64,000 nucleotides of DNA from Pedobacter cryoconitis (GTDB taxonomy: Bacteria > Bacteroidota > Bacteroidia > Sphingobacteriales > Sphingobacteriaceae). The notes below the pieces were generated by a model. It was not told the origin of the DNA. It was given only the letters and a program-made list of their open reading frames with translations, and made no database searches. Every line of letters starts with the position of its first letter. The stretch's first letter is position 1. The DNA lies in NCBI RefSeq assembly GCF_001590605.1, contig NZ_CP014504.1, forward strand, positions 3,906,001 through 3,970,000. Direction: 5' to 3'. The position numbers and the translations under genes were made by a program. Positions 1 through 64,000 of the stretch are shown here, in pieces.

Positions 1-715
1 TATCTACTCCTAAAAGTTTAGCAGAAGTAAAGCCTTCTGCATAAGTGGCACCGATAGGTTTTCCCATCTCCCTGGCTCTTGCAATTACACTCTCAAAAAA
101 TTCTGGTGAAGAAATGTAAGTCGCCGGGCCGTCAAGCTCTGGGTTTTTATTCAGTTCAGGGCTATGGAATTGAGTTTTGAAAGCTTTGATAGAATTGATT
201 TTCGTTTCAATATAAGGCGTAATGTCTATAATTACATCTGGCTTGATATAGGTATCCTGAATGTATTGAAGGAACAACCGTGGTCTCCATGCCTGTTGCG
301 CTACACCGTTGTCTATAGTCTCCACTTTGGGCAGGCCAGACAGGAAACAAGAATCGCTCGCTAAAGAGGCAGCTCTTCCGTGGTCAGGATGACGGTCACG
401 TATCGCATTACCCAAAATGATTTCAGGCTGGTATTTACGGATCATCCGGATTACCTCCAGCTGATGTGCTTCGTCATTTTTGAAAAACCCGTCTTTAAAC
501 CTTAAATTTTCACGGGCATGCAAACCTAATATTTTTGCTGAATCCTTCGCTTCCTGATCACGTGTTTCAGCTGTTCCGCGGGTGCCTAACTCCCCCCTGG
601 TAAAATCAACTATTCCTACTTTTTTACCTTGCGCAATATGCTTTAAAATTGTTCCTGAACAGCCTAATTCTGCATCATCAGGATGTACAGCTAATACTAA
701 TATATCTAATTTCAT
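1..715 (-). CDS. bshB1: bacillithiol biosynthesis deacetylase BshB1 (partial, runs off the window)
   Basis: This gene reads from an ATG at 713-715 down to the window edge, with 238 codons visible and no stop. The product is a PIG-L/LmbE-type zinc deacetylase. It shows the N-terminal motif AVHPDDAELG near residue 9 and a second metal-site stretch RHPDHGRAA. Bacteroidota BshB1 proteins of this length remove the acetyl group from GlcNAc-malate to give GlcN-malate, the second step of bacillithiol synthesis. It is the last visible gene of a minus-strand run DUF4294, gpx, bshB1, with 38 nt between gpx and bshB1. The family is about 238 residues long, so only a few C-terminal residues should be missing. 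Confidence 0.88.
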   Translation of the reverse strand, partial: MKLDILVLAVHPDDAELGCSGTILKHIAQGKKVGIVDFTRGELGTRGTAETRDQEAKDSAKILGLHARENLRFKDGFFKNDEAHQLEVIRMIRKYQPEIILGNAIRDRHPDHGRAASLASDSCFLSGLPKVETIDNGVAQQAWRPRLFLQYIQDTYIKPDVIIDITPYIETKINSIKAFKTQFHSPELNKNPELDGPATYISSPEFFESVIARAREMGKPIGATYAEGFTSAKLLGVD

Positions 716-753
716 TGTTTTGTTTTAGAATTGGTGGGCACTCGCGCACCGTT

Positions 754-1251
754 TTAGAGCAAGCGTTGAATTTTCTTTCTGACCTTGGAAGATAATGGTT
801 TGGTAAACGGGAAAAAGTAATCCACTACTTCGCCGTTCTTATTGATCAGATATTTATGAAAATTCCACCTTGGTGTAGATTTAATGTGACCATTGAGGTC
901 TTTATTACTCAAAAATTTATAGATTGGATTTGCTTGCGAACCCCTGACCATGATTTTTTCAAATACAGGAAATTTAACACCGTAGTTTGCTTCACAAAAT
1001 TCATAAATCGCAGTTCCTACTAAAGGTTCCTGCCCACCGAAATCATTGGAAGGGAAACCCAGAACTTCAAATTCTTCCTGATTAAACGAATCTCTGAGCT
1101 CCTGAAGTTCTTTCAATTGAGGCGCGAATCCACACGCAGAAGCAATATTTACGATCAGAAGCACTTTACCTTTATAATCTGCTAATTCTTTATTTTTTCC
1201 ATCGATTAGTTTTGCATTAAACTGGTAAATACTTTGAGGGTTTTCTTCCAT
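754..1251 (-). CDS. glutathione peroxidase family thiol peroxidase
   Basis: A 165-aa cytoplasmic peroxidase of the GPx family, thioredoxin fold. The peroxidatic cysteine is C40 in NIASACGF, where selenoproteins have U. The catalytic Gln is Q74 in FGGQEP, and the Trp-Asn pair W129-N130 is present in WNFHKYL. C86 in FCEANYGVKFP is the likely resolving cysteine, so this is probably a thioredoxin-dependent two-cysteine peroxidase rather than a glutathione enzyme. It lies 2 nt after the DUF4294 stop and upstream of bshB1, so the three genes look cotranscribed. Whether bacillithiol is used as reductant cannot be told from sequence. Confidence 0.92.
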   Translation of the reverse strand: MEENPQSIYQFNAKLIDGKNKELADYKGKVLLIVNIASACGFAPQLKELQELRDSFNQEEFEVLGFPSNDFGGQEPLVGTAIYEFCEANYGVKFPVFEKIMVRGSQANPIYKFLSNKDLNGHIKSTPRWNFHKYLINKNGEVVDYFFPFTKPLSSKVRKKIQRLL

Positions 1252-1253
1252 GC

Positions 1254-1874
1254 TTATTGATGATAAAAGCCCGAAGACTGAATAATAGATTCTATATCTC
1301 TTTCTTCTTCAGGATTATAAGTGCTTTTTAAATTATGGCCCACTACTCTTGCAACGGACTGGTAAATAAAGGCTTTTACACCTCCTTGTGTTTCTTTGAC
1401 AATTTCGTAAGTAGTACGGCCGACTTCCCTGTCAATTAACTTGGTCAGAATCTGGCCCTGCGTAATTGTCAGTTCTTTGATCTCTGTATTAAACATTTTT
1501 TTGATTTCAGCATCGCAAGCTTTCACGAGCTTTTTATGCGCTTTGCGATCTGTGGTTACCGCAAGGTCGCGCTCCAATTGCTCATACCTTCTCTTTGCAA
1601 AAAGGGCATAAGGCATAACTTTTAGTACATTGTAACGGAGCCTGTTAAAGGCGGCACGGTCTGCAGGAGTTTTAAAAATTCTGGCACCATAGATAACTAC
1701 CTCATTCAGAGGTATCCATGGTATCATTTCACCATCTTCGTTCGTAGAGGCTACTCTGATGGTATCATTTTTGCCCCTTACAGGAAACTTAACAGGCACA
1801 GAACTTTCCTGGGCCTTTAGTTCACCTACGGCAATAATGACAAATAACAGAATAAATAAACTGCAAAATTTCAT
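1254..1874 (-). CDS. DUF4294 family secreted protein
   Basis: A 206-aa protein with a signal peptide (MKFCSLFILLFVIIAVGELKA, cleavage after KAQ-type site). The body matches the Bacteroidota DUF4294 family, recognisable from IPLNEVVIYGARIF and the following KTPADRAAFNRLRYNV. It is rich in Lys, Arg and Glu helices. The function is unknown. It is first in a minus-strand run followed after 2 nt by a peroxidase gene, and it is divergent from the rel gene. A 9-bp inverted repeat (1914-1922 / 1927-1935) sits in the divergent intergenic region and could be an operator. Confidence 0.8.
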   Translation of the reverse strand: MKFCSLFILLFVIIAVGELKAQESSVPVKFPVRGKNDTIRVASTNEDGEMIPWIPLNEVVIYGARIFKTPADRAAFNRLRYNVLKVMPYALFAKRRYEQLERDLAVTTDRKAHKKLVKACDAEIKKMFNTEIKELTITQGQILTKLIDREVGRTTYEIVKETQGGVKAFIYQSVARVVGHNLKSTYNPEEERDIESIIQSSGFYHQ

Positions 1875-1913
1875 AAATTTATACTCCCACGAAGTTAAAG
1901 CAAATTTAATACA

Positions 1914-1935
1914 TTAGGTTTATAACTAAATCTAA
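1914..1935. promoter_or_regulatory. inverted repeat between divergent DUF4294 and rel genes
   Basis: TTAGGTTTA and TAAATCTAA are inverted arms (one mismatch) around a TAAC loop, in the 110-nt region shared by the two divergent genes. The position suits a regulator site, but no regulator is identified. No clear TAnnTTTG promoter element was found for rel. Confidence 0.3.
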
Positions 1936-1984
1936 TATATTCTTAAACGATTAACAAGCTATAATTATTACGAAAATAATACAA

Positions 1985-4192
1985 ATGAAGAATACCTTAG
2001 TGATTGATTTAGAAGCGGAAAAGCAAGAAATCCTGAAGAGATACCGTGCTCTCTTGCGTGCCTGTAAGCCAACATTACAAAAAGGAGATAAAAAAGAAAT
2101 CAGAAAAGCATTCGATGTGGCCCTTGAGAGTCATAAAGATATGCGCAGAAAATCTGGTGAGCCTTATATTTATCACCCGATTGCTGTGGCTCAAATCGCT
2201 GCTGAGGAAATCGGGCTGGGAACTACATCTATTGTCTGCGCACTATTGCATGATGTGGTGGAAGATACAGATATCACGCTCGAAGATATTGAGAGAGAAT
2301 TTGGGAAGAAAACTGCCAAGATCATTGACGGCCTGACTAAAATAGCAGGTGTTTTTGATTATAACAGCTCTTTGCAGGCCGAGAACTTCAGGAAAATGCT
2401 GCTGACCCTGGCAGATGATGTAAGGGTAATTTTAATTAAACTGGCAGATCGTTTGCATAACATGCGGACCATGGATTTTATGCCAAGGCACAAGCAGTTA
2501 AAGATTGCATCTGAGACTATTTACCTCTATGCTCCTTTGGCACACAGGCTTGGTCTGTATGCGATAAAATCTGAACTGGAAGATCTTTCCATGAAATACC
2601 TGGAGCCGGATACCTATAAATTTATTGCAACCAAACTGAATGAGAAAAAGGCAGAACGTACGCTGTTTGTTAAACATTTCGTTGATCCGATCAATGAAAT
2701 ATTAGCAGAACAGGGTTTTGTGGCGAGTATTTATGGCCGGCCAAAATCTATCCATTCGATCTGGAATAAAATGAAAAAGAAAAACATTCCTTTTGAAGAA
2801 GTGTATGATCTTTTTGCCATCCGGATTATCCTGGACAGCTCTCCTGAAAATGAGAAAGCTGATTGCTGGAAGGCTTATTCTATAGTGACCGATTTATACC
2901 GTCCCAATCCGGACCGTTTACGCGACTGGGTATCTTCTCCGAAAGGGAATGGCTATGAATCTTTGCATACGACAGTAATGGGCCCAAAAGGCCAGTGGGT
3001 CGAAGTACAGATCCGCACGCAGCGCATGAATGAAATTGCGGAGAAAGGTTTTGCAGCACACTGGAAATATAAAGAGTCAAGCAATGACAACGGACTGGAT
3101 CAGTGGATCCTGAAAGTGAGGGAGATGCTGAACAATCCGGAAGCGAATGCCCTGGATTTCCTGGATGACTTTAAAATGAACCTCTTTTCGGATGAGATCT
3201 TCATCTTTACCCCGAAAGGAGCATTAATACAATTGCCATTGGGTGCTACGGCACTGGATTTTGCTTTTGAGATCCATACCGATGTAGGGGCTAAATGTAT
3301 CGGTGCGAAAGTGAACCATAAACTGGTACCGCTTTCTTACAAACTACAAAATGGTGACCAGGTAGAAATTATAACTTCTGGCAAACAGGTCCCAAAAGAA
3401 GACTGGCTGAATATTGTGGTTACCGCAAAAGCAAAGTCAAAAATCAAGTCTTCGTTAAAGGAAGAAAAAAGGAAGATTGCAGAAGGTGGTAAAGAAACAC
3501 TGGAACGCAAGCTTAAATCTTTAAAGATTACCTATAATACAGATAATCTGAATAAACTGAGCTATTTCTTCAAGCTGACTTCTACCCAGGAACTTTTTAT
3601 TGCTGTAGCAACCGGAAAGATCGAACTGAAAGATCTGAAAGAATATTTGGCGAGTGAAAAGGAAATCGAAAACAGAGGCATTGAGCGCAACGATGGACAG
3701 CAGATTGAAGCTTTATTAAGTAAAGTAAAAGGCCCTGAGTCTGATATTTTACTGATTGGCGAAGACCTGCAGAAAATTGATTACACGCTGGCTGCCTGTT
3801 GTAATCCTATTCCTGGCGATGATGTTTTTGGCTTTGTTACCGTAAGTGAAGGAATTAAAATACACCGGACCAATTGTCCGAATGCTGCACAGCTGATGGC
3901 CAATTATGGCTACCGCGTGGTCAAAGCGAAATGGAACAAACAACAGGAACTAACCTTCCTGACCGGGCTGCACATTATCGGAATTGATGATGTAGGGCTG
4001 ATTAACAATATTACCAAAGTAATTTCTGGTGATTTTAAGGTGAATATGCGTTCTATTACTGTAGACACGGACAATGGTATTTTTGATGGTTCCATCATGA
4101 TTTTTGTCAACGATAAAGAACACCTGGACAACCTGATCAAAAATCTGATGGAGGTCAAAGGGGTGACAGGTGTAACACGTTTTGACGCTTAA
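1985..4192 (+). CDS. bifunctional (p)ppGpp synthetase/hydrolase (RelA/SpoT homolog)
   Basis: A 735-aa long Rel enzyme that makes and degrades the alarmone (p)ppGpp. The N-terminal HD hydrolase domain is intact: H64 in YHP, H89-D90 and E93-D94 in LLHDVVEDTD, then ADRLHNMRT. The synthetase domain follows at about 230-350 with YGRPKSIHSIW and GYESLHTTVMG. A TGS domain (about 395-455, starting DEIFIFTPKG), a helical and zinc-finger-like middle with AACCNPIPGD, and a C-terminal ACT domain complete the standard order. Length and both active sites argue for a true bifunctional Rel rather than a monofunctional RelA. A long hairpin follows the stop. Confidence 0.95.
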   Translation: MKNTLVIDLEAEKQEILKRYRALLRACKPTLQKGDKKEIRKAFDVALESHKDMRRKSGEPYIYHPIAVAQIAAEEIGLGTTSIVCALLHDVVEDTDITLEDIEREFGKKTAKIIDGLTKIAGVFDYNSSLQAENFRKMLLTLADDVRVILIKLADRLHNMRTMDFMPRHKQLKIASETIYLYAPLAHRLGLYAIKSELEDLSMKYLEPDTYKFIATKLNEKKAERTLFVKHFVDPINEILAEQGFVASIYGRPKSIHSIWNKMKKKNIPFEEVYDLFAIRIILDSSPENEKADCWKAYSIVTDLYRPNPDRLRDWVSSPKGNGYESLHTTVMGPKGQWVEVQIRTQRMNEIAEKGFAAHWKYKESSNDNGLDQWILKVREMLNNPEANALDFLDDFKMNLFSDEIFIFTPKGALIQLPLGATALDFAFEIHTDVGAKCIGAKVNHKLVPLSYKLQNGDQVEIITSGKQVPKEDWLNIVVTAKAKSKIKSSLKEEKRKIAEGGKETLERKLKSLKITYNTDNLNKLSYFFKLTSTQELFIAVATGKIELKDLKEYLASEKEIENRGIERNDGQQIEALLSKVKGPESDILLIGEDLQKIDYTLAACCNPIPGDDVFGFVTVSEGIKIHRTNCPNAAQLMANYGYRVVKAKWNKQQELTFLTGLHIIGIDDVGLINNITKVISGDFKVNMRSITVDTDNGIFDGSIMIFVNDKEHLDNLIKNLMEVKGVTGVTRFDA

Positions 4193-4209
4193 AATTGATT
4201 ATACTATAA

Positions 4210-4285
4210 AAACTGTTTAAGTTTATCTGTTTAAATTGCTTATGAGTCAAAATGAAGCAATAAACAGATAAATTTTAAACAGTTT
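4210..4285. repeat. long imperfect hairpin between rel and fur
   Basis: The arms 4210-4241 and 4255-4285 pair over about 28 base pairs, with one G-T pair, a 1-nt bulge and a 2-nt bulge, around a 13-nt loop. The arms share the word TTTATCTGTTTA. No T-run follows on either strand, so it is not a textbook intrinsic terminator. It ends just upstream of the -33 region of the fur promoter. Confidence 0.7.
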
Positions 4286-4309
4286 CATCGCGTTCTATAT
4301 AAAAAATGA

Positions 4310-4317
4310 TACCTTTG
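4310..4317 (+). promoter_or_regulatory. Bacteroidota -7 element upstream of fur
   Basis: TACCTTTG matches TAnnTTTG exactly and lies 18 nt before the fur ATG. A GGAG at 4321-4324 follows, ten bases before the ATG. No good -33 TTG was seen at the expected distance. Confidence 0.55.
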
Positions 4318-4334
4318 AGAGGAGTTTTAAAACT

Positions 4335-4823
4335 ATGTCTACAAACCATAACAGCGAGTTGGTTAGAAAAATATTCGAAGCTTATCTCGAAAATAAAAGT
4401 CTGAGAAAAACGCCTGAGCGTTTTGCCATCTTAGAAGAAATCTATTCCAGAGATGATCATTTCGATGTAGAGACCCTCTACATCCATATGAAAAATCAGA
4501 AATACAGAGTAAGCAGGGCTACCGTGTACAATACACTGGAGTTACTCGTTTCCTGTGATCTGGTAACCAAACATCAGTTTGGGAAAAACATGGCCCAGTT
4601 CGAAAAATCGTATGGCTACCACCAGCATGATCATGTAATCTGCATTGATTGTGGTAAAGTTGTTGAATTCTGTGATCCAAGGATCCATCAGATTCAGAGC
4701 ATGGTAGGTGACCTGCTGAAATTCGAAATCAAACATCACTCTTTAAACTTATATGGCAGCTGCTTTGACTGTTCAGCTAAAGCATCCATTAAACAGAAAG
4801 AGGATATTAAACACGCAAGTTAA
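4335..4823 (+). CDS. fur: Fur family transcriptional regulator
   Basis: A 162-aa metal-responsive repressor. The N-terminal winged helix (about 20-85) contains the recognition stretch YRVSRATVYNTLELL. The dimerisation and metal domain has HQHDHVICIDCGKV, which supplies His ligands and a CxxC pair, and a second CFDC pair near the C-terminus. The two CxxC pairs suggest a structural zinc as in Fur and PerR. It sits alone between rel and purA, with 35 nt to purA. Fur, PerR and Zur cannot be separated safely by eye, so the symbol is a best guess. Confidence 0.85.
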   Translation: MSTNHNSELVRKIFEAYLENKSLRKTPERFAILEEIYSRDDHFDVETLYIHMKNQKYRVSRATVYNTLELLVSCDLVTKHQFGKNMAQFEKSYGYHQHDHVICIDCGKVVEFCDPRIHQIQSMVGDLLKFEIKHHSLNLYGSCFDCSAKASIKQKEDIKHAS

Positions 4824-4858
4824 ACAACACAATTATAATCTTTTCTTAAATTAAAATA

Positions 4859-6136
4859 ATGACGCAAGTAGACGTGCTTCTTGGCCTGCAATGGGGCGAT
4901 GAGGGCAAAGGAAAAATTGTTGACGTATTATGTCCGCAATATGATTTGATAGCTCGTTTTCAAGGCGGACCGAATGCCGGCCACACCTTAGAGTTTGATG
5001 GCAAAAAGTTTGTTTTAAATACTATTCCATCTGGTATTTTCAACAAAGACACCATGAATTTGATTGGTAATGGTGTGGTAGTCGATCCCATCATTTTAAA
5101 AAGAGAATTAGATAACCTGAAAACTGCAGGTCATGATCCTGTTGCCAATGGCAAACTGGTGATCGCACGTAAAGCACATCTGATTCTTCCTACTCACCAG
5201 CTTTTAGACGCTGCAAATGAGCAGAAAATGGGTAAAGATAAAATCGGTTCTACACTTAAAGGTATTGGCCCGACTTATATGGATAAAACCGGACGTAATG
5301 GTTTACGTGTTGGGGATACCACCTTACCAGATTTCAAAGAACGTTATAACAAACTGGTTACTAAACACAAGGAATTACTTTCTCATTATAACTTTGAGTA
5401 TGACCTGACAGAAAAAGAAGCTGCTTTCTTCGAGGCTATTGAGTTTATCAAAACTATTCCTCATGTAGATAGCGAGCACTTTGTAAACGGTTATCTTAAA
5501 GAAGGCAAAAAAGTTCTTGCTGAAGGTGCACAGGGAACATTACTGGACATTGATTTCGGTTCTTATCCTTTCGTAACTTCTTCAAATACAACTACTGCTG
5601 GTGCTTGTACTGGTTTAGGTATTGCGCCAAACAAAATCGGAAGTGTGATCGGAATTTTCAAAGCTTACTGCACACGTGTTGGAAGCGGCCCGTTCCCTAC
5701 TGAACTGGAAGATGAAGTAGGTGAAAACCTGCGTCAGGTAGGTCACGAATTCGGTGCGACTACCGGAAGACCACGCCGTTGCGGATGGATTGACCTTCCT
5801 GCTTTAAAATATGCAATTATGCTGAATGGTGTGACTGAAATGGTCATGACTAAAGCTGATGTATTGAGCGGATTTGATACCATTTATGCTTGTACACATT
5901 ATGAGCACAATGGAGAGACGATTGATTACATGCCGTATGACATCATTACGATCAAACCAAACCCAGTTCTGAAAGAAATTGAAGGCTGGAAAACTGATAT
6001 TACTAAAATCACTGAAGTTGATCAGATCCCTGCTCAGCTTGCTTCTTATATTGCTTTCTTAGAAAAAGAATTAGAAGTACCGGTAAGATACCTTTCTGTA
6101 GGTCCGGACAGAGTACAAACGTTGATTCTTCCTTAA
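4859..6136 (+). CDS. purA: adenylosuccinate synthetase
   Basis: A 425-aa enzyme that joins IMP and aspartate using GTP, the first committed step from IMP to AMP, in the cytoplasm. The P-loop-like GDEGKGK lies at about residue 12 with the catalytic Asp, and GPNAGHT carries the catalytic His. Further hallmarks are IGSTLKGIGPTY, AEGAQGTLLD and TTGRPRRCGW. Length is typical and the start ATG follows a 35-nt gap after fur. An intrinsic terminator follows directly. Confidence 0.97.
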   Translation: MTQVDVLLGLQWGDEGKGKIVDVLCPQYDLIARFQGGPNAGHTLEFDGKKFVLNTIPSGIFNKDTMNLIGNGVVVDPIILKRELDNLKTAGHDPVANGKLVIARKAHLILPTHQLLDAANEQKMGKDKIGSTLKGIGPTYMDKTGRNGLRVGDTTLPDFKERYNKLVTKHKELLSHYNFEYDLTEKEAAFFEAIEFIKTIPHVDSEHFVNGYLKEGKKVLAEGAQGTLLDIDFGSYPFVTSSNTTTAGACTGLGIAPNKIGSVIGIFKAYCTRVGSGPFPTELEDEVGENLRQVGHEFGATTGRPRRCGWIDLPALKYAIMLNGVTEMVMTKADVLSGFDTIYACTHYEHNGETIDYMPYDIITIKPNPVLKEIEGWKTDITKITEVDQIPAQLASYIAFLEKELEVPVRYLSVGPDRVQTLILP

Positions 6137-6153
6137 GAGATCAATTCATATAT

Positions 6154-6184
6154 AAAAGGCGGCCTGGTGCCGCCTTTTTTTATT
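6154..6184 (+). terminator. intrinsic terminator after purA
   Basis: AAAAGGCGGC pairs with GCCGCCTTTT around a CTGGT loop, followed by T residues. Confidence 0.9.
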
Positions 6185-6215
6185 TAAACGTGTTGAATAC
6201 CAATTTTTAAATACA

Positions 6216-7475
6216 ATGAATTCCCAGGAACTAATTTCATTTAAACAAAAAGCTTTACAATGGGCAAATCAATTTGAAGTCTGCTGTTGTTTTGATTCAA
6301 ATGAATACACTGATCCTTATTCCAAATATGATTTTCTGCTTGCCGCAGGTACTGAGCATCAGCTGAATGCTCCAACAGGCAATGCTTTTAAGGCGCTGAA
6401 AACATTTTCTCAAACTCATCCGGGTTGGTTATTCGGCTTATTAAGCTACGATCTTAAAAACGAGGTAGAAGAGCTGACATCCGGCAAAGAGAATAAACTG
6501 GATTTTCCAGACCTCTTCTTCTTTGCACCAAAATACCTGATTGCGGTTAGCAATGGCCATATTGAAGTATTGGCAGGGCCTGCGGATTTGTTGGAGACCA
6601 TTAATGGACTACAGCAGCTTCCAGTAAATTCTGCCCCTGCTTTGCAGCTGGAGCCAAAAATGGACAAGGCAACTTATTTGGCTAAGGTCAACGAATTGAG
6701 AGATCACATTGTAAGGGGTGATATTTATGAGGTTAATTTCTGCCAGGAATTCTTTGCAGAAAATGCTTCTATTGATCCCTATCAGGTTTATCTGAATTTA
6801 AATGAATTATCCCCTACCCCATTTTCAGGCTTCTTTAAGGTGGATAAGAAGTATATTCTTTCTGCAAGTCCCGAACGTTTTTTATGCAAACGTGGAAACT
6901 TGCTAACTTCCCAGCCGATTAAAGGAACAGCGAAAAGAAGTCCTGATGTTCAGGAAGATGAACAGATTAAGATCGATTTAAAAAACAACATTAAAGAACA
7001 GGCCGAAAATGTAATGATCGTAGACCTGGTTAGAAATGATTTAACAAAAAGCGCAGTACCAGGAACGGTTAAAGTCAAGGAGCTTTTTGGAATTTACAGC
7101 TTTCCGCAGGTGCATCAGATGATTTCGACTATAAGCTGTCAGCTTAAACCGGAATTACACGCGGTTGAAGCTATAGAAAATGCTTTCCCAATGGGCTCGA
7201 TGACAGGTGCTCCGAAAGTAAGAGCAATGGAATTGATCGAAGATACAGAATGTAGCAGAAGAGGGATTTACTCTGGTGCTTTTGGGTATTTTGATCCTGA
7301 AGGGGATTTCGATTTCAATGTAGTGATCCGCAGCATCCTGTACAATGAAGAAAATAAGTATTTATCTTTCCAGGTGGGTGGAGCGATAACTTTCGCTTCT
7401 TCTGCAGAGGCTGAATATGAAGAATGTATGCTGAAAGCTTCAGCAATGATTAAAACGTTAAAAGGGTCGCATTAG
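6216..7475 (+). CDS. pabB: aminodeoxychorismate synthase component I (PabB-type chorismate-binding enzyme)
   Basis: A 419-aa chorismate-utilising enzyme. It carries PIKGTAKRS at 234-242, VDLVRNDLTKSA, the signature GSMTGAPKVRAMELI and YSGAFGYF. The Lys in PIKGT (K236) is the residue that separates PabB from anthranilate synthase TrpE, which has PIAGT. That supports conversion of chorismate to 4-amino-4-deoxychorismate for folate synthesis. No glutaminase partner gene is adjacent. The gene stands alone between two terminators. Confidence 0.85.
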   Translation: MNSQELISFKQKALQWANQFEVCCCFDSNEYTDPYSKYDFLLAAGTEHQLNAPTGNAFKALKTFSQTHPGWLFGLLSYDLKNEVEELTSGKENKLDFPDLFFFAPKYLIAVSNGHIEVLAGPADLLETINGLQQLPVNSAPALQLEPKMDKATYLAKVNELRDHIVRGDIYEVNFCQEFFAENASIDPYQVYLNLNELSPTPFSGFFKVDKKYILSASPERFLCKRGNLLTSQPIKGTAKRSPDVQEDEQIKIDLKNNIKEQAENVMIVDLVRNDLTKSAVPGTVKVKELFGIYSFPQVHQMISTISCQLKPELHAVEAIENAFPMGSMTGAPKVRAMELIEDTECSRRGIYSGAFGYFDPEGDFDFNVVIRSILYNEENKYLSFQVGGAITFASSAEAEYEECMLKASAMIKTLKGSH

Positions 7476-7485
7476 CGGCCCTTTT
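7459..7485 (+). terminator. terminator overlapping the pabB stop codon
   Basis: AAAAGGG and CCCTTTT pair, continued by CGC/GCG around an ATTA loop. The hairpin starts inside the last pabB codons. The T-run is short (four). Confidence 0.65.
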
Positions 7486-7516
7486 ATAGTATAGAATCAG
7501 AAAATTACTCTTCTGA

Positions 7517-8344
7517 TTATCTGATTGGCTTTCCCGTAGGAGAGTTAAAATATCTTTGTGCTTCTGGCAAGTCTCTTTGAATCTGTGCAATCCTTGTACC
7601 ATCTGCAGGGTGTGTACTTAAAAACTCAGGTGGTTTTTGTGAACTCTGACTTACAGCAGCCATTCTTTGCCAGAAACTCACTGCACTTGAGGGATTGTAA
7701 CCAGCCATAGACATAAAGATCAGTCCTAAGTGATCGGCTTCTAATTCCTGTGTCCTTGAATTAGGCAACAAGTAAAACCCTTGCGCACTAACCCCGTAGA
7801 TTTTGCTGATTGCAGCTTGCGTGGTTTCAGACTGACTACCAGCTGCAGCACCAACTAAACCTCCCAGACCTTGTGCTAATGCCGCTTTTGAAGCACGTTC
7901 TGAAGAGTGCTGCGCAATTGCATGTGCAATCTCATGTCCCATTACTGTGGCTAGTCCTGCATCGTCTTTAGTTACAGGCAAAATACCAGAATAAACAGCA
8001 ACTTTACCACCCGGCATACACCATGCGTTTACTTCTTTACTGTCAATCAGGTTAAATTCCCATCGAAAACCCTGAATTTGTGCAGCATAACCATTGGCAT
8101 TCATATATTTTGTAACTGCAGCAGCAATTTTTTGCCCGATTTGCTTAACTCTCTGGGCATCAGCATTATTTAATATTTTGGTTTTCGGATCTTTTAAAAG
8201 TGTGGTATAACTCTGTGCAGCGGCAGTCTGCATCTCACTTTCATTGACAAAACTTATCCTGTTTCTCCCTGACAGAGGAACTGTAGAACATGCATAAGTC
8301 ATAGATACTACAGCAGCAATACCCAGTAACGTTAATTTTTTCAT
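7517..8344 (-). CDS. M48 family metallopeptidase, lipoprotein
   Basis: A 275-aa periplasm-facing zinc protease. The signal peptide ends in a lipobox with C19 (SMTYAC), so it is a lipoprotein. The zinc site HEIAH is at 137-141 and the third ligand is in QELEADHLG at about 200. The fold resembles the LoiP/YcaL/BepA group of M48 proteases that handle outer-membrane proteins, but it lacks an obvious TPR domain. It lies 91 nt after plsY on the same strand with an inverted repeat between them. Substrate is unknown. Confidence 0.9.
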   Translation of the reverse strand: MKKLTLLGIAAVVSMTYACSTVPLSGRNRISFVNESEMQTAAAQSYTTLLKDPKTKILNNADAQRVKQIGQKIAAAVTKYMNANGYAAQIQGFRWEFNLIDSKEVNAWCMPGGKVAVYSGILPVTKDDAGLATVMGHEIAHAIAQHSSERASKAALAQGLGGLVGAAAGSQSETTQAAISKIYGVSAQGFYLLPNSRTQELEADHLGLIFMSMAGYNPSSAVSFWQRMAAVSQSSQKPPEFLSTHPADGTRIAQIQRDLPEAQRYFNSPTGKPIR

Positions 8345-8368
8345 AAGTTGATATTTTTTTCAAGGATC

Positions 8369-8429
8369 ATGAAGCTTGCATGAGCTTGCAGGTCTAATTT
8401 TAAGAACAGTAAGCTCATGCAGGTTTCAT
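8369..8429. repeat. 19-bp inverted repeat between plsY and the M48 protease gene
   Basis: Arms 8369-8387 and 8411-8429 match in 17 of 19 positions (core TGCATGAGCTT). No T-run follows on the minus strand, so it may be a processing or attenuation hairpin rather than a terminator. Confidence 0.6.
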
Positions 8430-8435
8430 CGGTTT

Positions 8436-9089
8436 TTAGTTAGTATTTGTTTTCTTTTTAAACAGATACACTTTAGATTCTTTGCCCTTAAGTAAACGTT
8501 CCAGGTTTTTCTGGTGTGTAACCAATATCAGGATGCAAACACACATCCCATACAGAACTTCAGACTTAATTGTGGAATGCAGTATAAAAACAATCCCTAA
8601 AGGAAAAGTAAATCCCGCACATATAGAGCTTAGAGATACATATTTTGTAACCAGCAATACGACCACAAAAACAAGAACACAAAGCATAGCAGCCGGGAAG
8701 TTAACTGCTAAAATCATTCCAAAAAGCGTAGCTACTCCCTTACCTCCTCTAAAACCAGCGAAGATTGGGAACAAATGTCCCATCACAGCAGTTACACCCA
8801 GTGCAAGTTCATAGTTAACAAATTGAGAAGAATTATGTGGGCCTGTTACAGATAGCCCTATAAAGTAGGCAAGCTTGGTCGCAGTGTATCCTTTAGCGAT
8901 ATCGATTGTCATTACTGCCATACCAGCCTTTTTACCCAGTACACGGAAAGTATTGGTCGCACCAGCATTTCCACTGCCGTATTCTCTTACGTCAATACCA
9001 TAAAATGCCTGTCCGATCCAAACTGCCGTAGGTATAGACCCGCAGAGATAGGCTAAAATAACCGCAGAAATAGAGTAGATAGATATCAT
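8436..9089 (-). CDS. plsY: acyl-phosphate:glycerol-3-phosphate acyltransferase PlsY
   Basis: A 217-aa multi-spanning inner-membrane enzyme that transfers an acyl group from acyl phosphate to glycerol-3-phosphate, the first step of phospholipid synthesis. Family motifs are visible: GSIPTAVWIGQ near the N-terminus, YGSGNAGATNTFRVLG, and FRGGKGVATLFG for the second and third conserved cytoplasmic loops. Five or so hydrophobic segments are present. It begins 3 nt after the nadC stop, which suggests cotranscription. Confidence 0.95.
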   Translation of the reverse strand: MISIYSISAVILAYLCGSIPTAVWIGQAFYGIDVREYGSGNAGATNTFRVLGKKAGMAVMTIDIAKGYTATKLAYFIGLSVTGPHNSSQFVNYELALGVTAVMGHLFPIFAGFRGGKGVATLFGMILAVNFPAAMLCVLVFVVVLLVTKYVSLSSICAGFTFPLGIVFILHSTIKSEVLYGMCVCILILVTHQKNLERLLKGKESKVYLFKKKTNTN

Positions 9090-9092
9090 ACC

Positions 9093-9935
9093 TTAATAGG
9101 CTTTTAAACTCATGTCTAAACTTTTAACTGAGTGGGTCAATGCGCCCATAGAGATAAAATCCACTCCACACGCTGCATATTCAGTTATATTCTCTTCGGT
9201 AATCCCACCAGACGCTTCTGTTGTAAACTGATGATCAATCAATTTCACAGCCTGTTTAAGGTCAGCAAAGCTGAAATTATCCAGCATAATCCTATTTACC
9301 TTACCTGTATTTAATACCTGGGCCAATTCTTCCAGGTTTCTTACTTCAATTTCTATTTCAAGTTTTTTACCACTATCTGCAAGATACTGATTTGCAGCTG
9401 TAATTGCATTTGAAATTCCACCTGCATAATCTACATGATTATCTTTGATCAGGATCATATCATACAAACCAATCCGGTGATTTACCCCACCACCTATTCT
9501 AACTGCCCATTTCTCCAGATATCTCATACCCGGGGTAGTTTTTCTGGTGTCCAGAATTTTAGTCTGATAAGGTAAAAGTAAATTTACAACATGATTGGTC
9601 TTAGTCGCTATCCCGCTCATTCTCTGCATGCAGTTCAAAACCAGTCTTTCGGCCAGTAAAATAGCATGGGAGCTGCCAGCAACAGTGAAGGCAATATCTC
9701 CATATTTCACAGCATCTCCATCATTTAAAAAAACTTCCGTCTGAAGCGTTGAATCTACTTGATTGAAAATTTCAAGCGCAAGTGCTACGCCGGCAAGTAT
9801 ACCATCCTCTTTAACCAATAGTTTGGCTCTTCCGGTTGTTCCGGCCGGGATGGTAGACATAGAGGTATGATCGCCATCGCCAAGGTCTTCGGCGATCGCA
9901 TTTTCTATAAATAGGTCTATTAATTTCTTATCCAA
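9093..9935 (-). CDS. nadC: nicotinate-nucleotide pyrophosphorylase (carboxylating)
   Basis: A 280-aa quinolinate phosphoribosyltransferase that makes nicotinate mononucleotide in de novo NAD synthesis. Hallmarks are EDLGDGDHTS near residue 15, LDTRKTTPGMRYLEKWAV at about 125, and GGGVNHRIGLYDMILIKDNH at about 148. The C-terminal ASGGITEENI and VDFISMGALTHS belong to the phosphate-binding barrel. It is preceded by DUF4783 and followed by plsY on the same strand. Confidence 0.96.
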   Translation of the reverse strand: MDKKLIDLFIENAIAEDLGDGDHTSMSTIPAGTTGRAKLLVKEDGILAGVALALEIFNQVDSTLQTEVFLNDGDAVKYGDIAFTVAGSSHAILLAERLVLNCMQRMSGIATKTNHVVNLLLPYQTKILDTRKTTPGMRYLEKWAVRIGGGVNHRIGLYDMILIKDNHVDYAGGISNAITAANQYLADSGKKLEIEIEVRNLEELAQVLNTGKVNRIMLDNFSFADLKQAVKLIDHQFTTEASGGITEENITEYAACGVDFISMGALTHSVKSLDMSLKAY

Positions 9936-9983
9936 AACATGTATTTTAGATCAAAAATAGCATTTTTACCTAAATTTGCATTA

Positions 9984-10379
9984 CTATTTATCGGGTTCAA
10001 TTCTTAATTCGGTGATAAAAAAGGTGTTAGCAGTTTTTTTCAGCGTAATTGCCACCCTGAATTTCCCGCTTTTTGTACTCAGGGACAGGATGCCAAACCT
10101 ATAATTAGCATTGGTATTGATCAAATGTACAACAGTTGAATTCACAGGCGCATTCTTAGTGAAAAAATCTCTGAGTATTTGTTCTGCCTGTGCTTTAGTA
10201 TATACATCTTCTTCCTCATTTATAGTCAGCTCCACAGATGGGGAAAAGCTTTTACTGATCTCTTTTGAATTCGCAGACTTGAATAACGTTGATATAGAAT
10301 CAACAATATCTCCTTGAATTAATCCAGGATGGAATAACTGGGTCAAAAAAATCAATGTCGAAAGTATGGGTCTAATCAT
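9984..10379 (-). CDS. DUF4783 family protein
   Basis: A 131-aa protein with an N-terminal signal-like segment (about residues 1-22), matching the Bacteroidota DUF4783 family. The body has an NTF2-like look: a helix with DIVDSISTLFKSAN, then SVELTINEEEDVYTKAQAEQILRDFF and beta strands ending FFITELRIEPDK. It is first in the run DUF4783, nadC, plsY, M48, with 48 nt to nadC. The function is unknown; an envelope location is inferred from the signal. Confidence 0.75.
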   Translation of the reverse strand: MIRPILSTLIFLTQLFHPGLIQGDIVDSISTLFKSANSKEISKSFSPSVELTINEEEDVYTKAQAEQILRDFFTKNAPVNSTVVHLINTNANYRFGILSLSTKSGKFRVAITLKKTANTFFITELRIEPDK

Positions 10380-10546
10380 ATTCTAAAGATAACAATAATT
10401 CCGCACACAAATTATGCCATTATATAAACTGGACCTTGTACAGGAATTCAAGTGATCATATAACCATGAAGAACTGAAACTCCTGTGGTAAAGATCAGAT
10501 CAGTGTATAAATTACAATTAGATGCTTCATCAAAATCAATAAGAGT

Positions 10547-10554
10547 TATATTTG
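10547..10554 (+). promoter_or_regulatory. -7 promoter element for gpmI
   Basis: TATATTTG matches TAnnTTTG exactly and is 39 nt before the gpmI ATG. Confidence 0.55.
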
Positions 10555-10593
10555 TTTGACATTATTTATCAGCGAAATATCAATTCAATTTAA

Positions 10594-12114
10594 ATGAATA
10601 ATAAAAAAGTGATGCTCCTCATTCTTGATGGATGGGGTTACGGAAAACAAGACAACTCAGACGCAGCTTACGCAGCAAATACACCTTTCTTTGATTCTTT
10701 ACTGAAAAACTATCCAAACTCAAAACTGGAAGCATCCGGTGAGGCTGTAGGCCTGCCTGCCGGACAGATGGGGAATTCTGAAGTTGGGCACATGAACCTG
10801 GGTGCAGGAAGAGTCGTTTACCAGGAACTGGGAAGAATTAACAAAGCAATCAGCGATGGCTCTATTCTAACTAATCAGACTTTAGTTGATGCTTTTGATT
10901 ACGCTAAGAAAAATAACAAAGCTGTTCATTTTATCGGACTAGTATCTGATGGTGGTGTGCACGCCCATATCAATCATTTAAAAGGATTATGTGATGCTGC
11001 AAATGATCAGGGACTGAAAGATGTCTTTATTCATGGCTTTTTAGATGGCAGGGATACAGATCCGAATTCAGGCTTGGGCTTCATTAAAGAACTGGATGAC
11101 CACTTAAAAACCTCTACCGGCAAAATAGCCAGTTTAATTGGCCGTTATTATGCGATGGACAGAGATTCCCGCTGGGAACGCGTTAAACAAGCTTATGATG
11201 TCATGACTAAAGGAGTAGGTTTACCTACACAAAATCCTTTAAAAGCTATCGAACAATCTTATGCTGATGGCATTACAGATGAGTTTGTTAAGCCTATCGT
11301 AGTTACTGGAGCAGACCATCAGCCTTTGGCCGTGATCGCTCCCGACGATGTCGTGATCTGCTTCAATTACAGAACAGACCGTGGCAGAGAAATTACTGCT
11401 GCCCTGACTCAAAATGACTATCCTGAATTTGAGATGCACAAATTGCCATTGTACTATGTAACAATGACTACTTATGATGAGAATTTCGAAGGTGTAAAAG
11501 TTATTTTTACTAAAGATGACCTGACAGAAACGCTGGGAGAAATCTTAGAGAAAAATCATAAAAACCAAATCCGTATTGCGGAAACAGAAAAGTATCCTCA
11601 CGTTACTTTCTTTTTCTCTGGCGGCAGAGAACTGCCTTTCGAAAACGAGAAGAGATTAATGGTTCCTTCTCCGAAAGTAGCAACTTATGATCTTAAACCA
11701 GAAATGAGCGCGCAGGGAATTACAGATGCAATTACCAAAGAGCTGGAAACAGGCTGGGCAGATTTCATTTGTCTGAACTTCGCGAACCCAGATATGGTAG
11801 GCCATACAGGTGTATTTGAAGCTGTTATTAAAGCCGTTGAAACTGCAGACCGTTGTGCACAGGAAGTAGTTACTAAGGGCCTTGAAAATGGTTACTCTTT
11901 TATTATTCTCGCAGACCACGGAAATTCAGAATATATGGTAAACAAAGATGGTTCTGTAAATACGGCACATACCACCAACCTGGTTCCTTGTATTTTAGTA
12001 GGTACAGATTATACGGCAATCGCTGATGGTAAATTAGGTGATGTTGCACCTACAATCCTGAAGTTAATGGGAATTGAGAAGCCTGCGATCATGACAGGAA
12101 ATGAATTGATATAA
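10594..12114 (+). CDS. gpmI: 2,3-bisphosphoglycerate-independent phosphoglycerate mutase
   Basis: A 506-aa dimanganese enzyme of the alkaline phosphatase superfamily that interconverts 3- and 2-phosphoglycerate in glycolysis. The N-terminal metal site VMLLILDGWGYG, the nucleophile S62 in GNSEVGHMNLG, the transferase-domain stretch HGFLDGRDTDP and the C-terminal LADHGNSEYM are present. The length is normal. Its stop codon overlaps the start of the next gene (TAATG), which implies translational coupling. Confidence 0.97.
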   Translation: MNNKKVMLLILDGWGYGKQDNSDAAYAANTPFFDSLLKNYPNSKLEASGEAVGLPAGQMGNSEVGHMNLGAGRVVYQELGRINKAISDGSILTNQTLVDAFDYAKKNNKAVHFIGLVSDGGVHAHINHLKGLCDAANDQGLKDVFIHGFLDGRDTDPNSGLGFIKELDDHLKTSTGKIASLIGRYYAMDRDSRWERVKQAYDVMTKGVGLPTQNPLKAIEQSYADGITDEFVKPIVVTGADHQPLAVIAPDDVVICFNYRTDRGREITAALTQNDYPEFEMHKLPLYYVTMTTYDENFEGVKVIFTKDDLTETLGEILEKNHKNQIRIAETEKYPHVTFFFSGGRELPFENEKRLMVPSPKVATYDLKPEMSAQGITDAITKELETGWADFICLNFANPDMVGHTGVFEAVIKAVETADRCAQEVVTKGLENGYSFIILADHGNSEYMVNKDGSVNTAHTTNLVPCILVGTDYTAIADGKLGDVAPTILKLMGIEKPAIMTGNELI

Positions 12115-12644
12115 TGAAGAAACTGTCATTCCTTTCTTTAAGCATTTTAGTTTTTGTGGCCTGTACTTCTACAGCGCCCAAAAACCAGCATGCGCCTTTG
12201 ACTTATTTTGATCTGAAGGATTATATAGCGACAGAGGCTAAACGTTTAACGGCATTAAATCCTGAGATTGATAAAACCGTTATTGTGAATAAAGCTTCGG
12301 AGCGTAAAAAACTGAAGATTGCAGACTGGTCAAAAGAATTGTCCTCTTTTTCTGATGCTGACATCAATAAATCTGCCTGGCAGGGACTGTTTACGGCAGA
12401 AAAAGCTAAAGATTCAGAAACCTATCTTTCTAACGATGAAAAGGTACCTGTTAAATCACTTATTGTAAACTATAGAAACGGTAAGATTCACGGCATAAAG
12501 CTGCTGATCAGCAATACCAATTCACTGTATACTTCAAATGATACACTTTCTTATTTTCCTGATAGCTTATATGAGGTGAAGAAAACGCAGAACATTAAGT
12601 TACTGAATGGAAAAAGTTATGCGATTACAGGAAGATTCAATTAA
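12114..12644 (+). CDS. small lipoprotein of unknown function
   Basis: A 176-aa protein with a signal peptide and a lipobox (LVFVACTS, Cys about 17). No family is recognised. It is rich in Lys and Ser and predicted mainly soluble after the lipid anchor. The start overlaps the gpmI stop by one base, so both are on one transcript, ended by the perfect bidirectional terminator at 12661. Its link to glycolysis is only positional. Confidence 0.8.
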   Translation: MKKLSFLSLSILVFVACTSTAPKNQHAPLTYFDLKDYIATEAKRLTALNPEIDKTVIVNKASERKKLKIADWSKELSSFSDADINKSAWQGLFTAEKAKDSETYLSNDEKVPVKSLIVNYRNGKIHGIKLLISNTNSLYTSNDTLSYFPDSLYEVKKTQNIKLLNGKSYAITGRFN

Positions 12645-12660
12645 AAATCATTGACCTTTA

Positions 12661-12724
12661 AAATAAGTTATCAATAAAAAAAGCCAGAGCGTATACTCTG
12701 GCTTTTTTTATTGATAACTTATTT
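12661..12724. terminator. perfect 29-bp bidirectional terminator
   Basis: Arms 12661-12689 and 12696-12724 are fully complementary around a CGTATA loop. The GC core AGCCAGAG/CTCTGGCT is flanked by A7 and T7, so the hairpin can stop transcription on both strands between the convergent lipoprotein and TPR genes. Confidence 0.95.
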
Positions 12725-12729
12725 GTGTT

Positions 12730-13359
12730 TTATTTCAAACTTGCCACCTGTGCTTTCACATAGTCTATCAAAGAAATGATATCCTTACGCAAAGGCTGAA
12801 CAGTTAACACTTTTTGAAAATCTGCAACTGAATTGTTAAATAAAACAATACAAGCATCTTTATCTACGCGTTTCTTGATTTTATAAGATTTATAAATTGC
12901 ATAATCTTTATAAGCTAAACCTCTGTTCTGCAACAATTGGGTATCTTCTTCTCCGTTGATCTCAATTGCTTTAGTGAAGTCTTTAATCGCCGACTGGTAA
13001 AATGTATCACGCATCTGGTTCAAAGATTCCTTAGGATCATTTGCAACATTCTGTCTGGCTTTACCCCGATAGTAATAAGCTGAATAATCAGAAGGTTTTA
13101 CCGTAATAAGTCTGCTATAGGTTTCAATAGAACTCTCAAAATTACCACATTGAAAATAAGAATACCCAAGCATCTTTAGTACGCTTGGATTATTTGGAGT
13201 TTTAGAATCGGCTTTTTCTAACTGAGCAACAGCTCCTTTATAATCACCTTTCATCATTGCCTGCATTCCTAATTTATCGTAACTTCCGCTTTGAGCGAAA
13301 GCGGCATTGGCAGAAACAACCAAAAATAGTATAAGCGCTTTTTTAATGTAGTTCATCAA
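12730..13359 (-). CDS. tetratricopeptide repeat protein, secreted
   Basis: A 209-aa protein with a signal peptide (about 1-22, ending AFAQ) and at least three TPR-type helical repeats. These run from about 28 (YDKLGMQAMMKGDYKGAVAQL), through GYSYFQCGNFESSIETYSRL, to AYKDYAIYKSYKI. TPR domains carry protein-protein contacts, here in the periplasm. It is a single gene ended by the shared terminator. The partner is unknown. Confidence 0.88.
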   Translation of the reverse strand: MMNYIKKALILFLVVSANAAFAQSGSYDKLGMQAMMKGDYKGAVAQLEKADSKTPNNPSVLKMLGYSYFQCGNFESSIETYSRLITVKPSDYSAYYYRGKARQNVANDPKESLNQMRDTFYQSAIKDFTKAIEINGEEDTQLLQNRGLAYKDYAIYKSYKIKKRVDKDACIVLFNNSVADFQKVLTVQPLRKDIISLIDYVKAQVASLK

Positions 13360-13633
13360 ATTTTATTTAATAAAGAATAAAGATATAAAATGATAGGTAT
13401 TATGTACCCATAATTTACATATCATTTATTGATATTTAAAGGGTAAACGTTGAAAAAAGGAAAATATGATACATCAGTCAAATAATTTTACATATTCTGA
13501 CTTTTTAACAGATAAAAACCGATATTCAATCTTTGGCACAGGAGTTGAAATTATACCCACCAATATATAATTATAATTTTCATAAGCGGCAGACTGTCAC
13601 ATTGTCGTTTTTTTATTCTAGAAAGGCCTATTA

Positions 13634-16108
13634 ATGAGTATAAAAGATCAGTTTGATTTTGGCAATGCACTACCCATCATAAATGAAGATACGGAATTTT
13701 TCCCTTTAATGTCCCAACAGGATGAAGATGAGATGAATAACGAAGAAACACCTGAGATACTTGCCATACTTCCATTGAGAAATACGGTATTATTTCCTGG
13801 AGTTGTCATCCCAATTACCGTTGGAAGAGACAAGTCTATAAAACTGATAAAAGAAGCCTATAAAGGTGACAAAATTATTGGTGTGGTTTCCCAGCTTGAT
13901 GTATCCATTGAAGATCCAACCTTTGAGCAGTTAAATAAAGTCGGTACTGTAGCACACATCATTAAGATGCTGCAGATGCCTGATGGTAACACGACTGTAA
14001 TTATCCAGGGAAAACAACGCTTCCGATTAATTGAAGAGGTACAGTCTGAGCCCTATATTAAAGTTACTATCAGTAAATTTAATGAGGCAAAGCATAAAAA
14101 AGATAAAGAATTTAAAGCACTGGTAGCTTCTATCAGAGAGATGTCTTCACAGATTATTCAGCTTTCACCAAATATTCCAAGTGAAGCCGCAATGGCCCTG
14201 AAGAATATTGAAAGCACTTCATTCCTGATCAATTTCATCTCTTCTAATATGAATGCAGATGTCAAAGACAAGCAGAAAATGCTTGAAATGGACAATCTGA
14301 GAGCAAGAGCTTTAATGGTTATGGAACTATTGACACTAGAACTGCAGATGCTGGAATTAAAAAACCAGATTCAATCTAAAGTCCGTGTTGATTTAGATAA
14401 ACAGCAAAGAGATTACTTCTTAAACCAGCAGCTGAAAACAATTCAGGAAGAATTGGGAGGAAACTCTTCAGACCTGGAATACGAAGCACTTGAAGTCCGT
14501 GCAAAGAAGAAAAAATGGTCAGTACAAGTGAAAGACCATTTTGGTAAAGAACTGGAAAAGCTGGGAAGAATGAATCCTGCTGCTCCTGATTACTCTGTAC
14601 AGATCAATTACCTTGAATTATTGCTTGATTTACCATGGAATGATTTCACTAAAGATAATTTCGATCTTAAGCGTGCACAAAGAGTATTAGACAAAGATCA
14701 CTTCGGACTGGAGAAAGTAAAACAGCGTATCATTGAATATTTAGCGGTATTAAAGCTAAAACGTGATATGAAAGCGCCAATCATCTGTTTGGTAGGCCCT
14801 CCGGGAGTTGGTAAAACTTCATTGGGTAAATCAATTGCCAAAGCACTGAACCGTAAATATGTCCGTATGGCATTAGGTGGTATCAGAGATGAAGCTGAAA
14901 TCCGCGGACATAGAAAAACTTATATAGGTGCTATGCCAGGCCGTATTATTCAGTCTATCAAAAAAGCAGGTGCCGCTAACCCGGTATTTGTATTGGATGA
15001 GATTGATAAAGTTGGTTCTGATTTCAGAGGAGATCCTTCTTCTGCCCTGCTTGAAGTATTGGATCCTGAACAAAACAGCGCATTCAATGATCACTATGTT
15101 GAAACAGACTACGATTTATCCAATGTATTGTTCATCGCTACAGCGAACTCACTGAGTAACATTCAACCAGCTTTGCTGGACCGTATGGAAATCATTGAGG
15201 TGAACGGCTATACAATTGAAGAAAAAATAGAAATCGCCAAAAAGTATCTTTTACCAAAACAAAAAGAACAGCATGGTATTAAAACAAAAGATATTGTTCT
15301 AAAACCAAGTTTGATTGAAAAGGTAATCGAAGATTATACACGTGAATCGGGCGTTCGTGGTTTAGAGAAAAAGATTGGTTCACTGGTTCGTGGCGTGGCC
15401 ACTAAAATTGCCATGGAAGAAACTTATGAAGTTACTTTAAGCCTGGAAGACGTGGAACGTATTTTAGGCGCTCCTATCTATGACAAAGATTTATACGAGG
15501 GTAATGAGGTTGCTGGTGTAGTTACCGGACTGGCCTGGACACAAGTAGGTGGTGACATTCTGTTTATAGAAGCAAGTCTCAGCCCTGGAAAAGGGAAATT
15601 AACTTTAACAGGTAACCTGGGTGATGTCATGAAAGAATCGGCTGTTATCGCGCTGGCCTACCTTAGAGCACATGCTTCATTATTTGGCATAGACAATCAG
15701 CTGTTTGATCTTTGGGATATCCATGTACATGTTCCTGCCGGAGCAACCCCTAAAGATGGCCCTTCAGCAGGTATTACAATGCTGACTGCATTGACTTCAG
15801 CATTTACACAACGTAAAGTGAAATCTAATTTAGCCATGACCGGTGAAATTACCCTTCGTGGTAAAGTCTTGCCAGTTGGCGGAATTAAAGAAAAGATCCT
15901 TGCAGCAAAAAGAGCAAATATCAAAGACATTATCTTATGTAAATCTAACCGTAAAGATATTCTGGAAATTAAAGAAAGCTATATCAAGGACCTTAATTTT
16001 CACTATGTGTCTGAAATGAAAGAAGTAATTGAACTGGCGCTGATGAAAGATCAGATAAAAGATCCCCAGGATCTGACCATCAAAGTCAAACCATTAGCTG
16101 CAAACTAA
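13634..16108 (+). CDS. lon: ATP-dependent protease Lon
   Basis: An 824-aa cytoplasmic AAA+ serine protease. The N-terminal LAN substrate domain begins near residue 45 ([16 protein letters not shown]). The AAA+ domain has Walker [10 protein letters not shown] and the region [14 protein letters not shown]. The C-terminal protease domain has the catalytic Ser in [11 protein letters not shown] and the catalytic Lys in [13 protein letters not shown]. The length fits LonA. A 274-nt upstream region has no other gene and no clear TAnnTTTG box. Confidence 0.97.
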
Positions 16109-16138
16109 TTGCGCAGATAAATTTTAACTCTTATATTT

Positions 16139-16170
16139 AAAGCTCCGGAATAACCGGGGCTTTATTTTTT
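16139..16170 (+). terminator. intrinsic terminator after lon
   Basis: AAAGCTCCGG pairs with CCGGGGCTTT (one T-G pair) around AATAA, followed by ATTTTTT. It ends just before the lpxR-like gene. Confidence 0.85.
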
Positions 16171-16180
16171 TATAATTCAC

Positions 16181-17134
16181 ATGAAGTATACCGGATATTC
16201 AATCCTATTCATTCTCCTGTTCTGCTCTTCCTTTGCTTATTCACAATCCTTTAAAAATGAGGTTGGTTTCAAAAGTGACAACGATTCTTATCTGGGTCAG
16301 GGCTCCGACCGTTATTACACGAACGGACTGTTCCTGTACTTTCGTCATGCTGCAGACCAGTCGAAACTAAAGGCCGGACTGGAAAAGAAAACTTACGAAA
16401 TCAGCGTTGGACAAATGATGTTTAACCCTTATTCAGGATATGCGCCGGATCCTGCGGCACAAGATCGTCCTTTTGCAGGATACCTATATATAGGTGGTAC
16501 AATGAACTGGTTTTATAGTGATGAAAGTATCATCACTGCAAGCGCACAGATCGGAACTACCGGAAAGAATTCTCTGGGTGAAGCTGGTCAGAAATTATTG
16601 CATAAAACATTCGGCTTCTATGACGTAGGCGGATGGGATTACCAGATTAAAAATGAACTGGCCATTAACCTTTCTGCACAGTACACCAAATTACTGACAC
16701 GTACAGCAGGTAACGCCGTTGAGTTATCCTTTGAAGGTTATGCAAATCTGGGAACAACTTTTAGTGGTGCAGGTGCAGGGTTGCTTTTCAGAACAGGTAA
16801 CCTGAATCAGTTATTTAACTCCGCTTATACCCATGCAGCTATCGGCAATAATGCTAAAACTAAATCACTGGTCAAAAGAGAAATGTTTTTCTACGCTAAA
16901 CCGCAGTTAAATGTGGTGGCTTATGATGCAACTATTGAAGGAAGTATATTTAACAACAACAGTCCGGTAACATTTAGCCAGAAACCTATTGTATTTGCGC
17001 AGCAATTGGGAATCGATTACAGTGTAGATCGTTTTACTGCAGATTTTGGAGTGATATTTAAAACGAAAGAAGTTAAAAGCATTGCGAGAGCACATCAGTG
17101 GGGATCAGCTACCGTAGCTTACAGATTTAAGTAG
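16181..17134 (+). CDS. lipid A deacylase LpxR family outer-membrane protein
   Basis: A 317-aa beta-barrel protein with a signal peptide (about 1-22, AYSQ). It matches the LpxR (DUF2219) family, which removes the 3'-acyloxyacyl chain of lipid A in the outer membrane. Visible hallmarks are N34-D35 in KSDNDSYLG, the motif DRYYTNG with T47, QDRPFAGYLY at about 94, and H141 followed by GWDYQIKNE. These correspond to the conserved catalytic stretches of LpxR. The C-terminus ends in an aromatic-alternating strand (TVAYRFK), normal for a barrel. Calcium-dependent deacylation of this organism's lipid A is inferred. Confidence 0.85.
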   Translation: MKYTGYSILFILLFCSSFAYSQSFKNEVGFKSDNDSYLGQGSDRYYTNGLFLYFRHAADQSKLKAGLEKKTYEISVGQMMFNPYSGYAPDPAAQDRPFAGYLYIGGTMNWFYSDESIITASAQIGTTGKNSLGEAGQKLLHKTFGFYDVGGWDYQIKNELAINLSAQYTKLLTRTAGNAVELSFEGYANLGTTFSGAGAGLLFRTGNLNQLFNSAYTHAAIGNNAKTKSLVKREMFFYAKPQLNVVAYDATIEGSIFNNNSPVTFSQKPIVFAQQLGIDYSVDRFTADFGVIFKTKEVKSIARAHQWGSATVAYRFK

Positions 17135-17172
17135 GTCATGCCTTATTCAATCGGCTAACTAACGTAAATTAA

Positions 17173-17595
17173 TTAATTGAGCCAGGCATCCATACCTGGC
17201 TTTTTTCTGTTCTCTTTTTTTACTGCAATTGATTTTTTGTCACTTTTCCTTCTCAGGATCACGCTTTTCGGCGTGTGCGTCGGTTTCCTTTTCTTGTCTA
17301 CATGAAGGCCGGTTTTCAGTAAAGCCATCAATTTAATAATACTTTGTTCCTTATTTACAAGCTGACTTCTGTCTTCCTGAGAAACTACATGAAGATTACC
17401 TTCCGTGTCCATCCGGTTTGCAAGGCGCTCTGCAAGCAATAGTTTCTCTGCAGTGGTGAAAAATTCTGCCGACTCCACATGAAGGATCACTTCTACTTTA
17501 CTGGAAACCTTGTTGACGTTCTGCCCACCTTTGCCTCCACTCCTGGAAGTTTTAAAGGTCAGCGATTTAACGAGTTCTTTTCTATCTTTATACAT
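17173..17595 (-). CDS. arfB: peptidyl-tRNA hydrolase ArfB-like (class I release factor GGQ domain)
   Basis: A 140-aa protein from the ATG at 17593-17595. A longer open frame goes up to 17661, but the extra 22 residues are not family-like and would cover the cmk promoter. The catalytic GGQ is in SGGKGGQNVNKVSSKVEV near residue 25. The basic C-terminal tail (KKRKPTHTPKS, KKSIAVKKENRKK) fits ArfB, which enters the empty mRNA channel of stalled ribosomes and hydrolyses peptidyl-tRNA. The last codons overlap the terminator of the convergent lpxR-like gene. It is divergent from cmk. Confidence 0.9.
   Translation of the reverse strand: MYKDRKELVKSLTFKTSRSGGKGGQNVNKVSSKVEVILHVESAEFFTTAEKLLLAERLANRMDTEGNLHVVSQEDRSQLVNKEQSIIKLMALLKTGLHVDKKRKPTHTPKSVILRRKSDKKSIAVKKENRKKPGMDAWLN
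17180..17206 (+). terminator. terminator of the lpxR-like gene, inside the arfB 3' end
   Basis: AGCCAGG pairs with CCTGGCT around CATCCATA, followed by T residues on the plus strand. The whole structure lies within the last codons of arfB. Confidence 0.8.
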
Positions 17596-17650
17596 AAGCG
17601 CAAAAATAATTCTTTTTCTGTAATAGTATTTTAAAAAACCCTCAAAACAG

Positions 17651-17658
17651 TATATTTG
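17651..17658 (+). promoter_or_regulatory. -7 promoter element for cmk (predicted leaderless)
   Basis: TATATTTG matches TAnnTTTG and ends 7 nt before the cmk ATG, so transcription should start at or within a few bases of the start codon. Confidence 0.6.
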
Positions 17659-17665
17659 CAACTAT

Positions 17666-18352
17666 ATGAGAAAAAATGTAGTTGTGGCCATTGATGGCTA
17701 TTCTTCATGCGGTAAAAGTACACTGGCGAAAGCACTGGCTAAAAAACTAGGCTTTATCTATATCGATAGTGGTGCAATGTACAGAGCAGTGACTTTATAT
17801 TTCATACGCAATCATACCAATGTAAGTGATGAGGCAGCAGTTATCGATGCTCTTCAGCACATAGAACTGAATTTCCACTCCAGAGATTACGAATCACATA
17901 TCACCTTAAACGGCGAAGAAGTTTCGGAAGAAATCAGACAAATGCCGGTTTCTGAGACTGTCAGTGAAATATCTGCACTCAAACAAGTCCGTAAAGAAAT
18001 GGTGAAACAGCAACAGCGCATGGGTAAGTCCAAAAACATCGTTATGGATGGCCGTGATATCGGTACCACTGTATTTCCTGATGCCCAGGTTAAACTTTTC
18101 ATGACAGCTGACCCTAAAGTCAGAGCAGAAAGAAGATTCAAAGAATTACAAAGCAAAGGCGATACAACAACCTCGCTGGAAGATGTTTTTGAGAATCTTG
18201 CGCACCGTGATTATGCAGATACCACAAGAAAAGAAAGCCCGCTTGTCCGTGCCGAAGATGCTATTATTCTGGACAATACAGAAATTACTCCGGTAGAACA
18301 GCTAGAATTCGCATTAAATAAAGTAACCCCTTTCATTCCACAGCTGGCCTGA
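17666..18352 (+). CDS. cmk: cytidylate kinase
   Basis: A 228-aa P-loop kinase that phosphorylates CMP and dCMP. The Walker A loop is GYSSCGKSTLAK at 11-22. Next come YIDSGAMYRAVTL, the CMP-binding insert around 100-130, VMDGRDIGTTVFPDAQVKLF, and the LID region with RAERRFKELQ and AHRDYADTTRKESPL. Length is typical. It is divergent from arfB and 159 nt before rpsA, an order (cmk-rpsA) common in bacteria. Confidence 0.96.
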   Translation: MRKNVVVAIDGYSSCGKSTLAKALAKKLGFIYIDSGAMYRAVTLYFIRNHTNVSDEAAVIDALQHIELNFHSRDYESHITLNGEEVSEEIRQMPVSETVSEISALKQVRKEMVKQQQRMGKSKNIVMDGRDIGTTVFPDAQVKLFMTADPKVRAERRFKELQSKGDTTTSLEDVFENLAHRDYADTTRKESPLVRAEDAIILDNTEITPVEQLEFALNKVTPFIPQLA

Positions 18353-18469
18353 AAGTAGAATATGGGGAATTAACACCCGATTGTCATTCAAAATACATAT
18401 TAAACAAGGCAAACTGTTCAAAATCAACAACATTTATTAAAAAATTCTTTCATTAAAAATATTAATTTC

Positions 18470-18477
18470 TATCTTTG
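18470..18477 (+). promoter_or_regulatory. -7 promoter element for rpsA
   Basis: TATCTTTG matches TAnnTTTG. The predicted start lies near 18483, giving a leader of about 30 nt with a small TCCC/GGGA hairpin and an AGGAG. Confidence 0.6.
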
Positions 18478-18504
18478 CAATCCCTAAAGGGAAAAGGAGA
18501 TTAA

Positions 18505-18552
18505 ATGATTAATGGCAAAAAAACAAGTAGCAGAAAAAGAATTAGAGGCTAA
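18505..18552 (+). CDS. possible 15-codon upstream ORF overlapping the rpsA start
   Basis: An ATG at 18505 sits 5 nt after AAAAGGAG (18492-18499), an ideal Shine-Dalgarno distance. It is out of frame with the rpsA ATG at 18512. It encodes a basic peptide, MINGKKTSSRKRIRG, and stops inside rpsA. Shine-Dalgarno sequences are rare in this window, so this one stands out. It could regulate S1 synthesis or be coincidental. Confidence 0.3.
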   Translation: MINGKKTSSRKRIRG

Positions 18553-20446
18553 AAAAGCCGAATTACAAGGTGCAGACGCTCGTCTGACTGAAAAAGAAAC
18601 CATTGAATCTGAAGCAGATTCATTGTCGATCGAACAGATCAAATCATCACTAGCAACACCAGATCAGGATTTTGACTGGGACGCAGACGATAAAGCTTTC
18701 GGAAAATACTCTGACGAAGACCGTAAAAAGTTTGAAGACATGTATACCGATACTTTCAATCAAATCAACCAGGGTGAAATTATCAGCGGTATTGTTGTAT
18801 CTATCAACAATAAAGACGTTGTATTAAACGTAGGATTTAAATCTGACGGTTTAGTATCAACTTCTGAATTCCGTGATACACCTGATTTGAAAATCGGTGA
18901 CACAGTTGATGTATTTGTTGAAGCTCCGGAAGACGCAAATGGTCAATTGATTTTATCTCGTAAAAGAGCTAAAACTCAGAGATCTTGGGAATCTATCAAC
19001 GAAGCCCTTGACAATGACAGAATCATCAACGGATTTGTTAAAAGCCGTACTAAAGGTGGTCTTATCGTTGACATCATGGGTGTTGAAGCTTTCTTACCTG
19101 GTTCTCAGATCGACATCAAACCGATCCGTGATTACGATGTTTATGTAGGTAAAACAATGGAATTCAAAGTTGTGAAAATCAACCACGAATTTAAAAACGT
19201 TGTCGTATCACACAAAATCTTAATCGAAGACGATTTAGAAAGTCAAAAAGTTGAGATCGTATCTAAACTTGAAAAAGGTCAGGTATTAGAAGGTACTGTT
19301 AAGAACATTACTGACTTCGGTGTATTCATCGATTTAGGTGGTGTTGACGGTTTACTTCACATTACTGATATTTCTTGGGGCCGCATAGAGCATCCAAAAG
19401 AAGTATTGAGCTTAGATGAGAAAATCAACGTTGTTGTTCTTGACTTTGATGACGAGAAAAAACGTATCGCATTAGGCTTAAAACAATTAACTCCACACCC
19501 ATGGGAAAGTTTAGATACTAACCTTGTTGTTGGATCTAAAGTTAAAGGTAAAATCGTTACTGTAGCTGATTACGGTGCATTCTTAGAAATCATTCCTGGC
19601 GTTGAAGGTTTAATTCACGTTTCAGAAATGTCCTGGTCTCAAAACTTACGCAGCCCACAGGAATTCTTGAAAGTTAGCGATGAAATCGAAGCTGAAGTGT
19701 TAACTTTAGACAGAGACGAACGCAAAATGAGCTTAGGTATTAAGCAATTAACGCAAGATCCATGGCAAAATGTTGCTGAAAGATATCCTATCGGAAGCAA
19801 ACATACTGCTGTAGTTAAAAACATGACTAACTTCGGTGTATTCGTGGAAATTGAAGAAGGTATTGATGGATTAATCCATATCTCTGATCTTTCATGGTCT
19901 AAAAAAGTTAACCACCCTAACGAATTCACTAAAGTTGGTGATACATTAGACGTAGTTGTTTTAGAATTAGACGTTGATAGCCGTAAATTAAGCTTAGGTC
20001 ATAAACAATTAGAAGAAAACCCTTGGGATACTTTTGAAACTATCTTCACGTTAGATTCAGTTCACCAGGGAACTGTTGTTAAAGTAACTGATAAAGGTGC
20101 TGTTATTGCTTTACCATATGGTGTAGAAGGATTCGTTCCAACTAAACACATGGCTAAAGAAGATGGTACTACTATCAAAGCTGAAGAAACTAATGATTTC
20201 AAAATCATTGAGTTTAACAAAGATGCTAAACGTATCGTTGTTTCTCACGCCCGTATCTGGGAAGAGGCTAAAGCTGAAGTTGCTGCTGAAGAAAGAGCTA
20301 CTAAGAAAAAAGATGCTAAAGCTTCAAGCAATGCAGTTAAAAAAGTTAAAGATTCAGTTGAGAAATCAACTCTTGGTGATCTAGGTGTTCTTGCACAATT
20401 GAAAGAGCAAATGGAAGGCGAAGAAAGCAAAAACAAAGCTAAATAA
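18512..20446 (+). CDS. rpsA: 30S ribosomal protein S1
   Basis: A 644-aa protein with six S1 (OB-fold) domains. They begin near GEIISGIVVSINN, DRIINGFVKSRTK, GQVLEGTVKNITDFG, GSKVKGKIVTVADYG, GSKHTAVVKNMTNFG and DSVHQGTVVKVTDKG. The N-terminal 85 residues and the C-terminal 60 are Lys/Glu/Ala-rich and low in complexity, as in Bacteroidota S1. The protein binds mRNA on the 30S subunit, which matters in a lineage that mostly does not use Shine-Dalgarno pairing. The upstream leader carries an unusual out-of-frame start. Confidence 0.96.
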   Translation: MAKKQVAEKELEAKKAELQGADARLTEKETIESEADSLSIEQIKSSLATPDQDFDWDADDKAFGKYSDEDRKKFEDMYTDTFNQINQGEIISGIVVSINNKDVVLNVGFKSDGLVSTSEFRDTPDLKIGDTVDVFVEAPEDANGQLILSRKRAKTQRSWESINEALDNDRIINGFVKSRTKGGLIVDIMGVEAFLPGSQIDIKPIRDYDVYVGKTMEFKVVKINHEFKNVVVSHKILIEDDLESQKVEIVSKLEKGQVLEGTVKNITDFGVFIDLGGVDGLLHITDISWGRIEHPKEVLSLDEKINVVVLDFDDEKKRIALGLKQLTPHPWESLDTNLVVGSKVKGKIVTVADYGAFLEIIPGVEGLIHVSEMSWSQNLRSPQEFLKVSDEIEAEVLTLDRDERKMSLGIKQLTQDPWQNVAERYPIGSKHTAVVKNMTNFGVFVEIEEGIDGLIHISDLSWSKKVNHPNEFTKVGDTLDVVVLELDVDSRKLSLGHKQLEENPWDTFETIFTLDSVHQGTVVKVTDKGAVIALPYGVEGFVPTKHMAKEDGTTIKAEETNDFKIIEFNKDAKRIVVSHARIWEEAKAEVAAEERATKKKDAKASSNAVKKVKDSVEKSTLGDLGVLAQLKEQMEGEESKNKAK

Positions 20447-20467
20447 TCTTCAAGCTTATATATAAGA

Positions 20468-20505
20468 AATAGGGTGTCTTACAAAAGGCACCCTTTTCTA
20501 TTTTT
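20468..20505 (+). terminator. intrinsic terminator after rpsA
   Basis: GGGTGTC (20472-20478) pairs with GGCACCC (20487-20493) with one T-G pair, followed by TTTTCTATTTTT. Confidence 0.8.
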
Positions 20506-20553
20506 AATAGTTTTAGAAATTAGTCTTTAGGATAAGGGGCTCTCCGAGATAGA

Positions 20554-20949
20554 TTACAAGAACTTAGCCTTCAACTCAGCGGTGGGCACCATACAGCTCT
20601 CCTCCCGGCCCCAGATTGTGTACCGGCGTTTTGCGATCTGATTGTAAACGAAATCACGGATAAACGCAGGGACGATTATAAAAACATATAACAATGGCCA
20701 TCCTCCACTCAAATGCCTGGCAATACGTAAAGCAGCAGTAGAGCGTTGATAAACCCTCCCATTCTCTAACAGGATAATACTGCTGAGTTCACTGAGTGAC
20801 AAACCAAATGGCCCAAGGTGCTGCTGCGTAATATCGCTCTGTAAGGCAGCAAACCTGAACCTATCTTTATGATCTCTCTTAATGACGAATTTAACTGAGC
20901 CTGCGCATAAATTACAAACACCGTCAAAGAATATTATAGCCTGCTGCAT
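20554..20949 (-). CDS. DCC family (DUF393) thiol-disulfide oxidoreductase-like protein
   Basis: A 131-aa protein of the DUF393 family, named after the motif DxxCxxC seen here as FFDGVCNLCAGSVKF at 7-21. The middle has RFAALQSDITQQ and a hydrophobic segment near 85-105. The thioredoxin-like fold and CxxC suggest redox activity, but no substrate is established for this family. It is a single gene divergent from pyrR. Confidence 0.85.
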   Translation of the reverse strand: MQQAIIFFDGVCNLCAGSVKFVIKRDHKDRFRFAALQSDITQQHLGPFGLSLSELSSIILLENGRVYQRSTAALRIARHLSGGWPLLYVFIIVPAFIRDFVYNQIAKRRYTIWGREESCMVPTAELKAKFL

Positions 20950-21273
20950 AGTGCAATTTAGTGAATTAGCAAAGGGTTTAAGCGCTTAATTGCTTCTAAT
21001 TAATAGTAACGGAAATCCGCATTAATAATTGCGAAATTGTTATTCAGTTGAATTATATTCCTGATCCATTGATCAAATACTCCAAATTATCCGGCAAAAG
21101 AAGGTTCTGGAATAATCTCACAAAAATAACAGGCATCCACTAATAAATTTCAGTATAGAAATCAGGCAATTAGCATTATTTTACAATTAAAACGTCGAAG
21201 CTCATTGAAATTAATTAAAATTGCGGGTATATAATTCAATCCGATTTTTTATATTTGCCTAATCAATTTGTCA
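20950..21273. other. divergent intergenic region upstream of pyrR
   Basis: AT-rich, with no coding signal in either strand. It has a 12-bp perfect palindrome TTAAGCGCTTAA at 20978-20989 near the DCC gene start and the pyrR promoter at its right end. No attenuator-like structure was seen. Confidence 0.5.
21250..21257 (+). promoter_or_regulatory. -7 promoter element for pyrR
   Basis: TATATTTG matches TAnnTTTG, 17 nt before the ATG at 21274. The predicted mRNA leader is only about 10 nt. Confidence 0.6.
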
Positions 21274-21822
21274 ATGCAAAAGAGAACCCTGCTAGACGGT
21301 AAAAAATTCCAAATCACAATTAAGAGACTTTGTCATCAATTAATTGAGAATCACAACGATTTTTCTAATACCGTACTCATTGGTATACAGCCCCGGGGCA
21401 GTTACTTCGCAGACAGAATCAAACAAGAACTTTCAGAAACCCTTAAAAACAAGAATATCAGAAAAGGTAATCTTGACATTACTTTCTTCAGAGATGACTT
21501 CAGAAGAAAAGACGGGCTTGTTTCCGCAAACAGCAACACCATAGATTTTATCATTGAAGACTGCAATGTCATTCTGATCGATGATGTACTCTGGACAGGC
21601 CGTACTATCCGGGCTGCACTGGATGCATTGCTTGCTTTTGGCAGGCCGGCCAAAGTGGAACTATTGGTACTCATTGACAGGAGATTTTCAAGACATGTAC
21701 CTATTGAACCTGATTACATCGGGCAGCAGGTAGACAGTCTGGATTCCCAAATGGTAAAAGTGAGCTGGAAAGAGACAGAAGGAGAAGACAAAGTAATATT
21801 ATTATCAGACCGAAATAAATAA
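21274..21822 (+). CDS. pyrR: PyrR family uracil phosphoribosyltransferase/regulator
   Basis: A 182-aa type I phosphoribosyltransferase. The PRPP loop is VILIDDVLWTGRTIRAALDALL at about 105-126, close to the PyrR consensus, and IGIQPRGSYFADRI and DITFFRDDFRR are also PyrR-like. I chose the ATG at 21274; an in-frame TTG at 21268 would add two residues. It is followed after 3 nt by pyrB. In Firmicutes PyrR binds RNA to attenuate pyr operons. Here the very short leader leaves no room for such an attenuator upstream, so UPRTase activity or another mode of control is more likely. Confidence 0.88.
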   Translation: MQKRTLLDGKKFQITIKRLCHQLIENHNDFSNTVLIGIQPRGSYFADRIKQELSETLKNKNIRKGNLDITFFRDDFRRKDGLVSANSNTIDFIIEDCNVILIDDVLWTGRTIRAALDALLAFGRPAKVELLVLIDRRFSRHVPIEPDYIGQQVDSLDSQMVKVSWKETEGEDKVILLSDRNK

Positions 21823-21825
21823 GAA

Positions 21826-22758
21826 ATGGCAGCAGAAAAACTATCAACACGACATCTTTTAGGCATTAAAGATATTACCCTGAATGATATTGAATTGATT
21901 TTTGAGACTGCAGATAATTTCAAGGGCGTCATTAACAGGACGATAAAAAAAGTCCCTTCACTGCGTGATATTACAATTGCTAATATCTTCTTCGAAAACT
22001 CAACACGTACCAAACTATCCTTTGAACTGGCAGAAAAAAGACTTTCGGCCGATGTGATCAATTTCGCAGCCTCCTCCTCTTCTGTAAGTAAAGGAGAAAC
22101 ACTAATTGATACCGTAAATAATATCCTGGCCATGAAAGTGGATATGGTAGTCATGAGACATCCATACGCAGGTGCAGGTGTATTTCTGAGCAAACACATC
22201 AATGCACAGATCGTAAATGCCGGAGACGGCGCGCATGAGCACCCTACACAAGCATTACTGGACGCTTACTCAATCCGTGAGAAACTAGGTGAAGTAGCAG
22301 GAAAGAAAGTCGTGATTGTCGGAGATATCCTGCATTCAAGAGTAGCGATCTCCAATATACTCTGCTTGCAAAAACTAGGTGCAGAAGTGATGGTTTGCGG
22401 ACCGACTACACTGATCCCAAAACATATAGCCAGCCTGGGCGTAAAAGTTGAACATGACCTGATCAAAGCGCTAAACTGGTGCGATGTTGCAAACATGCTG
22501 CGCATTCAGCTGGAAAGACAAGATATCAAATATTTCCCTTCCTTAAGAGAATATGCGATGATGTACGGCCTGAATAAACAGATCCTGGATAACCTGGACA
22601 AAGAAATCATTGTCATGCACCCAGGTCCCATTAACAGAGGTGTGGAGATAACAAGTGATGTCGCTGACAGTAAACAATCTATCATTTTAGACCAGGTAGA
22701 AAATGGAGTAGCCATCAGAATGGCTGTACTTTATCTGCTTGCTTCTCAGAGAGATTAG
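21826..22758 (+). CDS. pyrB: aspartate carbamoyltransferase catalytic subunit
   Basis: A 310-aa enzyme that joins carbamoyl phosphate and aspartate in pyrimidine synthesis. The carbamoyl-phosphate site FFENSTRTKLSFE lies at about 52-64, HEHPTQALLDAYSI at about 133, and the aspartate-site HPGPINRGVEI at about 262. No pyrI regulatory gene is adjacent. It lies 3 nt downstream of pyrR, so the two are an operon. Confidence 0.96.
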   Translation: MAAEKLSTRHLLGIKDITLNDIELIFETADNFKGVINRTIKKVPSLRDITIANIFFENSTRTKLSFELAEKRLSADVINFAASSSSVSKGETLIDTVNNILAMKVDMVVMRHPYAGAGVFLSKHINAQIVNAGDGAHEHPTQALLDAYSIREKLGEVAGKKVVIVGDILHSRVAISNILCLQKLGAEVMVCGPTTLIPKHIASLGVKVEHDLIKALNWCDVANMLRIQLERQDIKYFPSLREYAMMYGLNKQILDNLDKEIIVMHPGPINRGVEITSDVADSKQSIILDQVENGVAIRMAVLYLLASQRD

Positions 22759-22796
22759 TCTTCAAACCTTTTCTTTTATAACATTCCGGCTGAATT

Positions 22797-22844
22797 AACG
22801 TTAAACAGTGTTATCAACACTTGTTAACTTCTTATGTTAACAAG
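22797..22844 (+). promoter_or_regulatory. overlapping, mutually exclusive inverted repeats after pyrB
   Basis: The segment CTTGTTAAC at 22820-22828 can pair with GTTAACAAG at 22836-22844 (perfect 9 bp). It can instead belong to a 29-nt palindrome with the upstream GTTAAACAGTGTT. The word GTTAAC or a near copy recurs five times up to about 22940. No T-run is present. Confidence 0.4.
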
Positions 22845-22970
22845 ACACTTTACAATAATTATATTAGCAGCAACCATATTTGAAATCATTGCAACCATCA
22901 TGAGTTTATCACGTTTTAAACCGTGTTAACCCATGTTAGTTTCATAACCGCTTAAAGAAATTAAACACCA

Positions 22971-25900
22971 ATGAAGAAAAAATACTTTTTTATTCCGCTT
23001 TTATTAGCTGGTAACCTTACCGCAGGTTATGCGCAGGTAAGTGCGTTAGTAAACCTCAATAAAAACTATCAGACGGGCCTTGAATTACTTCAAAACGAAA
23101 AGTATGTCGCTGCAGCTCAACAATTCAGATTGGTTGAACAGCTAAGACAAAAACCCGGAACAGCTCAGGAAAGTAATGCGGAACTTTCTTTACTCAAAGA
23201 AAACGCCAAGTTTTATGCCGCTGTCTGTGCATTGGAATTAGGTAACCGCGATGCAGAAAGCCTATTTCAAACCTTCATTAAAGACTATCCGTTAAATCCA
23301 AATACTAAATTAGCTTACTTCCATGTAGGTAAATCTTATTTCGCGCAAAAAAACTACCAGAAAGCATTGGACTGGTTTGAAAAAACTGACCCTTCTACCC
23401 TTTCTCAGAAACAAAGAACAGAATACCAGTTCAAACAGGCTTATTCTTATTTCGAACTGAAAAACATAGAAAAAGCAGAACCTTTATTTGAAGCAGTAAA
23501 ACAAGTTGACGGCCCTTTCCAGGAAAGTGCAACTTATTACTTTGCTTATATCAATTACCTGAATAAAGAGTATAAAACAGCCCTGAGTAATTTTGAAAAA
23601 CTGAAAGGTTCTAAAACTTATGAAGCAAGTTATCCTTATTATATCACCTCCATGTACTACCTGGATGAGCGCTATGATGATGTGATCAGTTATGCAGTTC
23701 CGGTATTAAAAAATACCAAACAACAATTTGAAGCAGAAATGCTGAGTTTAATTGCTGCTTCTTATTTTGCTAAATCAGACTACAAAAATGCAGCACTGTA
23801 TTTCAGTGACTTTTATACCAAAAGCGGTAATACTAAAACTAAAAACAATCTCTTCATTTACCAATACGGTTACTCCCTGTTCGAATTGGGGATGTACAGA
23901 GAATCTGTAGGTATATTAGAGCAGTTAACTACCGATGATGTGTATTTGCAAAGCGGTATGCACACCTTAGGCCGTGCTTTCATTAAACTAGGTGACAAAT
24001 CAAAAGCAAGAAGTGCTTTCTTCAGAGCATCCCGTCTTGAATTTGACAAAGTGACGCAGGAAGATGCCTGGATTAACTATGCAAGATTAAGTTATGAACT
24101 TGATTTCAATCAGCAGGCGTTAGAATCTACACAGAGCTTCTTAAAGCAATTCCCTTCTTCGCGTAAAATTAACGACGCCAAAACATTATTGGGCGAGATT
24201 CTTTTAACCAGCAAAAACTACCAGGCTGCAATTGATATTTTAGAGCCTATTCAGAATAAATCACCAGAAGCACTGGAAGCTTACCAGAAAGTATTATACT
24301 TCAGAGGTTTGGAATTCTACAACGAACGTGCTTTCCCGAACGGGCTTTCGATGTTCCAGCGTTCCAATGCAATTCCCAATGATGCTGAGATTCATGCATT
24401 GAGTACTTACTGGATGGCAGAAGCCATGTACGAGTTACGCAAGTACGGAGAAGCAGTCAGAACATTTGAGAAATTCCTGGCCATGCCTGATGCAGATAAA
24501 ACCAAAGTATACAACTTTGCGAATTATGCATTGGCTTATGCAGCCTTTGAAGATGAGAAATATGCAAAAGCAGCAACTTACTTTGAACGCTTCCTGAATG
24601 GAAATGATAAAGACAAAAACACAGTAGTTGATGCAACCATGCGTTTAGCGGATTCTTACTTCGTAAGCAAAAGCTATGCAAATGCCTTAACCTACTATAA
24701 CAGAATCATCACCAACAAATCAACAGGTGAAGATTATGCATTGTTCCAGAGAGGGATGATCCAGGGATTACAGGGACAGGACGATACCAAGATTACTACA
24801 ATGGGCAGCCTGTTACAACAATTCCCATCTTCAAATTATGCAGATGATGCAGGTTTTGAAATTGCCTATACCTATTTCAATAAAGGTGACCTGGACAAAT
24901 CAAAAACTGACCTGACTGCACTGATCACTAAATACCCGAACAGCAGTTATGTACCAAGAGCACTGGTTACAATCGGACTGGTACAATATAACCAGGATAA
25001 AGATGAAGAAGCACTGGCATCGTTCAAGAAAGTAATCAACGACTATGCAAGTACTGAAGAAGCTAAACAAGCTTTGGAATCTATCAAAAATATCTATGTG
25101 GACCGCGGTGATGCCAATGGCTTTATCGCTTATGCGAACACCACACCTATCGGTAATTATACGGTAGCAGAACAGGATAATATTGTTTTCTCGGCAGCCA
25201 AAAACACTTACCTGAAAGGTGATGCACAAGGAACAGTAGAAAGCGTAAATGCTTACTTTGACAAGTATCCAAAAGCGATACATGCTAAAGAAGCGAAGTT
25301 TATCAGAGCAGAATCACTAGTTAAACTGAACCGTCCTGATGATGCAATTGCTGATTACGAATTCATCCTGAATGACTGGACAAGTGATTACACAGAACGT
25401 TCACTGGTTAGCATTTCTAAATTATTCTTAGCACAGAAAAAATACAATGAAGCTATCGTATATCTGAAAAGACTGGAAACATCTGCAGATTACAAGTCAC
25501 ATTATTCATTTGCAATTAATAATCTGCTTCAGGCTTATACGGCGTTGAACATGCCAGATGATATGTTGAAGTATGTATTGCTGACTAAAGAATCTGACAA
25601 AGCTTCTGAAGAAGAAGTGAACAGTGCAGATCTTTATGCTGGTAAAGCTTACTTGTTAAAAGCAGATACTACAATGGCTGTGAAATCATTCAGTAATGTA
25701 GTTGCTAAAACAAAAACACTGGCTGCTGCTGAAGCAAAATACACATTGGCAGAAATCCAATATAATAAACATGACTATAAAGCATCTCAGAAAACTTGTT
25801 TTGATTTAGTCAATAACATGCCTTCTTACGATTACTGGGTGGCAAAAGCGTTTATCCTGCTGGCAGATAATTATGTCGCATTAAAAGACAAACTGCAAGC

Positions 25901-25991
25901 GAAAAGTACGCTCTTAAGTATTATTGATAACTATGACGGTAAAGATGAAATTGTCGCTACTGCCAAAGAGAAATTAGAAAAAATTAAATAA
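22971..25991 (+). CDS. large secreted tetratricopeptide repeat protein
   Basis: A 1006-aa protein with a signal peptide (about 1-21, GYAQ) and TPR-type helical repeats over nearly the full length. Repeats such as AYFHVGKSYFAQKNYQKALDWF and ALAYAAFEDEKYAKAATYFERF are easy to see, and the later ones resemble YbgF/CpoB and BamD repeats (SSNYADDAGFEIAYTYFNKG). It is periplasmic or outer-membrane associated, with no lipobox. It is first in a tight plus-strand run: barrel protein 11 nt later, then HU-SPOR, ExbB, ExbD, TonB-like. The context suggests a structural partner of a proton-driven envelope machine. Confidence 0.88.
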   Translation: MKKKYFFIPLLLAGNLTAGYAQVSALVNLNKNYQTGLELLQNEKYVAAAQQFRLVEQLRQKPGTAQESNAELSLLKENAKFYAAVCALELGNRDAESLFQTFIKDYPLNPNTKLAYFHVGKSYFAQKNYQKALDWFEKTDPSTLSQKQRTEYQFKQAYSYFELKNIEKAEPLFEAVKQVDGPFQESATYYFAYINYLNKEYKTALSNFEKLKGSKTYEASYPYYITSMYYLDERYDDVISYAVPVLKNTKQQFEAEMLSLIAASYFAKSDYKNAALYFSDFYTKSGNTKTKNNLFIYQYGYSLFELGMYRESVGILEQLTTDDVYLQSGMHTLGRAFIKLGDKSKARSAFFRASRLEFDKVTQEDAWINYARLSYELDFNQQALESTQSFLKQFPSSRKINDAKTLLGEILLTSKNYQAAIDILEPIQNKSPEALEAYQKVLYFRGLEFYNERAFPNGLSMFQRSNAIPNDAEIHALSTYWMAEAMYELRKYGEAVRTFEKFLAMPDADKTKVYNFANYALAYAAFEDEKYAKAATYFERFLNGNDKDKNTVVDATMRLADSYFVSKSYANALTYYNRIITNKSTGEDYALFQRGMIQGLQGQDDTKITTMGSLLQQFPSSNYADDAGFEIAYTYFNKGDLDKSKTDLTALITKYPNSSYVPRALVTIGLVQYNQDKDEEALASFKKVINDYASTEEAKQALESIKNIYVDRGDANGFIAYANTTPIGNYTVAEQDNIVFSAAKNTYLKGDAQGTVESVNAYFDKYPKAIHAKEAKFIRAESLVKLNRPDDAIADYEFILNDWTSDYTERSLVSISKLFLAQKKYNEAIVYLKRLETSADYKSHYSFAINNLLQAYTALNMPDDMLKYVLLTKESDKASEEEVNSADLYAGKAYLLKADTTMAVKSFSNVVAKTKTLAAAEAKYTLAEIQYNKHDYKASQKTCFDLVNNMPSYDYWVAKAFILLADNYVALKDKLQAKSTLLSIIDNYDGKDEIVATAKEKLEKIK

Positions 25992-26002
25992 GACAAAGCA
26001 CC

Positions 26003-27766
26003 ATGAGATTCAACAAATTATTATATACTACTGTTTTTTTACTGACCGCAGGTACACTGACCATCAAGGCACAGGATAAAAAAACGACTGAAAAGAAAGC
26101 TACCGAGAAGAAGGCAGCAGAAAAGAAAGTTGCGGATAAAAAAGTAGCAGATAAAAACGATGACGACAAACAAGTAACTGAAGAGATCGAAGTCGTAAGA
26201 CCTTATAAGCCAATTTTGGCCGAAGCAGTTAAATTAAGAAGAAGCCCGGACTTGAACGATGTTAAAACTTATAAAGCACGTTTCAATTACAGCTTAACTG
26301 ATAGAAAACTGGAGCTTAATTCAGACATTGATAAATTATATGCACAAGAAGTTGCGGCAGAAAAACAAACAGAAATTATCAATAACTATGTAAAAGGTGC
26401 TTTTGGTTCTGCCAGCACAGTTTTAGGTGAAGCTTATATTAATATGGGCCGTTCTGAAAATTACCAGGCAGGTGGTTTTTTCAGACACTTCAGTCAGTCC
26501 GGAAAATTAAACGGACAGAAATTCAACCAACAGCAATTAAGCGTTTTCGGTCGCAGCATCGGTGAAAAAGCGATATTCAGCGGTCGTATTAATTACGAGA
26601 GAAAAGGTCTTTATTTCTATGGTTATGATGAAACCAATCCACTAAGAAATCCTAATCCCGGAAAGCAGTCTTTCAACTTTATTGAAGCAGAAGCTGAGGT
26701 TGTCAACAAACACAGTGAAGATGAAGATGCCTTAAGTTATGCAGCTAAAATTAACGGCTATATCTGGGGTGACCAGTTATCTGCCAGCGAAAATTCGGTT
26801 GTGATTAACGGTTATTTGAATAAAAGGATCAGCAGTTTCAACTTTGGTTTAGCTGCTTCAGGAGAGTTTGGGAATACGAAAGATGTATCAACAAGTGTAA
26901 CCAATAATTTATTACGTTTAAACCCATACATCCGTTTACAGGCTAGTGGAATCAAAATCACAGCAGGAATTAACTTTGTTCAGGAGTTTGGTACGGTGTC
27001 TAAATCAAGGATCTTCCCTGCTGTAACTGCAGACTTCACAATTATTCCTGATTACCTGCAGATTTTTGGAGAGATTAAAGGAGACGTGAACAGAAATTCT
27101 ATGAAAGAATTCTCGGATGAAAACCCATTCCTGAATAGCAATATTGCCATTAGAAACTCTATTGAAAAACTAAGTTTCAGTGCAGGTATTAAAGGTACTG
27201 GCGGCCCTGGTTTTGGTTACAAAGCAAGAGTATACCGCAAGGAAATTACTGACATGCCACTTTTCGTAAACAACTTTACAGACTTCAACAAATTTGATGT
27301 GATCTACGATTTCGGAACGATGAAATTATTAGGTTTAGAAGGTGAAGTTTCTGTTCAGGTGAGTGATCAGTTAAAATGGACTGGTAAAATCAACGTAGAA
27401 GATTACAAACCAGCTTCAGAACAATATAGCTGGTTCAAACCTCAATTGCGTATAAGTTCAGACCTGTTATACAATGTAACAGACAAATTAGGTTTTACTG
27501 CTGCTGTAGTTATCCAGGACGCATCAAATGCAAAAATCTACACTGCTGCTCCAGCTGCTCCTTACATCATCCCTAACCCTGCAATCGAACAAGTAGTGAA
27601 TGTGAAAGGTTTTGTAGACTTAGGACTTGGCGCTAACTATAAAATCAACAACAAATTCTCAGCATTCGTTAAAGCGAATAACCTGTTAAATAAAGAGTAC
27701 AGCAGATACTTATATTACCAGGCAATTGGTGTAAATGTATTTGGCGGAATCAGCTATTCGTTCTAA
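26003..27766 (+). CDS. outer-membrane beta-barrel protein, TonB-dependent receptor-like without plug
   Basis: A 587-aa protein with a signal peptide (about 1-23, IKAQ). A Lys/Glu/Ala-rich stretch follows at about 25-52, with repeats of the type TEKKATEKKAAEKKVADKK. Then comes a conserved-looking EEIEVVRPYKPILAEAVKLRR segment. From about 100 on, alternating strands form a barrel. The end SRYLYYQAIGVNVFGGISYSF, with a terminal Phe, is typical of TonB-dependent receptor barrels. No plug domain or CarboxypepD_reg domain is present. It follows the TPR gene by 11 nt. The exposed Lys-rich linker after cleavage is unusual. Confidence 0.78.
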   Translation: MRFNKLLYTTVFLLTAGTLTIKAQDKKTTEKKATEKKAAEKKVADKKVADKNDDDKQVTEEIEVVRPYKPILAEAVKLRRSPDLNDVKTYKARFNYSLTDRKLELNSDIDKLYAQEVAAEKQTEIINNYVKGAFGSASTVLGEAYINMGRSENYQAGGFFRHFSQSGKLNGQKFNQQQLSVFGRSIGEKAIFSGRINYERKGLYFYGYDETNPLRNPNPGKQSFNFIEAEAEVVNKHSEDEDALSYAAKINGYIWGDQLSASENSVVINGYLNKRISSFNFGLAASGEFGNTKDVSTSVTNNLLRLNPYIRLQASGIKITAGINFVQEFGTVSKSRIFPAVTADFTIIPDYLQIFGEIKGDVNRNSMKEFSDENPFLNSNIAIRNSIEKLSFSAGIKGTGGPGFGYKARVYRKEITDMPLFVNNFTDFNKFDVIYDFGTMKLLGLEGEVSVQVSDQLKWTGKINVEDYKPASEQYSWFKPQLRISSDLLYNVTDKLGFTAAVVIQDASNAKIYTAAPAAPYIIPNPAIEQVVNVKGFVDLGLGANYKINNKFSAFVKANNLLNKEYSRYLYYQAIGVNVFGGISYSF

Positions 27767-27769
27767 GAG

Positions 27770-27793
27770 ATTGCCTGGATTTATCCAGGCAAT
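27770..27793 (+). repeat. intercistronic hairpin upstream of the HU-SPOR gene
   Basis: ATTGCCTGGAT (27770-27780) and ATCCAGGCAAT (27783-27793) are perfectly complementary around TT. No T-run follows, so it may stabilise or process the operon mRNA rather than end it. Confidence 0.65.
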
Positions 27794-27840
27794 TACAATT
27801 ATAATTGGTTGATACGGAATTTAAATTTATTTTTACCAGA

Positions 27841-29460
27841 ATGGATATCTTATCTTACCTCTCAGAACTTATTCAAACCCGTAAAGCCGTAGGAGTTTCC
27901 GGATTGGGAACTGTCTACAAAAAGAAATTACCGGGAAGGTACGATGCCGGAATGCATTCATTTGTACCACCCAGTTATACGATTGACTTTACGCCTGAAG
28001 TTAAAGAAGAGATTATATTAGCCGAATTTATCAGTAAAAAAAGGAATGTATCAATTGATACTGCCAACTACTTTATTGATGAATTCAGCACTGGTATCCT
28101 GCAGCAGCTAAATAATCAGCAGCATGCCGATTTTGGTGAACTTGGAAAGTTATATAAAGCTGATGATGAATTCCGCTTTGAACCAGCTGAAAAACTGAAT
28201 TACGGTTTTGATTTTTATGGTTTACCGGTTGTAAAAGCCGATCAGGAACCTTCAGCCGAAGAGATCATGCCTGAGACACCATCAGTCGAAGAAAACCAAT
28301 CCAATACAGAAGAAGAAGTAGTTCCTGCAGTTGTTCCTGTTGAAGAAGAGGAAGATCAGGCATCTGTTGAAGAGATTTCGGCTGCTTCAGAAGAGGAAGC
28401 ATTACCCTTTGAAACCCCGGCTGTTCCGGATCAGATAGAAACTCCTGAACAAGAAGTAACTCTTGCTGAAGAGAAAGATGAGGCACCTGCCGAAGAGATC
28501 CCGGTAATCGTTCCTGTTGAAACAGTTGTTCCCCATATGGAAGAACCAGCGATCCCGGAAGAAAAAGAAAAAACAGAAGGAGTTCCCACAACCCATACAG
28601 AAGAGCCTGTTACTCCTGCGGCAACTACGGCAGCTCCTGCGGTTACCCCTGTCCAGGAACCAACTATAGAAACCGTTGTCCCTCACCAGGAAAATTTTAT
28701 TCCCGATAGTCCCGGCCAACCGCGCAAAGATGAAAAACAACTTCGCGCAGAAATCGAAGCCCTTAATTTCTATCGTTCTAAATCTCCGGTAGCAAAAGCT
28801 ACGATTACTGAGCAGGAAGAAGTGATCTGGAATATTAAAGACAATACTAAAGCGAACGAGCCAGCTCCGTTTTACAATAAGAACGAAGAAATTTACAATC
28901 CTGAAGAAGAGGAAGAGCAGCCAAAAGGTACTCCGTTATATTTAAAAATCATACTGGGTTTCCTGATTTTAGTGATCATGATGATTGTTGCCTATATGGT
29001 CAAACCAGAATGGTTTAGCGGAATATTAGCCAATAGTCCTTTTGCAACTCCGAAAACTGAAGAACCAATAAAGAGGCCCATACAGGAAAGATACAAATCT
29101 GAAGCTATTACAGCTCCTGCTGATACCCCTAAAACAACAGTTGCAGCACCTTCAACCGCTGCCCCTGCTGCCGCAAAAAAAGACTCAGTTTTGAAAAAAG
29201 CAGTAGCCCCAACACATGACGCCGCTGTTGTTTATGAGATCATAGGCGCTTCCATGCACGATCAGAAAGAAGCAGACAGGTTCATTGAGCTGATGAAAAG
29301 GAGCGGCATCACTGCGAAAGTTGTCACCAATATGTCGGGAAAAAGACTAAAGATGAGTATTGCAACGTTAAAAGATGAGGAATCAGCCAAGCTTGAATTG
29401 GAGAGACTATCAAAAAAACTTAAGATACCCGGAATATACATTTATAAAAACAAACAATAA
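27841..29460 (+). CDS. HU-CCDC81-type and SPOR domain membrane protein
   Basis: A 539-aa protein from the ATG at 27841; the upstream in-frame TTG at 27805 adds 12 residues unlike the family. Residues 1 to about 120 form the bacterial CCDC81-like HU domains (YLSELIQTRKAVGVSGLGTV, then QQHADFGELGKLYKADDEF). A long acidic, Pro/Val-rich linker follows. One transmembrane helix lies at about 366-388 (YLKIILGFLILVIMMIVAYMV). A SPOR domain fills the last 75 residues (VYEIIGASMHDQKEADRFI). The N-terminus is expected in the cytoplasm, and SPOR in the periplasm binds denuded septal peptidoglycan glycans. It ends 2 nt before exbB. A link between nucleoid and division site is inferred. Confidence 0.85.
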   Translation: MDILSYLSELIQTRKAVGVSGLGTVYKKKLPGRYDAGMHSFVPPSYTIDFTPEVKEEIILAEFISKKRNVSIDTANYFIDEFSTGILQQLNNQQHADFGELGKLYKADDEFRFEPAEKLNYGFDFYGLPVVKADQEPSAEEIMPETPSVEENQSNTEEEVVPAVVPVEEEEDQASVEEISAASEEEALPFETPAVPDQIETPEQEVTLAEEKDEAPAEEIPVIVPVETVVPHMEEPAIPEEKEKTEGVPTTHTEEPVTPAATTAAPAVTPVQEPTIETVVPHQENFIPDSPGQPRKDEKQLRAEIEALNFYRSKSPVAKATITEQEEVIWNIKDNTKANEPAPFYNKNEEIYNPEEEEEQPKGTPLYLKIILGFLILVIMMIVAYMVKPEWFSGILANSPFATPKTEEPIKRPIQERYKSEAITAPADTPKTTVAAPSTAAPAAAKKDSVLKKAVAPTHDAAVVYEIIGASMHDQKEADRFIELMKRSGITAKVVTNMSGKRLKMSIATLKDEESAKLELERLSKKLKIPGIYIYKNKQ

Positions 29461-29462
29461 AT

Positions 29463-30173
29463 ATGATCACTTTGCTACAGGTTGCTACAGATACAGTACA
29501 CCATTTAACAGATACCGCCAACGCCGCAAACCAGGCTGTAGCTGCTGCACCTCAGGAACTTCACTTCTTTGATTTATTAATGAAGGGTGGCTGGGTTATG
29601 CTTCCACTTGCATTTCTTGCTTTTTCTGGTTTGGTAATCTTCGTTGAACGTTACCTGACAATCAGAAAATCTTCTAAAACAGAGTCTAATCTAATGCTTC
29701 AGATTAAACAATATATCCACGAAGGCAGATTGGAAAATGCGACTGCTTTATGCAGAAATACGAACTCCCCTTTGGGACGTATGCTGGAAAAAGGGCTTAG
29801 ACGTATTGGCCGTCCGATCAAGGATATTGAAGCTGCAATTGAGAACGTAGGTAAACTGGAAGTCTCTAAACTAGAGAAAAACATCAGCATCTTAGGGATC
29901 ATTGCAGGTATCGCGCCCATGTTAGGTTTCGTAGGAACAATTATCGGGGTAATTACAATTTTCCATGATGTATCCGTAAAAGGTGCGATTGAAATCGGAA
30001 CTATATCTGGTGGTTTATATACTAAAATGATTACTTCAGCAACAGGGCTGATTGTAGGTATTATCGCTTATGTATTATACCACATCCTGAATGCAATGGT
30101 TGAAAGGATCATCCTGAGAATGGAAACCGATGCATTAGAATTTATTGATCTATTAGAGGAACCAGGTAAATAA
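29463..30173 (+). CDS. MotA/TolQ/ExbB family proton channel protein
   Basis: A 236-aa inner-membrane protein with three transmembrane helices (about 37-57, 140-163 and 178-203). The family core is GIIAGIAPMLGFVGTIIGVITIF and KMITSATGLIVGIIAYVLYH. With ExbD/TolR it forms a proton-driven motor. The N-terminal extension of about 35 residues rich in Ala and Thr is common in Bacteroidota. Its stop overlaps the next start (TAATG). The TolQ versus ExbB assignment cannot be settled by eye. Confidence 0.93.
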   Translation: MITLLQVATDTVHHLTDTANAANQAVAAAPQELHFFDLLMKGGWVMLPLAFLAFSGLVIFVERYLTIRKSSKTESNLMLQIKQYIHEGRLENATALCRNTNSPLGRMLEKGLRRIGRPIKDIEAAIENVGKLEVSKLEKNISILGIIAGIAPMLGFVGTIIGVITIFHDVSVKGAIEIGTISGGLYTKMITSATGLIVGIIAYVLYHILNAMVERIILRMETDALEFIDLLEEPGK

Positions 30174-30574
30174 TGAATCTACGCAAAAGAAATAAAGGAA
30201 CTGTTGAGGTACACACTTCTGCGCTGAATGACATCATGTTTTTCCTGATGCTGTTCTTCCTGCTTGCTTCGGCAGCAGTGAACCCGCAGGTCGTTAAATT
30301 ACTTCTTCCACGTTCTGAATCCGGACAACAATCTGCTGCCCAGAAAACAGTGACGGTCTCTATCAATGATAATCTGACTTATTTTGTAGAGAAACAACCA
30401 GTCACACTGGATCAGATGAAAGCAAGTATTGAAACTTATCAAAAGGCATCTCCGGATCTGACAATCGTATTATATGTTGCCAGAGGAGTTTCCATCGAGA
30501 ATACTATGGCAGTTTTTGATGTAGCCAATCAGTTGAAACTGAAAGTTGTATTAGCTGTAGAACCAAAAAAATAA
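30173..30574 (+). CDS. ExbD/TolR family biopolymer transporter
   Basis: A 133-aa single-pass inner-membrane protein. The channel Asp is D20 in ALNDIMFFLMLFFLLAS, at the start of the transmembrane helix, and the rest is a periplasmic ExbD/TolR domain ending KVVLAVEPKK. It partners the upstream ExbB-type gene. Both ends overlap neighbours by one base (TAATG), indicating translational coupling across exbB-exbD-tonB. Confidence 0.93.
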   Translation: MNLRKRNKGTVEVHTSALNDIMFFLMLFFLLASAAVNPQVVKLLLPRSESGQQSAAQKTVTVSINDNLTYFVEKQPVTLDQMKASIETYQKASPDLTIVLYVARGVSIENTMAVFDVANQLKLKVVLAVEPKK

Positions 30575-31395
30575 TGACTTACCATAAAGAAGAAAATAAT
30601 TATCCTAAGGCCGTAGCAATATCCACCGCGATCATGGCTGGTTTATTGATATTAAGCTTTTTTATTGCTATCGGGACTTTCAAACCTGTTGAAGAAGCAG
30701 GTATGGGCGGAATGGTAGTTAATTATGGTACTTCTGTAGAGGGAATGGGTACGGATTATACCAGTATAGAGGAACCTTCTGCCGACCCGGATGCAAACAA
30801 GCAGCTTCCTGACAAAGTAGTTCCTGAAAAGGTAGTTACGCCTGTTAAATCAGTAGAAAGTTCCGACAAGGAAATCACGACACAAGACAACGAAGAAGCC
30901 GTAAGTATCAGTACTAAGAAAAACACGAAACCTTCTACCCCTACTGTCGCTACCAAAGTGGTTGACAAACCAGCTAAACCTGCTGTAAATCAAAATGCAC
31001 TTTATAAAGGTAAAGCCAACAAAGGAAATGGACAGGGAGATGGGACCGGAACTACACCTGGTAATCAGGGATCAGTTAACGGAGATCCATTAGCTAACAA
31101 TTATGGTGAAGGCGGTTCTGGTTTTGGTGGTACGCCAATTGCATTAAGACGCTTTACTAACCTGGTAACCCCTCAGGATAACGGACAAAAAACAGGTAAA
31201 ATAGCAGTCAGGATCAGTATCAATAAACAAGGGATAGTTGTAGATGCCACTCCTGGTGTCAGAGGGACAACCTTGCAGGATCTGGATCTCTGGGCTAAAT
31301 GTAAAGCAGCCGTAATGGGTGCACGTCTCAACCAATCTGAATCTGCACCTGACCTGCAGGTAGGCGTTGTAGTTTTTAATTTTAAAGTGAAATAA
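30574..31395 (+). CDS. TonB/TolA-like energy transducer
   Basis: A 273-aa protein with one N-terminal transmembrane helix (about 14-33, VAISTAIMAGLLILSFFIAI). A Pro/Lys/Thr-rich periplasmic spacer and a Gly-rich stretch (about 148-190, with NKGNGQGDGTG) follow. The C-terminal domain of about 80 residues starts at RRFTNLVTPQDNGQKTGKI and resembles the TonB/TolA C-terminal fold (KIAVRISINKQGIVVDATPG). It should couple the ExbB-ExbD motor to an outer-membrane partner, perhaps the barrel protein encoded upstream. It is the last gene of the run; folC has its own promoter. Confidence 0.8.
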   Translation: MTYHKEENNYPKAVAISTAIMAGLLILSFFIAIGTFKPVEEAGMGGMVVNYGTSVEGMGTDYTSIEEPSADPDANKQLPDKVVPEKVVTPVKSVESSDKEITTQDNEEAVSISTKKNTKPSTPTVATKVVDKPAKPAVNQNALYKGKANKGNGQGDGTGTTPGNQGSVNGDPLANNYGEGGSGFGGTPIALRRFTNLVTPQDNGQKTGKIAVRISINKQGIVVDATPGVRGTTLQDLDLWAKCKAAVMGARLNQSESAPDLQVGVVVFNFKVK

Positions 31396-31409
31396 TTCGG
31401 TTTCTTTGA

Positions 31410-31417
31410 TACTTTTG
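31410..31417 (+). promoter_or_regulatory. -7 promoter element for folC
   Basis: TACTTTTG matches TAnnTTTG and lies 21 nt before the folC ATG. Confidence 0.5.
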
Positions 31418-31438
31418 TACCCTTAGCAAATCATTTCA

Positions 31439-32725
31439 ATGACTTATTTAGAAACCCTGGATTACCTGTACAGCAGACTTCCAATGTTTACCCGTATCGG
31501 TGCAGCAGCAATGAAAAAGGACTTACACAACACGATCGTGATGTGTGAAAATCTGGGAAACCCTCAGGATAAATTTAAGACTATACACGTAGGCGGTACA
31601 AATGGGAAAGGCTCTACTTCACATATGCTTGCGGCTATTTTACAGAAAGCCGGTTACAAAACCGGCTTATATACCTCTCCCCATTTAAAAGACTTCAGAG
31701 AAAGGATCAGAGTAAATGGCGAAATGATCACTGAACGTTTCGTCACTGATTTTACCGCACAGCAAAAAGAGCTTATGGAATCCATTAGCCCTTCTTTTTT
31801 TGAAGTAACCGTGGCGATGGCATTTGCTTACTTCGAAGCAGAAAAGGTTGACGTAGCCATTGTTGAAGTTGGCCTTGGCGGCAGAAAAGATTCGACAAAT
31901 ATCATTCATCCGGCGTTGTCCGTAATTACAAATATCAGCTTTGACCATACCAATTTATTAGGCAATACCCTGTTTGAAATTGCTGGACAGAAAGCTGGGA
32001 TTATCAAACCCGGAGTGCCCGCTGTGATCGGAGAAAGACAAGAAGAAATTGCGCAGGTATTCATAACTGAAGCCAAAGAAACAGCAAGTGAGCTGATCTT
32101 TGCAAATACGGAGCTGCGTGTTCAGGATACCGTACGCGAAGGCAGACTACTGAAAACATCAGTTTATCAACAAGATACCTGTCTGTTTAAAGATTTGACA
32201 CTTGATCTGAGCGGATTTTATCAGCTAAAAAACTTGCTGACAGTCATACAATCTGTACTGACATTGAATCAACATGGCTTTAACATTACTGATGAAGCCT
32301 TGTATAGTGGTTTGGCCCATACCGTTCAAATTACTGGTTTACAAGGAAGATGGCAAACCCTCCAGGAGAATCCTTTAATTATCTGTGATACCGGACATAA
32401 TATTGCAGGTATCCAGGAAGTACTGGAAAACATCAATGCCACCGAATATCACAATTTACATATCGTTATTGGCATGTTAGGCGATAAAGATGTGACCAGT
32501 GTATTGGAAATGCTCCCGTTAAATGCAAAATACTACTTTTGCCAGCCCGATCTGGAAAGAGCAATGCCAGCACATCAACTGGCAGAACAAGCGGCAAAAT
32601 TTATGTTACAAGGCCCTGTTTTCGAAACGGTAACCTTAGCTTTGAACGCAGCTAAAGCGACTGCTGAAACCGATGATCTGATTTTTGTTGGTGGGAGTAC
32701 ATTCGTCGTAGCTGAAGTGCTTTAA
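31439..32725 (+). CDS. folC: folylpolyglutamate synthase/dihydrofolate synthase
   Basis: A 428-aa Mur-ligase-family enzyme that adds glutamate to dihydropteroate and folates. The ATP loop is HVGGTNGKGSTSHMLAAIL at about 52-70. Then come YTSPHLKDFRERIRVNG, VEVGLGGRKDSTN, and SFDHTNLLGNTLFEIAGQKAGI. The C-terminal domain has CDTGHNIAGIQEVL. The length is typical. A weak TonB-folC link is positional only, since a promoter lies between them. Confidence 0.95.
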   Translation: MTYLETLDYLYSRLPMFTRIGAAAMKKDLHNTIVMCENLGNPQDKFKTIHVGGTNGKGSTSHMLAAILQKAGYKTGLYTSPHLKDFRERIRVNGEMITERFVTDFTAQQKELMESISPSFFEVTVAMAFAYFEAEKVDVAIVEVGLGGRKDSTNIIHPALSVITNISFDHTNLLGNTLFEIAGQKAGIIKPGVPAVIGERQEEIAQVFITEAKETASELIFANTELRVQDTVREGRLLKTSVYQQDTCLFKDLTLDLSGFYQLKNLLTVIQSVLTLNQHGFNITDEALYSGLAHTVQITGLQGRWQTLQENPLIICDTGHNIAGIQEVLENINATEYHNLHIVIGMLGDKDVTSVLEMLPLNAKYYFCQPDLERAMPAHQLAEQAAKFMLQGPVFETVTLALNAAKATAETDDLIFVGGSTFVVAEVL

Positions 32726-32805
32726 AGCTTATTCAAGCTTCATAACCTGATTTACAGCAGGTTTAGCTGGTTTATTAACCTATATAATAATGTAATCAAT
32801 ACCTG

Positions 32806-34464
32806 ATGAAGAAAACTTACCTGTTATTTACCGCACTTTGTTGTTTGTGCACAGTGACTCTGGCACAGAAAAAAACAAAAAGTACAGGAACTTATCCTGC
32901 AACCATTGACCGTCCGAAACTCGTTATCGGATTAGTTGTCGATCAAATGCGCTGGGACTATCTTTACCGTTATTATGACAGATATTCAAACGGAGGTTTC
33001 AAACGCCTGATCAATGATGGATTTTCAGCTGAGAATACATTCATCCCTTATACCCCTACTTATACTGCCGTTGGGCACTCCAGTATTTACACGGGTTCTG
33101 TACCTGCAATTACCGGAATTGTTGGTAATGATTGGTATGACCCCCAATTAAGAAGAAACGTTTACTGTACAGAAGATACAAGTGTAGTATCTGTAGGCTC
33201 AACTACCAGGGCAGGTATGATGTCTCCTAAAAATTTACTGAGCAGTACGATCACAGATGAACTGCGCCTGGCTACAAACTTCAAAGGTAAAGTAGTTGGT
33301 ATTTCGTTAAAAGACCGTGGCTCAATCCTGCCAGCTGGTCATACACCAAATGGCGCTTACTGGTACGATGGCCAAACCGGCGACTGGATTACCAGTACTT
33401 ATTACATGTCTCAGCTTCCAGCATGGGTGCAGGACTATAATAAGCTGAAAATGGCCAATAAATATTATGAGCAAAACTGGAATACGCTTTATCCTATTGA
33501 AAGCTATACACAAAGCACAGCCGATAATAAAGACTATGAAGGTAAAACCAGAGGAGAAGCAACACCAACCTTCCCACATCCTTTAAAACTTTATGCAGGG
33601 AAAAACTATGACATGATCAGAAGTACTCCTTACGGAAATACAATCACACTTGATCTTGCCAAAGTAGCCATTAAAGCAGAAGATCTTGGCCAGGACAACA
33701 TTACAGATTTTTTAGCGGTAAGCTGCTCTTCGACTGATTATATTGGTCACCAATACGGACCAAATTCAATCGAAGCAGAAGACACTTACCTGCGTCTGGA
33801 CAAAGACCTGGAAGACTTTTTCAATTACCTGGACAAAACAGTAGGTAAAGGAAATTACCTTTTATTCCTTTCCGCAGATCATGGTGCAGCACACGTTCCT
33901 GGATTTATGAAAGAAAATAAACTTCCTGGTGGCGTGGTAGATGATAAAGCCATTGTGACCGGTTTGAATACTTATCTGGAAAGCAAATTTAAGATCAAAA
34001 AGCCAGTATTGTTAGCCATGAACAATCAGCTCATCTTTAACCACGACAATCCTGATTTCAAGCAAATTGATTTCACAGCAATGAAGTCTGCATCTATTGA
34101 ATACTTAAGAACGCTTGAAGGATTTGCCGATGCTGTAGATTTAGCCCGTATTTCAGAAAGCACATTGACCGCTGTACAAAAACAAATGATTACCAATGGA
34201 TACAATGCTCGTCGCAGCGGAGATGTCTATTTCATTTTACAGCCAAACTGGTTTGACGGTGGAAAAACAGGGACTACACATGGTGCATGGAATCCATACG
34301 ATGCGCATATTCCTCTTGTTTTTATGGGATGGAATGTCAAGCCCGGTAAAACGAATCAAACGCATCACATGACAGATATTGCAGCTACAATAGCAGCAAT
34401 GCTTCATATTCAAATGCCAAGTGGCTGTGTAGGGGAACCTATTACAGAGCTGACGCATCAATAA
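32806..34464 (+). CDS. PafA-type alkaline phosphatase family protein
   Basis: A 552-aa secreted enzyme (signal peptide about 1-20, LAQKK) of the alkaline phosphatase superfamily. The metal site is VVDQMRWDYL near 45. The likely nucleophile is T87 in YTAVGHSSIYTG, followed by the KDRGSILPAGH stretch with Lys and Arg as in PafA, and DHGAAHVPGF. These fit the calcium-independent phosphate-irrepressible PafA phosphatases of Bacteroidota, which release phosphate from monoesters in the periplasm. A T-tract hairpin follows. Confidence 0.88.
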   Translation: MKKTYLLFTALCCLCTVTLAQKKTKSTGTYPATIDRPKLVIGLVVDQMRWDYLYRYYDRYSNGGFKRLINDGFSAENTFIPYTPTYTAVGHSSIYTGSVPAITGIVGNDWYDPQLRRNVYCTEDTSVVSVGSTTRAGMMSPKNLLSSTITDELRLATNFKGKVVGISLKDRGSILPAGHTPNGAYWYDGQTGDWITSTYYMSQLPAWVQDYNKLKMANKYYEQNWNTLYPIESYTQSTADNKDYEGKTRGEATPTFPHPLKLYAGKNYDMIRSTPYGNTITLDLAKVAIKAEDLGQDNITDFLAVSCSSTDYIGHQYGPNSIEAEDTYLRLDKDLEDFFNYLDKTVGKGNYLLFLSADHGAAHVPGFMKENKLPGGVVDDKAIVTGLNTYLESKFKIKKPVLLAMNNQLIFNHDNPDFKQIDFTAMKSASIEYLRTLEGFADAVDLARISESTLTAVQKQMITNGYNARRSGDVYFILQPNWFDGGKTGTTHGAWNPYDAHIPLVFMGWNVKPGKTNQTHHMTDIAATIAAMLHIQMPSGCVGEPITELTHQ

Positions 34465-34467
34465 AAT

Positions 34468-34539
34468 AAAAAGACAAACGCTCACTCCGCACTCCTAATT
34501 TGAAAAAATTGTGTGTCCAGATAGGGTTTGTCTTTTTTT
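34468..34539 (+). terminator. long-looped terminator after the PafA-like gene
   Basis: AAAAAGACAAAC (34468-34479) pairs perfectly with GTTTGTCTTTTT (34526-34537), with a 46-nt loop and a T-run. The large loop is unusual for a simple terminator. Confidence 0.6.
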
Positions 34540-34655
34540 GTGCCTTTATATTTTAAAAGCAATAGAAAACAGCAGTTATATATTATTTTGACTTTCAATA
34601 ATCAAACTTGCTATATAGTTTTTATTAACTTTACTGACCAAATATAATTTCTTTA

Positions 34656-37600
34656 ATGGAACCAATTAAGAGCTACGTACCCAAAAATAAAATTCGTTTT
34701 GTAACAGCAGCAGCCCTTTTCGACGGACACGATGCTACCATAAATATCATGCGCCGTATTCTGCAATCTTCAGGCGCGGAAGTTATCCATCTCGGTCACA
34801 ACAGATCTGTAGAAGAAGTTGTCAATTGTGCAATTCAGGAAGATGTACAAGGTATTGCAATGACCTCCTATCAAGGCGGGCACCTGGAATATTTCAAATA
34901 TATGTATGATTTGCTTCAGGAAAAAGGAGCTGCAAAAATTAAAATATTTGCAGGTGGAGGTGGTGTAATCCTACCTGTTGAAATTGCAGAACTCCAAGCC
35001 TACGGGATCACCCGGATTTACTCTCCTGATGATGGCCGGACAATGGGCTTACAGGGGATGATCAATAACATGCTGGAGCAAACAGATTTTATCACCACCA
35101 AGTCAATTACCAACGAATTGGAGATGATCCCCCGCAAAGAGGTAAGAAGTATTGCTTCTGCAATCACAGTTGCCGAAAACGATCCTGCAGGTGCGCAAGC
35201 ATTCGTCAACGAATTGAAAGTACTGACCAGCAAAAGCCAGGCTCCTGTATTAGGGATTACCGGCACCGGTGGTTCTGGAAAGTCTTCGCTGGTAGATGAA
35301 CTGGTGAGGCGTTTCCTGATGGAAGTGAAAGACAAAACACTGGCAATTATCTCTGTTGACCCTTCTAAGAGAAAAACAGGCGGAGCATTACTGGGTGACC
35401 GGATCAGGATGAATGCCATTAACAATCCAAGAATTTATATGCGTTCACTGGCGACAAGACAAGCAAATTTAGCCTTGTCTGTCAATGTGCAGGAAAGCAT
35501 TGATATCTGTAAAGCTGCAGGCTACGACATGATTATTGTGGAGACCTCAGGTATTGGTCAGTCTGATACAGAAATTACAGAGCATTGCGATGTTTCTCTA
35601 TATGTAATGACACCGGAATTTGGTGCAGCAACACAATTAGAGAAAATAGACATGCTTGATTTTGCCGATTTAGTGGCGATTAACAAGTTTGATAAACGTG
35701 GAGCTTTAGATGCTTTGCGCGATGTCCGCAAACAATACAAAAGGAACCATAACCTGTTTGAAGCGAAAGACGACACCATTCCGGTATTCGGTACGATGGC
35801 TTCTCAGTTCAATGATCCTGGAATGAATAACCTGTTTACTGCCCTGATGGCGAAGATCAAAGAACGCACAGGAACAGACTTCAAGGCGAGAATGCTGATG
35901 ACAGCAGGTCAATCAGAGAAAATATATATCATTCCACCAGACCGTTCAAGATACCTGGCAGAAATTGCAGAATCAAGCCAGGCTTATAATGAATGGGTTG
36001 ACCTTCAAAGTGGTATCGCCAGAAAGCTTTATCAGCTAAGTGGCGTACTGGAGCTTTGTGAAGACGAAAAGTCTGCAAAGACAGGGAAAGATACAGAACC
36101 ATTAAAGGCGTCCCTGAAGGATATCTATAATCACTTAGAGGAACAATTAGATGGACAATGTCGCAGATTATTGAGAGAATGGCCAGAAACTGTTCAAAAA
36201 TATAAAGAAGAATATTTTGTCTATAAAGTAAGGGATAAGGAGATTAAACAACCTTTATTCTATGAATCTTTATCACAGCTCAAGATCCCTAAGGTTTCCC
36301 TGCCAAGATATAAAGACTGGGGAGATATCCTGCGCTGGTTATTAACGGAAAATGTCCCGGGTGAATTCCCTTACGCAGCCGGAGTATTTCCGCTGAAACG
36401 TGATGGAGAAGATCCAACCAGGATGTTTGCAGGAGAAGGCGGACCAGAAAGAACCAACAAGCGTTTCCATTATGTATCCCTTGGACAACCTGCACACCGT
36501 TTATCTACTGCATTTGATTCGGTAACCCTATATGGCGAAGATCCGCATATCAGACCAGATATTTATGGCAAAATAGGGAATTCAGGAGTGAGTATTGCGA
36601 CACTGGATGATGCGAAAAAATTATACTCAGGTTTCGATCTGTGTGCTTCTTCTACTTCAGTATCTATGACCATTAATGGCCCTGCTCCTATGCTGTTAGG
36701 CTTCTTTATGAATGTGGCTATTGATCAGCAATGTGAGAAATACATTATTGAACATGAACTGTTAGACGAGGTTAATGAGAAGATTACTCAAATCTATAAG
36801 GAAAAGAAAATTGACAGGCCTGTTTACAGCGGCGCATTGCCAGAAGGTAATAATGGACTTGGTTTATTGCTGTTGGGTGTAACCGGCGATCAGGTTTTAC
36901 CAGCTGATGTTTATGCTAAAATCCGCGCTTATGCGATTAGTACTGTCCGTGGTACAGTACAGGCAGATATCCTTAAAGAAGATCAGGCACAGAATACCTG
37001 TATTTTCTCTACAGAGTTTGCCTTGAGAATGATGGGTGACATTCAGAAGTATTTTATTGATGAGAAAGTACGCAATTTCTACTCTGTTTCTATTTCAGGG
37101 TATCACATTGCCGAAGCTGGTGCGAATCCAATCTCACAATTGGCTTTTACTTTAAGTAACGGATTTACTTTTGTAGAATACTATCTGAGCAGAGGCATGC
37201 ATATTGATGATTTCGCGCCCAACTTATCTTTCTTCTTCTCTAATGGAATAGACCCTGAATATGCGGTAATAGGCCGCGTAGCCAGACGCATCTGGGCAAA
37301 GGCGATCAAGAACAAGTATAAAGGAAATGACCGTTCACAGAAGCTTAAATATCATATTCAGACTTCGGGCAGATCATTGCACGCACAGGAAATTGATTTT
37401 AACGATATAAGAACTACCCTTCAAGCATTATATGCAATTTATGATAACTGTAATTCGCTGCATACCAATGCTTATGATGAAGCTATCACTACACCTACAG
37501 AAGATTCAGTAAGAAGAGCAATGGCTATTCAGCTGATCATTAACAGAGAACTGGGATTAGCTAAAAATGAGAACCCCTTACAAGGTGCCTTTATTATTGA

Positions 37601-38048
37601 AGATTTAACAGACCTGGTAGAAGAAGCTGTACTGACTGAATTTAAAAGGATCAATGACCGAGGCGGCGTTTTAGGCGCAATGGAAACGATGTACCAACGG
37701 AGTAAAATCCAGGAAGAAAGCCTGTATTATGAAACCTTGAAGCATAATGGAGAATATCCGATTGTGGGTGTAAATACATTCTTAAATAAAAACGGATCAC
37801 CAACAGTTGTTCCCGGCGAAATTATCCGTGCAACAGAAGAGGAAAAACAATTTCAGATTGCTGCTTTGGATGAATTCCAGAAAAGAAATGCTGACCATAC
37901 AGTAGCGGCCTTGAAGGAGTTGCAAAGAATAGCTATTGCAGGCGGAAATACTTTTGAAGCTTTAATGGAAGCTTGTAAAATCTGTTCCCTTGGGCAGATT
38001 TCAAATGCTTTGTATGAGGTGGGTGGACAATACAGAAGGAATATGTAA
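34656..38048 (+). CDS. icmF: fused isobutyryl-CoA mutase IcmF (B12-dependent mutase with GTPase chaperone)
   Basis: An 1130-aa fusion. The order is B12-binding domain (about 10-140, with [16 protein letters not shown] and [11 protein letters not shown]), then a MeaB-type GTPase (about 185-420, P-loop GTGGSGKSS), a linker, and the mutase barrel (about 540-1110, with [20 protein letters not shown] and [13 protein letters not shown]). This order is diagnostic of IcmF rather than methylmalonyl-CoA mutase, which is split. It isomerises isobutyryl-CoA and butyryl-CoA, and the GTPase repairs the cofactor. The B12 motif reads DGHDAT instead of the canonical DxHxxG, as I recall for IcmF. It is a single gene with a following hairpin. 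Confidence 0.93.
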
Positions 38049-38072
38049 ACTTACTTTGTAATTCTCATAAAC

Positions 38073-38107
38073 AGTAATAGCCCGGATGGTAGATCCGGGC
38101 TATTACT
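38073..38107. terminator. perfect hairpin between convergent icmF and desaturase genes
   Basis: Arms 38073-38087 and 38093-38107 pair over 15 bp without mismatch (core AGCCCGGAT) around GGTAG. The following T content is weak on both strands, so termination strength is uncertain. Confidence 0.65.
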
Positions 38108-38153
38108 TATAAGTTATTCTTTTAGGGTTAGTATCGGAATTATTTTTATTGTA

Positions 38154-39134
38154 TTAAGCGTGTATCCAGCTGAATTTGTATTCCATAGTTGGAGTTTTCA
38201 TTCTTTCAGCAACACGTAATAAGCGGCTTGGCAGAGCCATGATATAATCACGTGCTTTTTCACCTGCTTCATTCAGATCCTGCATACTTTCAATTTTCCA
38301 CTCTACAATAAGCTGCTGCATGATTTCCACATAGTCAACTGCAGTATAAACACCTAAGCGTTGTGCTGCATCTGTAAAGTGACCGAAAGTCTGCCCCATT
38401 TTCATTCCCATTTCTCTCAGGAAGTGAGCAGGCATAACAATCTTCATACGCATCATATCTTCAAAAGCAATCATAGCTTCACTCGGATCAACTTCAAAGA
38501 TTTTAGACATGAAATCCTTGTAGGCTTTAGCATGTCTGGCTTCATCAGAGGCAATTACACCACAGATTTTTGAAAGTAAAGTATCTCCGTCCTTTTTAGC
38601 TAAAGAAGCTACCCTACGGTGAGATACGTTAGTTGCAAGCTCCTGGAAACTTGTATAAATGAAATTACGGTAAGGGTCGTGACCAGTACCAATGTCAAAA
38701 CCATCAGCAATAAGATATTGCGTAGAGATTTCCATTTGGCGCATATCAACACGACCAGATAAATAAAGATATCTATTTAATAAATCACCGTGTCTGTTCT
38801 CTTCAGCAGTCCAGTGACGCACCCATTTCATCCAGCCACCCTGTTCATTTCTTGAAATACCATCAACCATGGATAACCATGATTCGTATGTTGGCAATGC
38901 TTCTTCTGTAATAGTATCGCCAATTAATACGGCAACAAGATCGTATGAAAGGTCATTTGCAGTTTCGCGAAGGGATTTTATATCTTGAATAAAAGTATCA
39001 CTGGTAGAAACAGGCAAAAAATCAGTTGGCTGCCAATTTGTATCAATCGGTTTCAGGTAAGTATCCATCATATCAAGCATATATTGCTCAATGTGAAGCA
39101 TTACTTCCCGTCTTTTTTCAGCAAAAAAACTCAT
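38154..39134 (-). CDS. acyl-ACP desaturase (ferritin-like di-iron enzyme)
   Basis: A 326-aa soluble desaturase of the plant stearoyl-ACP desaturase family. The di-iron ligands are in EENRHG (111-116) and DEARH (197-201), with further ligands in FQELATNVSHRRV (about E165 and H172). It introduces a double bond into acyl chains bound to ACP, which tunes membrane fluidity. It is a single gene with a -7 box at 39159-39166. Regiospecificity cannot be judged. Confidence 0.92.
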   Translation of the reverse strand: MSFFAEKRREVMLHIEQYMLDMMDTYLKPIDTNWQPTDFLPVSTSDTFIQDIKSLRETANDLSYDLVAVLIGDTITEEALPTYESWLSMVDGISRNEQGGWMKWVRHWTAEENRHGDLLNRYLYLSGRVDMRQMEISTQYLIADGFDIGTGHDPYRNFIYTSFQELATNVSHRRVASLAKKDGDTLLSKICGVIASDEARHAKAYKDFMSKIFEVDPSEAMIAFEDMMRMKIVMPAHFLREMGMKMGQTFGHFTDAAQRLGVYTAVDYVEIMQQLIVEWKIESMQDLNEAGEKARDYIMALPSRLLRVAERMKTPTMEYKFSWIHA

Positions 39135-39158
39135 TATATGTGTGTTTTAGTTTAACAC

Positions 39159-39166
39159 CAAAGATA
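39159..39166 (-). promoter_or_regulatory. -7 promoter element for the acyl-ACP desaturase
   Basis: On the minus strand this reads TATCTTTG, an exact TAnnTTTG match, 24 nt before the ATG. Confidence 0.55.
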
Positions 39167-39348
39167 ACCAAAATTATTTCATAATGCCTTTCTGACACCA
39201 TTTAATAGCAGATTATGCTTAAAAAATGTTATTGTATGAAAGCAAATTATTAAAGAATTTATCAGATCTGTTTATACAACAGATGAAAGTGTCTGATTGT
39301 TGCATATTTTAATGAAATAAGTAGCTGCTGAAGGAGTTGGCTGTAGGG

Positions 39349-39404
39349 CTTGTTTACAAAAAAATTCTGTAAACAAGAAAAGCCTGCAGTTTCCTACAGG
39401 CTTT
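39349..39404 (-). terminator. tandem terminator hairpins at the end of the rRNA operon
   Basis: Read on the minus strand, AAGCCTGTAG pairs with CTGCAGGCTT around GAAA (39380-39404). A second perfect 10-bp hairpin, CTTGTTTACA/TGTAAACAAG (39349-39377), follows and holds a T6 run in its loop. Confidence 0.8.
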
Positions 39405-39412
39405 CTTTAAGA

Positions 39413-39523
<111 letters not shown>

Positions 39524-39674
39524 ATGTCTTTATCCAGCTTTTGTTTGATCGCTTTCTACAGCGATTGCTCGATTGATATTGTAATGGTCTGCTCCTGCTC
39601 TGCTGTTTGCAGGCGGGTATCAAACGATGACATATTATTGAAAGAAGTTAGTTATGAAGAACAAACAACAGTTT

Positions 39675-42563
<2,889 letters not shown>

Positions 42564-42798
42564 CTCCATAGCCTTTTGCGCCTATGGAAATGCTTTTTTA
42601 TTCTGTTATTAACCTTACAGTTCCATTTTGTGTACAAGTACACTAGTAGTTCCTTCAAGCTAACAACGTCTCTATTGTTGTTTGCTCTTCTTTATTAACT
42701 TCTTCCAATATGTCAAAGAACTTTATTGTCCCAGGTATTACAGTATTACTACCTCTACCCTATTTCCTGTAGCTTTTATCTTAACTACGGGCCAATCG

Positions 42799-42872
42799 TG
42801 GAGAATAACGGAGTCGAACCGTTGACCTCCTGCGTGCAAGGCAGGCGCTCTAGCCAGCTGAGCTAATCCCCC
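42799..42872 (-). tRNA. tRNA-Ala (TGC)
   Basis: A 74-nt cloverleaf on the minus strand. The anticodon stem CCTGC/GCAGG holds the loop CTTGCAC with anticodon TGC. The T arm contains GGTTCGACTCC. CCA is not encoded. It lies in the 16S-23S spacer. Confidence 0.96.
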
Positions 42873-42887
42873 TTAGAATATATAATG

Positions 42888-42961
42888 TAGTCCCGAGCAG
42901 ATTTGAACTGCTGACCCCTACATTATCAGTGTAGTGCTCTAACCAACTGAGCTACGGGACT
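42888..42961 (-). tRNA. tRNA-Ile (GAT)
   Basis: A 74-nt cloverleaf on the minus strand. The anticodon stem CTACA/TGTAG holds the loop CTGATAA with anticodon GAT. The acceptor stem is AGTCCCG/CGGGACT. CCA is not encoded. It is 15 nt upstream of tRNA-Ala in the operon. Confidence 0.96.
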
Positions 42962-43180
42962 ATTTTCCTGGGTCAGGGTTGTTGTTGAGGTGTCTCAGCA
43001 CAATTCCTTTTCCTCGGTCAATTCCTTCTTTCAGCAGGTGAACAACACTCATGTTGATGTTTCATCCTATGGGTTTTTCTTTTTGAGATTTTATTGTCAT
43101 TTACTTATATACTTAGTTACTCTATGTGTTAGAGTTTCATTGGTATATCATTTACGCAGCGAGTAATCTGTCTTACTCCA

Positions 43181-44702
<1,522 letters not shown>

Positions 44703-45030
44703 TAAAATGTTATGTTTGAACGCTGACCATTCTTAACTTGTATTAATAATAGTCTTATTCTTATTTGTCTGTCAGAACAGACTTAAAAAACTCGCGCGGT
44801 TCATGTACTTTGAACTTGTACTAGCTTACCTCGCTACGTTTGTAAATGACATCTCTTTAATGAACTTCTCGGCAGCACCTCACGGTTGCCTTTATATGTT
44901 GCAATGATTTACTTTCCAATTCCTAAAGTCTTAATGTTCTTCAGGTCTTTTCCAGTATTTCATCGTTTCAGTCTTGTTAGTATTGCCTTGTCAACATCCG
45001 TTGTAAAGCTTCCCGTTTTTGTTGGGACTG

Positions 45031-45060
45031 CAAAGGTAGAAATCTTTTTCGTTTTGTCAA
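45031..45060 (-). promoter_or_regulatory. rRNA operon promoter P2 (proximal)
   Basis: On the minus strand TTGAC (45060-45056) is followed by TACCTTTG (45038-45031), with exactly 19 nt between TTG and TA. This is the full Bacteroidota consensus TTG-N19-TAnnTTTG. It leaves a leader of about 320 nt before 16S. Confidence 0.85.
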
Positions 45061-45188
45061 GCTTTTTCTTTTTTATTTTCAGAAAGTTTTAATTCCTTTC
45101 TGAAGCTTAACAACAACCTCTACTTTACATCCTTTCAATCTCCTTCACTGTACCCTTTTCACTGTTTCCCTTCCTCCGAAGCGGGATG

Positions 45189-45219
45189 CAAAAGTAGGAA
45201 AATTATCCCATCCGCCAAA
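45189..45219 (-). promoter_or_regulatory. rRNA operon promoter P1 (distal)
   Basis: On the minus strand TTTG (45219-45216), 19 nt, then TACTTTTG (45196-45189), again an exact consensus match. It is 158 bp upstream of P2. Confidence 0.85.
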
Positions 45220-45505
45220 CAATATCACACGAATAATTGTATACATCCCCTAACTGCATGATTTCCAACACGAAATACTTCAAACTAAATCCAACCGCAG
45301 CACCAACCAACCAGGATTGCAGTTTCAAATCCCTTAAAAACCTTTACAGGCCATAGCTATTGCCACTTCAAACGGTTAAAAAAATAGCACAAGCCCGACC
45401 AGGCCTGGCTTTAAAACACCACTATAATACTATATAACAGAGGTAAAAACCCAAAACATGGCCTCGGGCACAAAAACAGGTGTTGAAAAGGGGTCAAATA
45501 GTGCC

Positions 45506-45606
45506 TTGGAATGACCTTGGGATGAGGTTGGAATGACGTTGGAATGACCTTGCAATGACCACAGTCATTCTAACCTCATCCCAAAGTCGTTTCAAGGTCC
45601 TTCTAA
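45506..45606. repeat. phased 11-bp repeat array forming a long hairpin
   Basis: Five direct units of consensus TTGGAATGACC start at 45506, 45517, 45528, 45539 and 45550. After a 2-nt gap, four inverted units (consensus GGTCATTCCAA) start at 45563, 45574, 45585 and 45596. The arms 45504-45537 and 45564-45597 pair over 34 positions; the four differences are three G-T pairs and one C-A mismatch. Confidence 0.9.
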
Positions 45607-45863
45607 TACACTACAGTAGCACTTCTCTTCTATAACTGTACTGGATTCGCTTGACCTGAACGGTTATTTTACTGCTTTTATTTGAATCCAGCTCAAAAAC
45701 AGTCTGATTCCGAAGAATTTAGGCAAGAACAAATATATAAACGGCCAATTTGTGTCGTGAAGACGATAGATAAGGGGGTACTTTTCCTTCTCCCCTATAT
45801 TATATACATCTGGCCTATCAGAAAAATTTCACATCAAAAGTATCAAGTCTATATATTTAAACT

Positions 45864-45890
45864 AAAAAAGGCAGAGAAATCTCCACCTTT
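45864..45890 (-). terminator. probable terminator of the interrupted DUF4337 gene
   Basis: On the minus strand AAAGGTGGAG pairs with CTCTGCCTTT (two central mismatches) around ATTT, followed by further T. It is about 60 nt after the relict DUF4337 stop. Confidence 0.6.
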
Positions 45891-45949
45891 GGCCATATAG
45901 TACGTGTATTAAGTCACGTATAAATTAAATAATAAATACGCCAGCCTGA

Positions 45950-46010
45950 TTACATCATACCATATAAGAATGACAAAATCCCTGCTAATGAAAAAAGGAG
46001 TCCCAATTAC
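45950..46010 (-). pseudogene. displaced C-terminal end of the DUF4337 gene
   Basis: Read on the minus strand from 46006 to 45950, this segment encodes LGLLFSLAGILSFLYGMM and then TAA. That is a hydrophobic helix of the kind that ends DUF4337 proteins and is missing from the gene part on the other side of the insertion element. A terminator follows at the right place. The reading frame across the junction cannot be restored exactly because no target duplication is visible. Confidence 0.7.
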
Positions 46011-46012
46011 AC

Positions 46013-46050
46013 TGCCCCCAAAAAGTTAGACACTATTTGGGGGCATTTTT
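46013..46050 (+). terminator. left-end hairpin of the IS element, terminator-like
   Basis: TGCCCCCAAA (46013-46022) pairs perfectly with TTTGGGGGCA (46036-46045), followed by T5 that abuts the orfA ATG at 46051. Transcripts entering from outside should stop here, limiting transposase expression. Confidence 0.75.
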
Positions 46051-46569
46051 ATGGCTAAATACAGAAAACACGAATCGGCTTTTAAACTGAAGCTTGTTAA
46101 CGCTCATCAGCGTGGGGCTTCGATTCATACATTATCGACTAAATGGACAGTATCCACGTCCCAAATCAGAAAATGGATTGATCATTATAAAACAGCAGGC
46201 CTCTCAGGGTTATTGAGAAAATCCAATCAAGAATACAGTAAGGAATTTAAGTTAAAGGTTATTCAATCGTATCTGGAGAAAGGATTATCTTTGCGGGACT
46301 GCTGTCTACATTATCAGATTCCTTCTATTGGAATAGTAAGCTCCTGGGTAAAAATACATAAGCACTTGGGTGATGACGGCTTAACTGCTCAACAGAAAGG
46401 CCGTAAAATTATGAAAGGAAATAAGCCTCAGAAAAAAACCGAAAAGGCATTAACCAGGCTGGAAGAGCTTGAAAAGGAGAATCTATATTTAAAAGCGGAG
46501 AATGAATTGCTAAAAAAGCTCGAAGCCTTAACTCAGAAAAAAGAAGCCCCGCAAAAGAAGCAGCGTTAG
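46051..46569 (+). CDS. IS3-family transposase OrfA
   Basis: A 172-aa DNA-binding subunit with two helix-turn-helix units: SIHTLSTKWTVSTSQIRKWI (about 25-45) and LSLRDCCLHYQIPSIGIVSSWV (about 80-102). A leucine-zipper-like coiled coil, ALTRLEELEKENLYLKAENE, lies near 130-155. This layout is typical of IS150-type OrfA. The heptamer A_AAA_AAG at 46512-46518 is in the zero frame. A -1 shift there joins residue 156 to the orfB frame and gives an OrfAB transposase of about 452 aa. Confidence 0.92.
   Translation: MAKYRKHESAFKLKLVNAHQRGASIHTLSTKWTVSTSQIRKWIDHYKTAGLSGLLRKSNQEYSKEFKLKVIQSYLEKGLSLRDCCLHYQIPSIGIVSSWVKIHKHLGDDGLTAQQKGRKIMKGNKPQKKTEKALTRLEELEKENLYLKAENELLKKLEALTQKKEAPQKKQR
46512..46518 (+). 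promoter_or_regulatory. programmed -1 frameshift site (A_AAA_AAG)
   Basis: The zero-frame codons are CTA AAA AAG, the canonical IS3/IS150 slippery heptamer. The -1 frame is open from here to the orfB stop. Confidence 0.8.
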
Positions 46570-46625
46570 CCATTGAAGAGTTAAGGCATAAATATCCACT
46601 AGCACTATTACTGGATATATTTAAA

Positions 46626-47408
46626 ATGGCCAGGAGCAGTTTCTATTACCACTTAAAAACCAAATCAATATTGAGAAAGCATGATACTGCCCAAGATCAA
46701 ATTAAAAAGATCTATCATCGTCACAAAGGAAGGTATGGTTATAGAAGGATCACTTTAGAAATGAAAAATAAGGGGTGCATTATCAATCATAAAACAGTCT
46801 CAAAATTGATGGGTAGGCTAGAGCTGAAATCACTGATTAGAAGAAAGAAATATAGATCTTATAAGGGTGAGGTAGGTAAAATCGCACCCAATTTATTGAA
46901 TCGCAATTTCTCATCATCACAGCCTTGTCAAAAGTGGGCAACTGATATTACAGAGTTCAAGGTAGGTGATAAAAAACTATACTTATCTCCGATTATAGAG
47001 TTATTTAATGGGGAAATTATTAGCTATAACTTATCTGAATCTCCAAATTTTGAGCAGGTATCACTGATGATGAAAGATGCATTTAAAAAAATTGATAGCA
47101 ACACAAATCTGATTTTACACTCAGATCAGGGATGGCAATACCAGATGAAAAAATATCAGCAAATGTTGAAGAAGAAAGGCATTAGACAGAGTATGTCCAG
47201 AAAAGGTAACTGCCTGGATAATGCTGTTATTGAAAACTTTTTTGGCATCATAAAATCTGAACTTTTCTATCTCAAAAAGTATAACAAGATAAATGATCTT
47301 AAACAAGATATTGAAGAATACATTGAATATTATAATAACGATCGAATAAAACTCAATCTAAAAGGAATGAGCCCGATAAAATATCGAGCTCATTATATTA
47401 ATAACTAA
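46626..47408 (+). CDS. IS3-family transposase OrfB (DDE integrase domain)
   Basis: A 260-aa catalytic part counted from an internal ATG, normally made as part of OrfAB. An HTH_21-type region (RYGYRRITLEMKNKGCIINHK) precedes the rve integrase core. The DDE residues are in WATDITEF, LHSDQGWQYQ and CLDNAVIENFFGIIKSE. The frame continues upstream to the frameshift site without stops. All catalytic residues are present, so the element could be functional. Confidence 0.92.
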   Translation: MARSSFYYHLKTKSILRKHDTAQDQIKKIYHRHKGRYGYRRITLEMKNKGCIINHKTVSKLMGRLELKSLIRRKKYRSYKGEVGKIAPNLLNRNFSSSQPCQKWATDITEFKVGDKKLYLSPIIELFNGEIISYNLSESPNFEQVSLMMKDAFKKIDSNTNLILHSDQGWQYQMKKYQQMLKKKGIRQSMSRKGNCLDNAVIENFFGIIKSELFYLKKYNKINDLKQDIEEYIEYYNNDRIKLNLKGMSPIKYRAHYINN

Positions 47409-47412
47409 TTTT

Positions 47413-47420
47413 TAACTTTG
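47413..47420 (+). promoter_or_regulatory. outward-facing -7-like motif at the IS right end
   Basis: TAACTTTG matches TAnnTTTG on the plus strand inside the right inverted-repeat region, pointing out of the element and antisense to the DUF4337 remnant. No -33 element was seen upstream in the integrated form. Confidence 0.35.
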
Positions 47421-47435
47421 TCCAACTTTTTGGGG

Positions 47436-47906
47436 TCAGTTCAAATACCACAAACTCTTTCTTTTGGTCAGAATTGAAATCGCAGAAACAGCAATGGCTA
47501 TTTGAAATAAGGTAACCGCTTTAGCTAATGACACATGTTTATCCAAATGAGCCTCAGATAATTTTTCATGTGCTATAGCGACCTTCTTTATCTCCTGCTG
47601 TTCTTTTTTATATTGCTCTATTTTGGCAGCATCGCCCGATCCATTGACCTGTAGAGATCTGATTTCCGCTTTAATCCCCTTTGCCTGGTAATAAGCCCAT
47701 TGATCAGAAGCCTTTATTTGTTCAATTAATGCTTCATTCGAATGATGCCCAGCCATTAATCCTGCAATAGCAGCAAAAACAGCAACCAAAGCAGTAGATA
47801 TAGCTAAATACATTATCCACTTATTTTCAGCCCCCTTCAACGCCTCCTCTGATTTCTCCTGTATAGTTTCATGAAGATGTTCTGTAGGTATTTCAATTTC
47901 TTCCAT
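47436..47906 (-). pseudogene. DUF4337 membrane protein, 3' end removed by IS insertion
   Basis: A 156-codon open frame of the DUF4337 family. It has an N-terminal transmembrane helix (about 30-53, MYLAISTALVAVFAAIAGLM), a charged coiled region with QIKASDQWAYYQAKGIKAEI, and a second helix (about 129-146). The last residues SLWYLN run into the insertion element, and the TGA stop is made by the element's terminal TGA. The missing third helix is found at 45950-46010 on the far side. The truncated protein may still be made. Function is unknown. Confidence 0.8.
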
Positions 47907-47941
47907 AAGTTGCCTTTAAATATGTTAACCAGATAAATGAT

Positions 47942-48076
47942 TTAAAATCTCAGTGTTATTCCCATCTCCAAATTGAAAAGACTTGTTATATCAGACAATC
48001 CCGAACTTCTATTATCTGGCAACCTATTTTGAGCAATAGAATAATTTGGGGTAAAAGTCAAAATGAAATGTTTGAT
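47942..48076 (-). pseudogene. remnant C-terminus of an outer-membrane beta-barrel protein
   Basis: On the minus strand 44 open codons end in NLEMGITLRF and a stop. The end has alternating polar and hydrophobic residues and a terminal Phe, the usual signal at the C-terminus of outer-membrane barrels. The preceding LTFTPNYSIAQNRLPD is also strand-like. An in-frame TAG at 48077-48079 and other stops end the frame upstream, so only the tail survives. Confidence 0.45.
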
Positions 48077-48368
48077 CTAATGTTAAGACTTGATTTAAAA
48101 GATTACCGAACGAAAATAGGATTTAATAATATTACATTTCATTACCAATGATCTGTTGTTTCAACAAATTTAAATACCTATATTTAAAGTACAGCATAGA
48201 TACGGGGGAATAATCAAAATTATTTAACCACATAGAAGCAACCTTTCCGTCCCTTTTTTGGCCAGTAATTAATCAGATAACCGCTTCCAGAGAATTTATT
48301 TGTTAAAATATGTTAACAGCTTGACTTATAAAAAGGCTTTATATAGCTTAGCGGTCGATTATTTTTAA

Positions 48369-48399
48369 TTGACGTTATCGTATTATTAACTTATCTTTG
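48369..48399 (+). promoter_or_regulatory. bamD promoter (predicted leaderless)
   Basis: TTGAC at 48369-48373 and TATCTTTG at 48392-48399, with 20 nt between TTG and TA. The -7 box ends 5 nt before the bamD ATG. Confidence 0.7.
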
Positions 48400-48403
48400 C
48401 ACA

Positions 48404-49327
48404 ATGTTTAAAATTAAACACGTTTTTATACTAAGTTTTACTGTTATTGCCCTGAGTATTGCAGGTTGCAAAAGCCGTTTTGAAAAAATCAGGCTCAGCA
48501 ATGATGTGGCCAAAAAATACCAGGAGGCAATAAAACTATATAACAAGAAGGATTATTCAAAAGCCCTTATCTTATTTGAAGATCTTTCTCAGAAATATAG
48601 AGGAAGAACTGAAGCTGAAGACTTGAATTATTACTACGCGTATACTTTATATAGACTAAAAGATTTCACTACCGCACGTTATCAGTTTAAATACTTCGCA
48701 GATACCTATCCAACAAGTAAAAACGCTGAAGAATGCAGGTACATGGGCGCTTATTGCTATTACCTGGATTCTCCTGAGTATACTTTAGAGCAGGAAAACA
48801 CTTACAAAGCAATTGATGCATTACAGTTATTTATTAACTTATACCCTAAAAGTGAGCGCGTTGCACAGGCAAGTCAATACATTACTGACCTTCGTGCTAA
48901 ACTTGAATTGAAAGCTTACACGAATGCAAGATTATACTATGATTTGGGTGGATATGATATCTCTTACTTCAAATCATCTGTAATTGCATTGAAAAATGCA
49001 GAAACTGATTTCCCTGATATCAAGTATGTAGAAGATATGGATTTACTGATCGTTAAATCACAGTATTCATATGCTAGAAATAGCTATGCATTCCGTCAGG
49101 AAGACAGGTATAACGAAGCAATTGGTTATGCAAACGAATTTATTGAAGGTCATCCTGAAAGCAAATATCTTGCTGAGGTGAAAACACTGAAGACAAATAG
49201 TGAAGCTGGAATAGCAAATGCGAAACAATTAATGGCGCAGGATGCTAAACTAACTGCGAAATATAGAGCATTAATGGAAAAAGATGCAAAAAAAGATACT
49301 ACTACGATTAAAACCCCCAACCCATAA
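48404..49327 (+). CDS. bamD: outer membrane protein assembly factor BamD
   Basis: A 307-aa lipoprotein (lipobox IALSIAGC, Cys about 22) with TPR repeats, part of the BAM complex that inserts outer-membrane barrels. The repeats are visible as YQEAIKLYNKKDYSKALILFED, YYYAYTLYRLKDFTTARYQF and RYNEAIGYANEFIEGHPESKYL. It is slightly longer than proteobacterial BamD, with a Lys-rich tail. Its stop overlaps rpoZ (TAATG). bamD, rpoZ, coaBC and porD form one tight operon. Confidence 0.93.
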   Translation: MFKIKHVFILSFTVIALSIAGCKSRFEKIRLSNDVAKKYQEAIKLYNKKDYSKALILFEDLSQKYRGRTEAEDLNYYYAYTLYRLKDFTTARYQFKYFADTYPTSKNAEECRYMGAYCYYLDSPEYTLEQENTYKAIDALQLFINLYPKSERVAQASQYITDLRAKLELKAYTNARLYYDLGGYDISYFKSSVIALKNAETDFPDIKYVEDMDLLIVKSQYSYARNSYAFRQEDRYNEAIGYANEFIEGHPESKYLAEVKTLKTNSEAGIANAKQLMAQDAKLTAKYRALMEKDAKKDTTTIKTPNP

Positions 49328-49653
49328 TGAATACGAATAAACCCGCAATACCAAACACTACGGTAACAAGAAATGTAAACGATTTAGATCAAAAGACCCA
49401 CAACATTTATGAGTCTTTAGTGATTATTTCTAAAAGGGCTAATCAGATTTCAAATAACATGAAAGAGGAGTTACATGGCAAATTAGCTGAGTTCGCTTCT
49501 TCTAATGATAACCTGGAAGAGATCTTCGAAAACAGAGAACAAATTGAAATCAGCAAGCACTATGAGCGCATGCCGAAGCCAAGCCTTATTGCAATTGATG
49601 AGTTTCTGAATGATAAAATTTACCACAGAAATCCAGCTAAAGATTCACAATAA
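49327..49653 (+). CDS. rpoZ: RNA polymerase omega subunit (Bacteroidota RpoZ/Rpb6 type)
   Basis: A 108-aa small protein matching the Bacteroidota omega/Rpb6 group. The core TTVTRNVNDLDQKTHNIYES lies near 11-30, then LVIISKRANQISNNMKEEL and the tail MPKPSLIAIDEFLNDKIYHR. It helps assemble RNA polymerase. It overlaps bamD by one base and is 46 nt before coaBC, a classic place for rpoZ next to coaBC. Confidence 0.85.
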   Translation: MNTNKPAIPNTTVTRNVNDLDQKTHNIYESLVIISKRANQISNNMKEELHGKLAEFASSNDNLEEIFENREQIEISKHYERMPKPSLIAIDEFLNDKIYHRNPAKDSQ

Positions 49654-49699
49654 AATCTGCATAGGTATTATATAGCATAACCATTTGCATTAATAAACC

Positions 49700-50899
49700 A
49701 TGCTCAAAAATAAAAACATTATCCTTGGCGTTTGCGGCAGTATTGCAGCATATAAGTCCGCAGTATTAGTCAGGCTCCTGATTAAGGCTGGTGCAAACGT
49801 CAAGGTAATCCTTACAGCCGATGCGGCAAACTTCATCACACCGCTCACGCTTGCCACCCTATCTAAAAACCCTGTTTACACCAAATATTTCGAAGAAGAG
49901 ACCGGAGTATGGAGTAACCATGTCGAATTGGGACTTTGGGCAGATTATATGATCATCGCTCCGGCCAGTGCCAATACGATTGGTAAAATGGCCAGCGGAC
50001 TTTGCGATAACCTGCTGAGTGCCGTATATCTTTCCGCTAAATGTCCTGTCTTCTATGCTCCTGCAATGGATCTTGATATGTGGAGACACCGAAGTACTAA
50101 AGACAATATTCAGAAACTGCAAAGCTTTGGCAATACGATGATCTCCCCAACAAGCGGAGAACTTGCCAGTGGTTTATATGGAGAAGGACGAATGGCAGAG
50201 CCGGAAGAAATTGTCGCTTATCTTATAGCTACCATCAAAAAAGCTCTTCCCCTGACAGGTGTAAAAGTAATGGTCACTGCAGGCCCTACTTACGAACCCA
50301 TAGATCCAGTACGCTTTATAGGCAACCACTCTTCAGGAAAGATGGGTTTTGCCCTTGCTGATGAAATGGCCCGTTTAGGAGCAGATGTGATTTTAATCAG
50401 CGGACCTACTGCAGAGAAAAGTACACAACAGGTATACAGAATAGATGTAACTACAGCCAGCGAAATGCTCGAAGCTTGCAAAAGTAATTTCGGGGATAGC
50501 GCCATCACAATTATGAGTGCGGCGGTGGCAGACTACACACCCGTTCATGTTGCTGCACAGAAAATAAAAAAAGCAACAGAGGAATTCAGCATTGCGCTAA
50601 AAAAGACAACTGATATTCTTTTCACACTAGGTCAGACCAAAACCAAAGCGCAAATTCTGGTTGGGTTTGCACTGGAGACTAACAATGAAGAAGAACATGC
50701 AAAGGCTAAGCTGATCAAAAAGAACCTCGATCTGATTATCCTGAATTCTTTAAATGATGCTGGTGCAGGCTTTCAAAAAGATACGAACAAAATTACTATC
50801 TTTAATCAGTGCTTAGAGAAAACGGTATACGAAGTAAAATCAAAAACTGAAGTAGCCAAAGATATCTGTACTGAAATATTAAAGTTGCGCCCTGCATGA
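49700..50899 (+). CDS. coaBC: bifunctional phosphopantothenoylcysteine decarboxylase/synthetase
   Basis: A 399-aa CoA-synthesis enzyme. The N-terminal CoaC flavoprotein domain (about 1-180) has ILGVCGSIAAYKSA, with the PASANTIGKMASGLCDNLL stretch and the AMDLDMW motif. The C-terminal CoaB domain (about 187-399) has VTAGPTYEPIDPVRFIGNHS and MGFALADEM. It couples 4'-phosphopantothenate to cysteine and decarboxylates the product. The stop overlaps porD by 4 nt (ATGA). Confidence 0.96.
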   Translation: MLKNKNIILGVCGSIAAYKSAVLVRLLIKAGANVKVILTADAANFITPLTLATLSKNPVYTKYFEEETGVWSNHVELGLWADYMIIAPASANTIGKMASGLCDNLLSAVYLSAKCPVFYAPAMDLDMWRHRSTKDNIQKLQSFGNTMISPTSGELASGLYGEGRMAEPEEIVAYLIATIKKALPLTGVKVMVTAGPTYEPIDPVRFIGNHSSGKMGFALADEMARLGADVILISGPTAEKSTQQVYRIDVTTASEMLEACKSNFGDSAITIMSAAVADYTPVHVAAQKIKKATEEFSIALKKTTDILFTLGQTKTKAQILVGFALETNNEEEHAKAKLIKKNLDLIILNSLNDAGAGFQKDTNKITIFNQCLEKTVYEVKSKTEVAKDICTEILKLRPA

Positions 50900-51798
50900 A
50901 AAAATTCACTTCTCTCGTTTTCGCTTCACTCTTCATTTGCTTAACTGGTTTCACTCAGGAACTGAATACCAGGGTAACTGTAACAGCACCAACAGTGCCT
51001 AACATGAATAAGAAGAATATTGAGCTGATCCAGAATACGATACGTGAATTTCTGAACAACAATAAATGGACTAATGAAACCTATCAGCCTCAGGAAAGGA
51101 TTGAAAGTAATCTCGTGATTACAATCAGTTCGTGGGATGGAGCTTCAGGTTATAAAGCTGACGCACAAATACAAACCAGCCGCCCTGTTTTTGGTACTTC
51201 GTACAACAGTACGCTACTTAATCTTAGTGATAAAGATTTCGATTTCAACTATAATGAAGGAGAACCGGTGAACTTCTCTGATCAGAACTTCCTGAGCAAC
51301 CTGGGCTCATTGTTATCTTATTATGCCTATACTATCATCGGATTAGACAAAGACAGCTTCAGTAAACTGGGTGGTTCTCCATATTACCTGAAGGCCCAGA
51401 ATATCCTGAATGTGGCTCAGGTGTCAGGTAATTCCGGCTGGAAAGCTTATGATGGGTTGCGTAACCGATACTGGTTAAATCAGAATCTACTGGATAAAAG
51501 CTTTGAAGATTTAAGAATTTTCATCTATAACTATCACGCGAACACACTCGATCGTATACAGGAAAACCCAACCAAAGGCTGTCAGATGTTATTAGGTTTC
51601 TTAACTGACTTAAAGCAGATGGACAAGCAAAAACTAGGCTCAATTTTCCCTAATGTTTACCTGGCTACTAAAGCTGAAGAAATGGTAAATATCCTGGCTA
51701 CAGGAAATACACAGGACAAAATTCAGGCTTATAACTTGCTCAGTGAGATAGATCCTGCCAATATCAATAAATACGAAATTCTAAAAAAAGGCCTTTAA
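50896..51798 (+). CDS. porD: DUF4835 family protein, PorD-like (type IX secretion associated)
   Basis: A 300-aa secreted protein (signal peptide about 1-20, GFTQ) of DUF4835, the family of Porphyromonas PorD, which is needed for type IX secretion. Recognisable stretches are RPVFGTSYNSTLLNLSDKDF and SFLSNLGSLLSYYAYTIIGL-like helices. Family function in this organism is inferred, and no other T9SS gene lies in the window. It is cotranslated with coaBC through a 4-nt overlap. In many Bacteroidota recN follows directly; here two regulatory genes lie in between. Confidence 0.85.
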   Translation: MKKFTSLVFASLFICLTGFTQELNTRVTVTAPTVPNMNKKNIELIQNTIREFLNNNKWTNETYQPQERIESNLVITISSWDGASGYKADAQIQTSRPVFGTSYNSTLLNLSDKDFDFNYNEGEPVNFSDQNFLSNLGSLLSYYAYTIIGLDKDSFSKLGGSPYYLKAQNILNVAQVSGNSGWKAYDGLRNRYWLNQNLLDKSFEDLRIFIYNYHANTLDRIQENPTKGCQMLLGFLTDLKQMDKQKLGSIFPNVYLATKAEEMVNILATGNTQDKIQAYNLLSEIDPANINKYEILKKGL

Positions 51799-51858
51799 TC
51801 CCCTTTAAAAGCCTGCTACCCTCTTTTTATCTTATTTTAATAAAATATATTTTGCATG

Positions 51859-51899
51859 TACGAATATATTCTTACATTAGTACTACGAAACAATTCGTA
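51859..51899. promoter_or_regulatory. paired BlaI-type operators upstream of the regulator gene
   Basis: TACGAAACAATTCGTA at 51884-51899 is a perfect 6-4-6 palindrome. TACGAATATATTCTTA at 51859-51874 is the same with one mismatch. Their centres are 25 bp apart, and both lie between a near-consensus -7 box (TATATTTTG, 51846-51854) and the ATG. This fits autorepression by a BlaI/MecI regulator. Confidence 0.6.
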
Positions 51900-51907
51900 A
51901 ATACAAT

Positions 51908-52291
51908 ATGTCTTCACAAAATACGATAAAACCAACTGAAAGCGAACTGGAGATACTTCAAATCTTATGGGAGAAGGGAAATTGTACGGTGAGAGAAGTG
52001 CACGAAATCCTGACACAACATAAAGAAGCCGGTTACACCACGACCTTAAAAATTATGCAGCTTATGCAGGAGAAGGGATTGGTAAAAAGAGATACCAGTT
52101 CAAAGACACATATTTATAGTGCACTGGCCAGCCAGCAGAAAACACAGGAGCACCTGGTTTCTAAATTAATTGACAATGCATTTAGCGGCTCTGCAGCACG
52201 ATTAGTGATGCAAGCCCTGGGAAATCATACTTCAAGTAAGGATGAGATAGAAGCGATAAAGAAATATTTAAATGACTTAGATTATAAATAA
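51908..52291 (+). CDS. BlaI/MecI/CopY family transcriptional repressor
   Basis: A 127-aa winged-helix repressor. Family hallmarks are PTESELEILQILWEKGNCTVREV at about 8-30 and GYTTTLKIMQLMQEKGLVKRD at about 45-65. The C-terminal half is for dimerisation and, in BlaI, contains the cleavage site used by BlaR1. It is followed after 4 nt by the M56 peptidase gene. The two palindromes upstream are the likely operators. The target may be only this pair. Confidence 0.93.
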   Translation: MSSQNTIKPTESELEILQILWEKGNCTVREVHEILTQHKEAGYTTTLKIMQLMQEKGLVKRDTSSKTHIYSALASQQKTQEHLVSKLIDNAFSGSAARLVMQALGNHTSSKDEIEAIKKYLNDLDYK

Positions 52292-52295
52292 TATT

Positions 52296-54167
52296 ATGGA
52301 AGCTTTATTAAACAATCTTATACAGGCAACAGGATGGAGTATCCTGCATTCCTTGTGGCAGGCTGCACTCGTATATGCGCTGCTGTTACCAAGCCAGCTG
52401 CCTATCTTCCGGCTAAAAGCCAAGCTTAAATACAATTTAGCTTTTGCTGCAAATACGCTTATATTTATTTGTTTTATAGCAACTTTCTTAGCTGTATTTA
52501 AATGGCCGGCAGTGCAGCAGAGTACTTCAACTGTACAAGTCATTACAGACACGAACTCCTTATCAAATTCCTTTTTATCTGCAATCCTGATCCCTAATGC
52601 AGAAAGAATATTTCCTTTCCTTGTATTGTTGTATAGTATTGGCTTGCTGATCCAGTCTGTTATCGTTTTCAAAGGATATAACAAAATACAAAGCCTTAAA
52701 AGCGCAGTAAGAATCAATATTCCTGAAGAATGGAATCTTCTTTTTGAAGCCTTAACTAAAAAATTAAATATCAGTAAACACGTTTCCTTTCATTTGTCCA
52801 ACCATGTTAATGTTCCACTTGTTATCGGTTTTTTTAAACCTGTGGTCCTTTTTCCGGTAGCCTTAGTGGCACAAATGGAGATGAAACATATAGAAGCTAT
52901 ACTCATTCATGAACTCTCTCATATCAGAAGAAACGATTACCTGTTTAATCTGTTCCGGACATTGATTGAAACCATTTTATTCTTCAATCCTTTTGTCTGG
53001 CTGACTGGCAAATTTATAGATATCGAAAGAGAACATGCTTGTGATGATCTGGTGGTTGAGCTGACCAACACTCCATTGACCTATGCACATGCACTGCTGC
53101 AGTTAGAATTACTGGCTGATCAAAGTTCGCCTGTATTCGCCCTGGCAGCAACAGGAAAAAATCAACATCTCTATCAGCGAATTAAAAGAATCACAGCTAT
53201 GAAAACGAACTATATGAATTCAAAACAAAAGCTTTTCGCAGTGGCATTGACACTGACCACTATCATTTCATTGGCGTGGATCAATCCTGCAAAGAGTGAT
53301 CAGCAGTTAAAACGTTCAAAACTATCAAAAGATACTACGTTTTTATCTCCTTCGGTACAACTTCCTATAGACACCGGGAAAAAGAAAATCAAAAAAGTAT
53401 ATCTCTTTAAAAAATCTGAAACACCTGATTCTATGGTGATACAGGGCCAGGATAGTTTAGCCCTGCGCCATGTATATATTAATCACAATATGCCAGAGCC
53501 TCCTGCAGTTATTATGCCGCCCGCACCTCCTGCCCCACCTGTTCCAATTGGTATTGAAATAGATTCTGTATTAGGTCATGAGTTACCAGTTACAATGCTC
53601 AATTTCACTTCGGATGTTAAAGACCTCGTTGCAGCCAGCTTTTCAGCCAATGAAAGCAAAATAGCAAGCATAGAAGCCCGTATAGCGCAAAAAGGAAAGG
53701 AATTAGAGCGAAGATATAATTCTCCCGCAGAAAAAGCGAAATGGGAAAAGTACGGTGCTGAAATGAAAGCTAAATATGATAGTCCTGCGGAAAAAGCGAA
53801 ATGGGAAAAATATGGTGCTGAAATGAAAGCGAAATACGATAATCCTAAAGAGCGCGCTAAATGGGAGAAAATAGCCAAAGAAACGCAGGCTAAATATAAC
53901 ACTCCTGAATTCAAAGCAAAAATGAAAAAACTTCAGCAACAAGCAAGTTTACAAGCATTGAATGCACAACAAATGATCAATTCTCCTGAATTCAAAGCGA
54001 GAATCAAGTTAATGTCTGCTGATAACCATTCAAGAGTTATTTTCCTGAATGAATCAGAAGCGCAGCAAAAACTTAAAAAAACAGCAGCATATCAGGAATT
54101 GAAAAAGAAATTTGATGAAGATGTGGAGAAGCTGAAAGCTAAAGAACAGAAAAAAGACGACAATTAA
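52296..54167 (+). CDS. BlaR1/M56 family membrane metallopeptidase with C-terminal repeats
   Basis: A 623-aa protein. Four hydrophobic segments surround the M56 domain (about 1-330). The zinc motif HELSH is at 205-209 and EREHACDD follows near 246. It lacks the penicillin-binding sensor domain of classical BlaR1. After the last transmembrane helix come a Pro-rich patch (VIMPPAPPAPPVPIGI) and tandem repeats of about 18-19 residues around 470-540, with AEKAKWEKYGAEMKAKYDSP repeated nearly exactly. The stimulus is unknown, perhaps envelope stress. It pairs with the BlaI-like repressor. Confidence 0.9.
   Translation: MEALLNNLIQATGWSILHSLWQAALVYALLLPSQLPIFRLKAKLKYNLAFAANTLIFICFIATFLAVFKWPAVQQSTSTVQVITDTNSLSNSFLSAILIPNAERIFPFLVLLYSIGLLIQSVIVFKGYNKIQSLKSAVRINIPEEWNLLFEALTKKLNISKHVSFHLSNHVNVPLVIGFFKPVVLFPVALVAQMEMKHIEAILIHELSHIRRNDYLFNLFRTLIETILFFNPFVWLTGKFIDIEREHACDDLVVELTNTPLTYAHALLQLELLADQSSPVFALAATGKNQHLYQRIKRITAMKTNYMNSKQKLFAVALTLTTIISLAWINPAKSDQQLKRSKLSKDTTFLSPSVQLPIDTGKKKIKKVYLFKKSETPDSMVIQGQDSLALRHVYINHNMPEPPAVIMPPAPPAPPVPIGIEIDSVLGHELPVTMLNFTSDVKDLVAASFSANESKIASIEARIAQKGKELERRYNSPAEKAKWEKYGAEMKAKYDSPAEKAKWEKYGAEMKAKYDNPKERAKWEKIAKETQAKYNTPEFKAKMKKLQQQASLQALNAQQMINSPEFKARIKLMSADNHSRVIFLNESEAQQKLKKTAAYQELKKKFDEDVEKLKAKEQKKDDN
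53703..53905 (+). repeat. tandem coding repeats in the BlaR1-like gene
   Basis: Three to four consecutive copies of a roughly 57-nt unit encode RYNSPAEKAKWEKYGAEMKA and variants. The first copies are almost identical at the DNA level, the later ones diverged. Confidence 0.85.
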
Positions 54168-54220
54168 ATCCCGTACCAAATTATAAAATATTTAAAACCT
54201 TAATACACAAATAACCGCAG

Positions 54221-54250
54221 CGGCCGAAGAAACATCTTCGGCCGTTTTTT
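54221..54250 (+). terminator. intrinsic terminator after the BlaR1-like gene
   Basis: CGGCCGAAGA pairs perfectly with TCTTCGGCCG around AACA, followed by T6. It isolates the regulator pair from recN. Confidence 0.95.
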
Positions 54251-54304
54251 GTTAAAAAAGAATAAACGTCAAATGACTTAGTTTTCATAATTTAGCAATC
54301 AAAT

Positions 54305-55966
54305 ATGCTACAGAAACTTTCTATACGTAACTACGCACTGATCGATAGTGTCGATTTGGAACTTGATAAAGGTTTAAATATCATTACAGGGGAAACTGGT
54401 GCTGGAAAATCTATTATGCTGGGTGCACTGTCTTTGATTTTAGGACAGCGTGCAGAGACAAAATATTTTTTCAATCAGGCGAAAAAATGTGTCATAGAGG
54501 GGCAGTTCAAACTTTCGGGTTCAGGGCTGCAGCCTTATTTTGAAGAATTCGACCTGGATTATCAACAGGAAAGCATTCTGAGAAGAGAAATTTCTATTGA
54601 TGGTAAGTCCAGGGCTTTTATCAATGATACGCCTGTGACGCTATCGGTGATGAAGCAGATCGGAGAAAAACTGATTGATATCCATTCTCAGCATGCGACA
54701 TCAGAAGTAAATGATCCAGGCTTTCAGTTAGCTGTTGTAGACACTTTATCTAACCATCTGCCGCTGCTTACTGAATACAGGTTAAAATTCAGAGCCTATA
54801 AGAAGAACCTTCAGCTGCTGATTAATATGCAAACTTCGGCTGACGAAGCCAGAAGTAAACAAGATTACGAACAATTTCTATTTAATGAACTGGAAAGTGC
54901 AAACTTACAGGCAGGGGAACAAGCAGCGCTGGAAATTGAAATGGAAGCCTTGAATCATGCGGAAAGTATCAAAAGAGGTTTATTGAATGGCCATGTTTTA
55001 CTGGATGGTGAAGAGACTGCAGTACTCCCTATTTTAAAAGAGGTTATTAACCAGATCCAGGCCATAGAAAAGTTCAATCCTGCTTATAGTGCAATGAATG
55101 AACGTTTGCGCTCGGCGATGATTGAGATCAAAGACATTGCAGAGGAAACGATAGTAATGGAAGAAAACATTGTGTACAGCCCGGCGAGGATTGACGAAAT
55201 TAATGTCAGGCTGGATACTATTTATACTTTACAGCAAAAGCACCGGGTTACTTCGGTTGAAGAATTGCTGGCGATACAAAACGAACTTTCGGATAATTTA
55301 AATACGCTTTTAAACAGTGATGAAGAGATAGAGCGCTTAATCATTGCGATTAACAAGCTGAAGGTGGAGTTGGAAAAGATAGCAGACACCTTATCAAAAA
55401 ACCGCAGCAAGGCTATTAGTGTAGCTCAGAAACAAGTCGGTGAGATATTAGTCCGCGTGGGCATGCCTAATGCAAAGATTAAAATTGAGCAGACTGTAGT
55501 GGAGAATTTAAATAAGGATGGAAAAGATATGATTTCCTTATTATTTTCTGCGAATGCTGGCCAGGCCCCTGCTCCTGTAGGCAAAGTAGCTTCGGGTGGT
55601 GAGCTTTCCCGTTTAATGCTTGCTATTAAATCAATAATATCAAAACATACTTTACTTCCGACCCTGATCTTTGATGAGATTGATACAGGTATTTCTGGCG
55701 AAACAGCGCTTCGGGTTGGTGATGTAATAGGTGAACTGGAGCAGAATATGCAGGTTATCTGTATTACCCATCTTCCGCAGATTGCTGCCAAGGGCGAGGC
55801 ACATTACTTCGTTTATAAGAAAGAAGAGTCGGAAAGAACGACCACTGGTATCCGCAGATTAAATCCTGAGGAACGCATTTTTGCTATTGCTGAAATGCTG
55901 AGTGGTAAAAACCCAGGAGAGTCGGCTTTAAAAAATGCACAGGATTTGTTAAGCTTCAAAAACTAA
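54305..55966 (+). CDS. recN: DNA repair protein RecN
   Basis: A 553-aa SMC-like ATPase for double-strand break repair. The Walker A is ITGETGAGKSIMLGAL at about 30-45. Coiled coils flank the middle, and the C-terminal part has the ABC signature GKVASGGELSRLMLAIK and Walker B TLIFDEIDTGISG. The length is standard. A near-consensus box TAATTTAG lies upstream of the ATG. It is probably the displaced last member of the bamD-rpoZ-coaBC-porD block. Confidence 0.96.
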   Translation: MLQKLSIRNYALIDSVDLELDKGLNIITGETGAGKSIMLGALSLILGQRAETKYFFNQAKKCVIEGQFKLSGSGLQPYFEEFDLDYQQESILRREISIDGKSRAFINDTPVTLSVMKQIGEKLIDIHSQHATSEVNDPGFQLAVVDTLSNHLPLLTEYRLKFRAYKKNLQLLINMQTSADEARSKQDYEQFLFNELESANLQAGEQAALEIEMEALNHAESIKRGLLNGHVLLDGEETAVLPILKEVINQIQAIEKFNPAYSAMNERLRSAMIEIKDIAEETIVMEENIVYSPARIDEINVRLDTIYTLQQKHRVTSVEELLAIQNELSDNLNTLLNSDEEIERLIIAINKLKVELEKIADTLSKNRSKAISVAQKQVGEILVRVGMPNAKIKIEQTVVENLNKDGKDMISLLFSANAGQAPAPVGKVASGGELSRLMLAIKSIISKHTLLPTLIFDEIDTGISGETALRVGDVIGELEQNMQVICITHLPQIAAKGEAHYFVYKKEESERTTTGIRRLNPEERIFAIAEMLSGKNPGESALKNAQDLLSFKN

Positions 55967-56040
55967 AAGGCAATAATATTTCTTTCAGAAGCGTTATTAC
56001 ACACAAACTGTGCTGATCATTAAATAATAAAAACAAAAAA

Positions 56041-56862
56041 ATGTACAATTTATTAAAAGGTAAAAGAGGTATCATTACTGGTGCCTTAGATGAGAATTCT
56101 ATTGCTTGGAAAGTTGCGGAGAAAGCACATGAAGAAGGCGCAACATTCGTGTTAACTAACGCGCCAATCGCTATGCGTATGGGTGAGATTAACAAACTTG
56201 CCGAAAAAACAGGCTCACAAATAGTACCTGCAGATGCAACCAGTGTCGAAGACCTGACTAATTTATATAACAAGTCTCAGGAAATCCTGGGTGGCAAAAT
56301 AGACTTTGTACTGCATTCTATTGGAATGAGTGTTAACATCCGTAAAAAGATCCCTTATACTGAATTAAACTATGATTATTTTCAGAAAGGTATAGATGTA
56401 TCAGCTTTATCATTTCATAAGATGCTTGCTGTTGCAAAGAAACTGGATGCGATTAGTGAAGGCGGTAGTGTTGTTGCTTTAACTTATATGGCTGCACAGC
56501 GAACTTATCCATTTTATACGGATATGGCTGACATTAAAGCGATGCTGGAATCAATTGCCAGAAGCTTCGGTTATCATTATGGTTTAGAAAAGAAAGTCCG
56601 TATCAATACAGTATCTCAGTCTCCTACAAAAACAACTGCGGGTACCGGGGTAAAAGGTTTTGGAGATTTCTTTGATTACGCTGATAAGATTGCACCTCTG
56701 GGAAATGCAGATGCAGCCTCTTGTGCGGACTACTGTATCACTTTGTTCTCTGATCTGACACGTATGGTCACCATGCAAAATCTTTTCCATGACGGGGGTT
56801 ATTCTTCTACTGGTGTAAGTGACGAAGTAATGCACAGGTTAGGTGTAGATACGGAAGCTTAA
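56041..56862 (+). CDS. fabI: enoyl-[acyl-carrier-protein] reductase (FabI-type)
   Basis: A 273-aa short-chain dehydrogenase-like enzyme that reduces enoyl-ACP in each round of fatty acid elongation. The N-terminal LLKGKRGIITGALDENSIAW is the FabI nucleotide site, followed by DFVLHSIGMS, LTYMAAQRTYPFY with the catalytic Tyr region, and the Lys-containing MADIKAMLESIARS. The C-terminus ends within the normal length. Triclosan sensitivity cannot be predicted here. A terminator follows. Confidence 0.95.
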   Translation: MYNLLKGKRGIITGALDENSIAWKVAEKAHEEGATFVLTNAPIAMRMGEINKLAEKTGSQIVPADATSVEDLTNLYNKSQEILGGKIDFVLHSIGMSVNIRKKIPYTELNYDYFQKGIDVSALSFHKMLAVAKKLDAISEGGSVVALTYMAAQRTYPFYTDMADIKAMLESIARSFGYHYGLEKKVRINTVSQSPTKTTAGTGVKGFGDFFDYADKIAPLGNADAASCADYCITLFSDLTRMVTMQNLFHDGGYSSTGVSDEVMHRLGVDTEA

Positions 56863-56931
56863 AATGCAATTAAAGCTGGAAATATAAGCTTCCGGAAGCT
56901 ATTCCTTTAATTAACGTTTTTTAACAAATTC

Positions 56932-56956
56932 AAAGCCCTTAAAGGGCTTTTTTTAT
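56932..56956 (+). terminator. intrinsic terminator after fabI
   Basis: AAAGCCC pairs with GGGCTTT around TTAAA, followed by T residues. Confidence 0.85.
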
Positions 56957-56991
56957 TATCAAATAACCACTAGATCAGTTAAATTAGCTCC

Positions 56992-58221
56992 ATGATTAAA
57001 TATCTCTTTGGGACAGTCTTGCTTTTATTATTCTGCCTGAATACGCATGCACAAAAGTTGTATACAATAAGTGGACAAGTAAAGGATAAAAAGGGAGAAA
57101 CATTGCCCGGAGCCGGTATTTATCTGAGTGGGTATACGACTGCCACGGTCACCAATAATGATGGTCAGTTTACCTTGTCCAAGATAAAACCCGGATCATA
57201 TGAAGTGGTGGTCCAAATGATGGGTTACCTGCCTTATAGTAAAAGTGTGATCATTTCTGATCAGGCAGTGAACATCACAATTATCCTGGCAGAGAACACC
57301 GTACAATTGAATGAAGTAGTGATCCGGGCTGATCCTGACAGGGAAAAGAATCTTAAATTATTTGAAGATTTCTTTATCGGCCGCACGCCTAATTCTGCCA
57401 AATGTAAGATCCTGAACCCGCAGGTTCTGTATATTAAGTACGATGGGGATGCGCGCGTATTAAGTGTAACTACCAATGAATTTCTGGTCGTCGAGAATAA
57501 AGCATTAGGCTACCGGTTAAAATACATGCTTAATCTTTTTGAATATAATTTTAACACGAGGATTGTCTACTTCTCAGGCCTTCCGGTATTTGAAGATTTG
57601 AAAGGCTCTGGTCGGAAAAGAAAAACCTGGCTTAATAATAGAGAAATTGCTTATGCAGGTTCACCACAACATTTCTTTCAATCTCTTTACCAGAATAAAG
57701 TAGAAGAAAACGGTTTTATCATCTATAAAAGGATTAAAACAAAGAATCCTAACCGGCCATCAGACGCTTATATTGCTTCAACAAAAGCACGGCTGATGAA
57801 AAGAATGCACGGAGCAAGCACTATAGGTTCAGTATTCACCGATTCTCTGCTGATGATGCAGCGCCTCTATGATCTCCCTAAAGAATTTACGAGCCTTGAT
57901 ATGTCGGGTGTAGCAACTGATACTTTAGTCAAGCGCATTTACCCCAATATGAAAACCATCAATTATAAAGATGAACTCTATGTGATGTACACTAAGGAAG
58001 AAGAAAGCAATGCTTATTCCAACACTGGCCATTATGTAATGAGGCCCTTAACAGTTCCCAATTATCAGATCTCGGTAGTTAGTATGCTAAAAGGCCCCGT
58101 TAGTTTTTATCCAAATGGTGCAATACACGATTCAAAAGCCATACTCTTTGAAGGCTTCTGGGCCTATGAGAAAATTGGTGATATGGTGCCCATGGATTAT
58201 GTCCCGATAAATAAAAGATAA
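56992..58221 (+). CDS. secreted protein with CarboxypepD_reg-like N-terminal domain
   Basis: A 409-aa protein with a signal peptide (about 1-20, THAQ). Residues 23-110 form a carboxypeptidase regulatory-like beta-sandwich (ISGQVKDKKGETLPGAGIYL, then VVVQMMGYLPYSKSV and NEVVIRA), the type found at the start of TonB-dependent receptors. The remaining 300 residues have no plug or barrel and no family I recognise. It is likely periplasmic or on the inner face of the outer membrane. It is a single gene between fabI and the radical SAM gene. Confidence 0.8.
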   Translation: MIKYLFGTVLLLLFCLNTHAQKLYTISGQVKDKKGETLPGAGIYLSGYTTATVTNNDGQFTLSKIKPGSYEVVVQMMGYLPYSKSVIISDQAVNITIILAENTVQLNEVVIRADPDREKNLKLFEDFFIGRTPNSAKCKILNPQVLYIKYDGDARVLSVTTNEFLVVENKALGYRLKYMLNLFEYNFNTRIVYFSGLPVFEDLKGSGRKRKTWLNNREIAYAGSPQHFFQSLYQNKVEENGFIIYKRIKTKNPNRPSDAYIASTKARLMKRMHGASTIGSVFTDSLLMMQRLYDLPKEFTSLDMSGVATDTLVKRIYPNMKTINYKDELYVMYTKEEESNAYSNTGHYVMRPLTVPNYQISVVSMLKGPVSFYPNGAIHDSKAILFEGFWAYEKIGDMVPMDYVPINKR

Positions 58222-58233
58222 TTTCCTTTTCGC

Positions 58234-58256
58234 AATTACTAAAAATATTAGTAATT
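58234..58256 (+). promoter_or_regulatory. perfect palindrome just upstream of the radical SAM gene
   Basis: AATTACTAA (58234-58242) and TTAGTAATT (58248-58256) are perfect inverted arms around AAATA, 6 nt before the ATG. The position fits an operator or a translational hairpin. Confidence 0.45.
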
Positions 58257-58262
58257 TTAAGG

Positions 58263-59336
58263 ATGATTTCAGCGGACAAGACAGAAGAGCAATATTTGAA
58301 GGGGAGAGGTGCGCAATTTAACCCTCATAATCATTTCTTAGCCCATTCCTATGTCAAAGAACACAGCGAGGGAATAGACGATTGGGAAAATGAAAACCAT
58401 AAGACCAGCTTCATCATAGGCAAGTCGAAGACTATCGTCAATAAAGTGACCAGTCCCGATGTGGGCATGGCTTATTCCCTCAACCCCTATCAAGGCTGTG
58501 AACACGGCTGCACCTACTGCTATGCCAGAAACGCACATGAGTATTGGGGTTTCAGTGCCGGCCTGGACTTCGAAAGGAAGATTATTGTCAAAAAGGATGC
58601 TCCACAATTATTTAAGAAATTCCTGGAGCGCAAAGGCTGGAATGCAGAAACTATTTCTCTATCTGGAAATACTGACTGTTATCAACCCGCAGAACGTGAG
58701 TATAAACTGACCCGTCAACTCCTTGAAATTGCCCTTGCTTATAAACAGCCTATAGGGATGATCACTAAAAATGCCTTGATACTCCGCGATCTTGATATCC
58801 TTCAGGAAATGGCTAAACTCAACCTCTGCCTGGTTTACGTTTCCATCAATAGCATGGATGAAAAACTAAGACTGAAGATGGAATCCAGAACTACAACTGT
58901 CAGACAAAGATTAAAAGTAGTAGAAGAACTTAGCAAAGCCGGAATTCCGACCGGAGTCATGGTTGCCCCACTTGTTCCCGGCCTGAGTGATCATGAAATC
59001 CCAAGTGTCTTGAAAACCATTGCATCCTGCGGTGCAGAAAGTGCCGGCTATACGATAGTCAGGCTAAATGGAGCAGTTGGCCCAATCTTCGAAGACTGGT
59101 TACGTCAGAATTTTCCCGACCGTTTTGACAAAGTATGGCATATGATCCAATCCTGCCACGGCGGAACAGTTAACGACAGCAGATTTGGAGAAAGAATGAA
59201 AGGTGAAGGTAATATTGCAAAAATGATTCACGACACCTTCAAATTACATTGCAGAATCAATCATTTGAATCTTAAAAAAATACACCTTGATTCTAGTTTA
59301 TTCAGTATTCCAAAGCCACAGTTAAGCTTATTCTAG
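58263..59336 (+). CDS. PA0069 family radical SAM protein (SPL-related)
   Basis: A 357-aa iron-sulfur enzyme. The radical SAM cluster motif is CEHGCTYCYAR with C79, C83 and C86, and the N-terminal GRGAQFNPHNHF is typical of the PA0069 group, related to spore photoproduct lyase. SGNTDCYQPAEREYKLTRQL is another hallmark. Members are annotated in many bacteria without a known reaction; DNA repair has been suggested by similarity only. A perfect palindrome precedes the start. Confidence 0.88.
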   Translation: MISADKTEEQYLKGRGAQFNPHNHFLAHSYVKEHSEGIDDWENENHKTSFIIGKSKTIVNKVTSPDVGMAYSLNPYQGCEHGCTYCYARNAHEYWGFSAGLDFERKIIVKKDAPQLFKKFLERKGWNAETISLSGNTDCYQPAEREYKLTRQLLEIALAYKQPIGMITKNALILRDLDILQEMAKLNLCLVYVSINSMDEKLRLKMESRTTTVRQRLKVVEELSKAGIPTGVMVAPLVPGLSDHEIPSVLKTIASCGAESAGYTIVRLNGAVGPIFEDWLRQNFPDRFDKVWHMIQSCHGGTVNDSRFGERMKGEGNIAKMIHDTFKLHCRINHLNLKKIHLDSSLFSIPKPQLSLF

Positions 59337-59345
59337 GAAAGACGC

Positions 59346-59459
59346 ATTCTTAAAGCTTCTCCAAAAAGCAAGAGCAATAGTCTTTCAAGGAACCTGACCA
59401 AAAAGTGATAGCAAAGGTATTCCTAAAGCTTCTCCAAAAAGCAAGAGTAAAGGTCTTTC
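59346..59459 (+). repeat. degenerate tandem repeats after the radical SAM gene
   Basis: Copies at 59346-59386 and 59419-59459 match in 37 of 41 positions. The sequence between them (59387-59418) is a more diverged copy sharing CCAAAAAG and CAAAGGT. A fourth faint copy may follow. No open frame runs through all copies. Confidence 0.7.
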
Positions 59460-59550
59460 CTGTTTTTACTTTTCCCAACCCAAAAAGTAATCCCGACAAG
59501 CAACCTTAATATAAACCGCTCCGCTAAACCCCGGCCATGTTACATAAACC

Positions 59551-59638
59551 TTTAAAAAAACAGGGTATGGTATTTCAAGACCTTGGCCGCCCCTTCAGGC
59601 GGGTGCCGGCTTGAAATACCATACCCTGTTTTTTTAAA
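59551..59638. terminator. long perfect palindrome between convergent genes, probable bidirectional terminator
   Basis: Arms 59551-59579 and 59610-59638 are fully complementary over 29 bp, with A7 and T7 tracts around a GC core. The 30-nt loop has its own small hairpin (CCGCC/GGCGG). It lies between the radical SAM gene and clpC, which converge. Together with the repeats before it, it fills the 355-nt gap. Confidence 0.8.
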
Positions 59639-59691
59639 ACTAAAAAGGCCACCTTTACAGGCAGCCTTTTATATTTCAGTATTGGAGGAAC

Positions 59692-62232
59692 TTACTCAAC
59701 ACTTCCTTCCTCTTTTTTCTTCTTTTTACCCGGGCTTTTATTTTCAACTACAATAAGATCAGTTTCCTTATTGTAATCAATCTCAAGCGTATCTCCATCA
59801 TTGATCTCCCCTTTCAGGATTTCTTCAGCAATCGGATCTTCCAGATATTTCTGTATCGCACGTTTAAGCGGACGGGCACCAAAGTTAATATCGAAACCTT
59901 TATCAGCAATAAACTCTTTTGCTACTTCAGTCAACTTAACCTCATAGCCTAAACTATGAACCCTGCCAAACAATGACTTCAACTCGATATCAATGATTTT
60001 GAAGATTTCATCTTTACCTAAAGTATTGAATACAACCACATCATCCACACGATTCAGGAACTCAGGAGCAAATGCACGTTTCAAAGCGTTCTCAATTACC
60101 CCTCTTGAATGTGCATCAACCTGATTAGTTTTTGCATTCGTAGAGAAACCAATACCCTGACCGAAATCTTTAAGCTGACGTGCACCAATGTTAGAAGTCA
60201 TGATGATAATCGTGTTTCTAAAATCGACTTTACGACCTAAACTATCAGTCAGCTGACCTTCATCCAATACCTGTAACAGGATATTGAACACATCCGGATG
60301 AGCTTTTTCAATCTCATCCAATAAGATAACAGCATAAGGTTTACGGCGTACTTTCTCCGTTAACTGACCACCTTCTTCATAACCAACATATCCCGGAGGC
60401 GCTCCCACTAAACGTGAAACAGCAAATTTCTCCATATACTCACTCATGTCAATCTGAATCAGTGAATCATCACTATCGAACATGAACCTTGCCAATTCCT
60501 TAGCTAATTCAGTTTTACCAACACCTGTAGGGCCTAAGAAAATAAACGAACCAATAGGTTTCTTAGGATCTTTCAACCCAGCTCTTGTACGTTGAATAGC
60601 TTTACTTAATTTCTTGATCGCATCGTCCTGACCAATAATTTTAGTTGCTATAGTATCATACATATTCAGCAATTTCACGCTGTCAGTCTGACCCACACGT
60701 TGTAAAGGAATACCAGTCATCATGGAAACAACCTCTGCAACATTATCCTCAGTTACGGTGTAACGTTTAGTTTTAGTTTCAGCTTCCCATTCAGTTTTAG
60801 CACGATCAAGCTCTTCTAAAAGATTCTTCTCAGTATCTCTTAATTTTGCAGCTTCCTCATACTTCTGACTCTTTACAACTTTATTTTTCTCAACCTTGAT
60901 ATTTTCAATCTTAGTTTCAATATCAATGATGTTTTCAGGAACATGAATATTAGTTAAATGTACCCTTGAACCAGCCTCATCCAATGCATCAATAGCCTTG
61001 TCCGGAAGGAACCTGTCAGTAATATATCTTGTAGTCAAAGCAACGCAGGCATTTATTGCCTCGTTTGTGTAAGTAACACCGTGATGTTCCTCATACTTCT
61101 CTTTGATACGGTTTAAGATCTCAATAGTTTCATCAGGAGAAGCTGGCTCGATCATTACCTTTTGGAAACGACGGTCTAAAGCCCCATCTTTTTCAATATA
61201 CTGACGGTACTCATCTAAAGTAGTAGCACCAATACATTGAATTTCACCTCTCGCTAAAGCAGGTTTGAACATATTGGAAGCATCCAGGGAACCAGAAGCT
61301 CCACCAGCACCAACAATAGTATGGATCTCATCAATGAATAAAATTACATCAGTTGATTTTTCCAGTTCATTCATAACTGCTTTCATGCGTTCCTCAAACT
61401 GTCCGCGGTATTTAGTTCCAGCAACCAAAGAAGCAAGATCTAACGTAACCACACGTTTATTGAACAACACTCTTGAAACCTTACGTTGAACAATGCGCAA
61501 AGCAAGCCCTTCAGCAATCGCCGACTTACCTACACCTGGCTCACCAATCAAAATAGGATTATTCTTTTTACGACGGGAAAGGATTTGAGAAACACGCTCA
61601 ATCTCTTTTTCACGCCCTACAATAGGGTCCAGACGGCCTTCTTCTGCAGCTTTTGTTAAGTCTCTTCCAAAATTGTCCAGAACAGGGGTTTTGGATTTAA
61701 TGTCAGATACTTTTTTGGGACTGCTAAAGCTTTCCTCTTCACGGTAATCATCATCACCACCAGTAGAAGCACTACCTTGGGTTTCATCTCTGAAACCATT
61801 TTTATTAACTTCTACTTCTTGTTTGAAGATTTCGTAATTGATGCTGTACTGCAATAATATCTGAGAAGCGATATTATCATCATCACGAAGGATGGACAAC
61901 AGCAAATGCTCTGTTCCTATTAAATCACTTTTGAAGATTTTGGCTTCCAGATAAGTGATTTTTAATACTTTTTCGGCCTGTTTGGTTAAGGGGATATTTC
62001 CCAGATTAACCGTCACACTGGATGTACCTCTTACTGCTTCCTCAATTGAGCGGCGCAATTTAGACGTATCAACCCCCAGCGATTTCAATATTTTGATAGC
62101 CATTCCATCGCCTTCGCGAATCAGACCCAACAAAAGATGCTCAGCGCCTATATAATCATGACCTAATCTCAGGGCTTCTTCCCTGCTAAACGAAATCACG
62201 TCTTTTACTTGTGGTGAAAATTTAGCTTCCAT
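59692..62232 (-). CDS. clpC: ATP-dependent Clp protease ATP-binding subunit ClpC
   Basis: An 846-aa AAA+ unfoldase that feeds substrates to ClpP. Two N-terminal repeats (about 1-145, starting [20 protein letters not shown]) bind adaptors. The first AAA module has [16 protein letters not shown], a UVR motif lies in [19 protein letters not shown] near 465, and the second module has [14 protein letters not shown]. The middle UVR motif marks ClpC rather than ClpB, which has a long coiled coil. The C-terminus ends in a Lys/Glu-rich tail. A 340-nt leader region with two hairpins is upstream. Confidence 0.95.
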
Positions 62233-62572
62233 ATATACCTTTTCTTAAACGCAACGCCCCTAAACTATAAAAATGTTTTATAAATAAGCGTCACCTATAT
62301 GATTTATTTTATCAACAATTACGCCATAGAGCGGAAGAAAGATTTCGTTACTGATCTAATTCCATTAAACTTACTAAGTTTTGACACTAATAACAATATT
62401 ATTTTATTAACCAGAGGAAAATAAATACTTCTAAAGTAGCTTAAATAATCACAAAAGGAACCATTTTCAAACCTTTTGGGAGAATTGTCCCAAAAATGTA
62501 ATGATTATTATGCCATAAACGACCTGTCATTTTGCTAGTTACCCCAAACTAAAAGCAACAAAATGGCAGTCT
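62233..62572. other. region between clpC and the small hypothetical gene
   Basis: AT-rich, no gene. It has a perfect 8-bp hairpin (TTTTGGGA, loop GAATTG, TCCCAAAA, 62474-62495) and a longer hairpin with arms CTGTCATTTTG and CAAAATGGCAG (62525-62571) that directly follows the small gene's stop. No clear -7 box for clpC was found. Confidence 0.5.
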
Positions 62573-62794
62573 TTAATTAGAATTCTCAATCCATTCCCCT
62601 ATTTTGGTAGCTATAGGCTTCAGTATGTTATATTCTGTTTTCCAGATTACTTTTTCATTATCGATTTCATGGCTGATGGAACCAATAAATCTGGCTTCTG
62701 AGAACACTCTGTAGATGGTATTTTCTTCTCCGGAGAGAATTAAGAATTTTCTTTTTTGACCACGATATTCATCTTCATAGTTATATTGCTCCAT
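62573..62794 (-). CDS. small hypothetical protein, 73 aa
   Basis: A 73-aa acidic, soluble protein (MEQYNYEDEYRGQKRKFLIL at the start) with no signal peptide, membrane helix or recognised family. The pattern of charged strands with IYRVFSEARFIGSISHEIDN looks like a small beta-rich domain. A hairpin follows its stop. The composition suggests a real gene, but there is no functional clue. Confidence 0.6.
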   Translation of the reverse strand: MEQYNYEDEYRGQKRKFLILSGEENTIYRVFSEARFIGSISHEIDNEKVIWKTEYNILKPIATKIGEWIENSN

Positions 62795-62902
62795 AATTAA
62801 GCTTAGTATATATTAAACGCAGTAAAGCTCTAAAAAATTTCACTGATATTTCCCTATTCTTGGGGACAAAAACATTTCCCGGCCGATCCTTTAAATCGTA
62901 TC

Positions 62903-63508
62903 ATGATATATAACCTTATTTTAGAAAATATAACCAAGCACATTTCGCTCGATCAGGAGGAAATTCATTATTTCACCTCTTGCCTGAAGCAAAAGAAAGT
63001 TTCAAAAAAGGAGTTCATCCTGAAAGGAGAACAAACCTGTAAGTATATCAATTTTGTTCATTCAGGTATATTAAGAGCATATTACCTGGATAAAGAAGGT
63101 AAACAATCCACTATTATGTTTGCTGTTACAGACTGGTGGATAACAGATATGTTTTGTTTCATCAATGATCAGCCAGCTATGCTGACTATTGAAGCTGTAG
63201 AAGAAAGTATTATTTTTCAGTTATCAAAAGATGATCTGGATAGTTTATATATCAAAACACCCAAATTTGAGCGGTTCTTCAGGATAATTTTCCAGAATGC
63301 CTATATCAGAGAACAACTCAGAACAATACAAAACTTATCACTTACGGCAGAAGAGCGGTACAATAGCTTTATCAATAAATATCCCCAAGTGGTTAAACAA
63401 GTTACTCAAAAACAGATCGCCTCTTACCTGGGTATTACGCCGGAGTTTTTAAGTACGATCCGCAGTAATAAGCATAAAATTAATGTTTCGTTTGATAAAA
63501 TTTCTTAA
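62903..63508 (+). CDS. Crp/Fnr family transcriptional regulator
   Basis: A 201-aa regulator. The cyclic-nucleotide-binding-like beta roll covers about 25-120 (FILKGEQTCKYINFVHSGIL, then EAVEESIIFQLSKDDL). The helix-turn-helix is near the C-terminus, TQKQIASYLGITPEFLSTIRS. It lacks the Fnr cysteine cluster, and the canonical cAMP-binding residues are not obvious, so the ligand is unknown. It resembles many Bacteroidota Crp-like proteins. The next gene lies 57 nt downstream on the same strand. Confidence 0.88.
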   Translation: MIYNLILENITKHISLDQEEIHYFTSCLKQKKVSKKEFILKGEQTCKYINFVHSGILRAYYLDKEGKQSTIMFAVTDWWITDMFCFINDQPAMLTIEAVEESIIFQLSKDDLDSLYIKTPKFERFFRIIFQNAYIREQLRTIQNLSLTAEERYNSFINKYPQVVKQVTQKQIASYLGITPEFLSTIRSNKHKINVSFDKIS

Positions 63509-63565
63509 TCTACCTTATTTTTTTCAGCCGTTTTGTTCTCTTGTTTTGTATGAAAAATTAAAGAT

Positions 63566-63925
63566 ATGTTGATACTTATAGCAGGCCCTTACCGCAGCGG
63601 GACAAATGACGATCCCGAATTAATCACACAAAATTTAAGCAGATTAGAAGCTGTAGCACTTCCTTTGTTCCGTTTGGGGCATATTCCTATGATTGGCGAG
63701 TGGGTAGCATTACCCCTGCTTCATCTTGCAGGTTCAAAAAAACCAGGTGATGAAGCTTATGAAGAGATTTTATATCCTGTAGCACATCGGCTACTTTCAA
63801 AATGTGACGCAGTGTTACGACTTGAAGGTGCTTCTAAAGGAGCTGATGAAGATGTAAGGATTGCGAAAGAAAGAGGATTAAAGGTTTATTATAGTTTGGA
63901 TGATGTACCTCATGCTGATGAATAA
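63566..63925 (+). CDS. DUF4406 domain protein (nucleoside deoxyribosyltransferase-like fold)
   Basis: A 119-aa protein of the DUF4406 group. The start LILIAGPYRSGTNDDPE and the GASKGADEDVRIAKERGLKVY stretch resemble nucleoside 2-deoxyribosyltransferase-like proteins. Catalytic activity is unproven. It may be cotranscribed with the Crp-like regulator. The remaining 75 nt of the window hold no further feature. Confidence 0.78.
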   Translation: MLILIAGPYRSGTNDDPELITQNLSRLEAVALPLFRLGHIPMIGEWVALPLLHLAGSKKPGDEAYEEILYPVAHRLLSKCDAVLRLEGASKGADEDVRIAKERGLKVYYSLDDVPHADE

Positions 63926-64000
63926 TATGCTTTGATGAGCTTTTTCCTGTTGAATTAAATGATCAATGACCCTATTATAGAATAGGGAATTACCTCCCTA

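Follow-up and report, generated by a model that had tools for sequence, protein, structure and literature searches.

Bacteroidota are abundant in both the human gut and the sea, and the locus described here bears on how they maintain and constrict an outer membrane in the absence of Tol-Pal. In Pedobacter cryoconitis, six genes encode a periplasmic TPR protein, an outer-membrane barrel, a membrane protein with HU and SPOR domains, and a motor with its transducer. The original prediction had been that they form an envelope or division machine built on the Tol-Pal plan, and not an ordinary nutrient TonB system.

Organization of the six-gene locus

The locus was analyzed within a window of 64,000 nucleotides (the whole stretch of P. 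cryoconitis DNA under study). A check of ORF coordinates and strand confirmed six plus-strand ORFs at 22971-31395; all features given below are on this strand. The predicted gaps of 11, 74, 2, -1 and -1 nt, from 5' to 3', were borne out, the value of 74 holding with ATG 27841 as the start of the third gene. Upstream of the TPR gene, a search for a strict Bacteroidota promoter motif gave no match.

The TPR protein and the plugless barrel

The first gene (22971..25991) encodes a periplasmic protein of 1006 aa, as predicted, with many TPRs revealed by profile search and a Sec signal peptide read from the sequence; no lipobox was seen in it. The second (26003..27766) encodes an outer-membrane barrel protein of 587 aa. 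Its predicted structure consists of a signal (residues 1-24), an unstructured segment (residues 25-125), and a barrel of approximately 22 strands (residues 126-587). Residues 1-125 are disordered in the model and contain no plug fold, no plug family was found in the profile search, and the nearest solved folds to the modelled barrel are TonB-dependent receptors. The expectation of a TonB-receptor-like barrel without a plug thus agrees with both the predicted structure and the fold matches. The top-scoring conservation windows of the whole protein fall on a TonB-box-like N-terminal stretch (residues 61-84, EIEVVRPYKPILAEAVKLRRSPDL; 26183..26254), and the barrel domain is less conserved than its unstructured N-terminal tail.

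The 22-strand TonB-receptor fold and the TonB-box-like tail would also suit a dedicated transporter, in which TonB force opens or empties the plugless barrel for one class of substrate (e.g., lipid, glycan, peptidoglycan fragments, or a secreted protein), with the TPR protein as a periplasmic gate and SPOR siting the complex near wall synthesis. A Myxococcus TonB receptor is reported to serve protein secretion (PMC6434023), and Riemerella that has lost TonB1 is less readily transformed, with no defect in iron uptake (PMC8383284). However, no substrate-locus genes are found near the six-gene set, conservation is lower in the barrel itself than in the tail, and near-universal presence in Bacteroidia (see below) argues for a housekeeping role over one nutrient. 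We consider a dedicated transporter somewhat unlikely.

The HU-SPOR protein

The third gene (27841..29460) encodes a membrane protein with two cytoplasmic HU domains, a transmembrane segment, and a periplasmic SPOR domain. The listed TTG start at 27805 is an N-terminal over-extension, since relatives start at an MDI/MNL position; judging from the sequences, ATG 27841 is the likely start. In Pfam searches, HU-CCDC81_bac_2 was above the cut-off and HU-CCDC81_bac_1 just below it. The predicted SPOR domain is under Pfam detection in the window copy, and was recovered through relatives (19/26, Pedobacter-type copies included). A SPOR gene, often HU-SPOR, lies between the barrel and the motor even in distant families.

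The layout of HU pair, transmembrane segment, and SPOR is that of HU-CCDC81/SPOR proteins (Pfam PF18174 and PF18175), for which Burroughs et al. reportedly proposed, in 2017, a role in chromosome partition; what is new is the link to motor, barrel, and TPR genes. SPOR domains go to denuded septal peptidoglycan, and the architecture alone would fit a chromosome-partition device, with HU holding DNA at the membrane, SPOR fixing it at the septum, and the motor merely co-regulated. The HU-SPOR gene does stand apart from the motor in Flavobacteriaceae-like genomes. Yet some family members (L079 and L191) keep SPOR with the HU domains below detection, and DNA contact is therefore not a constant feature. 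We regard such a device as very improbable.

The motor and its transducer

The next two genes encode an ExbB/TolQ-family proton channel of 236 aa (29463..30173) and an ExbD/TolR-family protein of 133 aa (30173..30574). The MotA_ExbB and ExbD families are clear in profile searches, and the transmembrane Asp of ExbD (Asp20) is invariant in 82/82 aligned sequences. The last gene (30574..31395) encodes a TonB-like transducer of 273 aa, with a transmembrane segment at residues 10-34, a conserved strand motif, GGMVVNYGT, right after it, a disordered linker, and a TonB-fold C-terminal domain at residues ~194-272. The window transducer has no Pfam match of its own, and TonB_C is matched by nine of 14 aligned relatives. 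In structure comparison, the modelled C-terminal domain matched TonB C-terminal domains with Z up to 9.4 and TolA domain III with Z up to 7.7, and appears somewhat closer to TonB than to TolA. Family profiles, the invariant Asp, and the TonB fold together uphold the prediction of a TolQ/TolR-type motor with a TonB-like transducer.

The only other ExbB in the P. cryoconitis genome belongs to an ordinary nutrient ExbB-ExbD-ExbD-TonB operon, separate from the six-gene set. The motor ExbB forms a class separate from nutrient ExbB, and groups with Bacteroidota nutrient ExbBs, apart from the TolQ of E. coli and of a phototrophic, Chlorobiia-type family (f15). The six-gene set shares with the Ton system the motor, a TonB-fold transducer with a single N-terminal transmembrane segment, a 22-strand receptor-type barrel, and a TonB-box-like tail; it differs in that the window barrel is plugless, the motor genes are accompanied by a gene for one barrel, and TPR and HU-SPOR genes are fixed partners.

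Distribution and linkage

An ortholog survey of 148 genomes from the phylum recovered the TPR protein in 107 of them, and 105 had the barrel. The two genes are adjacent in 81 genomes, and the barrel lies directly upstream of the motor ExbB class in 64 genomes from 16 families. Within the class Bacteroidia, the TPR protein is present in 191/197 genomes and the barrel in 188/197; the pair is near-universal there. In the survey of named genomes, a pattern search was workable for ExbB; the alignments of the barrel and of the TPR protein diverge too much for one.

Since the gene order recurs in many families, the gene set is beyond chance, and we conclude that it is real and old. A chance neighbourhood of six genes is ruled out by recurrence in 16 families, as is a lack of joint conservation by linkage across the phylum. 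A single nutrient locus was also rejected, given near-universal presence and no substrate genes nearby. Flavobacteriaceae-like families, among others, no longer have the pair linked to the motor. In the family of L191, the operon has no exbBD, and the TonB-like gene still adjoins the barrel and SPOR genes.

Relation to Tol-Pal

No Pal above the curated cut-off (TIGR02802) was found in the P. cryoconitis genome. In the phylum survey, Pal above this cut-off occurred only in the phototrophic family f15 (30/30 genomes), where the TPR-barrel pair is absent (0/30) and where the three genomes examined have a tolQ-tolR-tolA-tolB-pal-cpoB-like order. The distributions of the pair and Pal are thus complementary; the complementarity falls on one clade and therefore counts as one evolutionary contrast. 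Neither the pair nor Pal was found in families f10, f13, and f26, and in one f17 genome. TolB_N (PF04052) has no match in the P. cryoconitis genome, which is weak evidence when taken alone, as the model misses many f15 genomes too.

The motor ExbB scored 67.1 bits against the TolQ equivalog TIGR02796 (cut-off 221), and the TPR protein scored 44 of 383 against the CpoB equivalog. Its score against TIGR02795 ("tol-pal YbgF"; 192 bits, cut-off 90) adds up over the numerous repeats of this 1006-aa protein, and was not counted as Tol-Pal membership. With no curated Pal or TolB_N, and an ExbB that is below the TolQ cut-off and groups with nutrient ExbBs, we conclude that the six-gene set is not Tol-Pal by descent. 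The original prediction stands in part. Gene linkage, the separate ExbB class, and the absence of the pair where Pal is present support it, but a strict Tol-Pal plan does not hold, there being no curated Pal or TolB_N, a transducer domain that is somewhat closer to TonB than to TolA, and an ExbB that does not group with TolQ.

Like Tol-Pal (TolQRA, TolB, Pal, and CpoB), the six-gene set has a PMF motor of the ExbB/TolQ and ExbD/TolR families, a trans-periplasmic transducer, a TPR protein in the operon and, likely, septal recruitment. Unlike Tol-Pal, it has no Pal or TolB, and its outer-membrane end is an integral barrel and not a lipoprotein. In a survey from 2025, no tol-pal loci turned up in Bacteroidetes, and PorE was proposed as their tether between outer membrane and peptidoglycan (PMC12204202). 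PorE (CpoB-TolB-Pal fusion lipoprotein) resembles the six-gene system in this proposed function and differs in being a lipoprotein without a linked motor; the two could act together.

Riemerella anatipestifer TonB1

Judging from protein sizes and from the residues encoded by qPCR primers, TonB1 of R. anatipestifer is likely the ortholog of the window transducer. The sizes of R. anatipestifer ExbB-ExbD-TonB1 (TonBA; 24, 14.7, and 30.6 kDa) fit the window ExbB-ExbD-TonB, and those given for the TonB2 system fit the nutrient operon (PMC4446302). The tonB2 qPCR primer encodes GAYDLR, as in the P. cryoconitis nutrient TonB, and the tonB1 primer encodes KEEVVS, as in family f3 copies. The R. anatipestifer system differs from the window locus in that its downstream gene is HI0933-family and not folC, and in that it has been described solely as an iron/hemin TonB system, with barrel, TPR, and HU-SPOR proteins not considered. 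The tonB1 gene can be deleted (PMC4446302, PMC5109031, PMC8383284), and the mutant, lowered in natural transformation, has no iron-uptake defect (PMC8383284).

TonB1 and TonB2 are additive for hemin use, the share of TonB1 having been shown in a tonB2 background (PMC4446302), and many genomes carry exbB-exbD-tonB-folC without the barrel. Both observations would fit a second Ton system of the ordinary nutrient kind, shared by many TonB receptors, with barrel, TPR, and SPOR genes as chance neighbours. They are opposed by the barrel-ExbB linkage in 64 genomes, by TonB remaining beside the barrel in an operon that lacks exbBD, by the use of TonB2 by the hemin receptors RhuR and RhuB (PMC10986502), and by the intact iron uptake of the tonB1 mutant. 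We find a second nutrient system quite improbable. A DNA-import pore, suggested by the wide barrel, HU, and the drop in transformation on loss of tonB1, was set aside because the genes are near-universal and because, among the genes listed by a Riemerella transposon screen for transformation, none is described as encoding a TPR, SPOR, or plugless barrel protein.

Proposed role

The reading that suits the six-gene set best is a motor derived from Ton that works on a single plugless barrel of its own and is positioned through SPOR. With a probability of about 0.45, we propose that the six genes form one trans-envelope force machine whose most likely job, in non-Chlorobiia Bacteroidota, is outer-membrane maintenance and constriction, as an analogue and not a homologue of Tol-Pal. 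The pair, the motor, and a septum-type anchor, which share one operon in many lineages of the phylum, are a strong candidate for a functional stand-in for Tol-Pal there; the division part of the role is suggested by the SPOR domain and the analogy.

The contacts, location, and functions that we infer for the six proteins are as follows. ExbB-ExbD would draw on the proton gradient, as their families and the invariant Asp suggest. The TonB-like protein, anchored in the ExbB-ExbD complex, would span the periplasm and grip the TonB-box-like N-terminal tail of the barrel, so that the pull acts on an outer-membrane barrel with no plug to remove. The TPR protein, as the constant periplasmic partner of the barrel, probably serves as its cap or as its connection to peptidoglycan enzymes (cf. 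CpoB in Tol-Pal). The HU-SPOR protein would bring the complex to denuded septal peptidoglycan, and its cytoplasmic HU pair may feel or hold the chromosome. A further-reaching version, a division-time machine that couples all layers (the chromosome through HU, septal peptidoglycan through SPOR, and the outer membrane through the Ton-derived motor pulling on a TPR-capped plugless barrel) in place of Tol-Pal in nearly all non-Chlorobiia Bacteroidota, we think unlikely.

Counted in favor of the force machine were the linkage in 16 families, the near-universal pair in Bacteroidia, the SPOR gene between barrel and motor in distant families, the lack of tol-pal loci in the 2025 survey, the conserved disordered tail, the TonB fold, the TonB gene retained beside the barrel without exbBD, and the Pal contrast in f15. 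Counted against it were the deletable TonB1 and its hemin contribution, the PorE proposal, the loss of linkage, a Pal contrast drawn from one clade, and a SPOR domain seen through relatives. If the force machine is real, a TonB-receptor barrel has been converted from importer to force anchor. The near-universal pair and linked motor give a short gene list for depletion and localisation.

Flanking and intergenic features

The gene that follows the six-gene set is folC (folylpolyglutamate synthase; 31439..32725), identified by profile and by the neighbourhood survey. It is the usual 3' neighbour of exbB-exbD-tonB throughout the phylum, and is perhaps co-transcribed with the set, but is not part of the machine. 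Between the barrel and HU-SPOR genes lies a strong RNA hairpin (27767..27796); the folding energy of the region 27755-27820 is -20.7 kcal/mol (MFE; z -4.8).

The six-gene locus and its conservation

The six genes at 22971-31395 on the plus strand of the window were confirmed, with the gaps of the original prediction; the most probable start codon of HU-SPOR is the ATG at 27841. They are preceded by a pyrR/pyrB-like pair (phosphoribosyltransferase and carbamoyltransferase genes) and followed by folC and the alkaline phosphatase gene pafA. The window ExbB is 98% identical to a Pedobacter cryoconitis ExbB, and the nearest named loci are from Pedobacter. A strong hairpin immediately 3' of the barrel stop codon (27767-27796, ATTGCCTGGA-TTTA-TCCAGGCAAT, z -4.8), without a clear T-run, is a possible attenuator or processing site. 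A complete 5S-23S-tRNA Ala/Ile-16S rRNA operon lies at 39412-44703 on the minus strand.

In a phylum-wide sample of 148 genomes, the TPR model matched 107 and the barrel model 105, with the two genes adjacent in 81; in Bacteroidia the models matched 191 and 188 of 197 genomes, respectively. A high-scoring ExbB class, bounded by score so that one further genome class near 1e-49 to 1e-58 was left out, was present in 91 of the 148 phylum genomes. The linkage anticipated across Bacteroidota was found: in 64 genomes from 16 families, the barrel gene was followed by this ExbB within 4.5 kb, with a SPOR or HU-SPOR gene between them in most loci read, including distant families f14 and f16. All six genes occurred in order in 34 of 80 named loci (one with the TPR gene cut by a contig end), where exbB-exbD-tonB-folC was common in Bacteroidales, Flavobacteriales, Chitinophagales, and Cytophagales. 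The own genome contains two MotA_ExbB genes, the window copy and one in an operon of the ordinary nutrient type (L069; ExbB 275 aa, ExbD 204, ExbD 178, TonB 273). We conclude that the six-gene set is real, ancient, and specific, and consider it one functional unit, separate from the nutrient Ton system (probability ca. 0.85), the contacts between its parts and their function being those we infer below.

Protein anatomy

The TPR protein has many TPRs and a signal peptide. In an AlphaFold2 model of the barrel (36 sequences), residues 1-125 had pLDDT below 50, residues 126-587 formed ca. 22 strands (our count from the model's strand list), and no plug domain was present. The best PDB matches were TonB-dependent receptors (e.g., PfeA, BtuB, ZnuD), a kinship also found by sequence profile, in agreement with the plugless, TonB-receptor-like barrel originally proposed. 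Barrel residues 61-84, EIEVVRPYKPILAEAVKLRRSPDL, contain the top-scoring 12-residue conservation windows of the entire protein; in rows of family f21, which we name Balneolia-type, conservation of the corresponding stretch, QDIEIRSEFKARFPGLRRQPILGF, is 95-97%, versus 57% overall. We take the IEV/IEI core of this stretch to resemble a TonB box, and the TonB-like protein fairly probably acts on the barrel tail.

The HU-SPOR protein has a pair of HU-CCDC81 domains along with a TM segment and a SPOR domain. The TM Asp20 of ExbD is invariant (82/82). In the TonB-like protein, TM helix 10-34 is directly followed by a conserved strand motif, comparable to the "motor box" (PMC12204202), and, beyond a long linker, the TonB-fold domain. 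A His in the TM region occurs in half of 56 relatives and is absent from the window copy.

A Ton-like rather than a Tol system

The original prediction saw a Tol-Pal-like plan. Pal over the curated cut-off was found in 30/148 genomes, which are the 30 members of family f15 and no others, and the TPR-barrel pair in 0/30 of these; three f15 loci read have a tolQ-tolR-tolA-tolB-pal-cpoB-like order. Families f15, f13, and f26 are probably Chlorobiia, since members tested have a photosystem gene. Neither the pair nor Pal over cut-off was found in f13 and f26, so the pattern amounts to one contrast, not many. Bacteroidota genomes G001, G006, G011, G016 (f10), and G014 also had neither. In a tree of 62 proteins, with long branches, a root for drawing only, and one f14 row outside the operon group, the window ExbB group joined the nutrient group; the TolQ proteins of f15 and E. 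coli, and E. coli ExbB, lay elsewhere. The tree and the Pal contrast together argue that the machine is Ton-like, not a Tol system.

Riemerella TonB1 and possible role

The two Ton systems of Riemerella anatipestifer, exbB-exbD-tonB1 (24, 14.7, and 30.6 kDa) and exbB-exbD-exbD-tonB2 (30.8, 21.1, 20.4, and 31 kDa), match those of the own genome in size and layout (PMC4446302). The tonB2 qPCR primer encodes GAYDLR (YGAYELR in the own nutrient TonB), and the tonB1 primer KEEVVS (KEVVTT in f3 copies). From sizes, layout, and primer peptides, TonB1 would correspond to the window's transducer. Deleting tonB1 leaves the strain viable and without an iron-uptake defect in GCB, worsens the tonB2 hemin defect, and reduces natural transformation (PMC4446302, PMC8383284); the mutant is also reported defective with bovine hemoglobin (PMC5109031). 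RhuB and RhuR work via TonB2 (PMC10986502). The mutant and RhuB/RhuR data together make a simple nutrient role unlikely, and the viable deletion means that the system is not essential in R. anatipestifer. E. coli tol mutants are likewise viable. An outer-membrane or division role of the six-gene machine is conceivable, at slightly under even odds.

Departures from the six-gene order

One f22 locus read (L191, 3886-10250) is a TPR-barrel-SPOR-TonB operon with no exbB or exbD; there the TonB gene therefore accompanies the barrel instead of the motor. This suggests that it is the barrel, and not the ExbB-ExbD motor, to which the transducer is tied. In Flavobacteriaceae-like family f4, linkage is lost, and TPR-barrel, HU-SPOR, and ExbBD-TonB-folC occupy three separate sites. 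In Flavobacteriaceae-like loci L041, L042, L071, and L068, the HU-SPOR gene is often beside genes of ca. 367 aa and 170 aa. Pedobacter loci L099, L100, and L107, with no TPR or barrel gene within the flank, keep HU-SPOR-ExbB-ExbD-TonB-folC, and the latter two carry an insertion between tonB and folC.
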